Assembly: GCF_028864635.1 (NCBI RefSeq)
Contig: NZ_CP104850.1
Coordinates: 2,052,001-2,116,000, forward strand
Direction: 5' to 3'
DNA from: Cloacibacterium sp. TD35
Lineage (GTDB): Bacteria; Bacteroidota; Bacteroidia; Flavobacteriales; Weeksellaceae
Length of the DNA stretch: 64,000 nucleotides
Shown here in pieces: positions 1-64,000 of this stretch (position 1 is its first letter; each line of letters starts with the position of its first letter). The translations under genes were made by a program, and so were the position numbers. The notes under the pieces were generated by a model, which had not been told where the DNA came from, did not search any database, and saw nothing but the letters and a program-made list of their open reading frames with translations.

Positions 1-155
1 ATTACACTGTAATCTAATAAGTTTTGCGCTACTCTCCAAGTGATAAAAGCATCTTCCTGAATATGATGCGTGAGCAAAAAAAGAAGTTTTACCAATACGG
101 TAAAAACAACTGCCAAAAGAGGAAATTTTGCGTACTTCTGTATAGTTTCAGACAT
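1..155 (-). CDS. N-terminal fragment of an integral membrane protein, possibly glycosyltransferase-like
   Basis: Only the first 51 codons lie in the window; the gene runs off the left edge. The start is the ATG read leftwards from 155, 20 nt downstream of a -7 box (175-182). The visible protein has a short basic N-terminus, one hydrophobic segment at about residues 12-29, then a luminal-type stretch with the motif EDAFITWRVAQNLL. A D-A-F-I-T-x-R pattern after the first membrane helix is common in polytopic GT-C-type bacterial glycosyltransferases, so such a role is possible. The fragment is too short to assign a family with confidence. Confidence 0.6.
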   Translation of the reverse strand, partial: MSETIQKYAKFPLLAVVFTVLVKLLFLLTHHIQEDAFITWRVAQNLLDYSV

Positions 156-174
156 TTTTTCGTGTAAATTTTTA

Positions 175-182
175 CAAATATA
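175..182 (-). promoter_or_regulatory. -7 promoter box of the left-edge gene
   Basis: Reads TATATTTG on the minus strand, an exact match to the Bacteroidota -7 consensus TAnnTTTG, with its final G 20 nt before the start codon at 155. No clear -33 box was identified. Confidence 0.6.
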
Positions 183-224
183 GTTTTAAAAAAATCGCTG
201 TCAAAGATTTTAGACTTTCAGTCA

Positions 225-258
225 TAAAAAAATCCGTCAGAATATTTCTAACGGATTT
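225..258 (-). terminator. Rho-independent terminator of the DUF2723 gene
   Basis: AAATCCGT and ACGGATTT form the outer stem and AGAA/TTCT an inner stem. On the minus strand the hairpin is followed by a T run. It lies just beyond the stop of the gene at 282-3767. Confidence 0.75.
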
Positions 259-281
259 TATGTTAAATTTTAATTGAAAAA

Positions 282-3200
282 CTAGTTCGTTGCTTTCATC
301 ATTTGTCTGGTGATTTCCGCTTCTTTTTCTTTTGGATAAGTAGAATCATAAGGTTTCATCACTTCAAATAAATAAGAATAAAACGGTGTGATTTTTTGCA
401 CTTTCTCAGCTTCTTTAAAAGCTTTTTCTTTTCCTGCCATTTGCAAATCACTGATGAAGTTTTTAAATCTCTTGTCAATAGGTTCGATGGATTTTAACAA
501 GTAATTGTAACCTTTATCTTTTTGACCGATTTTCTTATACGCATCAGAAACTGCTCCTGTTACCAATGAATACAAGATTGGTTGAGCATTCATCTGTTTT
601 CTTACAAATTTTTGTTCGTATTTAGAAAGCGACAAGTAATAATCGTACTCTTCAAAAATATCTCTTTTTAATTGTTCTGCCAGTTGTAATCCTTTTTGCT
701 CTTGACCTGCAACTATATACCCATAAACCATTGCGCTTAAAGAACGAGGGTCATTATATTTTGAAGAAGGTATTTCTCTGCTTGCTAAATCTAAAAGTTC
801 AATTGCTTTTGCTTTCTTACCTTCTAAAGTCAATGCTTCTGCGGCTCTACTTGCAGAACTTCTGTAACTTACGATATTCTGTGTACAAGTTTCGTCCATG
901 TGAACATTTAGATCTTTGAAATTGCCCCACTTGTAGTTTTTCACTATTTGATATAGGTTTTCAGCATCTACTCTTCCCATTTCTCCATCTTCTCTTTCTT
1001 CTGTTTTAATAGGAACTAATCTATAGCTGAAACCATCAAACTGAAGATAATCTTTCAAATAGAAAATGTTTTCGTCATCATAAATTCCACCCACTGAGAA
1101 ATTGATAGGACGTTTCCAATCAAAATTTGCCAAAATATCCATCAAGATATAATTAGCTTTAAACATATTTCCTCTTCTGTAATCTATGGTAATTTGGTCT
1201 ACTGTATTCGGTAAATCTTTAGCAGAAATAATACCAGATTTCACTGCATTTGCTTTATTTACTGGTAAAACAAACCTAGAAACAGGCAAGAAATTAAAAC
1301 GTTCATATTTATCTTCCCCAAAAAGTAATTTTAAAATTTCATCTTTTTCTGGACTTCTTTTTCTCAAGAAATTTACGGCGTCTTTGATGTTCATAGAATC
1401 TTGAACCATATACTTTTTGTAAGGCTCAAATAAACTCTCTGGAACGCCAGCATCTATATTATTCTGAATAAAATTTTTCCAATCTTCTGCAGAAAGTAAA
1501 ACTACTTGATCATTAGTACCATCTCTATATTCTTCGTGCGTAAGCACTGACGGAACTGGCATTGAATTGTATGTTCTGCGTTTTACTTGGTCTATATTCC
1601 AAGGGGTTCCTAAAAGCGTAAAATTCACCACTTTTACATCATCTCTGAATTGCTCTGTTTCTTGTAATCCCCATATTGGATACGTATCATTATCACCATA
1701 AACGAAGAAAATATCATCTTTAGGAAGGGATTTTAATGAAGAATAAGCAAAATCATATGCAGCATAACGCTCACTTCTATCGTGAGAGTTATAATTTTGG
1801 AAGCCCATCATCAATGGAACTCCTAATAAAACGATTCCTGTAACCCAAGTGGCAGCATTTGATTTAATTTTTTCTTGTAAATACCAAAGAATTGCTGCTG
1901 CTCCGAAACCAATCCAAATTGCAAATGCATAGAAACTTCCTACCATAGCGTAATCTCTTTCTCTTGGTTCAAAAGGTTTTACACCGGTATAGAAAATAAT
2001 TCCAAAACTGGTTAAAACGAATAAAGAAAGTAGCGCCCAGAATCTTCCAAAATCTTTATTGAACTGGAAAAACGCTCCCAAAAGTCCTAAAATCAATGGT
2101 AAAAAGAAGAAATAAACTGTACTTTCATTTTTGAATTTTGCAGGCATATCTTTTTGGCTTCCCCATTGCATTTCATCAATTGCAGAAATACCAGAAACCC
2201 AGTTCCCATTGGTGTTTTCCATGTGACCTTCTAAATCGTTCTGTCTTCCTACGAAATTCCACATGAGATACCTTACAAAATAATATCCTATTTGAAATTC
2301 TACAAAATACGTAAGATTTTGTGCCAATGTAGGTCTATGAACCCTTATTAAATCATATTCTCTAGCTTGTTTGTAATCATCAAGCGTAATGCTTCCGTCT
2401 TCAAATTTTTGTCTTAATTGGTCAAAAACTTGTTTTGCCTGAGGATTATCTGCAATATCCTGATTGTCATAATTGAATTCAAAATCCGGCGCACCATACA
2501 TAGAGATGTAGTTGCTCATAACGGTTTCATCTTCATTAAACATTCTCGGCATGATGCTTACATGTTCTTTAGAATAAACGTAATTAAAACGTTCTCCTAC
2601 GATATCATAACGACCAGTTTTTTCGTTTTTCTCATAAACATCACCTGTTTTCTGCGTTTTGTAACTACCATCATCATTTTTTTCAATACCATAGTTGTCT
2701 AAATATGCGGTATAGTTTTGTCCGTAAGAAGTGGGCCAATCTCCGTATTGCTCACGATTGTAATAATCTAGCATTCCGATGGCGTTATCTGGATCATTAA
2801 GGTTCATTGGCGGATTTGCATTCGCTCTAATTGGAATGACTAACCAACAAGAAAAACCAATAATCATATAGATTACTGATAGTGCAATAGTTTGATATAA
2901 TTTGCTTTTAGATTTTCTAGCATAAGAAATTCCTATATACATTAAAGCAAACAAAATGATAAATGCAGCAATAGTTCCTGAATGGAAAGGTAAACCTAAG
3001 CCATTAACAAAGAAAATTTCAGATTTACCGAAAAGACTCATGATAATTGGGAAAATCCCTTTGAAAACAACTGCTAAAATGAAAAGTGTCACCAAATTAG
3101 CGATGATAAAACTCTTCCATGTAAATTCATAATTTCTTGCGTAATAAACCAAACAAACGGCTGGAACTGCTAACATTACCATCATGTGTACCCCCACAGA

Positions 3201-3767
3201 AAGCCCAGTAATGAAGAAAATTAAAATGAGCCAGCGTTCATTATCACTGTCATGATATTCGTTTTCCCATTTGGTAATGAGCCAAACCAAAAGTGCTATA
3301 AACATAGAAGACATAGAATAAACCTCTCCTTCTACCGCAGAAAACCAAAAGGTATCTGAAAAAGTAAAAGCTAAAGCACCAATGACACCAGCAAATAGAA
3401 TTGCAATTTCGTCTGAAACAGTTACCTCTTCAAAGTCTTTATTTAAAAGTCTTCTCACAAAATGAGTAATCGTCCAAAATAAAAACAGTATGGTGAATGC
3501 ACTGAACAGCGCAGACATAGCATTGATAATTACAGAATATTTAGAGCCATCTCCGAAACCAAAAATAGCCGCCACAGCACCCATTAACTGGAATAATGCA
3601 GCACCAGGAGCGTGCGTAACTTCTAATTTTACAGCAGACGAGATGTACTCTCCGCAATCCCAAAAACTAAAATTAGGTTCAATAGTAGATAAATAGGTGA
3701 AAAATGCAATTGCAAAAACCACCCAACCTAAAATGGTATTCCATTTTTTGAAAGTCCAATTCTTCAT
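282..3767 (-). CDS. DUF2723 family multi-pass membrane protein (putative GT-C glycosyltransferase)
   Basis: A 1161-residue protein of the DUF2723 family, widespread in Bacteroidota and related to GT-C/PMT-like glycosyltransferases that use lipid-linked sugars. The first membrane helix (about 12-28) is followed by WDCGEYI at 36-42, whose Asp37 and Glu40 sit where GT-C enzymes carry catalytic acids on the first extracytoplasmic loop. A second loop motif, DTFWFSAVEGEVY, follows. Many further hydrophobic segments lie in the first 350 residues and around 570-680. The C-terminal third is soluble, with helical repeats resembling TPRs. The start is the ATG at 3767. It is monocistronic, with its own terminator. 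The sugar and acceptor are unknown; a role in protein or envelope glycosylation is inference. Confidence 0.85.
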   Translation of the reverse strand: MKNWTFKKWNTILGWVVFAIAFFTYLSTIEPNFSFWDCGEYISSAVKLEVTHAPGAALFQLMGAVAAIFGFGDGSKYSVIINAMSALFSAFTILFLFWTITHFVRRLLNKDFEEVTVSDEIAILFAGVIGALAFTFSDTFWFSAVEGEVYSMSSMFIALLVWLITKWENEYHDSDNERWLILIFFITGLSVGVHMMVMLAVPAVCLVYYARNYEFTWKSFIIANLVTLFILAVVFKGIFPIIMSLFGKSEIFFVNGLGLPFHSGTIAAFIILFALMYIGISYARKSKSKLYQTIALSVIYMIIGFSCWLVIPIRANANPPMNLNDPDNAIGMLDYYNREQYGDWPTSYGQNYTAYLDNYGIEKNDDGSYKTQKTGDVYEKNEKTGRYDIVGERFNYVYSKEHVSIMPRMFNEDETVMSNYISMYGAPDFEFNYDNQDIADNPQAKQVFDQLRQKFEDGSITLDDYKQAREYDLIRVHRPTLAQNLTYFVEFQIGYYFVRYLMWNFVGRQNDLEGHMENTNGNWVSGISAIDEMQWGSQKDMPAKFKNESTVYFFFLPLILGLLGAFFQFNKDFGRFWALLSLFVLTSFGIIFYTGVKPFEPRERDYAMVGSFYAFAIWIGFGAAAILWYLQEKIKSNAATWVTGIVLLGVPLMMGFQNYNSHDRSERYAAYDFAYSSLKSLPKDDIFFVYGDNDTYPIWGLQETEQFRDDVKVVNFTLLGTPWNIDQVKRRTYNSMPVPSVLTHEEYRDGTNDQVVLLSAEDWKNFIQNNIDAGVPESLFEPYKKYMVQDSMNIKDAVNFLRKRSPEKDEILKLLFGEDKYERFNFLPVSRFVLPVNKANAVKSGIISAKDLPNTVDQITIDYRRGNMFKANYILMDILANFDWKRPINFSVGGIYDDENIFYLKDYLQFDGFSYRLVPIKTEEREDGEMGRVDAENLYQIVKNYKWGNFKDLNVHMDETCTQNIVSYRSSASRAAEALTLEGKKAKAIELLDLASREIPSSKYNDPRSLSAMVYGYIVAGQEQKGLQLAEQLKRDIFEEYDYYLSLSKYEQKFVRKQMNAQPILYSLVTGAVSDAYKKIGQKDKGYNYLLKSIEPIDKRFKNFISDLQMAGKEKAFKEAEKVQKITPFYSYLFEVMKPYDSTYPKEKEAEITRQMMKATN

Positions 3768-4000
3768 AGAAATTTTTAAAAATTTACAATGTTGCGAAAT
3801 TAAGTTTTTTTATTCTGATATTTTCTAAAACATCTATTTATTAAGAATATTTTAAGAAAAAAAATGAAAAAATAAAATTAAACGTTTGTTTGGCTTAATA
3901 TTTGTTAAAGAAATCAGCAAAAAATATGAAAAAAATCATTTCTAGATGCTTTCAGTTCAAAATGTTAGGATAAAATGATAAATTTATTTGATTTTTTTCT

Positions 4001-4008
4001 TATTTTTG
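4001..4008 (+). promoter_or_regulatory. -7 promoter box of the cysteine-synthase-like gene
   Basis: TATTTTTG matches TAnnTTTG, with its G 22 nt before the ATG at 4030. The 262-bp divergent region upstream is AT-rich and shows no other feature I can name. Confidence 0.6.
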
Positions 4009-4029
4009 CAATCGGTTTTTTAGAGAAAA

Positions 4030-5076
4030 ATGAAGAAAATGACGAACGTTTTTGATAACATTCTCGGATTAATTGGAAATACTCCAATGGTTAAACTTAA
4101 TGAAGTGACCAAGGATATTCCTGCAAAAGTATTTGCTAAAATAGAATCTTTTAATCCGGGGCATTCTACTAAAGATAGAATCGCGCTTCATATTATAGAA
4201 GCTGCCGAAAGAAAAGGTCTTTTAACCCCAGGTGCTACCATTGTAGAAACCACTTCTGGGAATACAGGCTTTTCAATCGCTATGGTAAGTATTATAAAAG
4301 GATATAAATGTATTCTTTCTGTAAGTGATAAAACAAAACCAGAAAAAATTGCTTATTTAAAGGCTCTAGGTGCTACTGTATACGTTTGTCCAGCTTCTGT
4401 TCCTGCAGATGATCCTCGTTCTTATTATGAAGTAGCAAAAAGGATTGCAGCTGAAACGCCTAATTCTATCTATATCAATCAATATTTTAACGAGCTTAAT
4501 ATAGATGCACACTACTCTTCTACTGGTCCAGAAATTTGGGAACAGACTGAAGGAAAAATTACTCATCTTTTTGCATGTACAGGAACTGGTGGAACACTTT
4601 CTGGTTCGGCTAAATTTTTAAAAGAAAAAAATCCTGATATCAAAATTATTGGTGTAGATGCAGATGGTTCTATCTTAAAAACCTATCATGAAACAGGCGA
4701 AATAGACCCTTCTGAAATTCATTCATACCAAATTGAAGGTTTAGGCAAAAACCTTATTCCATCCGCTTTGCTTTTTGACAGAATAGACCATTTTGTAAGA
4801 GTAAATGATGAAATGAGTGCTTATTGTACTAGAGAAATAGCACTTAAAGAAGCGATTATGGGTGGTTATACTACAGGAGCTGTTTTACAAGCTCTTAGAC
4901 AATATGCTCATGCAAATCCTTTCTCTGAAAACGATTTAGTAGTCTTAATTTTCCCTGACCATGGTTCTAGATATATCACCAAAGTATACAGTGATAAATG
5001 GATGGAGGAACAAGGATTCATCAATAATTGTGTCCATAATTACGAAGAAGTTTTTAAAACAGAATATATTAAATAA
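4030..5076 (+). CDS. PLP-dependent cysteine synthase family enzyme; candidate L-cysteate synthase
   Basis: A 348-residue fold-type II PLP enzyme resembling the catalytic core of cysteine synthase and cystathionine beta-synthase, without CBS domains. The PLP lysine is Lys48 in NPGHSTKDR, where typical family members have GGSVKDR. The substrate loop TSGNTG is at 75-80 and the phosphate-binding TGTGGT at 184-189. The usual reaction is replacement of an O-acetyl or O-phospho group of serine by sulfide. The next gene is an alpha-oxoamine synthase of the type that condenses cysteate with a fatty acyl group, so I infer that this enzyme may supply cysteate, with sulfite as nucleophile. Ordinary cysteine synthase is the alternative. 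A terminator separates the pair but they are only 74 bp apart. Confidence 0.75.
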   Translation: MKKMTNVFDNILGLIGNTPMVKLNEVTKDIPAKVFAKIESFNPGHSTKDRIALHIIEAAERKGLLTPGATIVETTSGNTGFSIAMVSIIKGYKCILSVSDKTKPEKIAYLKALGATVYVCPASVPADDPRSYYEVAKRIAAETPNSIYINQYFNELNIDAHYSSTGPEIWEQTEGKITHLFACTGTGGTLSGSAKFLKEKNPDIKIIGVDADGSILKTYHETGEIDPSEIHSYQIEGLGKNLIPSALLFDRIDHFVRVNDEMSAYCTREIALKEAIMGGYTTGAVLQALRQYAHANPFSENDLVVLIFPDHGSRYITKVYSDKWMEEQGFINNCVHNYEEVFKTEYIK

Positions 5077-5085
5077 AAATAGAAT

Positions 5086-5116
5086 TCAGATGTCCTTCTT
5101 GGCATCTGATTTTTTT
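5086..5116 (+). terminator. Terminator between the cysteine-synthase-like and oxoamine-synthase genes
   Basis: TCAGATG pairs with CATCTGA, and inner CC/GG can also pair; a run of seven T follows. No TAnnTTTG box is evident in the remaining gap to 5151, so read-through may feed the next gene. Confidence 0.65.
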
Positions 5117-5150
5117 AAAATTTAAAATACAAATCCACAATATCATCGAA

Positions 5151-6425
5151 ATGAAAGATATTTTTGAAAGAATTAAAGAAAATCCTGGTCCTCTAGGTCA
5201 ATTTGCAGATTATGGTGAAGGTTATTTCATTTTTCCAAGATTGGAAGGTCCAATTGGACCTAGAATGAAATTCCAAGGAAAAGAAGTAATTTTTTGGAGT
5301 GCAAATGATTATTTAGGACTTTGTAATCACCCAGAAGTTCTAGAAGCTGATGCTAAAGCAGCTGCTGAATATGGTATGTTCTACCCTATGGGAGCTAGAG
5401 CAATGTCTGGTGAAACAGAACAACACTTACAATTAGAAAGAGAATTAGCTGATTTCGTAGGAAAAGAATCTGCTTATTTATTGAATTTCGGTTACCAAGG
5501 AATGCTATCTACAATTGACGCGTTGATTTCAAGACATGACGTAATTGTATATGATTCTAATTCTCACGCTTGTATTGTAGATGGAGTACGTCTTCACATG
5601 GGAAAAAGCTTCATGTTCCGTCATAACGACATGGAAAGCTTCGAAAAAAATATCAAAAGAGCGACTAAAGTTGCAGAAGAAAACGGCGGCGGTATTTTAG
5701 TTATCACTGAAGGAGTTTTCGGGATGACTGGTCAACAAGGTAAGCTTAAAGAAATTGCAGAATTTAAAAAACAATACAGTTTCCGTTTATTAGTAGATGA
5801 TGCTCATGGTTTCGGTACTTTAGGAAAAACTGGAGCTGGAGCTGGAGAAGAGCAAGGTTGCCAAGACCAAATTGATGTGTACTTTTCTACTTTTGCTAAG
5901 TCTATGGCTGGTTTCGGTGCATTTATCGCTGGAAACAAAGAAATCATCAGATACTTAAAATTCAATCTACGTTCTCAAATTTTCGCAAAATCATTGACTA
6001 TGCCAATGGTAATAGGAGGTTTAAAGAGATTAGAACTGTTAAGAACCAGACCAGAAATCAAAGCTAAACTTTGGGAAAATGTAGAAAAACTACAAAGTGG
6101 CCTACTAAAAAGAGGTTTCAACTTAGGAAACTCTAACACTTGTGTAACTCCTGTTTTCATGCAAGGAACACCAGTAGAAGCTACTCTTTTAGTTAAAGAT
6201 TTAAGAGAAAACTTCGGAATTTTCACTTCTGTAGTTGTATATCCAGTAATTCCAAAAGGAAGCATTCTTCTAAGATTAATTCCTACAGCTTCTCACACAG
6301 ATGCTGAAATCAATGAAACTCTTGCTGCTTTTGAAGCTATTCACGATAAATTAGTGAATGGTGTTTACAAGCAACAAGCTGAAAAATTATTAGAAGAACA
6401 AAATTTGAGTTTTAAACCGCTTTAA
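5151..6425 (+). CDS. Alpha-oxoamine synthase family acyltransferase; candidate cysteate-fatty acyltransferase for capnine synthesis
   Basis: A 424-residue PLP enzyme of the family containing 8-amino-7-oxononanoate synthase, 2-amino-3-oxobutyrate CoA ligase and serine palmitoyltransferase. It shows SANDYLGL near residue 50, the cofactor aspartate in VDDAHGFGTLG, and the Schiff-base lysine Lys250 in STFAKSMAGFG. Such enzymes decarboxylatively condense an amino acid with an acyl thioester. In Flavobacterium johnsoniae and related bacteria a member of this family is the cysteate-fatty acyltransferase that makes the sulfonolipid base capnine. The neighbouring cysteine-synthase-like gene supports that reading here. 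Serine palmitoyltransferase is the main alternative and cannot be excluded from sequence alone. It ends at a strong terminator. Confidence 0.8.
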   Translation: MKDIFERIKENPGPLGQFADYGEGYFIFPRLEGPIGPRMKFQGKEVIFWSANDYLGLCNHPEVLEADAKAAAEYGMFYPMGARAMSGETEQHLQLERELADFVGKESAYLLNFGYQGMLSTIDALISRHDVIVYDSNSHACIVDGVRLHMGKSFMFRHNDMESFEKNIKRATKVAEENGGGILVITEGVFGMTGQQGKLKEIAEFKKQYSFRLLVDDAHGFGTLGKTGAGAGEEQGCQDQIDVYFSTFAKSMAGFGAFIAGNKEIIRYLKFNLRSQIFAKSLTMPMVIGGLKRLELLRTRPEIKAKLWENVEKLQSGLLKRGFNLGNSNTCVTPVFMQGTPVEATLLVKDLRENFGIFTSVVVYPVIPKGSILLRLIPTASHTDAEINETLAAFEAIHDKLVNGVYKQQAEKLLEEQNLSFKPL

Positions 6426-6447
6426 TTTTTATTAAAATAAAAAATTG

Positions 6448-6477
6448 AAACCGTTTGGAACTCCAAACGGTTTTTTT
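6448..6477 (+). terminator. Terminator of the oxoamine synthase gene
   Basis: AAACCGTTTGG and CCAAACGGTTT form an 11-bp stem with a 4-nt loop, followed by a T run. It argues against any start of the next gene upstream of about 6480. Confidence 0.9.
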
Positions 6478-6490
6478 AATGCATAATATT

Positions 6491-6901
6491 ATGAAAAAAG
6501 TAACTTTAACTAAGAATGATTACACTAGAATTTATAAAGCCATCACTGATGCTAAAAATTCTAAAACCATTAACAGCAATGAGGCCGAAAAGCTTTTGTC
6601 TGAACTAAGTAAAGCAGAAATTGTACCTTCAGAAAAGATTGATAAGGATGTAGTCACTATGAATTCTGAAGTAAAACTATTTTTTGAAAATACTCAAAAA
6701 GAGCAATCATTTAAAATCGTATATCCTCAAGACGCCAATCTAAAAGAAAACAAAATCTCTATTTTTTCGCCTATTGCTACAGCATTAATTGGATATAGAA
6801 TCGGTGACGAAATAGAATGGATTGTTCCGAGTGGAATGACCAAAATAAAAATTGTAGATCTTATATATCAGCCAGAAGCTGCTGGTGATTTTGATTTATA
6901 A
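6491..6901 (+). CDS. GreA/Rnk-type C-terminal domain protein (elongation-factor-like)
   Basis: A 136-residue protein with an N-terminal helical stretch and a C-terminal FKBP-like domain of the GreA/GreB/Rnk group, recognised from ISIFSPIATALIGYRIGDEIEWIVP, part of which is the family signature (SPIATALIG and GDEIEW). Proteins of this kind bind RNA polymerase. The N-terminal part lacks the long acidic-tipped coiled coil of true GreA, so it is closer to Rnk or a GreA-like accessory factor. The ATG at 6491 is chosen because in-frame codons further upstream lie inside the preceding terminator; the ATG at 6479 is a less likely alternative. It has its own downstream terminator. Confidence 0.75.
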   Translation: MKKVTLTKNDYTRIYKAITDAKNSKTINSNEAEKLLSELSKAEIVPSEKIDKDVVTMNSEVKLFFENTQKEQSFKIVYPQDANLKENKISIFSPIATALIGYRIGDEIEWIVPSGMTKIKIVDLIYQPEAAGDFDL

Positions 6902-6916
6902 AATTCAATGAATTAT

Positions 6917-6951
6917 AATCCGTGAGAAACTCTTCTGACGGATTTTTTTAT
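6917..6951 (+). terminator. Terminator after the GreA/Rnk-like gene
   Basis: AATCCGT pairs with ACGGATT, with an inner AGA/TCT pairing, followed by eight T. It closely resembles the terminator at 225-258. Confidence 0.8.
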
Positions 6952-6974
6952 TCCAAAAATCTACAGGAAAATCA

Positions 6975-6982
6975 TACCTTTG
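6975..6982 (+). promoter_or_regulatory. -7 promoter box of the radical SAM gene
   Basis: TACCTTTG matches TAnnTTTG. It overlaps the TTG at 6980, so that codon would not be transcribed as part of the message. The next in-frame TTG at 6998 lies 16 nt after the box, within the gap seen at other promoters here. Confidence 0.65.
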
Positions 6983-6997
6983 CAAAAATTCATTTTT

Positions 6998-9187
6998 TTG
7001 AAAGATTTACTGCTCATCACTCCTCCATTTACCCAACTCAATACGCCGTATCCTGCAACTGCGTATTTGAAAGGATTTCTCAATACCAAAAATATTTCGA
7101 GTTACCAAATCGATTTAGGAATTGAAGTCATTCTAGAAATTTTTTCTAAAAAAGGAGTAACCCAAATTTTTAACGTAAAGCCCGAAAATTTATCTGAAAA
7201 TGCTCAGAGAATTTTTGCATTGAGAGAAGAATATATCAAAACCATAGATGAAGTTATTGCTTTTCTTCATAACAAAAAACCAACACTTGCAAGACAAATT
7301 TGCAGTATGAATTTCTTGCCAGAAGCTTCCAGATTTAATCATTTAGATGATATGGAATACGCTTTTGGAAACATGGGATTACAAGACAAAGCAAAGCATC
7401 TCGCTACCCTTTACTTAGAAGATTTATCAGATTATATTATAGAAAATATTGATGAAAATTTTGGATTCAGCAGATATGCAGAACGACTAGGAAGAAGCGC
7501 CAATTCATTTGACGAATTGTATGAAAAACTTCAATCAGACAAAACTTTCGTAGATAACTTTACTCTTGAAATTTTAGATAAAAAACTTCTCGAAATGCAG
7601 CCGAAACTAGTTTGTTTTTCTGTTCCGTTTCCTGGTAATTTATATTCAGCGTTTAGATGCGCTCAATACATTAAAAATCATTATCCAAAGATTAAAACAG
7701 CTTTTGGTGGAGGTTTTGCCAATACAGAACTTAGGGATTTAAAAGACAAAAGAGTTTTTGAATTTTTTGATTTTATCACATTAGACGATGGCGAACTGCC
7801 AATAGAATTGCTCTTTGAAAACGTCTGCCATTCTAAACATCGTGAAGCATCTTTATTCAAGCGCACTTTCCTCTTAGAAAACGGAGAAGTTGTTTATAAA
7901 AATAACTCTGATAGACACGATTATAAACAAGTTGAAATTGGGACTCCAGATTACACAGATTTACCTTTAGACCAATATATTTCCGTAATAGAAATTGCCA
8001 ATCCTATGCACAGTTTGTGGAGTGATGGAAGATGGAATAAACTCACGATGGCTCATGGCTGTTATTGGGGAAAATGTACTTTTTGCGACATATCGCTCGA
8101 TTATATCAAAATTTATGAGCCTATTGCTGCCAAAATTTTGGTAGACAGAATGGAAGAACTCATCGAAAAAACAGGAGAAAACGGTTTTCACTTTGTAGAT
8201 GAAGCAGCACCACCCGCTCTGATGCGAGAAGTAGCTCTTGAAATTTTGAGAAGAAAATTGGTTGTGACCTGGTGGACAAACATTAGATTTGAAAAAAGTT
8301 TCACCCGAGATTTATGTTTTTTACTAAAACTTTCAGGTTGTGTAGCGGTTTCTGGTGGTCTAGAAGTAGCTTCTGACAGATTATTGAAACTCATTAACAA
8401 AGGAGTTTCAGTTGCTCAAGTTGCCAAAGTTACCAGAAATTTTACAGAAGCAGGAATTATGGTTCACTCCTATTTAATGTACGGATATCCTACTCAAACA
8501 GAACAAGAAACCATTGATTCTTTGGAAATGGTAAGGCAAATGTTTGAAATGGGTATTTTGCAAAGCGGATTTTGGCATCAATTTGCAATGACCGCGCATT
8601 CTCCTGTTGGAAAAAACCCTGAAGAATTTGGGGTAGTTCCTCATTTGAAAGAGATTACTTTTGCCCACAACGATGTAGAATTTATGGATAAAACCGGAAT
8701 TGATCATACTAAATTTAGTTTTGGACTTAAGAAATCTCTGTTTAATTATATGCACGGAATTTGTTTTGAAAATCCACTGCAAGAATGGTTTGATTTTAAA
8801 ATTCCGAAAACTACCATTCATCCTGATTATATTCACGATTGTCTTTTAGAAGAAGATCACTTTAACACCAAACCAAATGCTAAAATTGTTTGGGCAGGAG
8901 CGAAACCTTTGGTAGAGTTTTTCACGAAGTCAAAAAAAGGAAATTCTTGGGAAATGGCAACACTTACCTTCCATGAAAAGACCAATGTTTTCAGTATCAA
9001 TTTAGAAAAAGAAAAAGCAATTTGGTTGTTAGAAAAAATTGAGGAAATCTCTATTCATTCTGAAAAAAACATAACATTTAATCAGTTAAAAGCGAAATAT
9101 GAATTAGATTTTGATGATTTCGAATTGTTTTGGTATTCTAAGCCGATGCAAATTTTAAAAGAAAACGGAGTTATCTTAACCTTATAA
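6998..9187 (+). CDS. B12-binding-type radical SAM protein of unknown substrate
   Basis: About 729 residues. The N-terminal half resembles a cobalamin-binding Rossmann domain of B12-dependent radical SAM enzymes, starting with a typical ITPPFTQLNTPYPA segment and containing AFGGGFANTELR. The radical SAM core carries the iron-sulfur motif CYWGKCTFC (CxxxCxxC variant with spacing C-4-C-2-C) near residue 350. A GGLE glycine-rich SAM-binding motif and YGYPTQTEQET follow. I chose the TTG at 6998 because the promoter -7 box covers the earlier TTG at 6980. The true start is not certain because no ATG precedes the conserved N-terminus. It is monocistronic, between two terminators. The substrate is unknown; methylation or ring chemistry on a cofactor, lipid or natural product is possible. 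Confidence 0.8.
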   Translation: MKDLLLITPPFTQLNTPYPATAYLKGFLNTKNISSYQIDLGIEVILEIFSKKGVTQIFNVKPENLSENAQRIFALREEYIKTIDEVIAFLHNKKPTLARQICSMNFLPEASRFNHLDDMEYAFGNMGLQDKAKHLATLYLEDLSDYIIENIDENFGFSRYAERLGRSANSFDELYEKLQSDKTFVDNFTLEILDKKLLEMQPKLVCFSVPFPGNLYSAFRCAQYIKNHYPKIKTAFGGGFANTELRDLKDKRVFEFFDFITLDDGELPIELLFENVCHSKHREASLFKRTFLLENGEVVYKNNSDRHDYKQVEIGTPDYTDLPLDQYISVIEIANPMHSLWSDGRWNKLTMAHGCYWGKCTFCDISLDYIKIYEPIAAKILVDRMEELIEKTGENGFHFVDEAAPPALMREVALEILRRKLVVTWWTNIRFEKSFTRDLCFLLKLSGCVAVSGGLEVASDRLLKLINKGVSVAQVAKVTRNFTEAGIMVHSYLMYGYPTQTEQETIDSLEMVRQMFEMGILQSGFWHQFAMTAHSPVGKNPEEFGVVPHLKEITFAHNDVEFMDKTGIDHTKFSFGLKKSLFNYMHGICFENPLQEWFDFKIPKTTIHPDYIHDCLLEEDHFNTKPNAKIVWAGAKPLVEFFTKSKKGNSWEMATLTFHEKTNVFSINLEKEKAIWLLEKIEEISIHSEKNITFNQLKAKYELDFDDFELFWYSKPMQILKENGVILTL

Positions 9188-9192
9188 AAACA

Positions 9193-9222
9193 AAAAACTC
9201 GAGCAAAATTGCTCGAGTTTTT
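9193..9222. terminator. Bidirectional terminator between the radical SAM gene and atpC
   Basis: AAAAACTCGAGCAA and TTGCTCGAGTTTTT form a 14-bp perfect stem with a 2-nt spacer. Both ends carry A/T tracts, so it can stop the two convergent genes. Confidence 0.9.
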
Positions 9223-9240
9223 AATTTATTGTGAAGAATT

Positions 9241-9525
9241 TTAATCACAAAGGATTATTCCTTTATCATTACTAAATTCTACTACACCACTGTTGATTGA
9301 ATAAGAAAAAACACTGTTCTTTTCGTTTTCTTTGGTAAAGAATTTTGCAAAATTTTCATTCTGAATTTCATTCGTGAAAACTCTTACTTTACCATTCACT
9401 AAAGAAGAAACAATAGCGGCGTGGTTTTTCATGATGTGGAAATCACCATTTTTTCCAGGAAGAAGAACTGAATCTACTTCGCCATCAAAAACTACAAATT
9501 CCGGAGTTAATATTTTAATATTCAT
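9241..9525 (-). CDS. atpC: F1Fo ATP synthase epsilon subunit, short form
   Basis: A 94-residue protein matching the N-terminal beta-sandwich domain of the F1 epsilon subunit (LTPEFVVFDGEVDSVLLPGKNGDFHIMKNHA). Epsilon sits on the central stalk with gamma and couples rotation to the Fo ring. Canonical epsilon is about 130-140 residues; here the C-terminal two-helix domain that can inhibit ATP hydrolysis is absent, as in several Bacteroidota. It follows atpD on the minus strand after an 82-bp gap holding a perfect inverted repeat. The remaining atp genes are not in the window, as expected for the split atpDC arrangement of this phylum. Confidence 0.92.
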   Translation of the reverse strand: MNIKILTPEFVVFDGEVDSVLLPGKNGDFHIMKNHAAIVSSLVNGKVRVFTNEIQNENFAKFFTKENEKNSVFSYSINSGVVEFSNDKGIILCD

Positions 9526-9553
9526 TTCTTATAGATTTGAGATATCAGATTAC

Positions 9554-9590
9554 AGATTACAGACAAGTTAAACTCTGATGTCTGTAATCT
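9554..9590. repeat. Perfect 12-bp inverted repeat between atpD and atpC
   Basis: AGATTACAGACA (9554-9565) pairs with TGTCTGTAATCT (9579-9590) across a 13-nt loop. No T tract follows in the atp direction, so it is more like an mRNA processing or stability hairpin, or an intergenic repeat, than a terminator. Confidence 0.7.
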
Positions 9591-9607
9591 AAAATCTTGT
9601 GTCTAAT

Positions 9608-11176
<1,569 letters not shown>

Positions 11177-11220
11177 TCAATATTTTTTTTCATCTTTGCA
11201 CACAGAAAATGTAAGCGGTT

Positions 11221-12147
11221 TTGAAACTCATAGAAGATTTAAATTTTTATCACGAAAAATCTCCTAAAGTTCTTTCTTTAGGAATGTTTGACGGAGTTCA
11301 TCTCGGTCATATTTCCATCATCAATCAATTGAAAAACAAGGCGAAAAAAAATAATTTAGAGACTTCTTTGCTTACCTTTTGGCCACATCCAAGGAAAATT
11401 TTCAACCCAAATGATGACCTTAAACTGCTCAACACTTTAGAAGAGAAACTTTTTTTATTGGAAAAGGCGGGAATTGACATTTTATTTTTACAAAAATTTG
11501 ATGAACACTTCAGAAACTTAACAGGCGAAGAATTTATTCGTGAAATTCTCATCAAAAAACTGAATGTAAAACACATTATCATAGGTCACGACCACGTTTT
11601 CGGGAAAAATAAATCTGGGAACTTCGAACTGCTCCAAAAACTTTCTACCGAATTAGATTTTACTGTAGAGCAACTACAAGCCATCAAAAATGACGATGAT
11701 TTCAATATCAGTTCTACTAAAATCAGAAATTGCTTAGGAAACGGAAACATCGTTGGTGCCAATAAAATGCTGGGTTATTCCTACTCTCTTTCTGGAAAAG
11801 TAATTGACGGAAAAAAACTAGGAAGAACAATAGGTTATCCTACTGCAAATCTAGAAATTAATGAACTGAAACTTTTGCCTAAAAAAGGGGCTTATATTGT
11901 AGAAGTTTTCGTGAAAGACCAATTTTACAAAGGCATGATGAGCATTGGCACTAATCCTACTGTAAATGGAGATAGACTTACTGCAGAAGTGTACATTTTA
12001 GATTTCAATCAAGATATTTATGGCGAGGTAATTACTGTTAAATTCAGAGATTTTCTACATGAAGAAATTAAATTTGAATCGCTAGAAAAACTCATCGAAA
12101 GATTAGATGAAGACAAGGTTTTGACCGAAAATTTTAACTTTAGTTAA
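11221..12147 (+). CDS. ribF: Bifunctional riboflavin kinase / FAD synthetase
   Basis: A 308-residue RibF. The N-terminal adenylyltransferase domain shows LGMFDGVHLGH near residue 20 and IIIGHDHVFGKNKSGN, then the SSTKIR motif around 163-168. The C-terminal flavokinase domain shows GRTIGYPTANL, GAYIVEV and GTNPTV. It converts riboflavin to FMN and then FAD in the cytoplasm. The start is a TTG at 11221, 23 nt after a near-match -7 box (CATCTTTG, 11191-11198). The ATG at 11209 is followed at once by a stop codon. It is divergent from atpD. Confidence 0.95.
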   Translation: MKLIEDLNFYHEKSPKVLSLGMFDGVHLGHISIINQLKNKAKKNNLETSLLTFWPHPRKIFNPNDDLKLLNTLEEKLFLLEKAGIDILFLQKFDEHFRNLTGEEFIREILIKKLNVKHIIIGHDHVFGKNKSGNFELLQKLSTELDFTVEQLQAIKNDDDFNISSTKIRNCLGNGNIVGANKMLGYSYSLSGKVIDGKKLGRTIGYPTANLEINELKLLPKKGAYIVEVFVKDQFYKGMMSIGTNPTVNGDRLTAEVYILDFNQDIYGEVITVKFRDFLHEEIKFESLEKLIERLDEDKVLTENFNFS

Positions 12148-12205
12148 GAGTTAGAATCATATAAATTTTCAATCAGATTTTATAAAATTAGATTCATAGT
12201 TTCTA

Positions 12206-12213
12206 TAGTTTTG
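12206..12213 (+). promoter_or_regulatory. -7 promoter box of the first TerC gene
   Basis: TAGTTTTG matches TAnnTTTG, with its G 22 nt before the ATG at 12235. Confidence 0.6.
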
Positions 12214-12234
12214 TGAAAATCATAAAATAAAACT

Positions 12235-12993
12235 ATGGAAGCAGAAATTATTATTTCTTTACTTACACTTATCGCACTAGAAACCGTTCTAGGAATAGAC
12301 AATGTTATTTTTATTTCTATTTTGGCGAATAAACTACCTGTAAATCAACAAAAAAAAGCCAGAAGAATTGGTTTAGTTCTTGCGGGTATTATGAGACTCG
12401 GTTTACTCCTATTAATAAGTCAAATCATGAAACTAGACCAAGATTTATTTACCGTTTTCGAAACGGGAATTTCTGGTAAAGATTTGATTTTAATTCTTGG
12501 GGGTTTATTCCTACTCTACAAAAGCACCGCCGAAATTTATCATAAAATGGAAGGTGAAGATGGCGATGTAACTAAAACCATGATTGTAACGAGTTTCGGA
12601 CAAGTAATATTCCAAATTTTATTAATGGATTTGGTGTTCTCCGTAGACTCTATCATTACCGCTGTAGGAATGGTAAAAGAAGTTTGGGTAATGTATGTAG
12701 CGGTGATTGTGACGGTGATTATCATGCTATTTGCAGCAGAACCTATCAGCAATTTTGTAAATAAACACCCTGCTTTTAAAGTTTTAGCACTTTCATTCTT
12801 GCTATTGATTGGTTTCTCTTTAATCGTGGAAGGTTTTGGCAAAGAAATCCCGAAAGGTTATATTTACTTTGCGATGGCATTTTCACTTTTGGTAGACATT
12901 ATTCAAATGAAAACGACCAAAAAATCTGAACCTGTACATCTTCACGAACATTATAAAGAAGAAGAACAACATCTTGATAAAGATGTTTTATAA
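12235..12993 (+). CDS. TerC family integral membrane protein
   Basis: A 252-residue multi-pass protein of the TerC/YkoY family. The conserved acidic membrane motif ETVLGIDNVIFISI is at about 16-29, and a second copy of the internal repeat is LMDLVFSVDSIITAVGM. About seven hydrophobic segments are visible. TerC proteins are implicated in metal ion export and, in some bacteria, in tellurite resistance; recent work on relatives points to manganese efflux and metalation of exported proteins. The C-terminus is charged and His-rich (HLHEHYKEEEQHLD). No ter operon partners are nearby, so a tellurite role is not supported. A second TerC gene lies at 35539. Confidence 0.85.
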   Translation: MEAEIIISLLTLIALETVLGIDNVIFISILANKLPVNQQKKARRIGLVLAGIMRLGLLLLISQIMKLDQDLFTVFETGISGKDLILILGGLFLLYKSTAEIYHKMEGEDGDVTKTMIVTSFGQVIFQILLMDLVFSVDSIITAVGMVKEVWVMYVAVIVTVIIMLFAAEPISNFVNKHPAFKVLALSFLLLIGFSLIVEGFGKEIPKGYIYFAMAFSLLVDIIQMKTTKKSEPVHLHEHYKEEEQHLDKDVL

Positions 12994-12996
12994 AAC

Positions 12997-13030
12997 AAAA
13001 AGCATTCAGAAATTTCTAAATGCTTTTTTT
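12997..13030. terminator. Terminator between convergent TerC and MmcQ/YjbR genes
   Basis: AAAAAGCATT and AATGCTTTTT form the stem, with an internal AGAAATTTCT palindrome; a T run follows on the plus strand and an equivalent A/T tract on the other side. It overlaps the stop of the minus-strand gene. Confidence 0.85.
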
Positions 13031-13382
13031 ATGAACTTAAAATCTCTTCTTTTATTTTCTTTGTTAAACTTTCATACACCAATTGATAAGAATCATCAAT
13101 TAGTTTTTTAATGAATTCTGGCTTCAATCCTTCGCAAATTATAGAATTCCAATGCGTTTTGTTCATATGATAAGCTCCTGAAATTTGATAATATTGCTCT
13201 CGCAGTTCTTCATTATAATCTGCTCTATTCTTCACCGAAAAGACCAATGGTTGCTTTTCTAAAGCCATTAATAAAAACATTTTACCACCTACTTTAAATA
13301 CTAAAGTAGTATTATCAAACGGAAAACCTTCCGTAACTCCTTTCTTATTGAGGCAATAATTACGGATTTCTTCAGCTTCCAT
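13029..13382 (-). CDS. MmcQ/YjbR family protein
   Basis: A 117-residue protein of the MmcQ/YjbR family (PF04237-type), with the typical N-terminal EIRNYCLNKKGVTEGFPF, central GGKMFLLM and C-terminal MNKTHWNSI followed by LIDDSYQLV. The fold is CyaY-like and the family is often described as DNA-binding, but no molecular function is firmly established. It is convergent with terC and shares a bidirectional terminator. Confidence 0.85.
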   Translation of the reverse strand: MEAEEIRNYCLNKKGVTEGFPFDNTTLVFKVGGKMFLLMALEKQPLVFSVKNRADYNEELREQYYQISGAYHMNKTHWNSIICEGLKPEFIKKLIDDSYQLVYESLTKKIKEEILSS

Positions 13383-13477
13383 AAAATATTATTATAAATG
13401 ATTGATTGAACGAATTTATTAAAATATTCAAGAAATTTGACTAATTTTAAATCATTAATTTACTAATTCATACTAAT

Positions 13478-14134
13478 ATGAAGGCTTTAATTATAGGAGC
13501 AACTGGCGCTACAGGAAAAGATTTGGTTCAAAAACTAAGTCAAGACAAAGATTTCGAAGAAATTCATGCTTTTGTAAGAAAACCTGTAGAATCTATTTCT
13601 GAGAAAGTGAAATTTCATGTAGTTAATTTCGAAAAGCCAGAAGAATGGAAAGATTTGGTAAAAGGTGATGTCGCTTTTTCTTGCCTCGGAACTACCTTGA
13701 AAGATGCAGGAAGCAAGGAAGCACAGAGAAAAGTAGATTTTGATTATCAATTGCAATTTGCCAAAACTGCCAAAGAAAATGGCGTGGAAGATTTCGTTTT
13801 AGTTTCTGCTTATGGAGCCAATCCTAATTCTAAAATTTTCTACTCTAGAATGAAGGGCGAATTAGAAGAGGAAGTAAAAAAACTTCATTTTAATAAAATT
13901 ACCATTTTCCAACCCGGAATGCTTGATCGAAAAAACACTGACAGAACTAGTGAAGTTTTAGGAGCTAGAATTATAAAATTTGCCAATAAATTTGGCGTTT
14001 TAGAATCTCAAAAACCATTGCCAACAGACATTTTAGCACAAGCTTTAGTGAATTCATCTAAAATAAAATCTTACGGATATTCTAAAATAAAATTAGGCAG
14101 TATTTTCAGTTTTGCCGAAAAAGGAAAAGAATAA
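13478..14134 (+). CDS. NAD(P)-binding Rossmann-fold oxidoreductase, HTATIP2/epimerase-like
   Basis: A 218-residue atypical short-chain dehydrogenase-like protein. The dinucleotide-binding motif GATGATGKDLV is at residues 7-17; a second-strand arginine (FVRKP) suggests NADP preference. LVSAYGAN and FYSRMKGELEEEV (Y-x3-K) occupy the usual catalytic region. It resembles eukaryotic HTATIP2/TIP30-like and bacterial NAD(P)H-binding proteins of unknown substrate. It stands alone, between a divergent MmcQ gene and a convergent peroxidase gene. Confidence 0.8.
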   Translation: MKALIIGATGATGKDLVQKLSQDKDFEEIHAFVRKPVESISEKVKFHVVNFEKPEEWKDLVKGDVAFSCLGTTLKDAGSKEAQRKVDFDYQLQFAKTAKENGVEDFVLVSAYGANPNSKIFYSRMKGELEEEVKKLHFNKITIFQPGMLDRKNTDRTSEVLGARIIKFANKFGVLESQKPLPTDILAQALVNSSKIKSYGYSKIKLGSIFSFAEKGKE

Positions 14135-14140
14135 AAAACA

Positions 14141-14169
14141 AAAAAGCCTCAAAATTTGAGGCTTTTTTT
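14141..14169. terminator. Bidirectional terminator between oxidoreductase and peroxidase genes
   Basis: AAAAAGCCTCAAA and TTTGAGGCTTTTT form a 13-bp stem with a 1-nt spacer and A/T tracts on both sides. It touches the stop of the peroxidase gene. Confidence 0.9.
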
Positions 14170-14704
14170 ATTTAAAATATTTCGTAATAGATTCTGAAGT
14201 AGGTTTCGTAGTACTTACAAAAGTATCTATCAACTCTCCTTTTTCATTGAGCAAAAATTTCTCGAAGTTCCAAAGAATGGTAGTATTTTTTACTCCGTTT
14301 AGTTTTTTGTCTGTTAAAAATTTAAAAATGGGAGCAATATCTTTTCCTTTCACAGAAACTTTAGCCGCCATCGGAAAGGTAACTCCGTAATTCTTTTTGC
14401 AAAAAGCACCTATTTCTTCATTACTTCCAGGTTCTTGCCCACCAAAATTGTTTGCAGGGAAACCTACAATCACCAATTGATCTTTATACGTTTCGTACAA
14501 CTTCTGTAAACCTTCATACTGTGGTGTAAAACCGCATTCTGACGCTGTATTTACAATTAGAATCTTCTTACCTTTAAATTTAGAAAAATCAATTGTTTTA
14601 CCATCTAAAGCTTTCACTTTAAAAGAATGAATAGATTTTGCTTGTTGCGCCTGTAAAGAGAAAAGTCCAAAAAATGCCATGAGAATAATTAATATTTTTT
14701 TCAT
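14168..14704 (-). CDS. Exported glutathione/thiol peroxidase (cysteine type)
   Basis: A 178-residue protein with a signal peptide (about 1-19, ending LFSLQAQ) and a GPx domain. The peroxidatic residue is Cys57 in NTASECGFT, not selenocysteine. The catalytic partners Gln, Trp and Asn are visible in FPANNFGGQEPGSNEEI and ILWNFEKFL. It reduces hydroperoxides, probably with thioredoxin-like donors, in the periplasm. I use the ATG at 14704 rather than the TTG at 14725, because the -7 box at 14723-14730 covers the TTG and the ATG gives a clean signal peptide. Confidence 0.9.
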   Translation of the reverse strand: MKKILIILMAFFGLFSLQAQQAKSIHSFKVKALDGKTIDFSKFKGKKILIVNTASECGFTPQYEGLQKLYETYKDQLVIVGFPANNFGGQEPGSNEEIGAFCKKNYGVTFPMAAKVSVKGKDIAPIFKFLTDKKLNGVKNTTILWNFEKFLLNEKGELIDTFVSTTKPTSESITKYFK

Positions 14705-14722
14705 TTTGATTTTATTTGATTT

Positions 14723-14730
14723 CAAATTTA
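14723..14730 (-). promoter_or_regulatory. -7 promoter box of the peroxidase gene
   Basis: TAAATTTG on the minus strand, with its G 19 nt from the ATG at 14704. It decides the start codon. Confidence 0.65.
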
Positions 14731-14795
14731 TGGATAAAAAAACTGCAAAATCTATAGAAATTGCAGTAATAGAAATTTTTTATCGTAAACCGTTA

Positions 14796-15458
14796 TTAAA
14801 ACTTAAAAGTATTGGCAGGAAACGCTTTGTTGACTTCAATTTTATAAAGAATCATCACGTAATCTCCTTCTTTTTTCGGCGTAGTTGCTTCAATTCTGTA
14901 AGGCATAATTAAATTACTCACCTTTTTAAAATCAGAATAAACCAATGTTTCGTCTTTCTTTTCTTCTTTTAACAGTAAAAAGTTCTGAACATCAAAATAA
15001 TAAATGGTTTTATTCACATTTTTAGTCAGTTCTACCTTATAACAGTCTCTGTCTCCTACTTTTTCTTTACCAAGAACTTGTGCGGTAAAACCTTTGTTCT
15101 CATAATCGATGAAATCTGTGTCAAAGCTTTCTGGAACGTAATTTTTTTGAACCTGAAGTTTATTCACCACGTAATTCATCGCGTAACCATTTTTACCATC
15201 ATACCCTTCGATTACATTTTCTTTATTGCCTATAAATACTACTGTTTTGGTAAGATTAGGTCTTTGCTGATAAATCTTCATCGCATATTCATCATTAACA
15301 CCTAGAATTACTTTTCCTTGTAGAATAATAGAATTCAGCAGTTTCCAGTTGGTTAATCCGCCTGTTAACTCTATATTTTTATCAATAATTTGTTTAGCAG
15401 TTTGCGCCGAATATATGGTGGTTACTAGAATTGTTACGATTAATAATATCTTTTTCAT
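14796..15458 (-). CDS. LolA-like / outer-membrane lipoprotein-sorting-like exported protein
   Basis: A 220-residue protein with a signal peptide (1-18, ending TTIYSAQ). The mature part begins TAKQIIDKNIELTGGL and continues with beta strands including YFDVQNFLLLKEEKK and MPYRIEA. This layout is typical of a Bacteroidota group of LolA/LolB-fold proteins often annotated as outer membrane lipoprotein-sorting proteins. Binding of a lipidic or hydrophobic ligand in the periplasm is inferred. It has its own -7 box at 15480-15487. Confidence 0.65.
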   Translation of the reverse strand: MKKILLIVTILVTTIYSAQTAKQIIDKNIELTGGLTNWKLLNSIILQGKVILGVNDEYAMKIYQQRPNLTKTVVFIGNKENVIEGYDGKNGYAMNYVVNKLQVQKNYVPESFDTDFIDYENKGFTAQVLGKEKVGDRDCYKVELTKNVNKTIYYFDVQNFLLLKEEKKDETLVYSDFKKVSNLIMPYRIEATTPKKEGDYVMILYKIEVNKAFPANTFKF

Positions 15459-15479
15459 TCAATCTTTTTTACGAGATTC

Positions 15480-15487
15480 CAAATATA
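15480..15487 (-). promoter_or_regulatory. -7 promoter box of the LolA-like gene
   Basis: TATATTTG on the minus strand, 22 nt from the start at 15458. Confidence 0.65.
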
Positions 15488-15508
15488 TGATTTTGAAACG
15501 AAAACATC

Positions 15509-15533
15509 TTTAAATTTTCAAATTTTCAAATTA
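15509..15533. repeat. Short TTTTCAAA repeat tract at the 3' end of kdsB
   Basis: Two tandem units of AAATTTTC followed by AAATTAA. A related tract lies at 20514-20544. Both flank minus-strand genes and look like members of a degenerate intergenic repeat family. Confidence 0.4.
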
Positions 15534-16248
15534 ATTTTCTTGCTTTTTCTAAATCTTCGGGAACGTCTATTCCAACGCCTATGAAATCTGTTTCTATCAT
15601 TTTGATTTTCATTCTGTTTTCCAGATAACGAATAGCTTCTATTTTTTCTGAAATTTCAAGTGGAGTCATCGCCAAGTTTGCAAATTTCAACAAAGCTTCT
15701 TTTCTGAAAGCATAAACACCAATATGCTTATAATACAAGTGTTCTACAGAGGTTTCTCTAGGATAAGGAATTACAGAACGGCTGAAATACATCGCAAAAT
15801 TCTGTAAATCTGTAATTACTTTAACATTATTCGGATTTTCGATTTCTTCCTTTTCCTTTAACCTGATTTTAAGCGAAGCTAATGAAATTTCTTTATCAAC
15901 ATCATTTTCAAAAACTTCAATTAATTGTTTCAAAGGCTCAGTTTTCAGGAAAGGTTCATCTCCCTGAACATTAATCACAATATCGCAATCAATATTTTGA
16001 ACCGCTTCTGCTATTCTGTCGCTTCCTGTTTCGTGTTCACCTGTCATTACTGCTTTTCCGCCGATTTTGGTGATTTCTTCAAAGATAATTTCGGAATCAG
16101 TCGCCACGAAAACCTCATCAAATAGCTTAGTTTCGACTACATTTTGGTAAGTAGTAGTAATCACGGTTTTGTCGCCTAAAATCTGCATTAATTTCCCAGG
16201 AAATCTACTTGCAGCATAGCGAGCTGGTATTACAGCGATAATCTTCAT
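15526..16248 (-). CDS. kdsB: 3-deoxy-manno-octulosonate cytidylyltransferase
   Basis: A 240-residue CMP-Kdo synthetase. It activates Kdo with CTP for lipid A inner core assembly. The nucleotide-binding motif is [19 protein letters not shown] at the N-terminus, with [30 protein letters not shown] and the C-terminal [15 protein letters not shown]. It is the last gene of a minus-strand run and immediately follows the four-helix-bundle cassette, whose outer repeat touches its start codon. Confidence 0.95.
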
Positions 16249-16249
16249 T

Positions 16250-16286
16250 TAGTTATAAGTTATGAATTATGAATTATAAGTTATGA
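16250..16286. repeat. Left inverted repeat of the four-helix-bundle cassette
   Basis: An AT-rich imperfect repeat containing TAAGTTATGAATTATGA. Its inverted counterpart lies at 16633-16670. It starts 1-2 nt after the kdsB start codon and overlaps the stop codon of the enclosed gene. Confidence 0.65.
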
Positions 16287-16637
16287 GTTTTTATTTTTTG
16301 TAGTAATGATAATGCTTCTGATTATTTTAAGAATTTCTACAGCAGGATTTTTCAAATCATTGTAAATTTCATCTGAAATATATTCTGTTTCTTTTAATAA
16401 TTCAAGCCAATAGATTGTTTCATCACATTCTTTTTGAGCTATTGAGAATTTATGAATGAAATCCATTTTGCTTTGTGCATTTAACGCTTCTCTTACATTT
16501 GCACCAATTGAAGTTCCTGAACGCAAAATCTGTCTAGATAAAACATATTCTTTGTTTTCATGAGAAAATTTTTTGTAAAAATTTATAATTCTCACGGCAA
16601 ATTCAAAACTCTTCTTTCCTACAATGCTTTCACTCAT
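16281..16637 (-). CDS. Four-helix bundle protein (23S rRNA intervening-sequence protein family)
   Basis: A 118-residue, almost wholly helical protein of the S23/IVP four-helix-bundle family: SFEFAVRIINFYKKF, LSRQILRSGTSIGANVREALNAQSKMDFIHKFSIAQKECDE (signature pieces RSGTSIGANV and KECDE) and TIYWLELL. Relatives are encoded inside 23S rRNA intervening sequences, and the fold is shared with the accessory protein Avd of diversity-generating retroelements. Here the gene sits between an aminotransferase gene and kdsB and is bracketed by inverted repeats that overlap its start and stop codons. This suggests insertion as a small cassette. Its function is unknown; nucleic-acid binding is inferred from the family. 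Confidence 0.85.
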   Translation of the reverse strand: MSESIVGKKSFEFAVRIINFYKKFSHENKEYVLSRQILRSGTSIGANVREALNAQSKMDFIHKFSIAQKECDETIYWLELLKETEYISDEIYNDLKNPAVEILKIIRSIIITTKNKNS

Positions 16638-16670
16638 AATTCATAACTTATAGCTTATAACTTATTTTAG
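16633..16670. repeat. Right inverted repeat of the four-helix-bundle cassette
   Basis: An AT-rich repeat containing TCATAATTCATAACTTA, the reverse complement of part of the repeat at 16250-16286. It overlaps both the start codon of the four-helix-bundle gene and the stop of the upstream aminotransferase gene. Confidence 0.65.
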
Positions 16671-17915
16671 TTTGCTTAAAGCAGCTTCTAGTTTTGGGAA
16701 CATTTTTTGTAAATCTTCTACTGAACAAGCGCCAACTGATGCTCTAAACCAAGGCATTTCTCTAGAATTTCCAAATGCGGAAAATGGAACTAAAGCTACT
16801 CCTGCTTTTTCAATAAGGTAGAAAACTAAATCTGTAGAATCTTTCAGAACTTTTCCGTCTTCAGTGGTTTTTCCTACATAATCTAATTTAATAGTTAAAT
16901 ACAAAGCACCCATTGGTTTAATGCTATCTACCGCGAAATTTTTAGATTTCATTTCTTGAATTCCAGCATGTAAAACTTCTAAACTGTGTGCAATTTTACC
17001 TTTGAAATCATTCACAAATTCATTTACAGCTGGTGTATTGTCTAAAAATTCGGCTACAGCTTGTTGTTCTGGTTTCGGCGCCCAAGCTCCAACGTGTGTT
17101 AATAGCGCTTTCATTCTATCAATCACTTTAGTTGGTCCAAAACTCCATCCTACTCTAACACCAGTTGCTGCAAAACATTTAGAAGTTCCATCAATATAAA
17201 TGGTGTAATCTCTAAGTTCTGGATAAAGAGAAACTGGATTAAAATGTTCTGAATCACCAAATGTAAGCATTGCATAAATTTGGTCGTACATTAAGTAAAG
17301 TGGCTTTTCGCCTTCTCCTCTTTTTTTATTCTCTGCAATTACCGCTTCGCAAATTTCTGAAAGTTGTTCTTTGGTAAACATGGTTCCAGTTGGGTTTAGC
17401 GGAGAGCAAAGCGCCAATAAAACTGCACCTTCTAAATGCGGTGTAATCACATCAGCTGTTGGCAAAAAATTATCTTCTGGAGTAACTTCTAATTCTACTG
17501 CATTGGCAGAAGTTAAATAAGCATAGTGGTTATTATTCCAAGAAGGAACGGCGTAAACTACTTTGTCGCCTTCGTCTACAATGGTTTTAAAAGTGGCGTA
17601 GATTAAGGGTCTAGAACCACCAGAAACCAAAATATCTTCTGGAGAATAATCTAAATTCCAACGAGATTTTATGTCTTTTGCCACTGCTTTTCTTAATGAA
17701 AGCAAACCATTTGCAGGAGGATAATTGGTTAAATTATCCACGTAAGCTTTCTGAATATTTTGTTTCAATCCTGCAGGAATAGGATAAATGTTAGAATCTA
17801 AATCACCGATGGTGAGATTGGCAATTTCAGCTCCTTGAGCTTTGAGTTCGTTTACTTGATTACCGATTTTAATAATTTCTGAACCGATAAGGTTTTGAGC
17901 GAGTTTTGAAACCAC
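16662..17915 (-). CDS. Class I/II pyridoxal-phosphate aminotransferase
   Basis: A 417-residue fold-type I PLP aminotransferase of the aspartate-aminotransferase superfamily. It shows NYPPANGLLSLRKAVA, the asparagine motif CSPLNPTGTMFT, LMYDQIY, and the Schiff-base lysine in DGTSKCFAATGVRVGW. The substrate is not evident; aspartate, aromatic or branched-chain amino acids are possible. The start is GTG at 17915, because an in-frame stop lies two codons upstream. A -7 box is at 17948-17955 (TAAATTTG, 33 nt away). kdsB and the four-helix cassette follow downstream. Confidence 0.85.
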   Translation of the reverse strand: MVSKLAQNLIGSEIIKIGNQVNELKAQGAEIANLTIGDLDSNIYPIPAGLKQNIQKAYVDNLTNYPPANGLLSLRKAVAKDIKSRWNLDYSPEDILVSGGSRPLIYATFKTIVDEGDKVVYAVPSWNNNHYAYLTSANAVELEVTPEDNFLPTADVITPHLEGAVLLALCSPLNPTGTMFTKEQLSEICEAVIAENKKRGEGEKPLYLMYDQIYAMLTFGDSEHFNPVSLYPELRDYTIYIDGTSKCFAATGVRVGWSFGPTKVIDRMKALLTHVGAWAPKPEQQAVAEFLDNTPAVNEFVNDFKGKIAHSLEVLHAGIQEMKSKNFAVDSIKPMGALYLTIKLDYVGKTTEDGKVLKDSTDLVFYLIEKAGVALVPFSAFGNSREMPWFRASVGACSVEDLQKMFPKLEAALSKLK

Positions 17916-17961
17916 TTTTTATTGAGATTTTGTTGTTAATGATTTTTCAAATTTAAATAAA

Positions 17962-18018
17962 ATAAAAAAGTTCACAAAAGATTAAAAACCTAAAGATTTG
18001 TTAAACTTCTGTGAACTT
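17962..18018 (-). terminator. Terminator of the phosphosugar mutase gene
   Basis: On the minus strand AAGTTCACAGAAG pairs with CTTTTGTGAACTT (13 bp with one G-U), a loop of about 25 nt separates them, and a T run follows. Confidence 0.7.
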
Positions 18019-18039
18019 AAAAGCATTAGATTAAAATAT

Positions 18040-19752
18040 TTATAGTTTTAAATCTTTTTTTACTTCATTGATTTTTTGTTCCAGAGAAGCTTGTTTAGCC
18101 TTGAAATCTGCTTCGTTTTCAATTTTATCTTTCACAGAAAAATAGAATTTAATCTTCGGTTCAGTTCCTGAAGGTCTTATACAAACTTTAGTTCCGTCTT
18201 CTGTGTAATAGATTAACACGTTAGATTTCGGAATATCATTCATTACTTTTCTCTCTCCTGTAATCACGTTTAAGCTGGTTTGTTCTTGGAAATCTTTTAC
18301 TTCCAAAACTTTAGAACCTGCTAATTCTTTTACTGGATTTTCTCTGAAATCTACCATCATTTGAGAAATTTCTTCGGCTCCAGTTCTTCCTTTTCTTACT
18401 ACGTTTACCAAACCTTCTTGATACATCCCAATTTCTTTGTAGATATCAATCATGTACTGATACATTGTTTTTCCTTGTGCTTTGCAAACGGCTGCAATTT
18501 CACAAGCCAATAAAATAGAACCACAACTGTCTTTATCTCTTACGAAATCTCCCGTCATAAATCCGAAAGATTCTTCACCACCGCAAATGAATTTTTCTTG
18601 ACCTTCTACATCACGAATCATTTTACCAATCCATTTGAAACCAGTAAGACCTGCTTTACAAGCAACTCCAAACTTTTCTGCTACCTCAAAGAAACAGTCA
18701 GACGTTACAATTGTAGAACCGATGAACTCATTTCCTGTAATTTTGCCTGCTTTTTTCCATTGGTCAAGAATATAATACGTCAAAATCATATTGGTTTGGT
18801 TACCATTCAATAACTGAATTTCGCCATCTAGATTTCTTACCGCAATTCCTAATCTATCTCCATCTGGATCACAACCGATAACGATATCGCCATTGGTAAT
18901 ATTTGCCAAATCTACCGCCATTGTTAATGCTGCAGGCTCTTCAGGATTTGGAGATTCTACAGTTGGGAAATTTCCAGAAGGAATCATTTGTTCTTTAACC
19001 AAATCTACTTTAGTGAAACCTGCTTTTGCTAAAGCTTTAGGAATCGTAGTATAAGTAGTACCGTGAATAGAAGTGAAAACGATGTTTACATTATCTCTAC
19101 CAATATTTTGGTACAATGAATTTTCCATACAAGTGTCGATGTACACATCATCCTGTTCTTCGCCAATCCATTCGATTAAATCATCATTTCCGTTGAATTT
19201 AATATTTTCAAAGTGAGTAGCATAAACTTCTTTGATAATAGCATCATCATTTGGCGGAACAATTTGCGCTCCATCATTCCAATATACTTTGTAACCATTA
19301 TACTCTGGTGGATTGTGAGAAGCCGTCAAAACGATTCCCGCATTACATTTTTTATCACGAACCGTGAAAGAAAGTTCTGGAGTTGGTCTGTGTTCTTTGA
19401 AAAGCAACACTTTAATTCCGTTTGCAGTTAAAACATCTGCACACATTTTTCCGAACTCTTTAGAATTATTTCTTACGTCATAAGCAATCGCTACTTTTAT
19501 TTCTTCGCCCGGAAATTGCTGATGAAGATAATTTGCCAAGCCTTGTGTAGCTTGACCCAATGTATATTTATTGAGACGATTGGTTCCTACTCCCATAATT
19601 CCTCTCATACCGCCAGTCCCGAATTCTAATTCTCTGTAAAAACTGTCTTCTAATTCTGGAGAATTGGTATCAATCCAATTCTGAACTGTTGCTCTGGTTT
19701 CTGCATCAAAAGTATTTGATAACCAAAGTTTTGCTTTTTCCAAAGTTGTCAT
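18040..19752 (-). CDS. Phospho-sugar mutase (phosphoglucomutase/phosphomannomutase)
   Basis: A 570-residue alpha-D-phosphohexomutase. The phosphoserine is Ser145 in LTASHNPPEYNGYKVY; the metal loop is GCDPDGDRLG; the sugar loop is GGEESFG; and the phosphate-binding loop is RPSGTEPKIKFY. It interconverts hexose-1- and hexose-6-phosphates, feeding nucleotide sugars and polysaccharides. The length and the N-terminal FYRELEFGTGGMRGIMG fit the PgcA-type phosphoglucomutases of Firmicutes and Bacteroidota. It is monocistronic; a 16-bp palindrome lies just upstream. Confidence 0.93.
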   Translation of the reverse strand: MTTLEKAKLWLSNTFDAETRATVQNWIDTNSPELEDSFYRELEFGTGGMRGIMGVGTNRLNKYTLGQATQGLANYLHQQFPGEEIKVAIAYDVRNNSKEFGKMCADVLTANGIKVLLFKEHRPTPELSFTVRDKKCNAGIVLTASHNPPEYNGYKVYWNDGAQIVPPNDDAIIKEVYATHFENIKFNGNDDLIEWIGEEQDDVYIDTCMENSLYQNIGRDNVNIVFTSIHGTTYTTIPKALAKAGFTKVDLVKEQMIPSGNFPTVESPNPEEPAALTMAVDLANITNGDIVIGCDPDGDRLGIAVRNLDGEIQLLNGNQTNMILTYYILDQWKKAGKITGNEFIGSTIVTSDCFFEVAEKFGVACKAGLTGFKWIGKMIRDVEGQEKFICGGEESFGFMTGDFVRDKDSCGSILLACEIAAVCKAQGKTMYQYMIDIYKEIGMYQEGLVNVVRKGRTGAEEISQMMVDFRENPVKELAGSKVLEVKDFQEQTSLNVITGERKVMNDIPKSNVLIYYTEDGTKVCIRPSGTEPKIKFYFSVKDKIENEADFKAKQASLEQKINEVKKDLKL

Positions 19753-19768
19753 ATATTTAAATTTTTTG

Positions 19769-19784
19769 TTTCTTAATTAAGAAA
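19769..19784. repeat. Perfect 16-bp palindrome upstream of the mutase gene
   Basis: TTTCTTAATTAAGAAA lies 17 bp from the mutase start codon, between it and the DUF2807 gene. It could be an operator or a short hairpin; its AT-richness makes a chance palindrome possible. Confidence 0.4.
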
Positions 19785-19798
19785 TGGTTAAAATCCCA

Positions 19799-20512
19799 TT
19801 ACTTCAATTTTCTGTTTTCTACAGAAGCTTTGTCTTTTTTCGTCAATTTATTGAGCGGTTCTCCATAGAAAATTAGTTTTGAGGTATTTTCTAGAGTTCC
19901 TTTCATTTCTTGGTCTATGTTTAATCCTGCAGAAGCTCCATTTTTACTAAGAATTTCTAAATTTTCCACATAAAAATACGGCGCCATTATACTTGCAGAA
20001 TCTGCTAATTTTAAATTCAAGTTTTTAGTTTCTCCTAGAATATTGGCATTAGATTTCTCTGCCATTTCTATTTTGCTTTTCGGGGCAATTACCGCTCCCA
20101 TAAATTTAGAATTTCCTTTTAAATGAAGTGAAAATTCTGGTGTTTTTACTTGTCCAGAAACATTCATTTCTACTTTATCAGAAAGCGAAACCTCATTCAA
20201 ATCGTTTTTACCAAAAACAGTTATACTGTAGAAATCTACTTGGTCTGTTTTTCGATTTTCTTCGATTGTTAAAATTCCGTTTTCTACTTCTATATCTAGA
20301 TTTTTGTAGACATTAGGATACGTTTCTACACTTACCAAATTCTGATTTCCTTTCGCAAAAAACACTTTGAAATCTCCTTTAAGATTCAATTTAGTGAAAT
20401 TTTCTACCGTTACGTCTTTCACTTCTATTTCTCCTTTTGGAGAAATTTTAGAGCAAGAAATAATGTTAAAAACAAGGAATAGAAAAAGGAAATATTTTGT
20501 GATATTTTTCAT
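19799..20512 (-). CDS. DUF2807 (head GIN domain) lipoprotein
   Basis: A 237-residue protein with a lipoprotein signal (LVFNIISCSK, lipobox Cys at about 20) and a right-handed beta-helix-like DUF2807 domain: NFTKLNLKGDFKVFF, VSVETYPNV, repeated short strands around SLSDKVEMNVSG and LKGNSKFMGAV. This family is common in Bacteroidota and is sometimes labelled as a putative auto-transporter adhesin, without experimental basis known to me. It is the last gene of a minus-strand set with DUF4199, a membrane protein and GT2. Envelope location is well supported; function is unknown. Confidence 0.8.
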   Translation of the reverse strand: MKNITKYFLFLFLVFNIISCSKISPKGEIEVKDVTVENFTKLNLKGDFKVFFAKGNQNLVSVETYPNVYKNLDIEVENGILTIEENRKTDQVDFYSITVFGKNDLNEVSLSDKVEMNVSGQVKTPEFSLHLKGNSKFMGAVIAPKSKIEMAEKSNANILGETKNLNLKLADSASIMAPYFYVENLEILSKNGASAGLNIDQEMKGTLENTSKLIFYGEPLNKLTKKDKASVENRKLK

Positions 20513-20513
20513 T

Positions 20514-20544
20514 TCAAATTTTCAAATTAGCACACTTTCAAATT
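20514..20544. repeat. TTTCAAATTTTCAAATTA repeat tract
   Basis: Three TTTCAAATT units lie in the 30-bp gap between the GT2 and DUF2807 genes, similar to the tract at 15509-15533. Confidence 0.4.
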
Positions 20545-21496
20545 AAATTACCTCTTCAATATGATAATTCTTATGACCTCTACTTTGTCTGATAATTAGT
20601 TCTCCTAAAAATCCTGCTACAAAAAGTAATGTCCCCATAATCATCATGGTTAATGCTATGTAAAACCAAGGATTTTCGGCGATTAAATTACCATAAACGT
20701 GATAATAATACACGTCTACTAATTTAGTTGCGCCCAACCAAAATGCTGAGAAAAATCCGAAAATAAACATTAAAGTTCCTACCGCTCCGAAGAAGTGCAT
20801 TGGTCTTCCTCCGAATTTGCTTACGAACCAAAGCGTAATTAAATCCAGAAAACCACGGATAAATCTTTCTGTCCCAAATTTAGAAGTTCCGTAAGGTCTG
20901 GCTTGGTGCTGAACTGGTTTTTCGGTGATTCTCTTGAAACCTGCATTTGCTGCCAAAACAGGAATCCATCGGTGTAAATCTCCGTAAACATCTACCGATT
21001 TTACCACTTGTTTTCTGTAAGCTTTTAACCCACAGTTAAAATCGTGTAATTCTACTCCAGAGAGATTTCTTGCCGCAGAATTGAACAATTTTGACGGAAG
21101 ATTTTTAGTCATCACATTGTCAAAACGTTTTTTCTTCCAACCAGAAACCAAGTCGTATTTTTCGTCTACAATTTTACTGTATAATTCAGGAATTTCTTCT
21201 GGAAAATCTTGCAAATCTGCATCCATTGTAATCACTACATCGCCTTGAACTTTCTCAAAAGCGGCATGTAACGCTTGAGATTTCCCATAGTTTCTAGAAA
21301 ATTTAATGCCGTGAACATGATGATTTTCTTTGGATAAATTTTCTATAATTTGCCAAGAAGAATCTGTACTTCCATCATCTACGAACCAAATTTCGTAAGA
21401 CAATTGGTTTTCTTGGCACACTTTATTTATTCTTGCATAAAGTTCGTGCAAAGATTCTTCTTCGTTTAATAAAGGAACTACAACGGATAGATTCAT
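20543..21496 (-). CDS. GT2 family glycosyltransferase (polyprenyl-phosphate sugar transferase type)
   Basis: A 317-residue membrane-anchored family 2 glycosyltransferase. The GT-A domain shows LSVVVPLLNEEESL, FVDDGSTDSSW, the metal-binding DADLQDFPEEI and the acceptor motif HDFNCGLKAYRK. The C-terminus carries two membrane helices (about 233-257 and 275-300). This layout matches DpmA/GtrB-like enzymes that transfer a sugar to polyprenyl phosphate, supplying donors for GT-C enzymes such as the DUF2723 protein. That link is inference. The sequence upstream encodes two membrane proteins in the same direction. Confidence 0.88.
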   Translation of the reverse strand: MNLSVVVPLLNEEESLHELYARINKVCQENQLSYEIWFVDDGSTDSSWQIIENLSKENHHVHGIKFSRNYGKSQALHAAFEKVQGDVVITMDADLQDFPEEIPELYSKIVDEKYDLVSGWKKKRFDNVMTKNLPSKLFNSAARNLSGVELHDFNCGLKAYRKQVVKSVDVYGDLHRWIPVLAANAGFKRITEKPVQHQARPYGTSKFGTERFIRGFLDLITLWFVSKFGGRPMHFFGAVGTLMFIFGFFSAFWLGATKLVDVYYYHVYGNLIAENPWFYIALTMMIMGTLLFVAGFLGELIIRQSRGHKNYHIEEVI

Positions 21497-21502
21497 TAAA
21501 AA

Positions 21503-22048
21503 TTATTTTATTTTTTTGAAAATTAATATCGCTAAAACGAACAGCAAAATTACAAAATATAAGCTTGTAAATAGACTTTTTATTACAGTAAATGTGCTGA
21601 TTATTCTCACGCCTATTTCAGAGATTTTAGGATATGAAGTGAGTAAATAAATAAGGCCAAAATTTTCTAAATAATCGAAAATTCCAGCAATTATAGGGAA
21701 CAAGACCAAAAGAAACCAAGATTCTAATTTGCCAATTTTCTTAAGAAAGAAACTCAAAATCAGAATATTACTGATCATGAACAAGAAAGGATATACGAAA
21801 TCTAATGGCAACTGACGAAACAGATAAAAACTTCTGCCACTCTTCCCTAGATTTCCTAAAAGTTCTTTGGTATAAGTAAAACTGTAACCATTTGGTTTCA
21901 TGTCAAAAATCTGCAAACCATTCGCAAAATCAGTCAATTTTGGAATCGTAAAAAAGATCATCGTAAAATAAACCACACTTGACAACACGAAAAAAGTAAG
22001 AACTTTTTTGCTCGTCAAATTTCTGGAAACAGTAGTTTTTAAGCTCAT
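21503..22048 (-). CDS. Hypothetical four-helix membrane protein
   Basis: A 181-residue protein with four predicted membrane segments, at about 17-35, 85-107, 113-135 and 153-177, and a basic N-terminus. I do not recognise a family. Its stop lies 6 bp before the GT2 start, and its start overlaps the stop of the DUF4199 gene at 22048, so it is translated from the same message. A role as partner or anchor for the glycosyltransferase is possible but unsupported. Confidence 0.7.
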   Translation of the reverse strand: MSLKTTVSRNLTSKKVLTFFVLSSVVYFTMIFFTIPKLTDFANGLQIFDMKPNGYSFTYTKELLGNLGKSGRSFYLFRQLPLDFVYPFLFMISNILILSFFLKKIGKLESWFLLVLFPIIAGIFDYLENFGLIYLLTSYPKISEIGVRIISTFTVIKSLFTSLYFVILLFVLAILIFKKIK

Positions 22049-22626
22049 TATTCTATAGTTTTATTTCTAAAGAAAGTCCCGAAGAATGTAGAAAGTATCG
22101 TGTAAAACACCAAAACTGCTGCGAAAAAATACGTGAAGTTTCTGAAGGTAAACATATCTTTATCTTTTACCAATTCTGGCGCAAAACTCTGCAATCTTTC
22201 TTGATATTTTTTGTCCAGTTCTTCTTTGTCTTCTTTTTTAGCTAAAATTTGTTTTGCCTTGTTATACTCATTGTCAAGTTCTGTTTTTTGACGCTCTACA
22301 TACTGATGATTCAGTAAATCTTTAGCATCTGTATCTACATAATTCAGAAATGCAAAAATGCTGAACATGGAAAGAAAACCACCAATAAACATCGGTTTAA
22401 AAGCTCTACCAAAAGCATCTCTAAAACCTATTTCTTTCACTTCTTTTTTGTAAGTTGTCACCGAAAAATAAGCACCTAGAGTATAAAGTGCTGGCATTAA
22501 AAATGCGTTAAGAAGCATACTTGTGTTAAAATAATTGGTATTATAACCCAAAAAATACACTCCAAAGAACACTAACATGGTTGCGATAAATATCAGAAAA
22601 CCAAATGTATAAACGTTTTTACTCAT
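22048..22626 (-). CDS. DUF4199 family membrane protein
   Basis: A 192-residue protein of the DUF4199 family: four hydrophobic segments (about 6-27, 36-55, 77-96 and 164-184) with a charged coiled stretch at 108-155 between the third and fourth. The conserved pieces are EIGFRDAFGRAFKPMFIGG and FTYFFAAVLVFY. DUF4199 genes commonly precede a GT2 glycosyltransferase in Flavobacteriia, as here. Function unknown. A near-match -7 box (TATTTTCG) lies about 22 nt upstream on the minus strand. Confidence 0.8.
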   Translation of the reverse strand: MSKNVYTFGFLIFIATMLVFFGVYFLGYNTNYFNTSMLLNAFLMPALYTLGAYFSVTTYKKEVKEIGFRDAFGRAFKPMFIGGFLSMFSIFAFLNYVDTDAKDLLNHQYVERQKTELDNEYNKAKQILAKKEDKEELDKKYQERLQSFAPELVKDKDMFTFRNFTYFFAAVLVFYTILSTFFGTFFRNKTIE

Positions 22627-22666
22627 TTTATTTTTAAAAATTTTTCTCGAAAATACGAGATTAGAT

Positions 22667-22696
22667 TTTGAATTTTAAATTAATTCAGTATTTTTG
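22667..22696 (+). promoter_or_regulatory. Promoter of the SRP RNA gene
   Basis: TTTG (22667-22670), an 18-nt spacer, and TATTTTTG (22689-22696): both elements of the Bacteroidota promoter are present. The -7 box ends 4 nt before the RNA 5' end inferred from pairing. Confidence 0.8.
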
Positions 22697-22700
22697 CACT

Positions 22701-22797
22701 GGCAAGTCCTACACAACCAGCTCCTGAAAATCCTCCAGGGTGGGAACGCAGCAAAGGTAATTGGTCGTAGCGGTGTGATGTAGGGAGCTTGCCATTT
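22701..22797 (+). ncRNA. ffs: Signal recognition particle RNA, small bacterial (4.5S) type
   Basis: The 5' GGCAAGTCCTACA pairs with 3' TGTAGGGAGCTTGCC to close a long hairpin of about 95 nt. The conserved SRP domain is visible: CAGGGTGGGAACGCAGCAAAGGTA carries the GGAA-type tetraloop region and the AGCA/GCAAAGG asymmetric loop that bind the M domain of Ffh. A perfect promoter precedes it and a T tract (22794-22800) follows the closing stem. The RNA with Ffh and FtsY targets membrane proteins to the translocon. Confidence 0.9.
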
Positions 22798-22827
22798 TTT
22801 ATGTCTTTTTTGAAATTCTTCAGAAAA

Positions 22828-23508
22828 TTATACTTCAAATTCTTCTCCCAATTCTGGAATCGAAAACTCAATATTTTTCTCTTTAAACAATTGTTTCGCC
22901 GAAACATGATTAATTTTTATCGGCTCGAAAGTATCAAAATGACAACCAATCACTCTTTTGGTTTTCAATAATTCTGCAGCAGCAAAACTCGCTTTTCTTG
23001 CACACATGGTATAATGTGAACCAATAGGAAGAATGGCTGCTGTAATTTCTCCGAAAAGCCTTGGAAACAACTCCATATCTGCCATTACACCTGTATCTCC
23101 AGCAAAATATAAGTTTTTACCTTGGAATCTAAACATATAACCGCATGGTTGACCGCCGTAAGTTCCATCTGGGAAACTAGAAGTATGATGCGCAGGAAGC
23201 ATAGAAATCTTCAAGTCATCAAACTTTGCAGAACCTCCGTAGTTGATGTCTATAGAATTTGGATGATTAAAATAACCACAAATTTCTGGTTGACCAATTA
23301 CCGTAGCATCTGGGTTATGTTGCAATACTTCTCTTACATCTGCAATATGATCTCCATGAGCATGAGTAATGAGCACATAATCAATTTTTTGTGCTGAAAT
23401 ATCAAAACCTGTTTTCTCTTTCTGAAAATTATAAAAAGGATCAGAAAGGATGTTTTTTCCATTATAAGTGAACAAAAAACAGTTTTGTCCTAGGAATTTT
23501 ATTTTCAT
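22828..23508 (-). CDS. UPF0173-type metal-dependent hydrolase (metallo-beta-lactamase fold)
   Basis: A 226-residue metallo-beta-lactamase-fold protein. The metal ligands are in THAHGDH at 48-54 (His49, His51, Asp53, His54), with later PAHHTS, FAGDTGV and the terminal CHFDTFEPI. It matches the YtkL/UPF0173 family, whose natural substrate is unknown. It lies 6 bp downstream of menA and is probably cotranscribed with menB-menA. Confidence 0.88.
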   Translation of the reverse strand: MKIKFLGQNCFLFTYNGKNILSDPFYNFQKEKTGFDISAQKIDYVLITHAHGDHIADVREVLQHNPDATVIGQPEICGYFNHPNSIDINYGGSAKFDDLKISMLPAHHTSSFPDGTYGGQPCGYMFRFQGKNLYFAGDTGVMADMELFPRLFGEITAAILPIGSHYTMCARKASFAAAELLKTKRVIGCHFDTFEPIKINHVSAKQLFKEKNIEFSIPELGEEFEV

Positions 23509-23514
23509 GATTTT

Positions 23515-24444
23515 TTATCTAAAATAATTCAATCCAAAAGCTACTAAAATACTCATCAATAAAGTAATGATTCCCACTTGTTTTAAGAATGGGTCTAATT
23601 CTTTTGGCTCTTTTACTTCCATCATTTTTCTGCGCAAAGCGGTCAAAGGAAATACGGTAATGAAGAAAATAAAAGCGTAATATTTTCCTTGTTCTTCTAA
23701 ACCTTCAAGAAACATATAAATCAAAACCAAAATCGGTGGAAGCATTAAAATGACCATTTCATAAATCATAGCATTTTTAAAACCTAATCTTAATGCAAGC
23801 GTTTTTTTGCCTGATTTTTCGTCATTTTCAATGTCTCTCATATTGTTGAGATTAAGAACGGCAGCACTCAGCAAACCTATTGCAGAAGCTGGTAAAAGCA
23901 TATCCCAATCAAAAGTTTTAGTGAACAGAAAATAACTTCCGCACACAGAAACCAGCCCGAAAAAGATAAAAACCATAATATCTCCTAAACCGAGGTATCC
24001 ATAAGGTTTTTTACCAACAGTGTAACCAATTGCCGCCAAAATACACGCAACTCCTAGTCCTATAAAAGTGTAAAATTCATTAATAAAATTAGGAAAAAAT
24101 GCTTTGTACAACAAAACTAAAGTAGCCACCAATGATAAAAAGGCAAACAAAAACATAGCGTTTCTCATTTGCTTTGCCGAAATTTTACCAGATGCTACCG
24201 CACGTTGTTCTGCCTCTCCTATTCTATTTTGGTCGGTTCCTTTTACACCATCTCCATAATCATTGGCAAAATTTGATAAAACCTGATAGAGCAAAGTCAC
24301 CAAAAGTGCCAAAGCAAAAATAGTCCAATCCCAAGTTTTTCCTTGTTCTAAAAGTTTCCATCTTGCAATGAAAGAACCCATAATAATTCCGCTCACCGAA
24401 AGCGGCAAAGTACGCAGTCGAGCTGCTTTTATCCAATCAATCAT
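23515..24444 (-). CDS. menA: 1,4-dihydroxy-2-naphthoate polyprenyltransferase
   Basis: A 309-residue UbiA-superfamily membrane prenyltransferase with about eight hydrophobic segments. The two Asp-rich motifs that bind Mg-diphosphate are NDYGDGVKGTD at 61-71 and NNMRDIENDEKSGKKT in the third quarter. The N-terminal AARLRTLPLSVSGIIMG is characteristic of MenA. It attaches the polyprenyl tail to DHNA, forming demethylmenaquinone. menB lies just upstream, so consecutive menaquinone steps are encoded together. Confidence 0.95.
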   Translation of the reverse strand: MIDWIKAARLRTLPLSVSGIIMGSFIARWKLLEQGKTWDWTIFALALLVTLLYQVLSNFANDYGDGVKGTDQNRIGEAEQRAVASGKISAKQMRNAMFLFAFLSLVATLVLLYKAFFPNFINEFYTFIGLGVACILAAIGYTVGKKPYGYLGLGDIMVFIFFGLVSVCGSYFLFTKTFDWDMLLPASAIGLLSAAVLNLNNMRDIENDEKSGKKTLALRLGFKNAMIYEMVILMLPPILVLIYMFLEGLEEQGKYYAFIFFITVFPLTALRRKMMEVKEPKELDPFLKQVGIITLLMSILVAFGLNYFR

Positions 24445-24448
24445 AGTT

Positions 24449-24481
24449 TTTAGGATTTAGGATTTAGGATTTAGGATTTAG
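24449..24481. repeat. 7-bp tandem repeat between menB and menA
   Basis: Four perfect copies of TTTAGGA plus a partial fifth, in the 68-bp gap between menB and menA. It is a simple tandem repeat whose copy number could vary by slippage. Confidence 0.85.
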
Positions 24482-24512
24482 TTTTTACTAATCTCTAAAA
24501 CCTTATTCCTTG

Positions 24513-25352
24513 TTAAGATATCCATTGATTATCTCCGAAATCTGGTTTACGTTTTTCTAAAAATGCGTTTCTGCCTTCCTTAGCTTCTTCAGTCATGTAT
24601 GCTAATCTAGTTGCTTCACCAGCGAAAACTTGTTGGCCAACCATTCCGTCATCCGTTAAATTCATCGCAAATTTCAACATTCTGATAGAAGTTGGTGATT
24701 TTGCTAAGATTTCCTGCGCCCACTGATAAGAAGTTTCTTCTAACTCAGCGTGAGGTATTACTGCATTTACCATTCCCATATCTTCTGCTTCTTTCGCAGA
24801 ATAGTTTCTTCCTAAAAAGAAAATTTCTCTGGCTTTTTTCTGACCTACCATTTTGGCTAAATATGCTGAACCGTAACCGCCATCGAAGCTGGTAACATCT
24901 GCATCGGTCTGTTTAAAAATGGCATGTTCTTCACTTGCCAATGTTAAATCACAAACCACATGAAGAGAGTGACCACCACCTACTGCCCAACCGTTTACCA
25001 CAGCAATCACCACTTTTGGCATAAAACGAATCAATCTTTGAACTTCTAAAATATTGAGACGGTGTCTTCCATCATCACCTACATAACCTTGATGACCACG
25101 AGCTTTCTGGTCGCCACCACTACAGAACGCATGACCACCATCTTTAGGACTTGGACCTTCACCAGTTAATAAAACTACACCAATGCTAGAATCTTCATAA
25201 GCATCATAAAAAGCATCATAAAGTTCTGAAGTAGTTTTAGGACGAAAAGCATTTCTTACTTCTGGTCTGTTGATAGCGATTCTCGCTACTCCATTGCACT
25301 TTTTGTACGTGATATCTTCGTATTCTTTAGCCGTTTTCCAATCTATATTCAT
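24513..25352 (-). CDS. menB: 1,4-dihydroxy-2-naphthoyl-CoA synthase
   Basis: A 279-residue crotonase-family enzyme that closes the second ring of the menaquinone head group from o-succinylbenzoyl-CoA. It shows ARIAINRPEVRNAFRP, the long MenB insert with CSGGDQKARGHQGYVGDDG (key pieces GGDQ and GYVGDDG), AVVNGWAVGGGHSLHVVCD and TDADVTSFDGGYGSAYLA. It starts at 25352 and is the first gene of menB-menA-hydrolase. It is divergent from pntA. Confidence 0.96.
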   Translation of the reverse strand: MNIDWKTAKEYEDITYKKCNGVARIAINRPEVRNAFRPKTTSELYDAFYDAYEDSSIGVVLLTGEGPSPKDGGHAFCSGGDQKARGHQGYVGDDGRHRLNILEVQRLIRFMPKVVIAVVNGWAVGGGHSLHVVCDLTLASEEHAIFKQTDADVTSFDGGYGSAYLAKMVGQKKAREIFFLGRNYSAKEAEDMGMVNAVIPHAELEETSYQWAQEILAKSPTSIRMLKFAMNLTDDGMVGQQVFAGEATRLAYMTEEAKEGRNAFLEKRKPDFGDNQWIS

Positions 25353-25423
25353 ATTTCAAAAAATTTGCTGGTAAAGATACTATTTTTGAAAAAAAGGTAC
25401 AGAATAAAAATTTAGAAATATTA

Positions 25424-25441
25424 ATGTAATATATGTTACAT
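25424..25441. promoter_or_regulatory. Inverted repeat ATGTAA-N6-TTACAT between menB and pntA
   Basis: The arms ATGTAA (25424-25429) and TTACAT (25436-25441) are separated by 6 nt. This is the geometry of Crp/Fnr-family operators (TGTGA-N6-TCACA type). It lies 72 bp from the menB start and about 95 bp upstream of the pntA -7 box. Candidate only. Confidence 0.35.
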
Positions 25442-25534
25442 AATTATTGAGGATTTAATAAATTTTAACTTCATTCATTCATAATAATTGTGAGTACATG
25501 AAATAAATCATTTTTAATTGTCAAAAAATAGGTT

Positions 25535-25542
25535 TATATTTG
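25535..25542 (+). promoter_or_regulatory. -7 promoter box of the transhydrogenase operon
   Basis: TATATTTG, with its G 22 nt before the ATG at 25564. It overlaps the alternative TTG at 25540 and so argues for the ATG. Confidence 0.65.
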
Positions 25543-25563
25543 AAAATATTTAAAATTAATAAA

Positions 25564-26700
25564 ATGATTATAGGTGTATTAAAAGAACCTTCTTTCGAAA
25601 CAAGAGTTTCTTTACTTGCAGAATCTGCAGCAGCACTCATTAAAAAAGGAAATAAAATAGTTGTAGAATCTGGTGCAGGTGATAAATCCTTTAATAATAA
25701 CCAAGAATATGAAAAAGCTGGCGCAGAAATTAAATCTAGAGCTGAAGTATTAGAACAAGCAGACATTTTACTTTCTATTCACCCCCTTGAAAACGAAGAT
25801 TTTGTAAAAGTTCATTCTAAAGTTCTCTTAGGTGTTTATCAACCCCTAGCTAACGGAGAAAACGTTATTAAATCTATTGAAAGAAAAGTCACTACTTTTT
25901 CTCTTGACATGCTGCCTAGAACGACCAGAGCACAAGCAATGGACGTTTTAAGTTCTCAAGCCAATATCGCTGGCTACAAAGCGGTTTTACTCGCTGCTAA
26001 CTCTTACGGAAGATATTTCCCTATGTTTATGACCGCTGCAGGAAGTATTGCTCCCGCTAAAATGCTTATTTTAGGAGCTGGAGTTGCTGGTTTACAAGCA
26101 ATTGCTACCGCAAAAAGATTAGGTGCTGTAGTAGAAGTTTTCGATACAAGACCTGCTGTAAAAGAAGAAGTAATGAGCTTAGGCGCTAAATTTGTAGAAG
26201 TAGAAGGCGCTGCAGATGCTAGTTCGGCTGGCGGTTATGCAGTAGAACAAACCGAAGAATACAAACAAAAGCAACAACAACGCATCGCTGAAAGTGTAGC
26301 AAAATCTGATATCATTATCACTACTGCACAAATCCCTGGTAAAAAAGCTCCGATTTTAATTACCGAAGAAATGCTGAACTCTATGAGAAATGGCTCTGTA
26401 ATTATAGACTTAGCTGCTTCTACCGGTGGTAATACTCCACATACTAAAAATAACGAAACCGTAAATTATAACGGTGTTTCTATTATAGGAAACTCTTCTC
26501 TACAATCTACCATGCCTTCAGACGCAAGTAAATTGTACGGAAAAAATATTGTGAACTTCTTACAACTCATCATTGACAAAGATGCAAACCTTAACCTCAA
26601 CTGGGAAGACGATTTGGTAAAAGGCGCTTGTATCACACACAATGGCGAAATTATTAACGATAGAGTAAAATCTATCCTCTCTCCTTCAATGAATAACTAA
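25564..26700 (+). CDS. pntA: NAD(P) transhydrogenase alpha subunit, NAD-binding part
   Basis: A 378-residue soluble domain I of proton-translocating transhydrogenase, homologous to alanine dehydrogenase. It starts MIIGVLKEPSFETRVSLL. RTTRAQAMDVLSSQANIAGYKAV and the NAD-binding LGAGVAGLQAIATAKRLGAVVEVFDTR are diagnostic (GAGVAG and D of VFDTR). It has no membrane helices, so alpha is split, as in Rhodospirillum-type three-gene systems. It passes hydride between NADH and NADP+ with domain III on the beta subunit. The ATG at 25564 is preferred over an upstream TTG lying in the promoter. Confidence 0.95.
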   Translation: MIIGVLKEPSFETRVSLLAESAAALIKKGNKIVVESGAGDKSFNNNQEYEKAGAEIKSRAEVLEQADILLSIHPLENEDFVKVHSKVLLGVYQPLANGENVIKSIERKVTTFSLDMLPRTTRAQAMDVLSSQANIAGYKAVLLAANSYGRYFPMFMTAAGSIAPAKMLILGAGVAGLQAIATAKRLGAVVEVFDTRPAVKEEVMSLGAKFVEVEGAADASSAGGYAVEQTEEYKQKQQQRIAESVAKSDIIITTAQIPGKKAPILITEEMLNSMRNGSVIIDLAASTGGNTPHTKNNETVNYNGVSIIGNSSLQSTMPSDASKLYGKNIVNFLQLIIDKDANLNLNWEDDLVKGACITHNGEIINDRVKSILSPSMNN

Positions 26701-26712
26701 AACAAAATTTTT

Positions 26713-27021
26713 ATGAATATTATAGAGTGGATTTCTCAATACCAACAAATCATCTACATTGTAATTCTGATGATTTTTGTAGGAATTGAAGTGATAGGTC
26801 ATGTACCTAGTGTACTACACACTCCTCTAATGAGTGGCGCAAATGCGATTCACGGAGTAGTGATTATTGGGGCAATTATTGTAATGGGAAAAGCTGAACC
26901 AGACAATTATTTGGCATTAGTTTTAGGTTTTCTAGGAGTGATTTTAGGAACGCTTAATGTGGTAGGAGGTTTTGTAGTAACAGACCGAATGCTAGAAATG
27001 TTTAGTAAAAAGAAAAAATAA
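26713..27021 (+). CDS. NAD(P) transhydrogenase alpha subunit, membrane part
   Basis: A 102-residue membrane protein with three hydrophobic segments (about 10-29, 41-63 and 68-92), matching the PntAB/alpha-2 subunit: HVPSVLHTPLMSGANAIHGVVIIGA is the signature (core LHTPLMSGANAI). It contributes to the proton channel with the beta subunit. It starts 12 bp after the alpha-1 stop. Confidence 0.93.
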   Translation: MNIIEWISQYQQIIYIVILMIFVGIEVIGHVPSVLHTPLMSGANAIHGVVIIGAIIVMGKAEPDNYLALVLGFLGVILGTLNVVGGFVVTDRMLEMFSKKKK

Positions 27022-27108
27022 CATGCAGGGTGTATAATGCTTGGTGAGAGGTGTTTCAAAATTACATCCTACTTCCAGCATCCAACATCCATCTATAAAA
27101 TCAAAATC
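27022..27108. repeat. Spacer with a dispersed-repeat look inside the pnt operon
   Basis: An 87-bp gap between alpha-2 and beta, unusual in an otherwise tight operon. It holds related ATCC-containing words (ACATCCTAC, CCAGCATCC, CAACATCC) and matching GGTG words nearer its left end. It resembles degenerate intergenic repeats rather than coding or promoter sequence. Confidence 0.35.
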
Positions 27109-28515
27109 ATGGGACTACTTACAATATTATACCTCATCGGTTCAGTGACCTTTATTCTAGGGTTAAAAATGCTCTCGAATCCAGCTACTGCTAGAAAAGG
27201 AAATTTATTAGCAGCAGCAGGAATGGTAGTAGCAATTTTAGGAACTATTTTTCTTTATCAGGACGATGAAGGACAAAAATTAGGAAATTACGGTTGGATT
27301 TTTGGCGGAATCCTTATCGGAACAATCGTGGGAGCGCTAGCTGCCAAAAAAGTAAAAATGACGGCAATGCCACAAATGGTGAGCCTTTTCAACGGAATGG
27401 GAGGCGCTTGTGCCGCTTTAATTTCTTTGGTTGAATTTAATCACTTATCACACAATACTACTGGCGAAGTAAATTTAGGAATTCTTTCAATAATTCTTCT
27501 AGGATTAATTATCGGTTCTGTATCATTTGCAGGAAGTATGATTGCTTGGGGAAAACTGAATGGAAACATTAAAAAAGACTTTGCTTTTCCTGGTCAACAA
27601 TTCGTGAATATCGCTATTTTATTAGCTATTTTAGGATTATCAGTATATTTGGTAATGACTTTCAGTCCAGAAAATGCTTATTTATTCTATGTCATTTTTG
27701 GATTATCTTCGCTTTACGGATTACTTTTCGTATTCCCAATTGGTGGTGCAGATATGCCTGTAGTGATTTCACTATTGAACTCATTTACGGGAGTTGCCGC
27801 AGCCTGTGGAGGATTTTTATACGACAACAAAGTAATGTTAACTGGTGGTATTTTAGTAGGTGCTGCAGGAACTTTGTTAACCATCTTAATGTGCAACGCC
27901 ATGAATCGTTCTTTATTAAACGTATTGATTGGCTCATTTGGAGGCGGTGCAAAATCTTCTGGCGGAACTTCTCCATCAGGCGGAACAGTAAAAGAAATCA
28001 CGTTGAGCGATACAGCAGTTCTCATGACTTATGCCAGCAAAGTAATGATTGTTCCTGGTTATGGTCTAGCAGTAGCTCAAGCTCAACATGCTTGTCATGA
28101 ATTAGAAAAATTATTAGAAAGCAAAGGTGTAGATGTTTTCTACGCAATACATCCAGTTGCTGGTAGAATGCCAGGACACATGAACGTACTGTTGGCAGAA
28201 ACCGATGTTCCTTATGAAAAATTAATGGAAATGGAACAAGCCAATGAAGAATTCTCAACTGCAGATGTTGTACTAATCTTAGGAGCAAATGATGTAGTAA
28301 ACCCTGCTGCTAAAGAAGACACTTCCTCTCCTATCTACGGAATGCCTATTTTAGAAGTTGAATTGGCTAAAAACGTCATCGTAAACAAACGTAGTATGAA
28401 ACCTGGTTACGCAGGAATTGAAAACGAATTATTCTACAGACCAAAAACTTCAATGCTTTTCGGAGATGCGAAAAAAGTTTTGCAAGATTTAATCTCTGAG
28501 ATTAAAAATCTGTAA
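27109..28515 (+). CDS. pntB: NAD(P) transhydrogenase beta subunit
   Basis: A 468-residue subunit. The N-terminal two thirds carry about nine membrane segments forming the proton channel; the C-terminal domain III binds NADP(H), with VPGYGLAVAQAQH, HPVAGRMPGHMNVLLAE, LILGANDVVNPAA and KRSMKPGYAGIENELFY. It couples proton flow to NADPH production. The ATG at 27109 (MGLLTILYL) is the sensible start; in-frame codons upstream fall in the repeat-like spacer. It ends at a strong terminator. Confidence 0.96.
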   Translation: MGLLTILYLIGSVTFILGLKMLSNPATARKGNLLAAAGMVVAILGTIFLYQDDEGQKLGNYGWIFGGILIGTIVGALAAKKVKMTAMPQMVSLFNGMGGACAALISLVEFNHLSHNTTGEVNLGILSIILLGLIIGSVSFAGSMIAWGKLNGNIKKDFAFPGQQFVNIAILLAILGLSVYLVMTFSPENAYLFYVIFGLSSLYGLLFVFPIGGADMPVVISLLNSFTGVAAACGGFLYDNKVMLTGGILVGAAGTLLTILMCNAMNRSLLNVLIGSFGGGAKSSGGTSPSGGTVKEITLSDTAVLMTYASKVMIVPGYGLAVAQAQHACHELEKLLESKGVDVFYAIHPVAGRMPGHMNVLLAETDVPYEKLMEMEQANEEFSTADVVLILGANDVVNPAAKEDTSSPIYGMPILEVELAKNVIVNKRSMKPGYAGIENELFYRPKTSMLFGDAKKVLQDLISEIKNL

Positions 28516-28537
28516 GATTTTATAAACTATAAAAACA

Positions 28538-28568
28538 AAAATCCTGTTCAAATCTGAACAGGATTTTT
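28538..28568 (+). terminator. Terminator of the pnt operon
   Basis: AAATCCTGTTCA and TGAACAGGATTT pair with a 4-nt loop; a T run follows. Confidence 0.9.
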
Positions 28569-28587
28569 TATGATTACAATCAAAACT

Positions 28588-28622
28588 TCAACTCATAACT
28601 CAAAACTAATAATTTATAACTT
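28588..28622. repeat. Solo repeat resembling the four-helix cassette ends
   Basis: CTCATAACTCAAAACTAATAATTTATAAC-like sequence (shown here in pieces: CTCATAACTC, AATTTATAAC) resembles the repeats at 16250-16286 and 16633-16670, but no gene is enclosed. It abuts the stop codon of the CDF transporter gene. Confidence 0.35.
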
Positions 28623-29549
28623 TTAAAGCATTTCTTCTTCCTTAAATTCCCTGTCGTTAAAGTAAATTTCAAGTGTTGTATGATGTACATTGTAATGCTC
28701 TAATTCATGCTTCACTTTATCTTTTAACTTTTCTATTTCATTGTGAGAAAGTGATTTTTCAACCTGAAGATGAGCCGTCAATGCATTTTCAGTCGTGCTC
28801 AATGCCCAAATATGAAGATGTTTAAAATCTTTCACTCCGTCAATTGCTAAAATTTCTTCTTTTAATTTATTGAAATCTACTCCTTCTGGAACTCCATCTA
28901 GAGCCAATTTAAGACTTTGGGTAAATAAGCTCCACGTTCCGTAGAGAATCACTAAAGCAATAATAATACTCATCACCGCATCCAGCCAAAACCAGTCTGT
29001 ATAAATAATTACCACACCTGCAATTACCACACCCAAACTCACCAAAGCATCTGCAGCCATGTGTAAATAAGCGCCTTTAATATTGAGATCTTTGTCTTTA
29101 TCTTTCATGAAAAAATAAGCAGTAAGCGCATTGATGATAATCCCAATAAATGCAACAATTGCCATTACTTTTCCTTGCAAAGGTTGAGGATTATAAAATC
29201 TGAAAACCGCTTCAAAAATAATTCCGCCCACTGCCGCAAAAAGGATTAAAGCATTAAGCAAAGCCACCAAAACCGTCACTTTTTTGTAACCGTAAGTATA
29301 AGATTGTGTAGGCTTTGAATACATCAATTTAAAGGCAAAGAGTGCTAAAATCAAACTCACTACATCACTGAGATTATGCCCAGCATCTGAAAGTAACGCC
29401 AATGAATTCTGTGACCACCCCACTCCTGCTTCTATAATAACAAAAGCAGAATTAAGGAAAATCCCAATGTAAAAAGCGTTTCTTAGTTTTTTAGAGTTTA
29501 AATCTAGTGTTGGAACGTGACTATGACCGTGATCGTGAGAATGCGACAT
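28623..29549 (-). CDS. Cation diffusion facilitator (CzcD/ZitB-like)
   Basis: A 308-residue CDF transporter. The N-terminus is His-rich (MSHSHDHGHSH). Six membrane helices are visible, with the metal-site motifs ALLSDAGHNLSDVVSL in helix 2 and YLHMAADALVSLGV in helix 5. A C-terminal cytoplasmic ferredoxin-like domain follows (VKDFKHLHIWALS). It exports Zn or related divalent cations by proton antiport. The ATG at 29549 is preferred over a TTG at 29567. A near-match -7 box (GAAATTTG) lies about 16 nt upstream of it. Confidence 0.92.
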   Translation of the reverse strand: MSHSHDHGHSHVPTLDLNSKKLRNAFYIGIFLNSAFVIIEAGVGWSQNSLALLSDAGHNLSDVVSLILALFAFKLMYSKPTQSYTYGYKKVTVLVALLNALILFAAVGGIIFEAVFRFYNPQPLQGKVMAIVAFIGIIINALTAYFFMKDKDKDLNIKGAYLHMAADALVSLGVVIAGVVIIYTDWFWLDAVMSIIIALVILYGTWSLFTQSLKLALDGVPEGVDFNKLKEEILAIDGVKDFKHLHIWALSTTENALTAHLQVEKSLSHNEIEKLKDKVKHELEHYNVHHTTLEIYFNDREFKEEEML

Positions 29550-29667
29550 GAAAGAAATTTTAGCCAAATTTCGGGATTTTTTTTGAGATTAAATTCTTTC
29601 CGAACGATAAACTTATTATTTAAAAACTCTAATATAAATTTCAGCTAAACCAAAATGAATTTCCTAA

Positions 29668-29695
29668 TAAAAAAGTCGGACAAAAGCCCGACTTT
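29668..29695 (-). terminator. Terminator of the APC permease gene
   Basis: AAAGTCGG pairs with CCGACTTT; the minus strand continues into a T run. Confidence 0.85.
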
Positions 29696-29716
29696 ATTCA
29701 TTAATTTTTTTATTCT

Positions 29717-31129
29717 TTAATTCTCAGAATTCTTTTTATTAATCATGTAATACACAGGCAAACCCATCAAAATAAGAAGCAATCCTGGCCAAGTGTAATT
29801 CGGTTTGTAAATAAATAATAAAACACAAAATGCTGTTCCTATCAACAGATAAATGATGGGTGTAACTGGATATAACAACGTTTTGTAGCTTCTTTCTGCA
29901 TTCGGTTGTTTAATTCTCATGTAAATTACACCAAAAACGGTAATCATGTAAAACAACACAATCACAAAAGAAATCATATCTAACAAATCACCATATTGTC
30001 CGCTCAAAGCGAGAAGTGAAGCCCAAATTCCCTGCATCCAAAGAGATTTTTCAGGTACTCCATTTTTATTGTTTTCAATGGCGGATTTTAGAAACAAACC
30101 GTCTTTTGCCATCGTTTGAAAAACTCTAGCTCCTGCTAAAACAACTCCGTTCACACAACCAAAAGTGGAAATCATCACGAGAACCGCCATAATAATCGTT
30201 CCTACACCTCCGAACATCTTTTCCGAAGCGGCAACTGCCACTCTATCATTCGCTGCAAATGCGATGGAATCTCGGTCTAAAGCATTCAGATAAACGAAAT
30301 TCACCAACAAATAAAGCAACATCACAGAAATTGTACCTAAAACCATCGCTTTTACCACATTTTTTTGTGGATTTTCTATTTCACCAGAAACGAAAGTCAC
30401 GTTTTCCCAAGCTACAGAACTAAAAACCGAACCTACCATTGCCGCGGCAATTCCTCCGAAAAGTGTAGCTCCAGAAATAGATTCCCAACCGAGTTTCAGG
30501 TAATTTCCTTTGTCATCTTTAACCAAATTATTAAAAGAATCCCAACCAAAACTCATATTTCCGCTCCAAAAAGATTCTTTAACCAATATAAAACCTAAAA
30601 AGATCAACCCTAAAAGCGCGACGATTTTAGAACCTGTGAAGATATTTTGAAGGAGTTTCCCGCTTTCTACACCTCTAGTATTGATGTAAGTAAGTAACAA
30701 AATCACCGCAATACCCAAAATTTGAATCCAAGTGATTTTAAATTCACCACTTTGAAAAAGTGGAGACGCATCATTGAGTGCAGGAAAAAGATAAGCAGAA
30801 AACTTACTGAAAGCCACTGCAACTGCAGCAATAGTTCCTGTTTGAATCACGGTAAACATTCCCCAACCGTACAAAAACCCGAGTCTTTTCCCGAAAATTT
30901 CTGTAATGTAAGTGTATTGTCCTCCCGCTTTTGGGAACATCGCTGAAAGTTCGCCATAGCTTAAAGCGGCTGCAACCGTCATAATTCCAGTAATAATCCA
31001 CACTACGATGAGCCAATACCCAGAACCCAAATTTCTCATCATATCCGCAGAAACAATGAAAATTCCGCTTCCTATCATGGAACCCATCACGAGCATGGTT
31101 GCGTCCCAAAGTTTTAATTTTTTATTCAT
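29717..31129 (-). CDS. APC superfamily amino acid permease
   Basis: A 470-residue transporter with 12 hydrophobic segments. The N-terminal substrate-binding motif LVMGSMIGSGIFIVSADM and ALSYGELSAMFPKAGGQYTY (core SYGELSAMFPKAGG) are typical of the LAT/amino acid transporter group of the APC superfamily. It probably acts as a single-subunit amino acid exchanger or proton symporter. The substrate is unknown. It is monocistronic, with a -7 box at 31153-31160 and its own terminator. Confidence 0.9.
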   Translation of the reverse strand: MNKKLKLWDATMLVMGSMIGSGIFIVSADMMRNLGSGYWLIVVWIITGIMTVAAALSYGELSAMFPKAGGQYTYITEIFGKRLGFLYGWGMFTVIQTGTIAAVAVAFSKFSAYLFPALNDASPLFQSGEFKITWIQILGIAVILLLTYINTRGVESGKLLQNIFTGSKIVALLGLIFLGFILVKESFWSGNMSFGWDSFNNLVKDDKGNYLKLGWESISGATLFGGIAAAMVGSVFSSVAWENVTFVSGEIENPQKNVVKAMVLGTISVMLLYLLVNFVYLNALDRDSIAFAANDRVAVAASEKMFGGVGTIIMAVLVMISTFGCVNGVVLAGARVFQTMAKDGLFLKSAIENNKNGVPEKSLWMQGIWASLLALSGQYGDLLDMISFVIVLFYMITVFGVIYMRIKQPNAERSYKTLLYPVTPIIYLLIGTAFCVLLFIYKPNYTWPGLLLILMGLPVYYMINKKNSEN

Positions 31130-31152
31130 AGTTTATTTTTAGAAAAGACCAT

Positions 31153-31160
31153 CAAAGATA
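31153..31160 (-). promoter_or_regulatory. -7 promoter box of the APC permease gene
   Basis: TATCTTTG on the minus strand, 24 nt from the start at 31129. Confidence 0.6.
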
Positions 31161-31170
31161 TTAGAAAATT

Positions 31171-31198
31171 AAAAAGCCACAAGTATTTGTGGCTTTTT
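31171..31198 (-). terminator. Terminator of the ribonucleotide reductase gene
   Basis: AAAAAGCCACAA and TTTGTGGCTTTTT pair across a very short loop. T runs lie on both sides. Confidence 0.85.
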
Positions 31199-31255
31199 GT
31201 TTATAAATTCTTTTAAATCTATGTTTATTATCCAAATATTAAGGAAAAAATTCAA

Positions 31256-33796
31256 TTATCCGCATTTAGAATTTCCACAATTTTTACAAATCAGGCAACC
31301 TTCTTGATAAACAACTTGGTCTGAACCACAATTGCTACACTTGTGTCCATCAACTTCAGTTCCATCAGGAATATAGCGTTTTAAAGCTCTAGCAACTCCC
31401 GCTTTCCAAGTATTGATAGACTCAGAATCAAGCTCTAATCTGTTAATTAATTCTACCACGTTTTCAATTGGCATTCCGTGTCTTAAGGTTCCTGAAATCA
31501 ATTTAGCATAATTCCAGAATTCTGGATTAAATTTATGAGAAAGTCCTTCAATAGTGGTTTTATAACCTCTTAAATTCTTGAATTGGAAATCATATCTAGA
31601 AACGCCGTTTTCGTCTCTGTTTTTAATGATTAAACCTTCGTTTACCCAACGTGGAAGCATAATTCCTTCTTCATCATCTGCCAAACCTGTAAAAATTTCA
31701 TAAGGTCTACCATTAACCAAACCTACAAAAGCAATCCATTTTTCTTTATTATTTTGGAATCTCACCACATCAGCTTCTAGAATCTGAGGTCTTTTTGTAG
31801 GGAAAGCTTCTAAAGATGAAGCAGTTTCTTCCTCATCTTTTTCTTCTTTTTTATCATCTGCAGAAACCAAAACTCCACTTCTGGAACCGTCTCTGTAAAC
31901 CGTAACTCCTTTGCAACCCACTTCCCAAGCTTTGATATATAATTGATTCACCAATTCTTCTGTAGCTTCATTCGGAATGTTGATAGTCACCGAAATAGAA
32001 TGGTCCACCCATTTTTGAATGGCACCTTGCATTTCAACTTTGCTGAGCCAATCAATATCATTAGAAGTAGCTTTGTAATAAGGAGATTTCTCGATTAAAT
32101 CTTGAACTTCTTCGTTGGAATAATTTTTGGAAATATCATAGCCATTCACTTCCATCCAAGTTTTAAAATGATGATGGAAAACAATGTACTCTTCCCAAGA
32201 ATCTCCCACTTCATCTACAAAATCTACTCTTACATCTTTATCATTAGGATTTACCTTTCTCCTACGCTTGTAAACTGGCAAAAATACCGGTTCAATTCCC
32301 GAAGTAGTCTGAGACATCAAACTAGTACTTCCTGTTGGTGCAATGGTTAATAAAGCGATATTTCTTCTGCCATATTTTACCATATCTTGATACAGACTTT
32401 CGTCTGCTTCTTTTAATCTCAAAATGAAAGGGTTATTTTTTTCTTTTTCTGCATTAAAAACTTCAAAAGCGCCTCTTTCTTTCGCCATTTCTACTGAAGA
32501 ACGATACGCGGAAAGAGCCAACGTTTTATGAACTTCTACTGAAAACTCATTAGCTTCATTGCTACCATATCTTAAATTTAAAGCAGCCAACATATCGCCT
32601 TCTGCAGTAATTCCTACTCCCGTTCTTCTTCCTTGAAGCGTTTTCTTGCGGATTTTTTCCCAAAGTTGTTTTTCGGTATGTTTTATTTCTTCGTTTTCTG
32701 GGTCTTTTTCAATTTTTGCCAAAATTGCATCAATTTTCTCCATTTCCAAATCGATGATATCATCCATCATTCTTTGTGCATAAGCTGCATGTTTTTTGAA
32801 TAAATCAAAATTAAATTTTGCTTCTTTGGTAAATGGATTTTCTACATAAGAATATAAATTAATGGCAATCAATCGACAAGAATCGTACGGACAAAGCGGA
32901 ATTTCGCCACAAGGATTGGTAGAAACCGTTTCAAAACCTAAATCTGCATAACAATCTGGAATAGATTCTCTGATGATGGTATCCCAGAAAAGAATTCCTG
33001 GTTCAGCAGATTTCCAGGCGTTATGTACGATTTTTTTCCAAATTTCATCTGCAAAAATAGTCTTGGTATATTTAGAATTCTTACTGTAAATAGGATATTT
33101 CTGTTGATATTCACTGTTCGTTTTTACCGCTTTCATGAATTCATCATCTATTTTCACAGAAATATTCGCTCCTGTCACTTTTCCTTGCTCTAATTTAGCA
33201 TTGATAAAATCCTCAGAATCTGGATGATTTATCGACACAGAAAGCATTAAAGCGCCTCTTCTTCCATCTTGAGCTACTTCTCTGGTAGAATTAGAATAAC
33301 GCTCCATAAACGGCGCTAAACCTGTAGAAGTAAGCGCAGAATTCTTCACCGCAGAACCTTTCGGACGAATGTAAGATAAATCATGACCAACTCCACCTCT
33401 ACGTTTCATGAGTTGAACTTGCTCCTCGTCTATTTTCATAATACTTCCGTAAGAATCACTATTGGTTCCGTTACCAATTACAAAACAGTTAGAAAGAGAA
33501 GCAATCTGGAAATTATTACCAATTCCCGTCATTGGACTTCCTTGCGGAATGATATATTTAAAGTCTTTTATTAGATCAAAAATTTCTGCTTCGGAAAGCG
33601 GATTGGGATATTTTTTTTCTATTCTCGCAACCTCAGAAGCAATTCTTTGATGCATGTCATCAGGTGTTTTTTCATAAATATTCCCATCAGAATCTTTAAG
33701 TGCATATTTGGTTACCCAAACTCTGGCTGCTAAATCGTCTCCTTTGAAGTAGTGTAAAGTTTCTTCATACGCTTGTTGGTTGGTTGTTTTCTCCAT
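31256..33796 (-). CDS. nrdJ: Adenosylcobalamin-dependent (class II) ribonucleotide reductase
   Basis: An 846-residue class II RNR that makes deoxynucleotides using an adenosylcobalamin radical. It shows SNCFVIGN, the NPCGEIPLC active-site cysteine motif, IAPTGSTSLMSQTTSGIEP (key pieces APTGST and GIEP) and a C-terminal Cys-rich tail CSNCGSDQVVYQEGCLICKNCG (CxxC pairs). The tail may bind zinc and relay reducing equivalents. This form is a single polypeptide and does not need NrdB. No cobalamin riboswitch was recognised upstream. The 276-bp upstream region instead contains a repeated 13-mer (33880 and 33945). Confidence 0.95.
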   Translation of the reverse strand: MEKTTNQQAYEETLHYFKGDDLAARVWVTKYALKDSDGNIYEKTPDDMHQRIASEVARIEKKYPNPLSEAEIFDLIKDFKYIIPQGSPMTGIGNNFQIASLSNCFVIGNGTNSDSYGSIMKIDEEQVQLMKRRGGVGHDLSYIRPKGSAVKNSALTSTGLAPFMERYSNSTREVAQDGRRGALMLSVSINHPDSEDFINAKLEQGKVTGANISVKIDDEFMKAVKTNSEYQQKYPIYSKNSKYTKTIFADEIWKKIVHNAWKSAEPGILFWDTIIRESIPDCYADLGFETVSTNPCGEIPLCPYDSCRLIAINLYSYVENPFTKEAKFNFDLFKKHAAYAQRMMDDIIDLEMEKIDAILAKIEKDPENEEIKHTEKQLWEKIRKKTLQGRRTGVGITAEGDMLAALNLRYGSNEANEFSVEVHKTLALSAYRSSVEMAKERGAFEVFNAEKEKNNPFILRLKEADESLYQDMVKYGRRNIALLTIAPTGSTSLMSQTTSGIEPVFLPVYKRRRKVNPNDKDVRVDFVDEVGDSWEEYIVFHHHFKTWMEVNGYDISKNYSNEEVQDLIEKSPYYKATSNDIDWLSKVEMQGAIQKWVDHSISVTINIPNEATEELVNQLYIKAWEVGCKGVTVYRDGSRSGVLVSADDKKEEKDEEETASSLEAFPTKRPQILEADVVRFQNNKEKWIAFVGLVNGRPYEIFTGLADDEEGIMLPRWVNEGLIIKNRDENGVSRYDFQFKNLRGYKTTIEGLSHKFNPEFWNYAKLISGTLRHGMPIENVVELINRLELDSESINTWKAGVARALKRYIPDGTEVDGHKCSNCGSDQVVYQEGCLICKNCGNSKCG

Positions 33797-33879
33797 GGCA
33801 GATAATTAATTTTTTGACACAATAAAATTAGACAAAAAATTAAAATATACAATATTAAATTTTTATAAAATTTTTCATT

Positions 33880-33957
33880 TTTGTAAACTTTTTGAAAATT
33901 TTAAAATATTAATACACTTAAAATCAATTATTTAAACAAAAAAATTTGTAAACTTTT
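33880..33957. repeat. Direct repeat TTTGTAAACTTTT upstream of nrdJ
   Basis: Identical 13-mers at 33880-33892 and 33945-33957, start to start 65 bp, in the region between the nrdJ start and the M14 peptidase terminator. Each contains TTTGTAAA, a half of the palindrome found upstream of the M14, TerC and XRE genes. A related ACTGTAAACTTTC lies at 36767-36779. Confidence 0.45.
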
Positions 33958-34004
33958 ATGATATAAATCAAGAAATAAGTTTTTCATAAAATAAAATTTT
34001 AAAA

Positions 34005-34043
34005 TAAAAAAGCCTAATAATTTTTTAAAAATTAATAGGCTAA
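34005..34043 (-). terminator. Terminator of the M14 peptidase gene
   Basis: AGCCTA pairs with TAGGCT, with an inner AATTTTT/AAAAATT helix; on the minus strand a T run follows. Confidence 0.75.
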
Positions 34044-34072
34044 ATCTATAACGCAAAGAATAAATAGTTAAT

Positions 34073-35179
34073 TTATTCAATAGTAAAGTTCTGAACAGCT
34101 TCTAGTTTAGGGAATTTATTCTCTGAAATAAATTTCCGCCCTGTACAATCTATTTCTTTCCACCCTTTTTTTCTGTGTAGGTCTCCCACCTCCACTACAA
34201 TCGGAACAAAAGATATTTCTTCTTCACCCTCTTTGATTTCTTCTTTATATTGAACCGCAACATCTAATACACATTCAAAATCCGTATTAAGTTTCACATT
34301 TCTATAAATAACATCAAAATGCGATTCTTTATTTTCTGGGATTTCAAAATACGTTTCGTAGCCATAGCTTTTTCTATCTAATAATCCAATGCTAGAAAGT
34401 GCCGTATATAAAGCAATTGTATAATATTTTCTAGTACCAAAACGTTGATAATCTTCAGGAAAATGTCCACCTTCAAATAAAATTACTGGAATTCCTGCTC
34501 TCATGAAATTATCACCAGTAGAAGTTGGGTAAAACTCATCAGAATATCTTGCCAATTGATTAGGAATTTGCATTCTCAATACATTATATATACTAGCGAT
34601 AACCGCCATACTTTTTTTGCGATTTTCAGTAATCATTCTATCATAATCTTCTGAAGGCGCTAAAAAAGATAAAGTAGCGGGATTTTTACCATCTGTAGAA
34701 AAAATAGTCCTTTGCTCATGTAAATTCAGAGCGTAATCATATTTTTTAGAAAACGCAATTTCTTTTAACAGCTTCATTTCGCAGCTTGCATTCTGTAAAT
34801 AGTCTCTATTCATATCTATATCAAGAGAATTTCTGCGCGACCAAACTTTAGAACCATCCGGATTGAGCATAAAAATGAAATCTAAAGATATATTTTGGAA
34901 TAATTTGTCTTTGAGTTGAGGTTGAGATTCTAAAGAATACCATAAGTCTAACATGCAGTGAGTAGAATTACTCTCATTACCGTGCATTTGAGACCATGCC
35001 AACACTTTTATATCACCAGAACCATAAGAAAATTGATAAATAGGCTCACCTAGAGTAGAAGTACCAATTAAAGTAATATAATCGCTGAGATTCTCTTGTA
35101 GAAATTTTTGAAGGTTATTAGGCGAAATATAACGATTTGGGAAATTAGGGTTTTTGTGATATTGAAAAGTAGAATGCAT
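34073..35179 (-). CDS. M14 family zinc carboxypeptidase-like protein
   Basis: A 368-residue metallopeptidase of the M14 family. The zinc ligands are His66 and Glu69 in QMHGNESN and His154 in LNLHEQR. NPDGS (106-110) and MNRDY (123-127) supply the substrate carboxylate-binding Asn-Arg pair. No signal peptide is visible, so it is probably cytoplasmic, like succinylglutamate-desuccinylase- or murein-peptide-amidase-like members. The substrate is unknown. Its promoter region carries a palindrome copy shared with the divergent TerC gene. Confidence 0.85.
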   Translation of the reverse strand: MHSTFQYHKNPNFPNRYISPNNLQKFLQENLSDYITLIGTSTLGEPIYQFSYGSGDIKVLAWSQMHGNESNSTHCMLDLWYSLESQPQLKDKLFQNISLDFIFMLNPDGSKVWSRRNSLDIDMNRDYLQNASCEMKLLKEIAFSKKYDYALNLHEQRTIFSTDGKNPATLSFLAPSEDYDRMITENRKKSMAVIASIYNVLRMQIPNQLARYSDEFYPTSTGDNFMRAGIPVILFEGGHFPEDYQRFGTRKYYTIALYTALSSIGLLDRKSYGYETYFEIPENKESHFDVIYRNVKLNTDFECVLDVAVQYKEEIKEGEEEISFVPIVVEVGDLHRKKGWKEIDCTGRKFISENKFPKLEAVQNFTIE

Positions 35180-35202
35180 AATGTGGATAAATTTTGACGA
35201 TT

Positions 35203-35210
35203 CAAAAATA
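35203..35210 (-). promoter_or_regulatory. -7 promoter box of the M14 peptidase gene
   Basis: TATTTTTG on the minus strand, 24 nt from the start at 35179. The -33 position is weak. Confidence 0.6.
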
Positions 35211-35234
35211 CTATAAAAAGAATTAATCTCCTAA

Positions 35235-35248
35235 TTAACATTTGTAAA
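35235..35248. promoter_or_regulatory. Operator-like palindrome, M14 copy
   Basis: TTAACATTTGTAAA, with one mismatch to the palindrome TTTACATTTGTAAA. Its centre is about 31 bp upstream of the M14 -7 box, just outside the expected -33 position. Confidence 0.45.
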
Positions 35249-35469
35249 TAATTTAAACAATAAAAAAAGACAGAATGTCTGTGGAAAAAATTGTTAATTT
35301 CATAATCTGTAATTAAAAAATATAAAATAAACAAAATCAGTATTTTAAGTAGTTTATATAAAGTTAATTTATAAATATACTTTAATATGTAGATCGTACT
35401 AATAAAGCCATTTGTAGAGTTATACCATTAAACATTTTTAATGTTGATAAGGTTGTGATATTTTACTTA

Positions 35470-35483
35470 TTTACAAATGTAAA
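35470..35483. promoter_or_regulatory. Operator-like palindrome, TerC copy
   Basis: TTTACAAATGTAAA is a perfect 14-bp palindrome. It ends 3 bp before the -33 TTG of the TerC promoter. Confidence 0.55.
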
Positions 35484-35486
35484 ATA

Positions 35487-35516
35487 TTGGATTTTTTCTA
35501 ATTATAGTTATCTTTG
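35487..35516 (+). promoter_or_regulatory. Promoter of the second TerC gene
   Basis: TTG (35487-35489), a 19-nt spacer, and TATCTTTG (35509-35516), whose G is 23 nt before the ATG at 35539. It is a well-formed Bacteroidota promoter. Confidence 0.7.
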
Positions 35517-35538
35517 AGGACTTAAAATTTTAGAATTC

Positions 35539-36636
35539 ATGTCAAACGAAACCTTATTTCTACTATCCTTTGTAGTTTTTATCTTTTTTATACTGGCATT
35601 AGACTTAGGACTATTGCATAAAAAATCAGACACTATTTCGCTGAGACAAGCTGGTTTAATGAGTTTTTTTGTCGTTTGTTTGTCTTTAGCCTTTTATTTT
35701 CTTCTCATTACCTATGGACATATGCTTCATGGAATAGATAGTATAGAAAAGCTACAAACAGTAATAAATAGGCATCATCATCCAGTAAAAGTTATTCCGA
35801 ATAATCTGGAACAGAGCATAGCACTCTACAATCAGAACCTAGGATTAGAATATCTTACTGGTTATGTAGTAGAATATGCTCTATCAGTAGACAATATATT
35901 TGTAATTGTTTTGGTATTTACTGCTTTTGGAGTTGCACCAAGAAATTATCACAGAGTTCTTTTTTGGGGCATTTTAGGAGCTATTGTAATGCGTTTCATC
36001 TTTATCTTCGTAGGTGCTGCTTTAATTGAAAAATTCAGCTGGATTATGTATGTTTTCGGAGCGTTTCTGGTATTTACAGGTATCAAAATGTTTGTGGATA
36101 AAGATAAAGATGAGGAAATAGATACTCAGAATCACCCAGTTGTAAGATTTGCCAATAAATATTTTAAAGTTCATCCACACTTTGTGGGCAGTAAATTCTT
36201 TGTAACAATTGATGGAGTTAAGAAACTTACACCATTATTCTTAGTTCTTATCATCATAGAATTTACCGATTTGATTTTTGCAGTAGATTCTATTCCTGCA
36301 ATATTTTCAGTAACTAAAGACCCTTATATCGTCTTCTTTTCGAACATTTTTGCGATTATCGGACTTCGTTCTATGTTCTTCTTATTAGCAGGAATTATCG
36401 ATAAGTTTAGGTTCTTAAAAATAGGTTTAGCAGCATTACTCACATTCATTGGTTTAAAAATGCTAGGACATAGTTACCTAGAAGAATGGGGCTTTGGTAC
36501 AACGCATTCTTTATTAATCATTGTAAGTATTTTAGGAGCTAGTGTATTCTTCTCATTACTGTTTCCAGAGAAGAAAAAAGACAGAAAACTGAAATTTAAT
36601 CCAGACGATGAAAAACATCTTCATCATCACGAATAA
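35539..36636 (+). CDS. TerC family membrane protein, long form (Alx-like)
   Basis: A 365-residue TerC-family protein with about nine hydrophobic segments. The repeated acidic motifs are EYALSVDNIFVIVLVF and EFTDLIFAVDSIPAIFSV. A His-rich C-terminus (KHLHHHE) follows. The length and the N-terminal extension resemble Alx/TerC proteins, implicated in manganese homeostasis; Alx in E. coli is alkali- and Mn-responsive. Its promoter abuts the perfect palindrome at 35470-35483. It is followed by a terminator and then by the XRE regulator in the same direction. Confidence 0.88.
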   Translation: MSNETLFLLSFVVFIFFILALDLGLLHKKSDTISLRQAGLMSFFVVCLSLAFYFLLITYGHMLHGIDSIEKLQTVINRHHHPVKVIPNNLEQSIALYNQNLGLEYLTGYVVEYALSVDNIFVIVLVFTAFGVAPRNYHRVLFWGILGAIVMRFIFIFVGAALIEKFSWIMYVFGAFLVFTGIKMFVDKDKDEEIDTQNHPVVRFANKYFKVHPHFVGSKFFVTIDGVKKLTPLFLVLIIIEFTDLIFAVDSIPAIFSVTKDPYIVFFSNIFAIIGLRSMFFLLAGIIDKFRFLKIGLAALLTFIGLKMLGHSYLEEWGFGTTHSLLIIVSILGASVFFSLLFPEKKKDRKLKFNPDDEKHLHHHE

Positions 36637-36643
36637 AAATTTA

Positions 36644-36670
36644 AACTCTCATTATTGAGAGTTTTTTTTT
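36644..36670 (+). terminator. Terminator of the second TerC gene
   Basis: AACTCTCA and TGAGAGTT pair with a 4-nt loop, followed by a run of nine T. Confidence 0.9.
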
Positions 36671-36754
36671 GTGCTTTATGAGAAAAATATATTAGAATTT
36701 TAATATTGTAAATTATGTAAAATCCTTTATTCATTATGGTTTTAGTTATGTTTA

Positions 36755-36831
36755 TACAAATGTAAAACTGTAAACTTTCTCATTGTTTACATTTGTATTT
36801 ACTTATGTAAATTATAATTATTACATTTGTA
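36755..36831. promoter_or_regulatory. Three spaced operator-like palindromes before the XRE regulator gene
   Basis: TACAAATGTA at 36755-36764 and TACATTTGTA at 36788-36797 and 36822-36831 (the same site in either orientation). They are 33 and 34 bp apart, about three helical turns. The last one lies directly before the ATG at 36834, and its TACATTTG also fits the -7 consensus. Confidence 0.55.
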
Positions 36832-36833
36832 AC

Positions 36834-37379
36834 ATGAATATAAATGACAGATTTACTAAAATTTTAGAATATTCTGGATTTACCGCATCAGAATTTGCAG
36901 ACGAAATAGATGTTCAGCGCTCCAGTATTTCGCATATCATTTCGGGGAGAAATAAGCCTTCCCTAGAATTTATTGTAAAGATAAAAAATAGATTCCCAGA
37001 AATTAGTTGGGATTGGATAATTTTAGGACAAGGAGAAATGTTACAAAATGATTCTGCTCTATCCAATAGCGAATCAAAAATAAATCTAGAGGAAGAAAAT
37101 TCTTCGCCTGATCTTTTTACATTAATTGATGAAGATTATAAAAATGAAATTTTTATTCAAGAAAATCTTCAAAAAGAAACGCCGCGAGAATCTAATACAC
37201 CTTTCCCTTTTCCAAAAAAAGAAAAAATAAGCGATTCTCAGCGATTAGAAGTTCAGGAAGATATTTCAGAAGTTCAAAATATTGTAAATCAATCAGTTAC
37301 TAATAATTCTACTGAAAACAAGATTAAAAGAATTGTTTTCTTCTACGAAAACGGAAAATTTGAGGTTTTTGAACCTTAA
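36834..37379 (+). CDS. XRE/CI-type helix-turn-helix regulator
   Basis: A 181-residue protein. Residues 4-65 form a helix-turn-helix domain of the XRE class (FTKILEYSGFTASEFADEI, then VQRSSISHIISGRNKPSLEFIVKI, with the recognition helix around RSSISHIISG). The rest (70-165) is acidic, Ser/Asn/Glu-rich and probably disordered, ending in a short basic strand KIKRIVFFYENGKFEVFEP. There is no obvious protease or ligand domain. Three palindromes lie upstream, the last touching the start codon, which suggests autoregulation. If the overlapping TACATTTG is its -7 box, the mRNA is essentially leaderless. Confidence 0.85.
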   Translation: MNINDRFTKILEYSGFTASEFADEIDVQRSSISHIISGRNKPSLEFIVKIKNRFPEISWDWIILGQGEMLQNDSALSNSESKINLEEENSSPDLFTLIDEDYKNEIFIQENLQKETPRESNTPFPFPKKEKISDSQRLEVQEDISEVQNIVNQSVTNNSTENKIKRIVFFYENGKFEVFEP

Positions 37380-37428
37380 CAGATGTAATAATTGAGAATT
37401 TTAAAAATTCTTTAGTTCCATAAAATAA

Positions 37429-37460
37429 AAAAGCATTCCAAAAATTTTTGGAATGCTTTT
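37429..37460. terminator. Bidirectional terminator between XRE and rplS genes
   Basis: AAAGCATTCCAAAAA and TTTTTGGAATGCTTT form a perfect 15-bp palindrome with A/T tracts on both sides. Confidence 0.9.
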
Positions 37461-37481
37461 ATTCTTTTTCTAGAGAGGTGA

Positions 37482-37835
37482 TTACTTTTTGTAAGCAGCA
37501 TCTTTGATTCTTGCTCTCTTACCTCTAAGATCTCTGAAGTAGAAAATTCTAGATCTTCTAACTTTTCCTCTTCTATCTACTTCAATTTTTTGTAAAGCAG
37601 GCATGTTGATTGGGAAAACTCTTTCTACACCTACATCACCGCTCATTTTTCTGATGGTGAAAGTTTTAGTAGCACCTGTTCCTCTTAGTTGAATTACAAC
37701 TCCTTTGAAGAACTGAGTTCTCGTTTTGTTACCTTCTTTAATTTCGTAATACACAGTAATGGTATCACCAGCTTTGAATTCTGGGAATTCTTTTTTAGCA
37801 ATGTACTTGTCTTGTACGTACTTTAATAAATCCAT
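37482..37835 (-). CDS. rplS: 50S ribosomal protein bL19
   Basis: A 117-residue bL19, at the interface of the ribosomal subunits. It shows FKAGDTITVYYEIKEGNKTRTQFFKGVVIQLRG, of which the family core is AGDTI and GVVI, then TFTIRKMS, GVERVFPI and RRSRIFYFRDLRGK. It is monocistronic here, without trmD or rimM neighbours. A promoter with both elements and a structured 65-nt leader precede it. Confidence 0.97.
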   Translation of the reverse strand: MDLLKYVQDKYIAKKEFPEFKAGDTITVYYEIKEGNKTRTQFFKGVVIQLRGTGATKTFTIRKMSGDVGVERVFPINMPALQKIEVDRRGKVRRSRIFYFRDLRGKRARIKDAAYKK

Positions 37836-37838
37836 TTT

Positions 37839-37903
37839 TTATAAAAAATAATTTTTGGAAAGCTAAACAACGTTCACGGCTTTCGTCAGAGGTTGATTAA
37901 CAG
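37839..37903 (-). ncRNA. Candidate bL19 mRNA leader element
   Basis: Between the promoter and the rplS start, the minus-strand leader contains GAAAGC and GCTTTC (37859-37885) closing a 15-nt loop, preceded by a CCTGTTAATCAACC stretch. Leader RNAs before rplS that bind the protein have been described in Flavobacteria; I identify this one by position and structure only, not by model search. Confidence 0.45.
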
Positions 37904-37907
37904 GTTG

Positions 37908-37939
37908 CAAAACTATTAATTTTATTTGAAACAAGCAAA
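37908..37939 (-). promoter_or_regulatory. Promoter of rplS
   Basis: On the minus strand TTTG (37936-37939), a 20-nt spacer, and TAGTTTTG (37908-37915). It leaves a leader of about 65-70 nt before the start at 37835. Confidence 0.7.
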
Positions 37940-37993
37940 TATCTTTTGCAATTTTTATTGATAAAAACTTAAATCAATGAGTTATAGATTAAA

Positions 37994-38030
37994 CACAAAA
38001 AACCGCCTCATTTACAAAATGAGACGGTTT
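37994..38030 (-). terminator. Terminator of rpsA
   Basis: AAACCGCCTCATTT and AAATGAGACGGTTT pair with one mismatch and a 3-nt loop; the minus strand continues into a T run. Confidence 0.85.
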
Positions 38031-38054
38031 AAAATTTATGAAATCTCAGGAAGA

Positions 38055-39833
38055 TTATTTACCTTCTTCCATTCTTTTCTTCAGTTCTGCTAAAGCATCG
38101 ATATCACCAAGTGTAGATTTTTCTTCACCTGAAGAAGATGCAGCTGGTTTAGATTCCTTTGCAGCTTTTTTCTCTTCATCTCTGAAGATACCAGTGTGAG
38201 ATACTACTACTCTTTTGAATTCTTTGTTGAACTCGATTACTTTGAAATCAGCAGTTTCACCTTTTTTGATTTTAGAACCATCTTCTTTTTCTAATAATCT
38301 AGAAGGAGCGAAAGCTTCTACTTCAGCATCTTCGAACTGAACTTGAGCACCTTTATCGAAAACATCTGTAGCTTTTCCTGAGTGAACAGTTCCTTCTGCA
38401 TATTTAGTTTCGAATTTATCCCAAGGATTTTCAGTCAATTGTTTGTGACCTAAAGAAAGTCTTCTAGCTTCAGTATCTAATTCTAGAACGATTACGTCTA
38501 GTTTATCACCTACAGCACAGAACTCAGATGGATGTTTGATTTTCTTAGTCCAAGAAAGATCAGAAATGTAGATAAGACCATCAATTCCTTCTTCTAGTTC
38601 TACGAATACACCAAAGTTAGTGAAGTTTCTTACAGTACCTACGTGTTGAGAACCAACAGGGTATTTAGTTTGGATATCAGCCCATGGATCTGGAGTTAAT
38701 TGCTTAATTCCTAAAGAAATTTTTCTTTCTTCTCTATCTAAAGTAAGAACTACAGCTTCTACTTCGTCACCAATTTTCACGAAATCACCAGCAGATCTTA
38801 AGTGAGTAGACCAAGACATTTCAGAAACGTGGATAAGACCTTCTACACCTGGAGCAACTTCTACGAATGCACCATAGTCAGCAAGAACTACTACTTTTCC
38901 TTTTACTTTGTCACCTACTTTTAAGTCAGCAGAAAGAGCATCCCAAGGATGAGCTTCTAATTGCTTCATACCTAATTGGATTCTAGTTTTCTCATCATCG
39001 AAATCAAGGATAACCACTTTCACTACTTGACCGTCTGAAAGGATTTCTGATGGATGGTTTACTCTAGACCAAGAAAGATCTGTAATGTGGATAAGACCAT
39101 CTACACCACCTAAATCGATGAATACACCGTAAGAAGTGATGTTTTTAACAGTTCCTTCAAGAACTTGACCTTTCTCTAATTGAGAAATGATTTCTTTTTT
39201 CTGACCTTCAATATCAGCTTCGATTAACGCTTTGTGAGATACTACTACGTTTTTGAATTCTGGGTTGATTTTCACAACTTTGAATTCCATAGTTTTACCT
39301 ACGAATTGATCGTAATCTTTGATTGGTTTAACATCAATTTGAGAACCTGGTAAGAATGCTTCGATACCGAATACATCTACAATCATACCACCTTTAGTTC
39401 TAGATTTTACGAAACCGTTTACGATTTCTCCAGACTCGTGGTATTCATTTACTCTATCCCAAGCTTTAAGCGTTCTAGCTTTTTTGTGAGATAGCTGTAA
39501 TTGACCAGATTTGTCTTCTCTTCTGTCTACCATTACTTCTACTTCATCACCTACTTTAAGACCTTGGTTGTAACGGAATTCATTAAGAGAAATTACACCT
39601 TCAGATTTGAAATTGATATCTACAATCGCTTCTTTATCAGTTAATCTTACTACTTTACCGATGATAACATCAGTTTCAGAAAGATCATTAAGAGAACCTT
39701 TGTAGATTTCTTCTAAATCATTTTTTTCTTTTCTTGCATCAGCATCAAGACCTGATTCAAAAGAATCCCAATCAAATTGTTCTGGTGCTACGTTTGCATT
39801 TAATAATGCTTCTTGGTTTGTCAATTCAGACAT
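38055..39833 (-). CDS. rpsA: 30S ribosomal protein bS1
   Basis: A 592-residue S1 with about six S1 (OB-fold) repeats between residues 50 and 545, for example GVFIDLGGVDGLIHITDLSW, GAFVEVAPGVEGLIHVSEMSW and GVFVELEEGIDGLIYISDLSW (each repeat has the DGLIHI/SW pattern). The C-terminal tail is Lys/Glu/Ser-rich. S1 recruits mRNAs to the 30S subunit, which matters in a phylum that makes little use of Shine-Dalgarno pairing. It has its own promoter about 120 bp upstream and a terminator. Confidence 0.96.
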   Translation of the reverse strand: MSELTNQEALLNANVAPEQFDWDSFESGLDADARKEKNDLEEIYKGSLNDLSETDVIIGKVVRLTDKEAIVDINFKSEGVISLNEFRYNQGLKVGDEVEVMVDRREDKSGQLQLSHKKARTLKAWDRVNEYHESGEIVNGFVKSRTKGGMIVDVFGIEAFLPGSQIDVKPIKDYDQFVGKTMEFKVVKINPEFKNVVVSHKALIEADIEGQKKEIISQLEKGQVLEGTVKNITSYGVFIDLGGVDGLIHITDLSWSRVNHPSEILSDGQVVKVVILDFDDEKTRIQLGMKQLEAHPWDALSADLKVGDKVKGKVVVLADYGAFVEVAPGVEGLIHVSEMSWSTHLRSAGDFVKIGDEVEAVVLTLDREERKISLGIKQLTPDPWADIQTKYPVGSQHVGTVRNFTNFGVFVELEEGIDGLIYISDLSWTKKIKHPSEFCAVGDKLDVIVLELDTEARRLSLGHKQLTENPWDKFETKYAEGTVHSGKATDVFDKGAQVQFEDAEVEAFAPSRLLEKEDGSKIKKGETADFKVIEFNKEFKRVVVSHTGIFRDEEKKAAKESKPAASSSGEEKSTLGDIDALAELKKRMEEGK

Positions 39834-39937
39834 AATAAAAAAATTTGTATTCCTTCTTTTTTAGCTTTGGCTTACTGTGGATTCTAAAAAATACGGAAGA
39901 TGTTAATTACTAATGTTTTACTTCGCCAAAACTACTT

Positions 39938-39949
39938 CCACAAAAGTGG
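39938..39949 (-). promoter_or_regulatory. 5'-end hairpin in the rpsA leader
   Basis: CCAC and GTGG with a TTTT loop lie directly at the inferred transcript start, in a leader of about 110 nt. It could stabilise the message or take part in S1 autoregulation; the latter is speculative. Confidence 0.4.
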
Positions 39950-39951
39950 TG

Positions 39952-39981
39952 CAAAAATACAAACTTTTTACAAAATAGCAA
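39952..39981 (-). promoter_or_regulatory. Promoter of rpsA
   Basis: On the minus strand TTG (39979-39981), a 19-nt spacer, and TATTTTTG (39952-39959). It lies 119 nt from the start codon. Confidence 0.75.
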
Positions 39982-40089
39982 TGGCTTTTTCTGCTAATTT
40001 TCAAAGAATTATTCCGCCTAAATATACTTAATCAAGACTTTAATTTAAAGCATTATCAATAAGTTTCTGATAAACCCAAACCTTTACCT

Positions 40090-40097
40090 TAAATTTG
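40090..40097 (+). promoter_or_regulatory. -7 promoter box touching the helicase start codon
   Basis: TAAATTTG, with its G only 5 nt before the ATG at 40102. Transcription from it should begin at or beside the start codon, giving a leaderless message. Confidence 0.55.
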
Positions 40098-40101
40098 CAA
40101 A

Positions 40102-41409
40102 ATGGAATTACAACCAATTTATGAAAAACTGCAGATTCAGGAAATGAATCAAATGCAGAAATCTACTTATCAAGCTTCTGAAAACCAACAAGATATCATT
40201 CTACTCTCGCCTACAGGCTCTGGTAAAACCCTCGCGTTTTTGTTTCCAGTACTTAGAAATTTACAAAAAGATATTTCGGGAATTCAAGCGATTATTCTGG
40301 TTCCGGCAAGAGAATTGGCATTGCAAATAGAACAAGTTTTCAAAAATATGGGAACCGATTTTAAGGTAACCATTTGCTACGGTGGTCACGATAAAAAAAT
40401 TGAAATCAATAATCTTACTCAGGCTCCTGCTGTTTTAATTGGGACGCCAGGAAGAATTGCGTATCACCTCAAAAATAATAATTTCGAGCCCAAAACCATC
40501 AAAACTTTAGTTTTAGATGAATTTGACAAAGCTTTAGAATTAGGCTTTGAAGAAGATATGAACTTCATCATCAGCTCTTTAAAAAATGTCTCTCAGCGTT
40601 TTCTTACTTCTGCAACTGCTATGGATAATATTCCGAAATTTGTTGGATTAGAAAACGAAAAGACCATCAATTTTTTAAAATTAGGCGAAGTAAAACCTAA
40701 TATTCAACTAAAAAAAGTGATAACGATTCCGGAAGAAAAATTGGATACACTTTTTAAACTCATTTGCAAAATAGGCAACAAAAGAACACTTATTTTTTGC
40801 AATCACAGAGATGCTGTAGATAGAATTTCTGAACTTTTAAGAGAAAAAGGTATTGATAGAGAAACGTTTCACGGCGGCATGGAACAAGACGAAAGAGAAC
40901 GCGCTTTGTTAAAATTCAGAAATGATTCTACCCGAATTTTAATTACTACCGATTTAGCTTCCAGAGGTTTAGACATTCCAGAAGTAGAATCTATCGTACA
41001 TTATCAGTTACCTCCAAAAGAAGATGCTTTCATCCACAGAAACGGAAGGACTGCAAGAATGCATGCTAAAGGTTTTGCTTATTTAATTATGACTGAGGAA
41101 GAGAATTTCCCTTTCATTAAAGGAAATACGCCAGAAGAAAACATTACTGAAAATTACAGAATTCCTGCCCAAACTCCTTTCCAAACCATTTATATAAGCG
41201 CAGGAAAAAAAGACAAAGTAAACAAAGTAGACATTGTAGGCTATCTCATCAAAAAAGGTGAACTATCGAAAGATGACATTGGCATCATTGAAGTAAAAGA
41301 CACTACTTCTTATGTAGCAGTTACTAGAAATAAAGTAAAAGATGTTCTGAAAAAACTCGCCAACGAAAAGCTAAAAGGCAAGAAAATAAAAATGGAAATT
41401 GCTTATTAA
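40102..41409 (+). CDS. DEAD-box-type RNA helicase with a DEFD motif II
   Basis: A 435-residue superfamily 2 helicase. In order: a Q-motif-like N-terminus, Walker A SPTGSGKT at 36-43, PARELA, TPGRIA, motif II DEFD at 139-142 (in place of DEAD), TSATA, then the second RecA domain with TDLASRGLDIPEVE and HRNGRTAR. The C-terminus (about 360-435) is a small basic domain likely to bind RNA, as in DbpA-like helicases. The role is probably ribosome assembly or mRNA turnover. The -7 box lies 5 nt before the ATG, so it is a leaderless candidate; a later start would remove the Q motif. Confidence 0.92.
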   Translation: MELQPIYEKLQIQEMNQMQKSTYQASENQQDIILLSPTGSGKTLAFLFPVLRNLQKDISGIQAIILVPARELALQIEQVFKNMGTDFKVTICYGGHDKKIEINNLTQAPAVLIGTPGRIAYHLKNNNFEPKTIKTLVLDEFDKALELGFEEDMNFIISSLKNVSQRFLTSATAMDNIPKFVGLENEKTINFLKLGEVKPNIQLKKVITIPEEKLDTLFKLICKIGNKRTLIFCNHRDAVDRISELLREKGIDRETFHGGMEQDERERALLKFRNDSTRILITTDLASRGLDIPEVESIVHYQLPPKEDAFIHRNGRTARMHAKGFAYLIMTEEENFPFIKGNTPEENITENYRIPAQTPFQTIYISAGKKDKVNKVDIVGYLIKKGELSKDDIGIIEVKDTTSYVAVTRNKVKDVLKKLANEKLKGKKIKMEIAY

Positions 41410-41412
41410 AAC

Positions 41413-41447
41413 AAATGCCAAAGATTAACTTCTTTGGCATTTTTATT
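41413..41447. terminator. Terminator between helicase and SMP-30 genes
   Basis: AAATGCCAAAGA and TCTTTGGCATTT pair with a 6-nt loop; T runs lie on both sides. Confidence 0.9.
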
Positions 41448-41453
41448 AAGTTT

Positions 41454-42353
41454 TTATTTAATTCCTGAAACATTCATCTTCAAAGTGTAAACTGATTTAG
41501 AGGCCGTTATAAACAAGGTAGAGAAATTCTCGCCACCAAAAGTCACATTTGCTGTCCAATTTTCTGGTACAGAAATATGATGAATTTGCACTCCATTTTT
41601 ATTGAAAACCGTTACTCCATTTCCAGTTAAATAAAGGTTTCCTCTGTTATCTAAAGTCATTCCATCTGAGCCTAAATTGCAAAATAATTTTTTATTCGTC
41701 AATTTCCCATCTTCCTGAATGTCATAAACATAAGTTTTATTAGCATCAATATCAGAAACGTACAATTTTTTCAATTTCTGACTTCCTACAATTCCATTCG
41801 GCTGAGTAAAAGTATCTAATTTGGTGATTTTACCTTCAGAATTTCTGTAATACAAGTTTTTTTCAGGAATTTCTTGTTTGAAATTTTTCCAATAATCTCT
41901 TACATATAAAGGATCTGTAAAGTAAATTCCGTTATTTTCATCCACCCATAAATCATTAGGACCGTTTAATCTTTTTCCTTCAAAATTGGTGGTTAACACT
42001 TCTGCAACTCCTTCTTCATTAATTTTCCAAATTTCTCCGTTTTCATCAGAACATGTCAGTAAATTTCCTTTTTGGTCAAAAAAAGTTCCGTTTGCTCTTC
42101 CTGTTTTATCTAAAAATTCTTCAATTTGATTGGTTTTCCAGTTCCAAACGTAAATTTTGTCATCTGGTTGGTCTGTAAAATAAACATTTCCAAAAGCATC
42201 AGAAGCAGGACCTTCTGTAAAGCTAAACTTGTTAGAAACAAGCACTATTTCTGTATCCTTTTTAACCAAATCATTTGATATTGTTGATTTTTTAGAAGTA
42301 CAATTTACAATCAGCAGGAAAATGAAGAAAAGTGTATTGATATTTTTAAACAT
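41454..42353 (-). CDS. SMP-30/gluconolactonase-family lipoprotein
   Basis: A 299-residue six-bladed beta-propeller protein. The lipoprotein signal FIFLLIVNCTSKK has its lipobox Cys at about residue 18. Metal-site and blade motifs include FTEGPASDAFGNVYFTDQ, LNGPNDLWVDENNGIYFTDP (core GPNDLWVD), QPNGIVGS and DGMTLDNRGNLYLT. Family members are lactonases for sugar acids or related esters, with Ca or Zn at the centre. The ATG at 42353 gives the signal; an upstream in-frame start does not. It acts at the envelope. Confidence 0.85.
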   Translation of the reverse strand: MFKNINTLFFIFLLIVNCTSKKSTISNDLVKKDTEIVLVSNKFSFTEGPASDAFGNVYFTDQPDDKIYVWNWKTNQIEEFLDKTGRANGTFFDQKGNLLTCSDENGEIWKINEEGVAEVLTTNFEGKRLNGPNDLWVDENNGIYFTDPLYVRDYWKNFKQEIPEKNLYYRNSEGKITKLDTFTQPNGIVGSQKLKKLYVSDIDANKTYVYDIQEDGKLTNKKLFCNLGSDGMTLDNRGNLYLTGNGVTVFNKNGVQIHHISVPENWTANVTFGGENFSTLFITASKSVYTLKMNVSGIK

Positions 42354-42406
42354 GAGAAATAAATTTCTTGGCAATTTACGATAGCGCTTTAAAACAAAAA
42401 AATTTC

Positions 42407-42414
42407 TATCTTTG
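42407..42414 (+). promoter_or_regulatory. -7 promoter box of the MerR gene
   Basis: TATCTTTG, with its G 20 nt before the ATG at 42434. Confidence 0.6.
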
Positions 42415-42433
42415 AATTTCGATTTTATAGACT

Positions 42434-42781
42434 ATGAAACTCAATTTACCAGACAAATTATACTATTCTATAGGAGAAGTTTCAAAAGCTTTCGGTGTAA
42501 ATGCTTCCTTAATTAGATATTGGGAGCAAGAATTTCCTATCATAAAACCTAAAAAAAACAAGAAAGGAAACCGCTATTTTACACCAGAAGACATTAAAAA
42601 TCTTAAAATCATATATCATCTTGTAAAAGAAAAAGGCTACACTTTAGACGGCGCCAGAATTGCACTCACCACCAATCAAAAAATCAATGAAACGGTAGAA
42701 GTTTTAGACCGTTTAGAATTTGTGAAATCTGAATTGATAAAACTCAAAAATTCTTTACTAGATAGAGACGAAGTGGTGTAA
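42434..42781 (+). CDS. MerR family transcriptional regulator
   Basis: A 115-residue protein with an N-terminal winged helix-turn-helix of the MerR type (YYSIGEVSKAFGVNASLIRYWEQEFP, then NRYFTPEDIKNL) and a C-terminal helix (about 80-110) for dimerisation. There is no effector-binding domain or metal-binding cysteine. Similar short MerR proteins are widespread in Flavobacteriia, with unknown targets. It is followed by the HhH gene in the same direction, 54 bp away. Confidence 0.88.
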   Translation: MKLNLPDKLYYSIGEVSKAFGVNASLIRYWEQEFPIIKPKKNKKGNRYFTPEDIKNLKIIYHLVKEKGYTLDGARIALTTNQKINETVEVLDRLEFVKSELIKLKNSLLDRDEVV

Positions 42782-42811
42782 AACATTTTCTTCACTTTTT
42801 ATAATTTTTCT

Positions 42812-42819
42812 TATATTTG
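42812..42819 (+). promoter_or_regulatory. -7 promoter box of the HhH-repeat gene
   Basis: TATATTTG, with its G 17 nt before the ATG at 42836. Confidence 0.6.
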
Positions 42820-42835
42820 GGTAAAACTAACCCCC

Positions 42836-44167
42836 ATGAAACCCAAATTACCTTATGAGATAAGGAAAAAGCAATTCTATGCTCTATCCTTACTTGGAAT
42901 TTTGATTGTAATATTTCAGCTAACTTATCTAGTTTACAAAGGAAATCAAGAAACAAAATTCCCTGAAATTCATTTTACAACAAGAAACGAATCTCAATTT
43001 TTTCTTACAGAATTTGACCCGAATCAACTCAATGAAAAGCAATGGGAAAATTTAGGTTTTACTGCCAAACAAGTAAAAACTATTTTAAAATACAAAGAAA
43101 TTGTTGGCGGAAACTTCACTTCTAAAGAACAACTGAAAAAGTGCTATTCTATTTCTGAAGAAAAATATGCAGAATTAGAACCGTACATTCTTTTACCTGA
43201 TAATAATTCTAATAAATCAAGGAAAATTTTTAAAGAATCTGAACAAAAAGAGCTCCAAATTGAAGGTAAATTTAATCCAGACCAATATTATCAAAAAGAT
43301 TGGGAAAAGCTGGGTTTTTCTGAGAGACAAGCTGCTGCAATCATTAAATACAAGCAATATTTAGGAGGAAGTTTTATGAGTAAAGAAAAGTTTAAAGAAT
43401 GCTTTATTATCAGTCCTGAAAATTACCAAAAACTATCTCCTTTCTTGCTTCTCCCTGCAAAAACACCAGATAATTTTGAAAGAAAATACCAAAACTTTGC
43501 TTCCGAAAAGCCTAAAATTCAATACTTTGAATTTGACCCTAACAGTTTAGATGTAAACGGTTGGCAAAAATTGGGTTTTAGCGAAAAACAAGCTACTGTA
43601 ATTGTAAATTATAGAAAGCGAAATCTGAAAGGCAGTTTCAAATCGCTAGAAGATATTAAAAAATGCTTTGTGATTTCAGAGGAAAAATTTAATGACTTGA
43701 AGCCTTATATTAAATGGAATTCTGTGCAAAAAAACACTGAAAACACCATTCAAAACCCTCCTGAAAAAGCAATAACAGCTACTGATTTTAGTAAAACTGA
43801 TTTGAATAAAATAACGTTTCAGCAACTAATAGAATTTGGTTTTGACGAAAAATCCGCAGCTAGTTTTATTGGTTTTAGAAATAAACTGGGCGGTTTTGTA
43901 AAAACTAGTCAGATTTTGGAAACGTATAATATTGACAAAAATTTAGCGGAAAAACTTATTAAGGCTTCTCCGCTAAACAATATGAATGTTCAAAAGTTTG
44001 GTTTATTAGATGCTCCCGAAGATTGGTTGAAAAACCATCCTTATTTCAGGTACTATGCAAATAAAATCATCTATTACAGAATCAGTTTTCCTAAAGAATC
44101 TACCATTTTTGAAAAGATGAAAGCAAAACCTGAAGATGAGGCTAAAATGCGATTGTACCTTAAATAA
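42836..44167 (+). CDS. Membrane-anchored helix-hairpin-helix repeat protein (ComEA-like)
   Basis: A 443-residue protein with an N-terminal membrane anchor (about 15-34) and four HhH-type repeats at roughly 58-120, 143-205, 228-290 and 320-375. Each repeat has the plan FDPNxL...W..LGF...QA..I..Y....GG.F.S.E..K.C. HhH domains of this kind bind double-stranded DNA without sequence specificity, and ComEA uses one in DNA uptake. An envelope DNA-binding role is therefore a reasonable inference, but no competence genes are nearby. Its stop codon is directly adjacent to that of the convergent gene. Confidence 0.8.
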   Translation: MKPKLPYEIRKKQFYALSLLGILIVIFQLTYLVYKGNQETKFPEIHFTTRNESQFFLTEFDPNQLNEKQWENLGFTAKQVKTILKYKEIVGGNFTSKEQLKKCYSISEEKYAELEPYILLPDNNSNKSRKIFKESEQKELQIEGKFNPDQYYQKDWEKLGFSERQAAAIIKYKQYLGGSFMSKEKFKECFIISPENYQKLSPFLLLPAKTPDNFERKYQNFASEKPKIQYFEFDPNSLDVNGWQKLGFSEKQATVIVNYRKRNLKGSFKSLEDIKKCFVISEEKFNDLKPYIKWNSVQKNTENTIQNPPEKAITATDFSKTDLNKITFQQLIEFGFDEKSAASFIGFRNKLGGFVKTSQILETYNIDKNLAEKLIKASPLNNMNVQKFGLLDAPEDWLKNHPYFRYYANKIIYYRISFPKESTIFEKMKAKPEDEAKMRLYLK

Positions 44168-44827
44168 TTACTCTGCTAATTGAGCATTAAGGTGGATTCT
44201 AGCCATTCCTTCATCTATATTATCACAAAGATTAGAAGCTGCGCCTCCATAAGTAATATGTGTATAGTTGTTTGAAAGTTTGGGTAAATTATACGCATAT
44301 ACTTTTATCACATGATTTCCTAAGGAAAGATTTTCTAAAACTCCAGCAAAATCGAATTTTTTAAAATTACATTTAGTTTCTGCAGAATCTATTTGAAATT
44401 TTTTTACCAATTTTAATTGATCGTCAATAAAAATTCCCAATGCAAATTGGTAAGATGAGTAATTATTCACATTATCAATTTGAGAAACTCCATCAATATT
44501 AATTAAAACAATATTTTCACTTTTAGTCACTGAAAATTGTGTGTATGTATTAAGATAAGACCAGCCTGATGTGTCACTATCTATTATAAATTCAGGAATA
44601 TTTTGCGGAAAATTTCCTACATTAACCTTACTATTAGACATCCCTGTAAAATTCTTGGTAATCTCTTCTAGATAGGCATTAGAACCACTGGTATGTTTTT
44701 TTACACTATCGTTTTCTAATACATAACTTTTTTTAATTTCCTTAAAAAAATGATTTACTTCTGTGGCAGATTGAGTAAAAAATAAATTAGTATAGAATGC
44801 TAAGAAAAGTATCAATATCTTTTTCAT
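44168..44827 (-). CDS. Hypothetical exported protein
   Basis: A 219-residue protein with a signal peptide (about 1-18, ending TNLFFTQS). The rest looks like a beta-rich domain, with NIVLINIDGVSQID, FALGIFIDDQLKLVKKFQ and LGNHVIKVYAYNLP, resembling a jelly-roll or carbohydrate-binding layout. No family recognised. The ATG at 44827 gives the signal peptide directly. The stop abuts the HhH gene stop tail-to-tail with no terminator between. Confidence 0.65.
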   Translation of the reverse strand: MKKILILFLAFYTNLFFTQSATEVNHFFKEIKKSYVLENDSVKKHTSGSNAYLEEITKNFTGMSNSKVNVGNFPQNIPEFIIDSDTSGWSYLNTYTQFSVTKSENIVLINIDGVSQIDNVNNYSSYQFALGIFIDDQLKLVKKFQIDSAETKCNFKKFDFAGVLENLSLGNHVIKVYAYNLPKLSNNYTHITYGGAASNLCDNIDEGMARIHLNAQLAE

Positions 44828-44923
44828 AATAATCAAATATTAGTTATGATAATTAATTTAAAAAGAATAGCCGCAATAAAATTTTACGACTATTCTATAA
44901 TCAAAACCAATAAAAACAATCTT

Positions 44924-45655
44924 CTATTCTCCTTTATATAAGTCGAAAACTAAGACGTTCATAACTAGATTATGCCTACCTCCAGAACATTTTACAGTAA
45001 CTTTAAAACCTGTAGGTTTAAAATCTGCTGTTCCTGGAATGTAGCAGTTAGCATCTTCAATAACATTAGCATTCCCTTTTGACTCTAATGTTACTATAGT
45101 AAGATATTCATTATTTTCTAATGCATTTTTGAATGTTACATCGAAAGTTTCTGTTTGAGAAGTTTTGGCAAATATTTTTGCACTATTGATATTATCATTT
45201 TTGATAATTTCTGCGGGGAATTCTTGATCAACAATTCTGCTATTACCCCCTACATCGCCTACAAAAACCTTACCTGAAGATAAAGATCTAAAAACAGTAA
45301 TTGCTTTAGTAGTAGATTTAGATGCTAGTAACTTTAACCAGTTGCCTGTGAGTAAAGTGTGATTCCAATCAAAAGTGTATAAACCTGCCGTGTAAATAAT
45401 ATTAGGTGATACACTGTCATCTATCCAATCTTTTGACAGGAAAATGATCATCCCATCTTGATCAGCAGTTAAGTTTAAATTAAGTTTTTCGACTTTTGGC
45501 ACCAAAAAACCATCAGTAGAAGAAGGGTTTTGCGGATTAGAAGCTTTTACTTCGAGTGTTGCCTTGGGGTCAGAAGTGTTAATACCAACTCTTTGGGCAG
45601 AAAAGACGACCCACAATAATAGAGCCAATAAAGAAAGTGTTTTTTTAGTTTTCAT
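44924..45655 (-). CDS. Hypothetical exported protein with a VGINTSDPKATLEV start
   Basis: A 243-residue protein with a signal peptide (about 1-20, ending WVVFSAQ). The mature N-terminus RVGINTSDPKATLEVKA is a motif common at the start of many Flavobacteriia secreted proteins that resemble tail-fibre or head-domain repeats. The middle, DGMIIFLSKDWIDD, is also typical. Function unknown; surface exposure is likely. The ATG at 45655 is used because the signal peptide follows directly. It is probably transcribed with the next hypothetical gene downstream. Confidence 0.65.
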   Translation of the reverse strand: MKTKKTLSLLALLLWVVFSAQRVGINTSDPKATLEVKASNPQNPSSTDGFLVPKVEKLNLNLTADQDGMIIFLSKDWIDDSVSPNIIYTAGLYTFDWNHTLLTGNWLKLLASKSTTKAITVFRSLSSGKVFVGDVGGNSRIVDQEFPAEIIKNDNINSAKIFAKTSQTETFDVTFKNALENNEYLTIVTLESKGNANVIEDANCYIPGTADFKPTGFKVTVKCSGGRHNLVMNVLVFDLYKGE

Positions 45656-45763
45656 CTGTGTGTTTTTAAAGGTTAAGTTTAAGTATTTAAACCTTGCCAA
45701 AATTCAAAATCTTTTTCTTTTAATTCAATACGCTACTTTACGTATTTTTTAAATTCATAAAAA

Positions 45764-45785
45764 AACCATCCAAAAATGGATGGTT
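45764..45785 (-). terminator. Terminator of the T9SS endonuclease gene
   Basis: AACCATCCA and TGGATGGTT pair with a 4-nt loop; on the minus strand a T run follows. Confidence 0.85.
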
Positions 45786-45807
45786 GAAAAAAGAAAATTT
45801 TATGATT

Positions 45808-47691
45808 TTATTTCTTAATAAACTTATAAGATACCCCGTCTAAACTTATAAAATACACTCCTGGACTGTATGTAGAAACATCTATAGAATTATCAATTTT
45901 AAAGGCTTGAGGAATCACTTGTAATAGTTTTCCTGAAATATCATACACTTCTACTTTTGAAACTTTAGAAATATTTTTTCCGTTTACATAAAGCCTTTCA
46001 GAAACTGGATTAGGATAAACAGTATATGAAAATTCTACTCTTTCTGGCTCAGTAGTAGACAAGAAACTGCCTAATCCACTTGCATAATCTAAGCCATAAT
46101 CTGTCCATTCGGAAAGTGTAAATGTAATATTAGGGTCATTAACATTAGTGTTTCTGTATAGAGACTTATTACCATTAGTATTAGAAGTTCCTTTAGCCCC
46201 TACTACATCTACTGTTTCAAAAAGCATTTCATAATTATTAGTAGAAACTGTTTTTATGGTTTTAATTCCATAAGAAAGTTCTACATATTGACTTCCCGTA
46301 TATGTTAATGGAGGTGCATTGGTCACAAATTTAAATTGATTTATATCTATTCCAGAAAAATTAGATTTTGGATTAATGACTACCACACTTTCACCATGGG
46401 CGATTTTGCCTTCTAATTGATAAGCATCAGAAAAATAATAAGTTGTACTTTTAAACTCTGTATTGAGATAATAATTTCCTAAATCTACATCGTGACCTGT
46501 AAGATTGGTAATTTCAATAGCAGTATTGTAAACATCAGTAGTACTACTGGTTGTTCCCTCAATATATTTAGTAATCATTAAATCTTTTGCAAAGTTGTCT
46601 GTAGACAATGTAGTTGCAGAAACTTGATTACTATCTGGAGAAAGCAAGTATCCTTTATCATAAGCTTTTATGGTAACATTATATGATGTGGAGGGCTGCA
46701 ATCTATCAATCGAAACAGAATTAGTTTTAGAATATTTAACATAATTGCCATTAAGGTACACTTTATAACCCAAAATGTCTGTATCTGTACTTGGAGTCCA
46801 AGAAAGGGTGATAAAACTCTCCCCTAATTGAGAAACAGATACGTTAGATGGCGCCTGTGGCGCTATTCCGTCTGGCGTTTCACCCCAAATTAAGTCTACC
46901 CATTCTTCACGATCTATAAAAGGGTTTCTCATTTTCTGAATGGCATATACCGCATTATTTCTATCTCTTTCTCTTTGAGATACAGGATCTAAATTATTCC
47001 AATCTTTTAACATGGTAATATACCAATCCTCAAAGGCTTTCTCTTCACTGCCATCTAGAGGCATCGTAGAAAGTTGATGATTATACAGATTAAGATTTCC
47101 TTCATATCTTACCGCAAAGTATAATAAAAACCTTGCAACATCTCCCTTAAATTCATCTATTGGTTCATACACTAAATTGGTATAACCTGGAGTTGTACTG
47201 GTGCCTCTTTTTGAGCCATTGGTAAAAATATTAGAACTCCCATTATTTCTAGCATAAGGATAGTTGCTTCTTAACTGATTAATTCTAGCATCAGCTGGAA
47301 TTAAATAATGCATATCAGAATACATAGGATAAAGCCCATAGAATGTACTTTGGGGCATTCCATGTTCCTTATTCCAACCTTGACCTTCTGCGTTAGCAGA
47401 ACTAATATTCTGGGTTAAATCATAATTATAAGCGTCTGCTTCTGTAGGTTTTTCAGAATAAATATCTAGAACTGTGTTATCATTTTCATAATATTTATCT
47501 AGATCCGTGTAGGCATACAATGGCCCGATTTGGGAATAATTATAAGAAAAAATCTTTTTAGAAATAATTTCATGAACCTTGCTTTTCAGAGCATATCCAG
47601 AAAGCCCCTCTGTCCCATTATAATAACCAGCAGGAATTTGTGCCCAATATGAAACTGGCACTAACAATAGAAATAGTAAAATATTTTTCAT
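45808..47691 (-). CDS. Secreted endonuclease I family protein with fibronectin III, lamin-tail-like and T9SS domains
   Basis: A 627-residue secreted protein. In order: a signal peptide (1-17), an endonuclease I (EndA/NucM-type) domain at about 20-250 with WNKEHGMPQS at 106-115 (candidate catalytic His110) and DMHYLIPADARINQLRSNYP-like sequence, a fibronectin III domain at about 275-365, a lamin-tail-like beta domain at about 370-530, and a T9SS type A sorting domain at about 545-627 (YPNPVSERLYV...VEVYDISGKL...YSPGVYFI). It probably digests extracellular DNA for nutrients or biofilm escape. The promoter is at 47711-47718. Confidence 0.92.
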   Translation of the reverse strand: MKNILLFLLLVPVSYWAQIPAGYYNGTEGLSGYALKSKVHEIISKKIFSYNYSQIGPLYAYTDLDKYYENDNTVLDIYSEKPTEADAYNYDLTQNISSANAEGQGWNKEHGMPQSTFYGLYPMYSDMHYLIPADARINQLRSNYPYARNNGSSNIFTNGSKRGTSTTPGYTNLVYEPIDEFKGDVARFLLYFAVRYEGNLNLYNHQLSTMPLDGSEEKAFEDWYITMLKDWNNLDPVSQRERDRNNAVYAIQKMRNPFIDREEWVDLIWGETPDGIAPQAPSNVSVSQLGESFITLSWTPSTDTDILGYKVYLNGNYVKYSKTNSVSIDRLQPSTSYNVTIKAYDKGYLLSPDSNQVSATTLSTDNFAKDLMITKYIEGTTSSTTDVYNTAIEITNLTGHDVDLGNYYLNTEFKSTTYYFSDAYQLEGKIAHGESVVVINPKSNFSGIDINQFKFVTNAPPLTYTGSQYVELSYGIKTIKTVSTNNYEMLFETVDVVGAKGTSNTNGNKSLYRNTNVNDPNITFTLSEWTDYGLDYASGLGSFLSTTEPERVEFSYTVYPNPVSERLYVNGKNISKVSKVEVYDISGKLLQVIPQAFKIDNSIDVSTYSPGVYFISLDGVSYKFIKK

Positions 47692-47710
47692 CCTAAAAAA
47701 TTAAGGACTA

Positions 47711-47718
47711 CAAATATA
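47711..47718 (-). promoter_or_regulatory. -7 promoter box of the T9SS endonuclease gene
   Basis: TATATTTG on the minus strand, 20 nt from the start at 47691. Confidence 0.65.
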
Positions 47719-47852
47719 CTACATTATTTAACATAAAAAAATACACTTATCATCATTACAACTGATAATCAGAGTGTTAAATATTAACATAATAAAAATC
47801 TTATTTTTTTATATGCTTAAAAAAAACTCTTTTTTGGCTAATTTTTTTCAAT

Positions 47853-47860
47853 TATATTTG
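47853..47860 (+). promoter_or_regulatory. -7 promoter box of the acyl-CoA dehydrogenase gene
   Basis: TATATTTG, with its G 16 nt before the ATG at 47876. A TTTG lies 16 nt further upstream (47833-47836). It rules out the longer in-frame extension that begins at 47774. Confidence 0.65.
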
Positions 47861-47875
47861 AGCAAACAAAAATTT

Positions 47876-49015
47876 ATGAATACAGAAATATTAAATAATC
47901 TTAAAATGATAGCAGAAACTGCAAGAGATTTTGCAGAAGTAAACATTAGGCCACACATTATGGAATGGGACGAAGATCAAATTTTCCCAGTAGATTTATT
48001 TCATAAATTAGGCGAAATGGGCTTCATGGGAATCATCATTCCAGAACAATACGGTGGTTCTGGATTAGGTTATCATGAATACGTTACTATTTTAGACGAA
48101 ATTTCTCAAGTAGATCCTTCTATTGGTCTTTCTGTAGCTGCACATAATTCACTTTGCACTAATCATATTTATGAATTTGGAAACGAAGAACAAAGAAAAA
48201 AGTGGTTGCCAAAATTAGCTAGTGGTCAGGTAATTGGAGCTTGGGGATTAACCGAACACAATACTGGCTCAGATGCTGGTGGAATGTCTACAACCGCTGT
48301 CAAAGACGGTGATGAATGGGTGATTAATGGTGCTAAAAATTTTATCACTCATGCTATTTCTGGAGACATTGCAGTAGTAATGACTAGAACTGGCGAAAAA
48401 GGAGCACCTAACAATTCTACTGCTTTTGTTCTAGAAAAAGGAATGCCTGGATTTACTTCTGGCAAAAAAGAAAATAAACTAGGAATGCGAGCTTCTGAAA
48501 CTGCCGAATTAATTTTTGATAATGTAAGAGTTCCAGATTCTCACCGATTAGGAGAAGTAGGAGATGGTTTTAAACAAGCTATGAAAATCCTTGATGGAGG
48601 TAGAATTTCTATTGCAGCATTAAGCTTGGGAATTGCTAGAGGCGCTTATAAAGCCGCTCTAAAATATGCTCAAGAAAGACATCAATTCGGAAAATCTATT
48701 GCTAGTTTCCAAGCGGTAAATTTTATGCTCGCTGATATGGCTACAGAAATAGATGCCGCAGAATTACTCATCCAAAGAGCATCAGAACTTAAAAACACCA
48801 AGCAAAAAATGACTAAAGAGGGTGCAATGGCTAAACTATACGCTTCTGAAGCTTGCGTAAGAATTGCCAATAATGCTCTTCAGATTTTTGGTGGTTATGG
48901 GTATACCAAAGATTTCCCTGCAGAAAAATATTACAGAGATTCTAAACTATGTACCATAGGTGAAGGAACATCTGAAATCCAAAGATTAGTAATTGGTAGA
49001 GAAATTACCAGATAA
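47876..49015 (+). CDS. Acyl-CoA dehydrogenase
   Basis: A 379-residue FAD enzyme that introduces the alpha-beta double bond in acyl-CoAs. It shows GAWGLTEHNTGSDAGGMSTTA, FITHAISGDI, QFGKSIASFQAV, the FAD-binding QIFGGYGYTKDFPAEKYYRDSK (core GGYGY) and IGEGTSEIQRLVIGR; the catalytic glutamate is expected in this last segment (GEGTSEI). It resembles short/branched-chain enzymes; the exact chain length is not readable. The ATG at 47876 follows the promoter. Confidence 0.95.
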   Translation: MNTEILNNLKMIAETARDFAEVNIRPHIMEWDEDQIFPVDLFHKLGEMGFMGIIIPEQYGGSGLGYHEYVTILDEISQVDPSIGLSVAAHNSLCTNHIYEFGNEEQRKKWLPKLASGQVIGAWGLTEHNTGSDAGGMSTTAVKDGDEWVINGAKNFITHAISGDIAVVMTRTGEKGAPNNSTAFVLEKGMPGFTSGKKENKLGMRASETAELIFDNVRVPDSHRLGEVGDGFKQAMKILDGGRISIAALSLGIARGAYKAALKYAQERHQFGKSIASFQAVNFMLADMATEIDAAELLIQRASELKNTKQKMTKEGAMAKLYASEACVRIANNALQIFGGYGYTKDFPAEKYYRDSKLCTIGEGTSEIQRLVIGREITR

Positions 49016-49038
49016 TTATTAAAATCATTTATAAAATC

Positions 49039-49067
49039 GCAGAGATATTTTTCTCTGCTTTTTTTAT
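49039..49067 (+). terminator. Terminator of the acyl-CoA dehydrogenase gene
   Basis: GCAGAGA and TCTCTGC pair with a 6-nt loop, followed by nine T. Confidence 0.9.
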
Positions 49068-49071
49068 TTAT

Positions 49072-49079
49072 TATTTTTG
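49072..49079 (+). promoter_or_regulatory. -7 promoter box of the MazG-like gene
   Basis: TATTTTTG, with its G 21 nt before the ATG at 49100. Confidence 0.6.
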
Positions 49080-49099
49080 AAAAAAAGTATTATCATCAA

Positions 49100-49567
49100 A
49101 TGGAAAAAATCGACAGTTTAAACCAAGTTGCAGAATTTCACAGAACCTTTAATGCACCTATTTTAGAAAACCCTCAGATTCCTTCTTCAGAAAGATGCAA
49201 CCTAAGAATTTCATTACTTCAAGAAGAACTAAACGAACTGAAACAAGCCATTTTAGACCAAGATATTGTAGAAATTGCTGATGCACTATGTGATTTACAA
49301 TATGTACTTTCTGGCGCAGTTCTTGAATTTGGTTTAGGCGAAAAATTTGTAGATTTGTTTAATGAAGTACAACGCTCTAACATGTCAAAAGCTTGTGATA
49401 CAGAAGAACAAGCCCAAGAAACCGTAGAATATTACACTTCAAAAGGAGAAGAAGCTTATTACGAATTATCTGGAGATAAATATAATGTACACAGAGTTTC
49501 AGATAATAAAGTCCTAAAAAATAAGTACTATTCTAGTGCAAATCTCAAAAGTATATTAGAAAAATAA
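49100..49567 (+). CDS. All-alpha nucleoside triphosphate pyrophosphohydrolase (MazG/PRA-PH-like)
   Basis: A 155-residue all-alpha NTP-PPase. The metal-binding pattern ExxE...ExxD is seen in LLQEELNELKQAILDQDIVEIADALCDLQYVLSG (EELNEL and EIADALCD). Such enzymes hydrolyse NTPs, often damaged or non-canonical ones, to NMP and pyrophosphate, or act on phosphoribosyl-ATP. Its C-terminal third lacks catalytic features. It is the first gene of a probable operon with the thioredoxin-like lipoprotein and DUF4230 genes. Confidence 0.88.
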   Translation: MEKIDSLNQVAEFHRTFNAPILENPQIPSSERCNLRISLLQEELNELKQAILDQDIVEIADALCDLQYVLSGAVLEFGLGEKFVDLFNEVQRSNMSKACDTEEQAQETVEYYTSKGEEAYYELSGDKYNVHRVSDNKVLKNKYYSSANLKSILEK

Positions 49568-49586
49568 ACACCAAATTTTGAAAAAA

Positions 49587-50102
49587 ATGAAAAAAATAAT
49601 CACATTAATCATTTTAGGTATGACACTTAATTCTTGCGCTCAAAAAGTAATCATCAACAGAGAGGTAGATACTCCAGAATACGGGAAAATGCTTCTAGGA
49701 AGCCAATCTTTAGAACAATTTCAAAAAGAACCTTACAAAGCTTGGTATGATGAAAATTACACCATCTATCCTATTGACAAAACCGCTTTAGAAGGATTAA
49801 AGAAAGAAAAAATCAATTCATATAAAATCATAGTGTTTCTAGGAACTTGGTGCGGAGATAGCAAAAGAAATTTCCCTAGGTTGATGAAAATTTTAGAAGA
49901 AACCAAATTCCCAGAAAGCAAACTCCAAATCATTGGTGTAAACAGACTGAAACAAGCTCCAGATGGCGAAGAAGTAAAATATAACATTACACACGTTCCT
50001 ACCATAATCGTAGAAAAATATGGCAAGGAAATTGGTAGAATAACCGAAGAACCAGAAACTGGTTTTATTGAAAAAGATTTATTGAACATTATCAAAAAAT
50101 AA
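49587..50102 (+). CDS. Thioredoxin-fold lipoprotein with a CGDS motif
   Basis: A 171-residue protein with a lipoprotein signal (lipobox Cys17 in LNSCAQ). The thioredoxin-like domain shows IIVFLGTWCGDSKRNFPRL, with Cys89 in WCGDS where classical thioredoxins have WCGPC. The second cysteine is replaced by Ser92, so a two-cysteine dithiol cycle is not possible at this site. The cis-proline motif THVPTIIV is present. A monothiol reductase, thiol-binding or peroxidase-like role at the envelope is possible. The ATG at 49587 is used; the next gene overlaps its stop by one base. Confidence 0.82.
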   Translation: MKKIITLIILGMTLNSCAQKVIINREVDTPEYGKMLLGSQSLEQFQKEPYKAWYDENYTIYPIDKTALEGLKKEKINSYKIIVFLGTWCGDSKRNFPRLMKILEETKFPESKLQIIGVNRLKQAPDGEEVKYNITHVPTIIVEKYGKEIGRITEEPETGFIEKDLLNIIKK

Positions 50103-50713
50103 TGAATTACATTAAACAAGTCATTGGTTTTACCCTAGGCGTAATCCTTACTTTATTGCTCGTTTATTTTTTTAGAAATATTGGCAAAAATGATGACCAA
50201 GTTTCTACAGATTACTATGTGCTCACCAACCAAATTTCTAAAATGAATAAAATGGTGGTGATAGAACAAGATTTTTCAAACTTGCAAAAAACCAAAATCA
50301 CTAATCTTCTTTTTGGAATCAAAGGTTTACCTTCCAGCGAAAAAGAAATCGTGATTTTCACCAAGGCAAAAGCGCAGGTCACTTATGATTTGAAAAAAAT
50401 GAAAATCGAGGTAGATTCTGTTGATAAAAAAATGATTATCAAAGAAATCCCAAATGCTGACATCAAGATTTTTACAGATGCAGAAATCACTTCGCTTGAT
50501 GATTCATTTTTCGACCGTTTTTCTGAAGAAGATTTCAAAAGAATTACCAATAAAGCAAGAAAAAACGCCGAAAAAACCGTTGACCAAAACAAGTTGAGAA
50601 CAGAAGGCAGAAAACAATTAATGACAAATCTAAATGAAATTTTCGTTTTAGCTAAAGCATTGAATTATGAAATCGTAGACGAAACGCAAAGTTTCGATTT
50701 ATCTAAATTCTAA
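50102..50713 (+). CDS. DUF4230 family membrane-anchored protein
   Basis: A 203-residue protein with one N-terminal membrane helix (about 7-25) and a DUF4230 domain (EKEIVIFTKAKAQVTYDLKKMKIEVDS in pieces, then SFFDRFSEEDF). The family is widespread in Bacteroidota and Firmicutes and has no known function. The start codon overlaps the stop of the lipoprotein gene (TAATG), so translation is coupled. Confidence 0.82.
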   Translation: MNYIKQVIGFTLGVILTLLLVYFFRNIGKNDDQVSTDYYVLTNQISKMNKMVVIEQDFSNLQKTKITNLLFGIKGLPSSEKEIVIFTKAKAQVTYDLKKMKIEVDSVDKKMIIKEIPNADIKIFTDAEITSLDDSFFDRFSEEDFKRITNKARKNAEKTVDQNKLRTEGRKQLMTNLNEIFVLAKALNYEIVDETQSFDLSKF

Positions 50714-50789
50714 AAACTTTTTGCAATATTTTATAAAACATTTCCTCAGAATTTTCCAGAATTTTGAATAACTTAAAAATTCAAAAATC

Positions 50790-50987
50790 ATGGAAAAAGA
50801 TAAAAGAAAAAACACAGCAGAAAATAACGCGCAAAACGCTAAACAAAATCAAGATTTTCCTAATCTACCTCAAACTCCAAGATTAGAAGGAGCTTCTAAA
50901 ATTGAAGAAAAGCAAGTCAAAAAAACTTCTAAACTTCACAAAGATGGTAGAACAGACAATACCGAACAAAATAAAACCGAAGAGTAA
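50790..50987 (+). CDS. Small charged, probably disordered protein
   Basis: A 65-residue protein rich in Lys, Asn, Gln, Glu and Thr, with low hydrophobicity and no signal or membrane segment. The middle holds DFPNLPQTPRLEGA, the rest is low-complexity. No family recognised. A terminator hairpin whose stem overlaps the stop codon supports it as an expressed gene. Function unknown. Confidence 0.55.
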   Translation: MEKDKRKNTAENNAQNAKQNQDFPNLPQTPRLEGASKIEEKQVKKTSKLHKDGRTDNTEQNKTEE

Positions 50988-51000
50988 TTTCTTCGGTTTT
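50973..51000 (+). terminator. Terminator overlapping the stop of the small charged-protein gene
   Basis: AAAACCGAAGA and TCTTCGGTTTT pair with a 6-nt loop that contains the stop codon region; a T-rich tract follows. Confidence 0.8.
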
Positions 51001-51054
51001 CTATTTTAAGTTCTAATATTATCTTTGAATTTAAGAAACATCAAAAAAAATCCT

Positions 51055-51062
51055 TATTTTTG
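51055..51062 (+). promoter_or_regulatory. -7 promoter box of thrS
   Basis: TATTTTTG, with its G 27 nt before the ATG at 51089. A second TAnnTTTG match (TATCTTTG, 51020-51027) lies upstream and could be an alternative promoter. Confidence 0.6.
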
Positions 51063-51088
51063 CACATTATTAAAATTAGGATTCCAAA

Positions 51089-53008
51089 ATGATTAAAATT
51101 ACTCTTCCAGACGGAAGCATTCGTGAGTTTGAAGGTGTAGTTACACCTCTAGAAGTTGCAAAATCTATCTCTGAAGGTTTGGCTAGAAACACTATTTCTG
51201 CTTTGGTAAACGGCAAACAAGTAGAAGTCACGACGCCAATTAAAGAAGATGCTACGCTTACGTTGCTCACCTGGAATGATGATTTAGGAAAGAAAGCTTT
51301 TTGGCATTCTTCAGCACACATTTTGGCTCAATCTATTTTAGATTTTTATCCAAATGCTAAATTAACTATTGGTCCTGCGATTGAAAACGGGTTTTATTAT
51401 GATGTAGATTTCGGTGATGAATCACTTTCTGAAAAAGATTTTGAAAAAATCGAGAAAAAAATGCTCGAAAACGCTAAAAAAGATGCGACTTTCAATCTTT
51501 ATTCGGTTTCAAAAGCAGATGCACTGAAAGAATATGCAGACAATCCTTACAAAACTGAATTAATCGAAAATTTACAAGACGGCGAAATCACTTTCTGTAC
51601 TCATGATAACTTCACAGACCTTTGTAGAGGTGGTCATATTCCAAGTACTGGTATCGTAAAAGCTGTAAAAATTCTTAATGCAGCAGGAGCATATTGGAGA
51701 GGAGACGAAAAAAACAAGCAATTAACTAGAGTTTACGGAATTTCTTTCCCTAAACAAAAAGAATTGACAGAATATCTAGAAAGATTAGAAGAAGCAAAAA
51801 GAAGAGACCACAGAAAACTTGGAAAAGAACTAGGAATCTTCGCATTTTCTGAAAAAGTAGGTGCTGGTTTACCACTTTGGTTGCCAAAAGGAACTGCACT
51901 GAGAAAAAAATTAGAAAATTTCCTTTCAGAAGCACAGAAAAAAGGCGGTTATGAGTTTGTAATGACTCCTCATATTGGGAATATTGAATTGTACAAAACT
52001 TCTGGGCACTATGAGAAATATGGAGCAGATTCTTTCCAATCGATTAAAACGCCAAACGAAGGTGAAGAATTTTTCTTAAAACCAATGAACTGCCCTCATC
52101 ACTGCGAGATTTATAAAACTTCTCAATGGTCTTATAAAGATTTACCAAAGAGATATGCAGAATTCGGAACGGTTTATAGATACGAGCAATCTGGTGAATT
52201 ACATGGTTTAACCAGAGTAAGAGGTTTCACTCAAGATGATGCACACTTATTTTGTACTCCAGACCAATTATTAACCGAATTTGAAGCGGTAATTGATTTG
52301 GTTCTTTACGTTTTCAGAAGCCTAGGATTCGAAGATTTCGTGACTCAAGTTTCACTTAGAGACAAAGAAAACAGATCAAAATACATTGGCTCAGAAGAAA
52401 ACTGGGAAAAAGCAGAAACTGCAATTATCACTGCTGCACAAAATAAAGGTCTTAAAACCATTGTAGAATACGGCGAAGCAGCTTTCTATGGTCCTAAATT
52501 AGACTTCATGGTAAAAGATGCTTTAGGCAGAAGTTGGCAATTAGGAACTATTCAAGTAGATTACAATCTACCAGAGAGATTTGATCTTTGGTACACTGGT
52601 AATGACAATGAAAAACACAGACCAGTGATGATTCACAGAGCACCATTTGGTTCTATGGAACGTTTCATTGCCATTTTACTAGAAAACACTGCAGGAGACT
52701 TCCCTCTTTGGTTAAGTCCAGACCAATTTATCATTCTGCCTATTTCTGAAAAATATGTAGATTATGCTAAAAAAGTTTCACAATTATTAGAAAATCACGA
52801 TATTAGCGGTCTAATTGACGATAGAAACGAAAAAACAGGTAAGAAAATTCGTGATGCAGAATTGAAGAAAATTCCGTTTATGTTAGTCGTAGGAGAAAAT
52901 GAAGAACAGAACGGCACCATTTCTGTAAGAAGACGTGGAGAGGGCGATTTAGGAGTAATGAAATTAGAAGATTTCGTAACCTATTTCAAAGAAGCGGCAA
53001 AAATTTAA
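51089..53008 (+). CDS. thrS: Threonyl-tRNA synthetase
   Basis: A 639-residue class II aminoacyl-tRNA synthetase. In order: a TGS domain (1-62), the editing domain with HSSAHILAQ and the CTHD...CRGGH zinc/editing region, the catalytic core with [46 protein letters not shown] (motif 2 in the first part), and motif 3 [11 protein letters not shown], then the anticodon-binding domain ([10 protein letters not shown]). No T-box leader is visible. infC follows 50 nt downstream without a terminator. Confidence 0.97.
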
Positions 53009-53058
53009 AAAAGCTAAAAAAGCTTACAACAAAGAATTAACTTTAAAATTATACAACT

Positions 53059-53625
53059 ATAGCACAGAAATTTAACAACAGAGGAAGAGGACCAATGCGT
53101 CGCCCTGTACAAGAAGACTTACATCAAATTAACGAAAAAATCCGTGCAAAGGAAGTTCGTTTAGTAGGAGATAATGTAGAACCAGGAGTGTATCCTTTAG
53201 CAAGAGCTATTGCAATTGCTCAGGAACAAGATCTTGATTTAGTCGTTATTTCAGATAAAGCAGAACCTTATATCTGTAGAGTTCTTGAATACAAAAAATT
53301 TCTTTACGAACAAAAGAAAAAACAAAAGGAACTCAAGGCTAAGCAAGTAAAAGTTGTAGTTAAAGAAATCAGATTCGGACCTCAAACAGACGATCATGAT
53401 TTCGAGTTCAAGAAAAAACATGCCGAGAAATTTTTAGAAGAAGGCTCTAAATTGAAAACGTATGTTTTCTTCAAAGGACGTTCTATTATCTTCAAAGATC
53501 AAGGTGAAATCTTACTTCTAAGACTCGCTCAAGAGCTAGAACACGTAGGAAAAGTAGACCAAATGCCTAAACTGGAAGGTAAGAGAATGATTATGATGAT
53601 GAGCCCTAAAAAAGCGGCTAAATAA
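53059..53625 (+). CDS. infC: Translation initiation factor IF-3, apparent AUA start
   Basis: An IF-3 of about 188 residues if it starts at ATA 53059, or 176 from the first ATG at 53095. It shows [55 protein letters not shown] and [14 protein letters not shown]-3 polices start-codon choice on the 30S subunit. The in-frame sequence between 53059 and 53095 encodes a basic [11 protein letters not shown] segment typical of IF-3 N-terminal tails, with an in-frame stop at 53044 and no ATG, GTG or TTG in between. A non-canonical start fits the known autoregulation of infC. The ATG at 53095 is the conservative alternative. Confidence 0.93.
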
Positions 53626-53647
53626 TCTTTAATAAAAATAATTTTAC

Positions 53648-53680
53648 ATCAAGGGATTTCTCCTCTGAAATCTCTTGATT
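53648..53680 (+). promoter_or_regulatory. 13-bp hairpin between infC and rpmI
   Basis: ATCAAGGGATTTC (53648-53660) pairs with GAAATCTCTTGAT (53667-53679), one pair being G-U, with a 6-nt loop. No T run follows. It may be an attenuator-like or processing hairpin that separates expression of infC from the ribosomal protein genes. Confidence 0.6.
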
Positions 53681-53709
53681 ATAGTATTGCAGAGTATTAT
53701 AAATTTTTA

Positions 53710-53717
53710 TAATTTTG
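53710..53717 (+). promoter_or_regulatory. -7 promoter box before rpmI
   Basis: TAATTTTG, with its G 38 nt before the rpmI ATG at 53755. It suggests a separate rpmI-rplT transcript. Confidence 0.5.
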
Positions 53718-53754
53718 CAAACTCATTGATAACAAATACATAAAAAGCAAAACA

Positions 53755-53952
53755 ATGCCAAAATTAAAAACGAAATCAGGTGCTAAAAAGCGTTTTGCTC
53801 TTACTGGTACAGGTAAGATCAAAAGAAAAAATGCTTACAAAAGCCACATCTTAACTAAAAAAGAAACGAAGCAAAAGAGAAATCTTACGCAAACTTCTTA
53901 CGTTGCTACTGTGGATGAGAAAAGCGTTCTTCGCCAATTAGCAATTAAGTAG
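53755..53952 (+). CDS. rpmI: 50S ribosomal protein bL35
   Basis: A 65-residue basic protein: [20 protein letters not shown] at the N-terminus and [14 protein letters not shown] in the middle are diagnostic of bL35. It is followed by rplT after a 129-bp spacer that contains a structured element. The order infC-rpmI-rplT is conserved across bacteria. Confidence 0.97.
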
Positions 53953-54008
53953 TTTTTATAAATCAATATTCGGTTTATAAGAATTCCTAAAAAATTCATT
54001 AAAAGTTA

Positions 54009-54053
54009 ACCCTGAAACGGTGCCTATAAGAGAACTTTAAACGCAGTTCCGCC
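54009..54053 (+). ncRNA. Candidate L20-binding leader element before rplT
   Basis: GGTG (54019-54022) pairs with CGCC (54050-54053); a 9-nt bulge CCTATAAGA follows on the 5' side, then GAACT (54032-54036) pairs with AGTTC (54045-54049) around an 8-nt loop. CCTGAAACGGTGCCTATAAG is close to a conserved 23S rRNA domain I stretch (CCTGAAACCGTGTGCCTACAAG type). L20 is known to repress its operon in other bacteria through rRNA-like sites. The equation with such a site is inference. Confidence 0.5.
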
Positions 54054-54081
54054 CTTTTCAAAAAAACAAAAAATTTAAATT

Positions 54082-54426
54082 ATGCCAAGATCAGTAAACG
54101 CTGTAGCGTCTAGAGCGCGCAGAAAAAAAGTTTTAAAGCAGGCTAAAGGTTTTTTCGGTAGAAGAAAAAATGTTTGGACTGTAGCTAAAAATGCCGTAGA
54201 AAAAGCAATGCAATATGCTTACCGCGGTAGAAAAGAGAAGAAAAGAAGCTTCAGAGGCCTTTGGATTACCAGAATTAACGCTGGAACTAGAGAGCACGGA
54301 ATGTCTTACTCTCAATTTATGGGAGCTCTTAAAAAGAACAACATCGAGCTAAACAGAAAAGTTCTTGCAGACCTTGCAATGAATCATCCAGAAGCTTTCA
54401 AAGCTGTTGTAGATCAAGTAAAATAA
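54082..54426 (+). CDS. rplT: 50S ribosomal protein bL20
   Basis: A 114-residue bL20, an early 23S rRNA assembly protein. The basic N-terminal extension ([29 protein letters not shown] in short pieces) and [33 protein letters not shown] are diagnostic. It is the last gene of thrS-infC-rpmI-rplT and ends at a strong terminator. Confidence 0.97.
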
Positions 54427-54452
54427 TGTAAAACAAATTTGTTATCAATAAT

Positions 54453-54485
54453 AAATCCTAAACTTTTTTAGTTTAGGATTTTTTT
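54453..54485 (+). terminator. Terminator of rplT
   Basis: AAATCCTAAACT and AGTTTAGGATTT form a 12-bp stem with a 5-nt loop and a T run. Confidence 0.9.
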
Positions 54486-54501
54486 ATTTCAAAAACTTTT
54501 A

Positions 54502-54509
54502 TAAATTTG
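54502..54509 (+). promoter_or_regulatory. -7 promoter box of the trp operon
   Basis: TAAATTTG, with its G 6 nt before the leader-peptide ATG at 54515 (12 nt before the second ATG at 54521). It is an unusually short distance, so the leader peptide is translated almost from the 5' end. Confidence 0.65.
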
Positions 54510-54514
54510 CCCCA

Positions 54515-54577
54515 ATGAAAATGAATAGCAACAAAAATTGGTGGTGGCACTTATACTCTACGCTGAGTCTAAGGTAA
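54515..54577 (+). CDS. trpL: trp operon leader peptide
   Basis: A 20-codon reading frame directly upstream of trpE. It contains three consecutive Trp codons (54539-54547) preceded by KN and followed by HLYSTLSLR and a TAA stop. A run of three Trp in a 20-residue peptide just before the trp genes is a hallmark of attenuation: charged tRNA-Trp supply is sensed by ribosome position. The second Met codon (54521) is an alternative start. The stop codon lies 4 nt after the antiterminator strand. Confidence 0.88.
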   Translation: MKMNSNKNWWWHLYSTLSLR

Positions 54578-54660
54578 TACTGCTATGCTTTGAATCTATA
54601 CTAAAATAAAATTCATTTCATGAGAAGACTTCAGCGATTATACCGTTGAAGTCTTTTTTT
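54561..54660 (+). promoter_or_regulatory. trp attenuator (antiterminator and terminator)
   Basis: The terminator AAGACTTCAGCG (54625-54636) pairs with CGTTGAAGTCTT (54644-54655), one G-U, followed by a T run. The alternative pairing joins CGCTGAGTCT (54561-54570) in the leader peptide frame with AGACTTCAGCG (54626-54636), with a 1-nt bulge. A ribosome stalled at the Trp codons leaves 54561-54570 free, so the antiterminator forms; one at the stop codon covers it, so the terminator forms. Confidence 0.88.
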
Positions 54661-54695
54661 ATTTAAAAACTTTTTAAAAATATCTCTTAAAATAT

Positions 54696-56114
54696 ATGCA
54701 AAACTCAAAACTTAGAATCAAAACCACCTCTAAATCATTGATGGGAGACCTTCATACAGCGATGGGAATTTATCTGAAACTCAGAGATAAATTCAGAGAT
54801 ACCATTCTACTGGAAAGTGCCGACCACAATGTAAATAACAACAGTTTTTCTTACATCGCTATCAATGCAATTGCAGGAGTAGAAATTAAAAATCTACAGG
54901 AAATGGAAGTGAAATTTCCATTAACCGCTCCAGAAAAATATCAAATTCCAGAAAATTTCAATATCACTGAATATTTAGAAAATTTTTCCAAAAGTTTTGA
55001 TTGCGAAAAGGTAAAAAAACCAGTTGAAAAAATGGCTCAAGGTTTATTTGGTTACACCAGTTTTGATGCCGTTCAGTTTTTTGAAACCATCCAATTCAAA
55101 CCTCAAAGCAAGGAAGTAGAAATCCCTATTTTACGTTACAGATTTTATCAATATGTGATTGCTATTAATCATTTTAATGATGAAATGTTCCTCATCGAAA
55201 ATAAAATTGATGGTTTAAAATCTGATATTTCAGAAATTGAGAGTATCATTCAAAATAAAGACGTTGCACTCTACCCTTTCGAAAAAATAGACGAAGAAAC
55301 CTCTAATTTAAGTGATGAAGAATACAGAGATTTGGTAGAATTAGCAAAGAAACACTGTTTCCGTGGAGATGTTTTCCAATTGGTTTTAAGCAGAAGATTT
55401 GAGCAAAAATTTAGAGGAGATGAGTTCAATGTTTACAGAGCATTGAGAAATATCAATCCTTCTCCCTACCTATTTTTCTTTGATTATGGCGATTATAAAT
55501 TAATGGGCTCAAGTCCAGAAAGCCAGTTGATTATTCAAAATCATAAAGCCGTAATTCACCCTATTGCAGGAACTTTTCGCAGAACTGGCGACACCGAAAA
55601 AGATTTACAACTGGCCGAAACATTGAAAAAAGATCCAAAAGAAAACGCAGAGCACACCATGTTGGTAGATTTAGCCAGAAATGATTTAAGCAAATTAGGG
55701 AAAAACGTAACGGTGTCTAAACTGAAAGAAATTCAATTATTTTCACACGTAATTCACATGGTTTCAGAAGTCACTGCAGAATTAGACGAAAAAACCAATC
55801 CTTATGAAATGATTGCGACTACTTTTCCGCAAGGAACATTGAGTGGCGCTCCAAAATATAAAGCTCTTGAACTCATCGATGCTTATGAAAAAACTTCCCG
55901 CGGTTATTATGGAGGTTGTATTGGCTTTGTAGGCTTTGACGGAAGCTGCAACCAAGCCATAATGATTAGAACATTTTTAAGTAAAAATAATACGCTTTTC
56001 TATCAAGCTGGTGCTGGAATTGTAGCCAAATCTTCCGCAGAAAATGAGTTGCAAGAAGTAAATAACAAACTAAACGCCTTGAAAATGGCAGTTAAAAAAG
56101 CAGAAAAATTATGA
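54696..56114 (+). CDS. trpE: Anthranilate synthase component I
   Basis: A 472-residue chorismate-utilising enzyme that with TrpG forms anthranilate from chorismate and glutamine. The LLES tryptophan-feedback motif is at 38-41. The catalytic domain shows FRGDVFQLVLSRRFEQ, GSSPES, IHPIAGTFRRTGDTEKD and MLVDLARNDLSKLG, ending with FPQGTLSGAPKYKALELID (core GTLSGAPK). It is the first structural gene after the attenuator. trpG overlaps its end by 4 nt (ATGA). Confidence 0.97.
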   Translation: MQNSKLRIKTTSKSLMGDLHTAMGIYLKLRDKFRDTILLESADHNVNNNSFSYIAINAIAGVEIKNLQEMEVKFPLTAPEKYQIPENFNITEYLENFSKSFDCEKVKKPVEKMAQGLFGYTSFDAVQFFETIQFKPQSKEVEIPILRYRFYQYVIAINHFNDEMFLIENKIDGLKSDISEIESIIQNKDVALYPFEKIDEETSNLSDEEYRDLVELAKKHCFRGDVFQLVLSRRFEQKFRGDEFNVYRALRNINPSPYLFFFDYGDYKLMGSSPESQLIIQNHKAVIHPIAGTFRRTGDTEKDLQLAETLKKDPKENAEHTMLVDLARNDLSKLGKNVTVSKLKEIQLFSHVIHMVSEVTAELDEKTNPYEMIATTFPQGTLSGAPKYKALELIDAYEKTSRGYYGGCIGFVGFDGSCNQAIMIRTFLSKNNTLFYQAGAGIVAKSSAENELQEVNNKLNALKMAVKKAEKL

Positions 56115-56677
56115 GAGTTTTAGTTTTCGATAATTATGATAGTTTCACCTACAATCTCGTTCAAATTGTAGAGCAGATTTTAGGCGAAAAAGTAGAGGTG
56201 TATAGAAATGACGAAATTCTTTTAGAAGACATCAATAAATATGATAAAATCATTCTTTCTCCAGGTCCAGGAATTCCAGAAGAAGCAGGTATTTTATTAG
56301 ACGTGATTAAAAAATATGCACCTACTAAATCAATTTTTGGGGTTTGTCTTGGTCAACAAGCGATTGCCGAAGCTTTTGGCGGAAGTCTCATTAATCTTTC
56401 GGAAATCTATCACGGTGTTGCAACCGAAGCGAAACAAATAAAACCACACAAAATTCTAGAAAATTTACCCGAAGTTTTAGAAGTAGGTCGTTATCATTCT
56501 TGGGCTGTAAATCCTGACGATTTCCCAGAGGAATTAGTAATTACCTCTGTAGATGATTCTGGAATGATTATGAGCCTAAAACACAAAGAATACGACGTTC
56601 ACGCTGTTCAATATCATCCTGAAAGTATTTTAACTCCAAAAGGAAGAGAAATTTTAATCAATTTTTTGAAAAATTAA
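56111..56677 (+). CDS. trpG: Anthranilate synthase component II (glutamine amidotransferase)
   Basis: A 188-residue class I amidotransferase. The oxyanion motif is SPGPGIPEEAG; the nucleophile is the Cys of FGVCLGQQAIAEAFGG; the His-Glu pair is in VQYHPESILT. It supplies ammonia to TrpE. The start overlaps the trpE stop and trpD begins 1 bp after its stop, so translation is coupled. It might also serve p-aminobenzoate synthesis. Confidence 0.96.
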   Translation: MRVLVFDNYDSFTYNLVQIVEQILGEKVEVYRNDEILLEDINKYDKIILSPGPGIPEEAGILLDVIKKYAPTKSIFGVCLGQQAIAEAFGGSLINLSEIYHGVATEAKQIKPHKILENLPEVLEVGRYHSWAVNPDDFPEELVITSVDDSGMIMSLKHKEYDVHAVQYHPESILTPKGREILINFLKN

Positions 56678-56678
56678 A

Positions 56679-57668
56679 ATGAAACAAATTTTACAATACC
56701 TTTTCAATCATCAAACATTGACCAAAGCCGAAGCAAAGGCTATTATGATTGAAATTGCACAAAATAAATTCAATGAAACAGAAGTTTCGGCATTTATCAC
56801 TGTTTTTATGATGCGAAGCATTACGCTCGAAGAAATGCAAGGCTTCCGCGAAGCTTTGTTGCAGTTGGCAAAACCTATTGATTTAGGAACAGATGATTTA
56901 GTGGACATTGTAGGAACTGGTGGCGATGGAAAAAACACCTTCAATATTTCAACTTTGGCAAGTTTTATTGTGGCTGGAACCGGACAAAAAGTAGCCAAAC
57001 AAGGGAATTATGGTGCTTCTACTATTTCTGGAGCTTCTAACGTTTTAGAAGAATTAGGTTATCAGTTCAAAGATAATCAGGAAGATTTAAAGAAAGATTT
57101 AGAAAAAGCTAACATTTGTTTTCTTCACGCTCCGCTTTTTCACCCCGCTTTAAAAACAGTGGCTCCTCTAAGAAAAGGACTGGGCTTGAGAACATTTTTT
57201 AATCTTTTAGGTCCATTGGTAAATCCTGCGAAACCGAAATTTTCTATGATTGGCGTTTACAGTTTAGAAATCGCAAGATTGTATCAATATATTTTGCAAA
57301 AAAACAATGAAGATTTCATGTTGGTTCATGCTTTAGACGGTTATGACGAGATTTCTTTGACAGGAGACAGTAAAATTTTCAACAAAAACGGTGAAGAAAT
57401 TTTTTCTGCTGAAGAATTAGGATTTAAAAATATAGAAGCAGAAACCATTTTTGGCGGTGATACTAAAGAAGCAGCAGCACAAATTTTCAAAAATGTCTTG
57501 GAAGGAAATGGAACTTACGAACAAAATGCTGTAGTTCTTGCCAACGCAGCAAAAGCACTTCAAAACACAGGAAAATATGAAAACTACGAGATAAGCTTAG
57601 CAGCTGCCAAAGAGAGTTTAGAAAGTGGAAAAGCGCTAGAATGTTTAAATAAACTTATTACAATTTAA
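56679..57668 (+). CDS. trpD: Anthranilate phosphoribosyltransferase
   Basis: A 329-residue enzyme that adds the phosphoribosyl group to anthranilate. It shows the PRPP-binding GTGGDGKNTFNIST, KQGNYGASTISGASNVLEELG (core GNYGAS), HPALKTVAPLRKGLGLRT and FNLLGPLVNPA. It starts 1 bp after trpG and is followed by trpC after about 30 bp. Confidence 0.97.
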   Translation: MKQILQYLFNHQTLTKAEAKAIMIEIAQNKFNETEVSAFITVFMMRSITLEEMQGFREALLQLAKPIDLGTDDLVDIVGTGGDGKNTFNISTLASFIVAGTGQKVAKQGNYGASTISGASNVLEELGYQFKDNQEDLKKDLEKANICFLHAPLFHPALKTVAPLRKGLGLRTFFNLLGPLVNPAKPKFSMIGVYSLEIARLYQYILQKNNEDFMLVHALDGYDEISLTGDSKIFNKNGEEIFSAEELGFKNIEAETIFGGDTKEAAAQIFKNVLEGNGTYEQNAVVLANAAKALQNTGKYENYEISLAAAKESLESGKALECLNKLITI

Positions 57669-57699
57669 GCTCAAATTGTATATAAAACGTAACTTTAAA

Positions 57700-58473
57700 A
57701 TGAATATTTTAGATAAAATAGTAGCCAGAAAAAAGGAAGAAATTGCTTTCTCTAAAAGTAAAATTTCTGTTGAAGAACTGAAAAATTCTGAATTTTTCAG
57801 TAGAAATACTTTTTCATTGAGAGAATCTGTAAAAGCCAGAAACGGAATTATTGCTGAATTCAAGAGACAATCGCCAAGTAAAGGAATCATCAACAATCAA
57901 TTTTCGCCAATAGAAATCGTAACGAAATATGAAGAATTTGGCGCAAGTGGAATCTCAATTTTGACGGATAAAGACTTTTTTGGAGGCAATTTTGAAGATA
58001 TTTTGAGTGTGAGAAATTCTGTAAACATCCCGATTTTAAGGAAAGATTTTATGGTAGATGAATATCAATTCTACGAAGCAAAATCTATTGGTGCAGATGT
58101 GATTTTACTCATTGCAGCTTGTCTTTCGCCAACTCAAGTTCAAGAATTTACGGCTTTAGCACACGAATTGAATTTGGAAGTTTTACTGGAAATTCACACC
58201 GAAGAAGAATTAGAACACTTCAATCCAAATATTGATTTGGTGGGCATTAACAATCGAAATTTAAAAGATTTCAAAGTAGATTTACAACATTCTGTCAATC
58301 TGAAAAATTTGCTTCCAAAAGGAACTTTATCTGTTGCAGAAAGTGGCATTTACAATGTGGAAGATTTTAAATTTTTGAAAGAAAAAGGATTTGACGCTTT
58401 CTTGATGGGAGAATATTTCATGAAAACCGAAAATCCTGGAAAAACGTTTGAAGAATTTTCTAAACTTATTTAA
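57700..58473 (+). CDS. trpC: Indole-3-glycerol phosphate synthase
   Basis: A 257-residue TIM barrel. IIAEFKRQSPSKG supplies the catalytic Glu and Lys; ISILTDKDFFGG, LRKDFMVDEYQ, LLEIHTEEEL, GINNRNLKDF and SVAESGI mark later strands. It closes the indole ring. The ATG at 57700 (MNILDKIV) is preferred over the earlier in-frame start at 57676. trpF begins 1 bp after its stop. Confidence 0.97.
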   Translation: MNILDKIVARKKEEIAFSKSKISVEELKNSEFFSRNTFSLRESVKARNGIIAEFKRQSPSKGIINNQFSPIEIVTKYEEFGASGISILTDKDFFGGNFEDILSVRNSVNIPILRKDFMVDEYQFYEAKSIGADVILLIAACLSPTQVQEFTALAHELNLEVLLEIHTEEELEHFNPNIDLVGINNRNLKDFKVDLQHSVNLKNLLPKGTLSVAESGIYNVEDFKFLKEKGFDAFLMGEYFMKTENPGKTFEEFSKLI

Positions 58474-58474
58474 A

Positions 58475-59113
58475 ATGAAGCCAACAGAAAATTTGAAATT
58501 AAAAGTTTGCGGTTTAACACAACTTGCTCAAATTCAAGAATTAATTTCTTTGAACACCGATTTTTTAGGCTTCATATTTTATGAGAAATCTCCGAGATTT
58601 GTTTTAAATCATCTAAGCTTAGAAGAGATTTCAGAAATTAATCATCAAGGAAAAGTAGGTGTTTTTGTGAATGAATCGATTGAAAAAATTGCAAAAATCA
58701 CAGAAAAAACCAATTTGAATTTCATACAATTACATGGTGATGAAGATGAAAACTTTATCATAGAATTAAAAAAAAGCGTAAAGAAAGAAGTAAAACTCAT
58801 CAAAGTTTTCAGAGTTGGAGAAACTTTCAATTTTAAATTTTCAATTTTAAATTCTTTGGTAGATTATTTCCTTTTCGACACAGACAGCAAAGCTTTCGGC
58901 GGAACAGGAAAAAGTTTTGATTGGCAAATTCTCAACGAAATAGAAATTCCAAAACCCTATTTTTTAAGCGGCGGAATTTCACCTGAGAACTTAGAAAATA
59001 TAAAAATTTTAAATCAAAAACCTTTAGTTTTAGACATCAACTCAAAATTTGAGACAGAACCAGGAAGTAAAGACCTAGAAAAAATAAAAACATTTAAATC
59101 ATTACTGAAATGA
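58475..59113 (+). CDS. trpF: Phosphoribosylanthranilate isomerase
   Basis: A 212-residue TIM barrel. The catalytic cysteine is in [52 protein letters not shown] and [12 protein letters not shown] are the family motifs. The ATG at 58475 is preferred because an in-frame earlier start lies in trpC. Its stop overlaps the trpB start by 4 nt (ATGA). Confidence 0.96.
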
Positions 59114-60306
59114 CAACATATAGAAACCCCGATGAAAACGGATATTACGGAGAATTTGGAGGCGCATTTGTTCCAGAAATGCTCTATCCAAACGTGGAAG
59201 AACTTCAACAAAATTATATAAAAATTATAGAATCTGAAGAGTTTAAAAAAGAACTCAACGATTTATTGAAAGATTACGTTGGCAGAGCTACTCCACTTTA
59301 TTTAGCAAAAAATTTAAGCGAAAAATATGGTACAAACGTTTACCTAAAACGCGAAGATTTAAACCATACAGGCGCCCATAAAATCAATAACGCTCTCGGA
59401 CAAGTTTTACTTGCCAAAAAGCTAGGAAAAAAGAGAATTATTGCCGAAACAGGAGCTGGTCAACACGGCGTGGCGACAGCTACAGCTTGCGCTTTGATGA
59501 ATTTGGAATGCATCGTTTACATGGGCGAGGTTGACATTGCAAGACAAGCTCCCAACGTTGCCAGAATGAAAATGCTCGGCGCAAAAGTTGTCCCTGCAAC
59601 TTCAGGTTCTAAAACTTTGAAAGATGCTGTAAATGAAGCTTTAAGAGACTGGATTAACAACGCTACTACTACCCATTACATCATAGGAAGTGTTGTAGGT
59701 CCGCACCCTTTTCCAGATTTGGTCGCGAGATTTCAAAGTGTGATTTCTGAGGAAATTAAATGGCAATTAAAAGAAAAAATCGGAAGAGAAAATCCTGATT
59801 ATGTCATCGCTTGTGTTGGTGGCGGAAGCAATGCTGCAGGAACTTTTTACCATTTTGTAGATGAACCGAGTGTGAAAATTATCGCAGCAGAAGCGGGCGG
59901 TTTTGGAGTAAGTTCTGGGAAATCTGCTGCAACCACTTTCTTGGGAACTACAGGTGTTTTACACGGCAGCAAAAGCATTGTGATGCAAACCAATGACGGA
60001 CAAGTAATCGAGCCGCATTCTATTTCTGCAGGATTAGATTATCCGGGTATTGGACCTTTTCACGCGAATTTGTTTAAAAATAATCGTGCAGAATTTTTCA
60101 GTATTAATGATGATGAAGCGCTAGAATCTGCTTTTGAACTCACAAGGCTAGAAGGCATCATTCCTGCTTTGGAAAGCTCTCACGCATTGCACGTTCTGAA
60201 AAAGAAAAACTTTCAAAAAGATGATGTGGTAGTCATTTGTTTGAGTGGACGTGGCGACAAAGATATGGAAACGTATCTGAAAAAATTAGAAACTGAAAAC
60301 CTTTAA
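59110..60306 (+). CDS. trpB: Tryptophan synthase beta chain
   Basis: A 398-residue PLP enzyme that condenses indole with serine. The Schiff-base lysine is in [44 protein letters not shown] and [14 protein letters not shown] are diagnostic. The presence of GAGQHG and a separate TrpA supports a normal alpha2beta2 complex. A PhzF-like gene separates it from trpA, by 22 bp on the trpB side. Confidence 0.97.
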
Positions 60307-60328
60307 CCATTCTTCAAAAAATTTTAAA

Positions 60329-61114
60329 ATGAGCCAAAAAATATATCAAATAGATGCTTTTGCAGACGCTTTATTTTCAGGAAATCCTGCTGCGGTTTGT
60401 CCATTAGAAAATTGGTTAGATGCAGATATAATGCAAAAAATAGCAGCCGAAAATAATTTAGCAGAAACTGCTTTCACAGTTTCTGTAGAAAATGGTTATG
60501 AAATCAGATGGTTTACGCCAGAAGTAGAAGTAGATTTATGTGGACACGCCACTTTGGCATCCGCTTATACATTGATGAATTTTGAAGGATTTTCAGGAGA
60601 AAAAATCAACTTCTTTTCTAGAAATAGCGGAACGCTTACCGTAACTAAAAACGGAGATTTTTTAACCTTAGATTTTCCTGTAGACCAACTCCAAAAAGTA
60701 GAAGACTTATCTATTTTCGAAAAATGCTTTGCGTATCAACCTATTGAAGCTTATCAAGGAAAAACTGATTATTTATTGATTTTTGAAAACGAACATCAAA
60801 TTCAAAATATAGAACCCAACATTCCTGAAATTGCAAAAATTAATGCAAGAGGTATTATTGTAAGTTCGATTTCAGAAAATTTTGATTTTGTATCCAGATT
60901 TTTCGGACCAAACTGCGGTGTAAACGAAGATCCTGTTACAGGTTCTGCTCACACAACATTAACTCCTTTTTGGGCAGAAAAATTGGGTAAAACTAAACTT
61001 ACTGCAAAACAAATTTCAAAACGTGGTGGCGTTTTAGAATGTGAATTAAAGAACGATAGAATTCTCATCGGTGGAAAGTGCAAAGCGTACTTGAAAGGCA
61101 AAATATTCATCTAA
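60329..61114 (+). CDS. PhzF-family isomerase embedded in the trp operon
   Basis: A 261-residue PhzF/YddE-type protein with the family's twin diaminopimelate-epimerase-like domains. It shows QIDAFADALFSGNPAAVCPLENW (core GNPAAVC), AENNLAETAFTV with the candidate catalytic Glu (E46-E47 region), DLCGHATLASAY, and EDPVTGSAHTTLTPFW. PhzF of Pseudomonas isomerises a dihydro-hydroxyanthranilate in phenazine synthesis, but no other phz genes occur here. Its place between trpB and trpA, with gaps of 22 and 13 bp, makes cotranscription nearly certain. Its substrate is unknown and may be an aromatic by-product of the pathway. Confidence 0.88.
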   Translation: MSQKIYQIDAFADALFSGNPAAVCPLENWLDADIMQKIAAENNLAETAFTVSVENGYEIRWFTPEVEVDLCGHATLASAYTLMNFEGFSGEKINFFSRNSGTLTVTKNGDFLTLDFPVDQLQKVEDLSIFEKCFAYQPIEAYQGKTDYLLIFENEHQIQNIEPNIPEIAKINARGIIVSSISENFDFVSRFFGPNCGVNEDPVTGSAHTTLTPFWAEKLGKTKLTAKQISKRGGVLECELKNDRILIGGKCKAYLKGKIFI

Positions 61115-61127
61115 TAAAAAGATTACA

Positions 61128-61859
61128 ATGAAAAAATTAAATATATATTTTACTGCGGGAATTCCCACTTTGGAAGATACTGCAGAAATCATGAAAACCA
61201 TCCAAAACTCTGGCGCAGATATGATGGAAATCGGGATGCCTTATTCTGATCCGGTTGCAGATGGCCCTGTTATTCAAGGCGCACACGAATTGGCGCTTTC
61301 TAACGGAATGACCATCGCTAAACTTTTTTCTCAACTGAAATCGGTGAAAGATGAAATAAAAATTCCCGTGATTTTAATGGGTTACATTAACCCTGTTTTA
61401 AGTTTTGGATTCGAAAAATTCTGCGAAGAATGTGCCAATTCTGGAGTTTCAGGATTAATTATTCCAGATTTGCCTCCAATTGAATTTGAAAGAAATTATC
61501 AACCCATTTTAGAGAAATATGGATTGAATTTTACTTTTTTAGTCACTCCAGAAACTTCGGAAAAACGCATTCAATATTTAGATTCTTTGAGTTCAGGATT
61601 TCTTTACGCTGTTTCTAGTTCTTCAACTACAGGAAACGAAAACAAAGAGGTTAAAAATGATGAATACTTAAATAAATTGGCTTCCATCAAACTGAAAAAT
61701 CCTGTAATGATTGGTTTCGGAATTAAAAACAAAACTGATTTCGAGCAAGTTACAGAAAAATCACAAGGCGGAATTATAGGAACTGCTTTTGTGAAAATTC
61801 TTTTAGAAAATAAAGATTGGAAAGAAAAAGCGGAAGCTTTCATCAAATCTATCAAATAA
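61128..61859 (+). CDS. trpA: Tryptophan synthase alpha chain
   Basis: A 243-residue TIM barrel that cleaves indole-3-glycerol phosphate. The catalytic Glu and Asp are in MEIGMPYSDPVADGPVIQ; LMGYINPVLSFG, GLIIPDLPPIE, VTPETSEKRI and VSSSSTTG follow. It is the last gene of the trp operon and ends at a bidirectional terminator. Confidence 0.96.
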   Translation: MKKLNIYFTAGIPTLEDTAEIMKTIQNSGADMMEIGMPYSDPVADGPVIQGAHELALSNGMTIAKLFSQLKSVKDEIKIPVILMGYINPVLSFGFEKFCEECANSGVSGLIIPDLPPIEFERNYQPILEKYGLNFTFLVTPETSEKRIQYLDSLSSGFLYAVSSSSTTGNENKEVKNDEYLNKLASIKLKNPVMIGFGIKNKTDFEQVTEKSQGGIIGTAFVKILLENKDWKEKAEAFIKSIK

Positions 61860-61886
61860 AAAACAGAGCAAATTGCTCTGTTTTTT
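61858..61886. terminator. Terminator between trpA and the coiled-coil protein gene
   Basis: AAAACAGAGCAA and TTGCTCTGTTTT pair tightly, with T runs on both strands, serving two convergent genes. Confidence 0.88.
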
Positions 61887-61887
61887 G

Positions 61888-62331
61888 TTATTTTTTCAAT
61901 AAGTTATTGTACTTTTCTTGTAAAATTTTGAGTTCATCTTCATTTTCTTGCAACTTCATTTGGTTTTTTTCTAACTCTGCAGTAATTTCTTGTAATTTTC
62001 GATTTACTTTTTCTTTTTTAGCATCATTTTTAGAAGACAATAGTAAGGATTGTAATTCTGTTTTTTTCTGATTAAGCACTTTAAATTTAGAATCTAATCT
62101 CTCTTTTTTAACAAAATTGAGTTCAAATTTTTCATCTAAATCTTTCATTTCGCTAGATTTACTTGCTTTAGCACTAGCTTCCATTTGACTCAAAGCTCTT
62201 TCTCTTTGATAATTTGATACTTGATTATTATAAGTTTGCTGAGAAACTCTACTACTGTTAATACTTTCTGCTGTTTGAGAAAAAATAGCAATTCCAGAGA
62301 ATGAAAGTGCTAAAGTTAAATATTTTACCAT
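61888..62331 (-). CDS. Exported coiled-coil protein of unknown function
   Basis: A 147-residue protein with a signal peptide (about 1-19, ending GIAIFSQ). The rest is almost all charged helix: residues 40-147 show heptad-like patterns rich in Lys, Glu, Leu and Gln (KLQEITAELEKNQMKLQEN in part). No family recognised. The likely place is the periplasm or the outer membrane inner face. It is convergent with trpA and downstream of the his genes on the same strand, though a 66-bp gap and a near-match -7 box suggest its own transcript. Confidence 0.65.
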   Translation of the reverse strand: MVKYLTLALSFSGIAIFSQTAESINSSRVSQQTYNNQVSNYQRERALSQMEASAKASKSSEMKDLDEKFELNFVKKERLDSKFKVLNQKKTELQSLLLSSKNDAKKEKVNRKLQEITAELEKNQMKLQENEDELKILQEKYNNLLKK

Positions 62332-62397
62332 TATTAATTTTTCTAGTAAAGGTAAACATATTCTTAATACTTTTTTACAAGAAAATTACATTTCAAA

Positions 62398-62982
62398 TTA
62401 ATGTCTTCCTCTCAAAACTTCTTCAATGTCTTTTAATTTGAAATTTTTAGCCTTCAATAAAATTAAAAAGTGATACAATAAATCTGCTGCTTCGTTTTTG
62501 AACAAGTCATCGTTATTATCTTTCGCCTCAATTACCAATTCTACTGCTTCCTCTCCTACTTTTTGAGCTACTTTATTGATGCCTCTTTGATAAAGTTTTG
62601 AAGTATAAGAACCTTCTACATTTTCATCAATTCTTTGGTTGATAATCGATTCTAATTCATACAGAAAACCTTTGGTATCTTTTTCTCCAAAACAACTGAA
62701 ATTACCAGTATGACAAACCACATTCGTAGGCTTTACTTTAATCAGTAAAGTATCATCATCACAGTCTTTTTCGATGCTTTTTACATATAAATAATTTTCA
62801 GAAGATTCTCCTTTTAACCAAATTCTATCTTTGGTTCTGCTAAAAAAGTGAACTTTCCCCGTTTCTTCTGTTAATTTTAGAGCTTCTTCATTCATAAAAC
62901 CTAGCATTAACACTTGTAATGTGGTTTCGTCTTGTATGATTGCAGGAATTAAACCTCCTGATTTTTCGTAATCTAAATTCAT
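62398..62982 (-). CDS. hisI: Bifunctional phosphoribosyl-AMP cyclohydrolase / phosphoribosyl-ATP pyrophosphatase
   Basis: A 194-residue HisIE fusion. The HisI part shows [38 protein letters not shown] in short motifs ([13 protein letters not shown]) and the Zn/Mg-binding DCDDDTLL and CHTGNFSCF. The HisE part (about 110-194) has the all-alpha [16 protein letters not shown] and [13 protein letters not shown]. Together they do steps 2 and 3 of histidine synthesis. The start overlaps the hisF stop by 4 nt, so they are translationally coupled. Confidence 0.96.
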
Positions 62983-63731
62983 CTTATGGCAATATTTTGT
63001 TGTTTTAAAACTTGTTTTAAATCGTTTATTTTAATTTCTCCAAAGTGGAAAATACTTGCTGCTAAAGCTCCTGTAGCTTTGGTTTCATTAAAAACTTCTG
63101 TGAAATCTTCAATTTTTCCTGCACCTCCAGAAGCGATAATGGGAATATTGACGATTTGTGAAATTTCATTGAGCAATCTCACATCGAAACCTTGTTTGGT
63201 TCCATCAAAATCCATGGAAGTCAACAGAATTTCGCCTGCGCCTAATTCTTCTACTTTTTTCGCCCAATTGTGGGTTTTATAGTCTGTTTTTATTCTTCCG
63301 CCATTCACAAAAACGTAATCTTCGTCTCCAAATTGTTTAGAATCTATCGCCACCACTACGCATTGACTCCCGAATTTATCTGCAAAAGTTTTAATTAAAT
63401 TAGGATTTTTCACCGCCGAAGAATTGATGCTGATTTTATCTGCACCCGCTTTCAAAAGATTGTCAACATCAGAAATTTCTGAAATACCACCACCAACAGT
63501 AAACGGAATATTGATTTCCTCTGCAATTTTTTCCACCAATTGCACTAGGGTTTTACGGTTTTCGTGAGTTGCCGTAATATCCAGAAAAACCAATTCATCT
63601 GCACCTTCATCTACATATCTTTTTGCCAATTCCACAGGGTTTCCTGCATCAATCAACCCCACAAAATTAACGCCTTTTACCGTTCTTCCGTCTTTTATAT
63701 CCAAACAAGGAATAATTCTTTTCTTGAGCAT
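62979..63731 (-). CDS. hisF: Imidazole glycerol phosphate synthase cyclase subunit
   Basis: A 250-residue TIM barrel with the usual two phosphate sites: [17 protein letters not shown] at the N-terminus (catalytic Asp11), [55 protein letters not shown] (catalytic Asp) and IIASGGAG. It uses ammonia from HisH to make IGP and AICAR. It lies 4 bp downstream of hisA on the minus strand. Confidence 0.97.
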
Positions 63732-63735
63732 TTTT

Positions 63736-64000
63736 TTAAATTTTTGACAGTTGTTCTAAAGAAATTCTTCCTTCATAAATCGCTTTACCAATAATGGTTC
63801 CAGCACAACCAATTTCTTTCATTTTTTGTACATCATCTATGTTCGAAATTCCACCACTTGCAATGAGTTCAATCGTTGAATTATCTATAATTTCTTGATA
63901 CAATGCTGTGGATGGACCTTGTAGCATTCCGTCTTTTGAAATATCGGTACAAACCACTTCTCTGAAGCCTTTCTTCTGATATTCTTTGATGAAATTTACC
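63736..64000 (-). CDS. hisA: HisA (phosphoribosylformimino-AICAR-P isomerase), C-terminal part
   Basis: The last 88 codons of HisA; the gene continues beyond the right edge. The visible part reads [26 protein letters not shown] in motifs ([11 protein letters not shown] with the second catalytic Asp), [15 protein letters not shown] and [11 protein letters not shown]. The reading frame stays open to base 64000. It precedes hisF, as in the usual hisHAF-I order. Confidence 0.95.

Follow-up and report, generated by a model that had tools for sequence, protein, structure and literature searches.

The window analysed here, the whole 64,000-nucleotide stretch, spans positions 2052001-2116000 of the one-contig genome of Cloacibacterium sp. 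TD35 (2,595,287 bases, 99.96% complete), and carries two forward-strand open reading frames exactly where the sequence-only reading had placed them. The first, at 4030..5076, encodes a 348-residue pyridoxal phosphate (PLP) enzyme of the CysK/CBS fold, predicted to convert O-phosphoserine and sulfite to cysteate and referred to here as capA. The second, at 5151..6425, encodes a 424-residue protein like CapB, SulA and CFAT, predicted to join cysteate and an acyl-ACP to form 3-ketocapnine; we call the gene capB and its product CFAT. Within the 74-base gap between them is a terminator-like hairpin with a T run (5086..5116, forward strand), composed of a stem at 5086-5109 and a T tail, and a second terminator-like hairpin lies directly downstream of capB (6448..6473), assigned by the scan to the reverse strand, with T also following the stem on the forward strand. 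The pair is followed by a GreA/Rnk-like gene, which matches the nucleoside diphosphate kinase regulator model at 117.2 bits against a cut-off of 109, and by a gene for a 735-residue radical SAM protein (6980-9187) that resembles B12-binding families, with rSAM_ocin_1 as its best model (94.9 bits; cut-off 281.85).

Both profile and structure-sequence matches identify the 424-residue protein (ACYLTRANSFERASE) as an alpha-oxoamine synthase. Its nearest solved structure by sequence is PDB 28eh, entitled "Cysteate-C-fatty acyltransferase" (637.4 bits), followed by SulA, 7u7h (563.1 bits), and the serine palmitoyltransferase (SPT) 3a2b (238.2 bits). It is 65.5% identical to 28eh, with Lys281 kept as in the 28eh/28fa enzyme, 59.8% identical to SulA, with every active-site residue retained including Lys281, and 32.1% identical to an SPT of the phylum. 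The title of the 7u7h entry is generic, and Radka et al. (PMC9304779) identify it as the structure of SulA from Alistipes finegoldii. In a maximum-likelihood tree of 41 rows, SulA 7u7h included, the CFAT clade stands apart from SPT with 100/100 support, and the window protein clusters with the solved cysteate acyltransferases and is closer to these proven enzymes than to SPT, KBL or BioF; the tree proposed in the sequence-only reading thus does not refute that reading. The tree program warned that long branches meet where the CFATs split from SPT and KBL, and the residue pattern at position 281 agrees with the split.

According to the same authors (PMC9304779), Lys281 of SulA stands in place of an alanine in SPT, is required for activity, and may discriminate between the two enzymes. 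Lysine is present at this alignment position in all 34 CFAT-clade rows (the window protein, the two solved proteins and 31 homologues), whereas alanine is found in all four SPT or SPT-like rows, three of which score above the SPT cut-off and one below. Both BioF/Kbl rows have serine and the KBL of this genome has asparagine. The equivalents of Asn53, His140, Lys251 and Arg376 are likewise kept in the window CFAT, but they are common to all 41 rows, SPT and KBL among them, and are therefore unspecific.

The best NCBIfam match of the 424-residue protein is the Bacteroidota SPT model NF047600, but at 286.8 bits it remains far under the cut-off of 640, whereas three of the phylum's SPTs exceed it (673.8, 720.5 and 746 bits). 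At E 1e-40 or better there are two oxoamine-synthase matches in the genome, the window CFAT and an enzyme that is clearly a glycine C-acetyltransferase (685.3 bits; cut-off 493), leaving no SPT candidate at this threshold. That the enzyme is a serine palmitoyltransferase initiating sphingolipid synthesis, as its top model would have it, can be dismissed on this score, on Lys281 and on its place in the tree among the CFATs, and the KBL and BioF identities are ruled out by the same tree, residue and scores. The warning that generic labels would hide the function of the pair was apt for CFAT. It applies less to CapA, for which a dedicated model exists (NF053679), though the 348-residue protein falls just under its cut-off.

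The 348-residue protein belongs to the PALP family (Pfam, 257.7 bits), and its best NCBIfam model is NF053679, cysteate synthase CapA, at 560.3 bits; the curated cut-off of 600 is not reached, and the score by itself does not place the protein in this family. The next model, cystathionine beta-synthase (CBS), is 198 bits lower at 361.8. The protein is 59.0% identical to PDB 9k2p and 45.9% to a solved CBS; 9k2p, the nearest solved relative of CapA, is titled merely as a PLP-dependent protein and not as a cysteate synthase. The model alone is indecisive because a CBS-like paralogue in the same genome (L172) also has CapA as its best model (441.7 bits, against 422.6 for the CBS model, both under the cut-off).

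When 34 rows are placed in a tree, the 348-residue protein lies inside a CapA clade of 20 rows (99/99), with CBS-type enzymes and its own paralogue outside, and the clade is separate from both CBS and CysK (99/99 and 100/99). The clade takes its name from CFAT neighbours and the NF053679 model, with no assayed CapA among the tree rows, and it comprises the window protein, nine named relatives (eight CFAT-adjacent, and L132, which is not), seven proteins of family f2, two of family f5 and PDB 9k2p. The sequence-only reading had singled out an altered lysine motif, NPGHSTKDR, which is present at residues 42-50. Its histidine is not unusual, however, as the CBS-type proteins L198, L200, L202 and L204 carry NPGHSIKDR, and some CapA-clade members read NPGQS or NPGLS. 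Eleven alignment columns split the 20 CapA-clade rows from 13 CBS-type rows. One is residue 47, directly before the PLP lysine, which is Ala, Ser or Thr in the CapA clade and Ile or Val in the CBS-type enzymes; the ten others include 74, 82, 183, 234, 240 and 241, and several of the separating columns are in or beside the SGNTG, GTGGT and EGxGxxxIP loops. These columns were chosen after the groups had been drawn from the tree, and they describe the split rather than test it.

The archaeal cysteate synthase that had been offered as a precedent proves to be a different family (TIGR03844). At E 1e-20 this genome contains no match to it, and we rejected it as the identity of the 348-residue enzyme. 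TIGR03844 is above its cut-off in five of 296 genomes of the phylum, all of family f29 (L210-L213 and G293). The best CFAT matches in these five genomes are at the SPT/KBL level only (E 2.4e-68 to 8.8e-61).

The window CFAT shares 99% identity with its counterpart in Cloacibacterium normanense and 95% with the one in C. rupense, and as read from the tables a CFAT of at least 71% identity is present in 99 of 100 genomes of the family; the sole exception is an 80% complete MAG (G308) with a paralogue-level match. Gene order was compared in named loci representing the best 80 of 576 CFAT matches (75 Weeksellaceae, two Flavobacteriaceae and three unassigned; 61 are Chryseobacterium). After three with too little upstream DNA were dropped, the capA gene is directly upstream of CFAT in 73 of the remaining 77; conservation of this kind is not due to chance. 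The four loci that differ are two from Bergeyella zoohelcum (L076 and L130), one from Riemerella anatipestifer (L147) and the MAG L132, in which CapA is about 8 kb from CFAT. L130 and L147 keep CFAT and have no CapA within about 10 kb to either side. Relative to the window, the Chryseobacterium CFATs are 85-90% identical (61 loci) and the CapAs 82-86% (59 loci); C. gleum sequences are not among these loci.

Across the 296 phylum genomes, a CFAT-grade match (at least 45% identity) is found in 108 by a count from the tables, and CapA at 62% identity or higher, among the matches listed, in 36; these 36 make up the full sample from families f1 and f2. Read by eye, the two genes are adjacent in 18 of these 36, with all seven f1 genomes and 11 of 29 in f2. 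In the 17 genomes sampled from genus g4, and in G088, they are not adjacent and often lie on different contigs. A CapA-clade protein, at 54-56% identity, is also present in two f5 genomes. CapA may be missing from as many as about 70 of the phylum's CFAT-bearing genomes; this figure is an upper bound, because clade membership was tested for 22 PALP proteins, own paralogues included, and the count otherwise refers to the matches listed.

These distributions bear on whether the 348-residue enzyme is instead a CBS or cysteine synthase that merely adjoins CFAT, with cysteate coming from elsewhere. CBS is indeed the next best family, the CapA cut-off is missed, and most CFAT-bearing genomes beyond f1 and f2 give matches of about 48-56%, many to frames of CBS length (among the matches listed). 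However, the same genome has a CBS-like paralogue as well as a separate, unambiguous CysK (410.9 bits against a cut-off of 350.95), and CapA is therefore not needed for cysteine; the enzyme also sits in a well-supported clade with its own residues in or beside the substrate loops, and all 36 sampled f1 and f2 genomes have both genes, adjacent in half of them as in nearly all of the named relatives. We regard this alternative as very unlikely.

Among the named loci, the radical-SAM gene lies in the pair's flank in 52 of the 72 whose downstream sequence is long enough. Unrelated genes are kept as well, including an ATP-synthase-beta-like gene (named by eye) in 55 of 72 and an upstream gene for a 1161-residue protein in 67 of 71; because such neighbours are kept alike, plain synteny explains its retention and it was rejected as a pathway component. 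A conserved neighbour that might be the N-acyltransferase did not emerge either, as in a clustering of 24 loci no family other than CFAT and CapA occurs in more than five. A diacylglycerol-kinase-like gene (by eye) is near the CFAT genes of two f23 genomes (L054:7183-8082, and L055:13426-14334 on the reverse strand).

The hairpin between the genes is widely shared. Under a looser scan it is found in 74 of 75 gaps of the named relatives compared with seven of 750 dinucleotide-shuffled gaps; an earlier and stricter scan had found it in 45 of 75, and the looser rule was also the one applied to the shuffles. Of the 75 gaps, 67 are distinct, and Chryseobacterium contributes 60 and other sources 15; they are not independent. 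The letters of the stem vary by genus, for example AAGCC..GGCTT, AACC..GGTT and AATCAGTC..GACTGATT, with stem pairing being the scan's own search criterion. In Chryseobacterium gaps such as those of L103 and L096, a near-repeat, AAAATYACGATACA, flanks the hairpin on both sides, the second copy immediately preceding the start of capB. Terminators commonly follow single genes.

Because a terminator-like hairpin separates the genes here and in almost all of the relatives' gaps, a plain capA-capB operon is doubtful, and capB probably has its own transcription, at least in part. One possibility, compatible with the functions argued for here, is that the genes form no transcription unit at all, that their proximity reflects shared ancestry, and that each is expressed alone. 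The hairpins and the separation of the genes in g4 and G088 are consistent with this, but adjacency in most named relatives and in 11 of the 29 sampled f2 genomes is difficult to account for unless proximity brings an advantage or the genes share control in some way, and we think this possibility less likely than not. More speculatively, a hairpin of varying sequence could deliberately stop most transcripts after capA and so provide an excess of CapA over CFAT, with sulfite derived from oxidised reduced sulfur, for instance by way of the weak cysteine-dioxygenase-like gene described below, as the genome has no match to a PAPS reductase or sulfite reductase, and with the sulfonolipid serving as an outlet for sulfite; this combined scheme seems to us unlikely.

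Together, the cysteate acyltransferase and CapA assignments and the gene order make it highly probable that Cloacibacterium uses this pair, a cysteate synthase and a cysteate fatty acyltransferase, for the first two dedicated steps in making sulfonolipid (capnine), and the sulfonolipid reading made from the DNA alone is supported in this respect. From the same data we infer substrates, an acyl donor, a mechanism, a reductase and a lipid product as follows. CapA would bind PLP at Lys48, as judged by its motif, and convert O-phosphoserine to an aminoacrylate intermediate, to which sulfite would be added to give L-cysteate. CFAT/CapB would then form a PLP aldimine with cysteate and take an acyl group from acyl-ACP to yield 3-ketocapnine and CO2, an unlinked short-chain reductase would produce capnine, and an N-acyltransferase would complete the sulfonolipid.

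Several of the remaining components can be sought in the genome. SerC, the phosphoserine maker, is encoded (443.8 bits; cut-off 443.6). There are 19 PF00106 matches, and of ten of these proteins scanned for family, one has KdsR (3-ketodihydrosphingosine reductase) as its best family (222.9 bits; cut-off 400). This protein, the best candidate for a ketocapnine reductase, is encoded at G000:C1:1013278-1014063, unlinked and about 1 Mb from the pair, and it is matched in 92 of 100 family genomes (E 1e-60). A three-gene cluster with the reductase was rejected, as the region 4030-6425 contains just two genes.

The supply of sulfite is less straightforward. Neither PF01507 (PAPS reductase) nor PF01077 (NIR_SIR) has a match in the genome, with 14 of 14 and 11 of 14 control genomes positive, respectively. 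These missing matches, in a genome encoding a sulfonate-lipid path, are a point against our preferred explanation, and because of them sulfite may have an external origin or derive from the oxidation of cysteine or sulfide. There is a weak cysteine-dioxygenase-like match at G000:C1:1372763-1373188 (40.6 bits; cut-off 23), and 24 of the 100 family genomes have the like.

For relatives, the two enzymes and their pathway were already published between 2021 and 2024. Wu et al. 2024 (PMC11211663) describe for Chryseobacterium gleum a four-step path that starts at L-phosphoserine and ends at sulfobacin B, using Cys, CFAT and ketocapnine reductases; the reductase genes do not adjoin cfat1 and Cys1. 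The window proteins belong to the same family as Cys and CFAT of C. gleum DSM 16776 (Hou et al. 2022, as cited in PMC11211663), and the Chryseobacterium genes are mostly adjacent; it is a different genus, however, and the sulfobacin synthesis reported is that of C. gleum. According to a review (PMC10191378), CapA converts phosphoserine to cysteate, CapB condenses cysteate with acyl-ACP, and CapC reduces the product. The CapA/CapB system of Capnocytophaga (Liu et al. 2022, as summarised in PMC10191378) similarly consists of a phosphoserine-using cysteate synthase followed by a cysteate acyltransferase, although it is from another organism and the likeness is to its description and not to named sequences. 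Alistipes and Odoribacter are described there as having an archaeal-type cysteate synthase in place of CapA, and the window pair, with its CapA, thus differs from Alistipes in the first enzyme. A literature search found no paper joining the terms 'Cloacibacterium' and 'sulfonolipid', and the analysis extends the published sulfonolipid pathway to this genus. It also provides a usable marker for the acyltransferase in Lys281, and candidate markers for CapA in the residue before the PLP lysine (Thr, Ser or Ala versus Ile or Val) and in the loop residues.

In three distant genomes of the phylum the CFAT domain is part of a larger protein. These fusions of 1143 residues (L050:2145-5576, family f44), 1108 residues (L051:9571-12897, reverse strand, family f41) and 1126 residues (L052:7472-10852, family f39) have an AMP-binding domain and a phosphopantetheine carrier domain followed by a CFAT domain with Lys281. 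The AMP-binding domain is probably a fatty acyl-AMP ligase, which suggests that the fusions use self-loaded acyl-ACP as the donor. The halocapnine path of Salinibacter-like bacteria is called not well defined in PMC6508672, and by inference the fusions are a candidate for it. In L050 and L051 a glyoxalase-like gene (by eye) follows the fusion gene.
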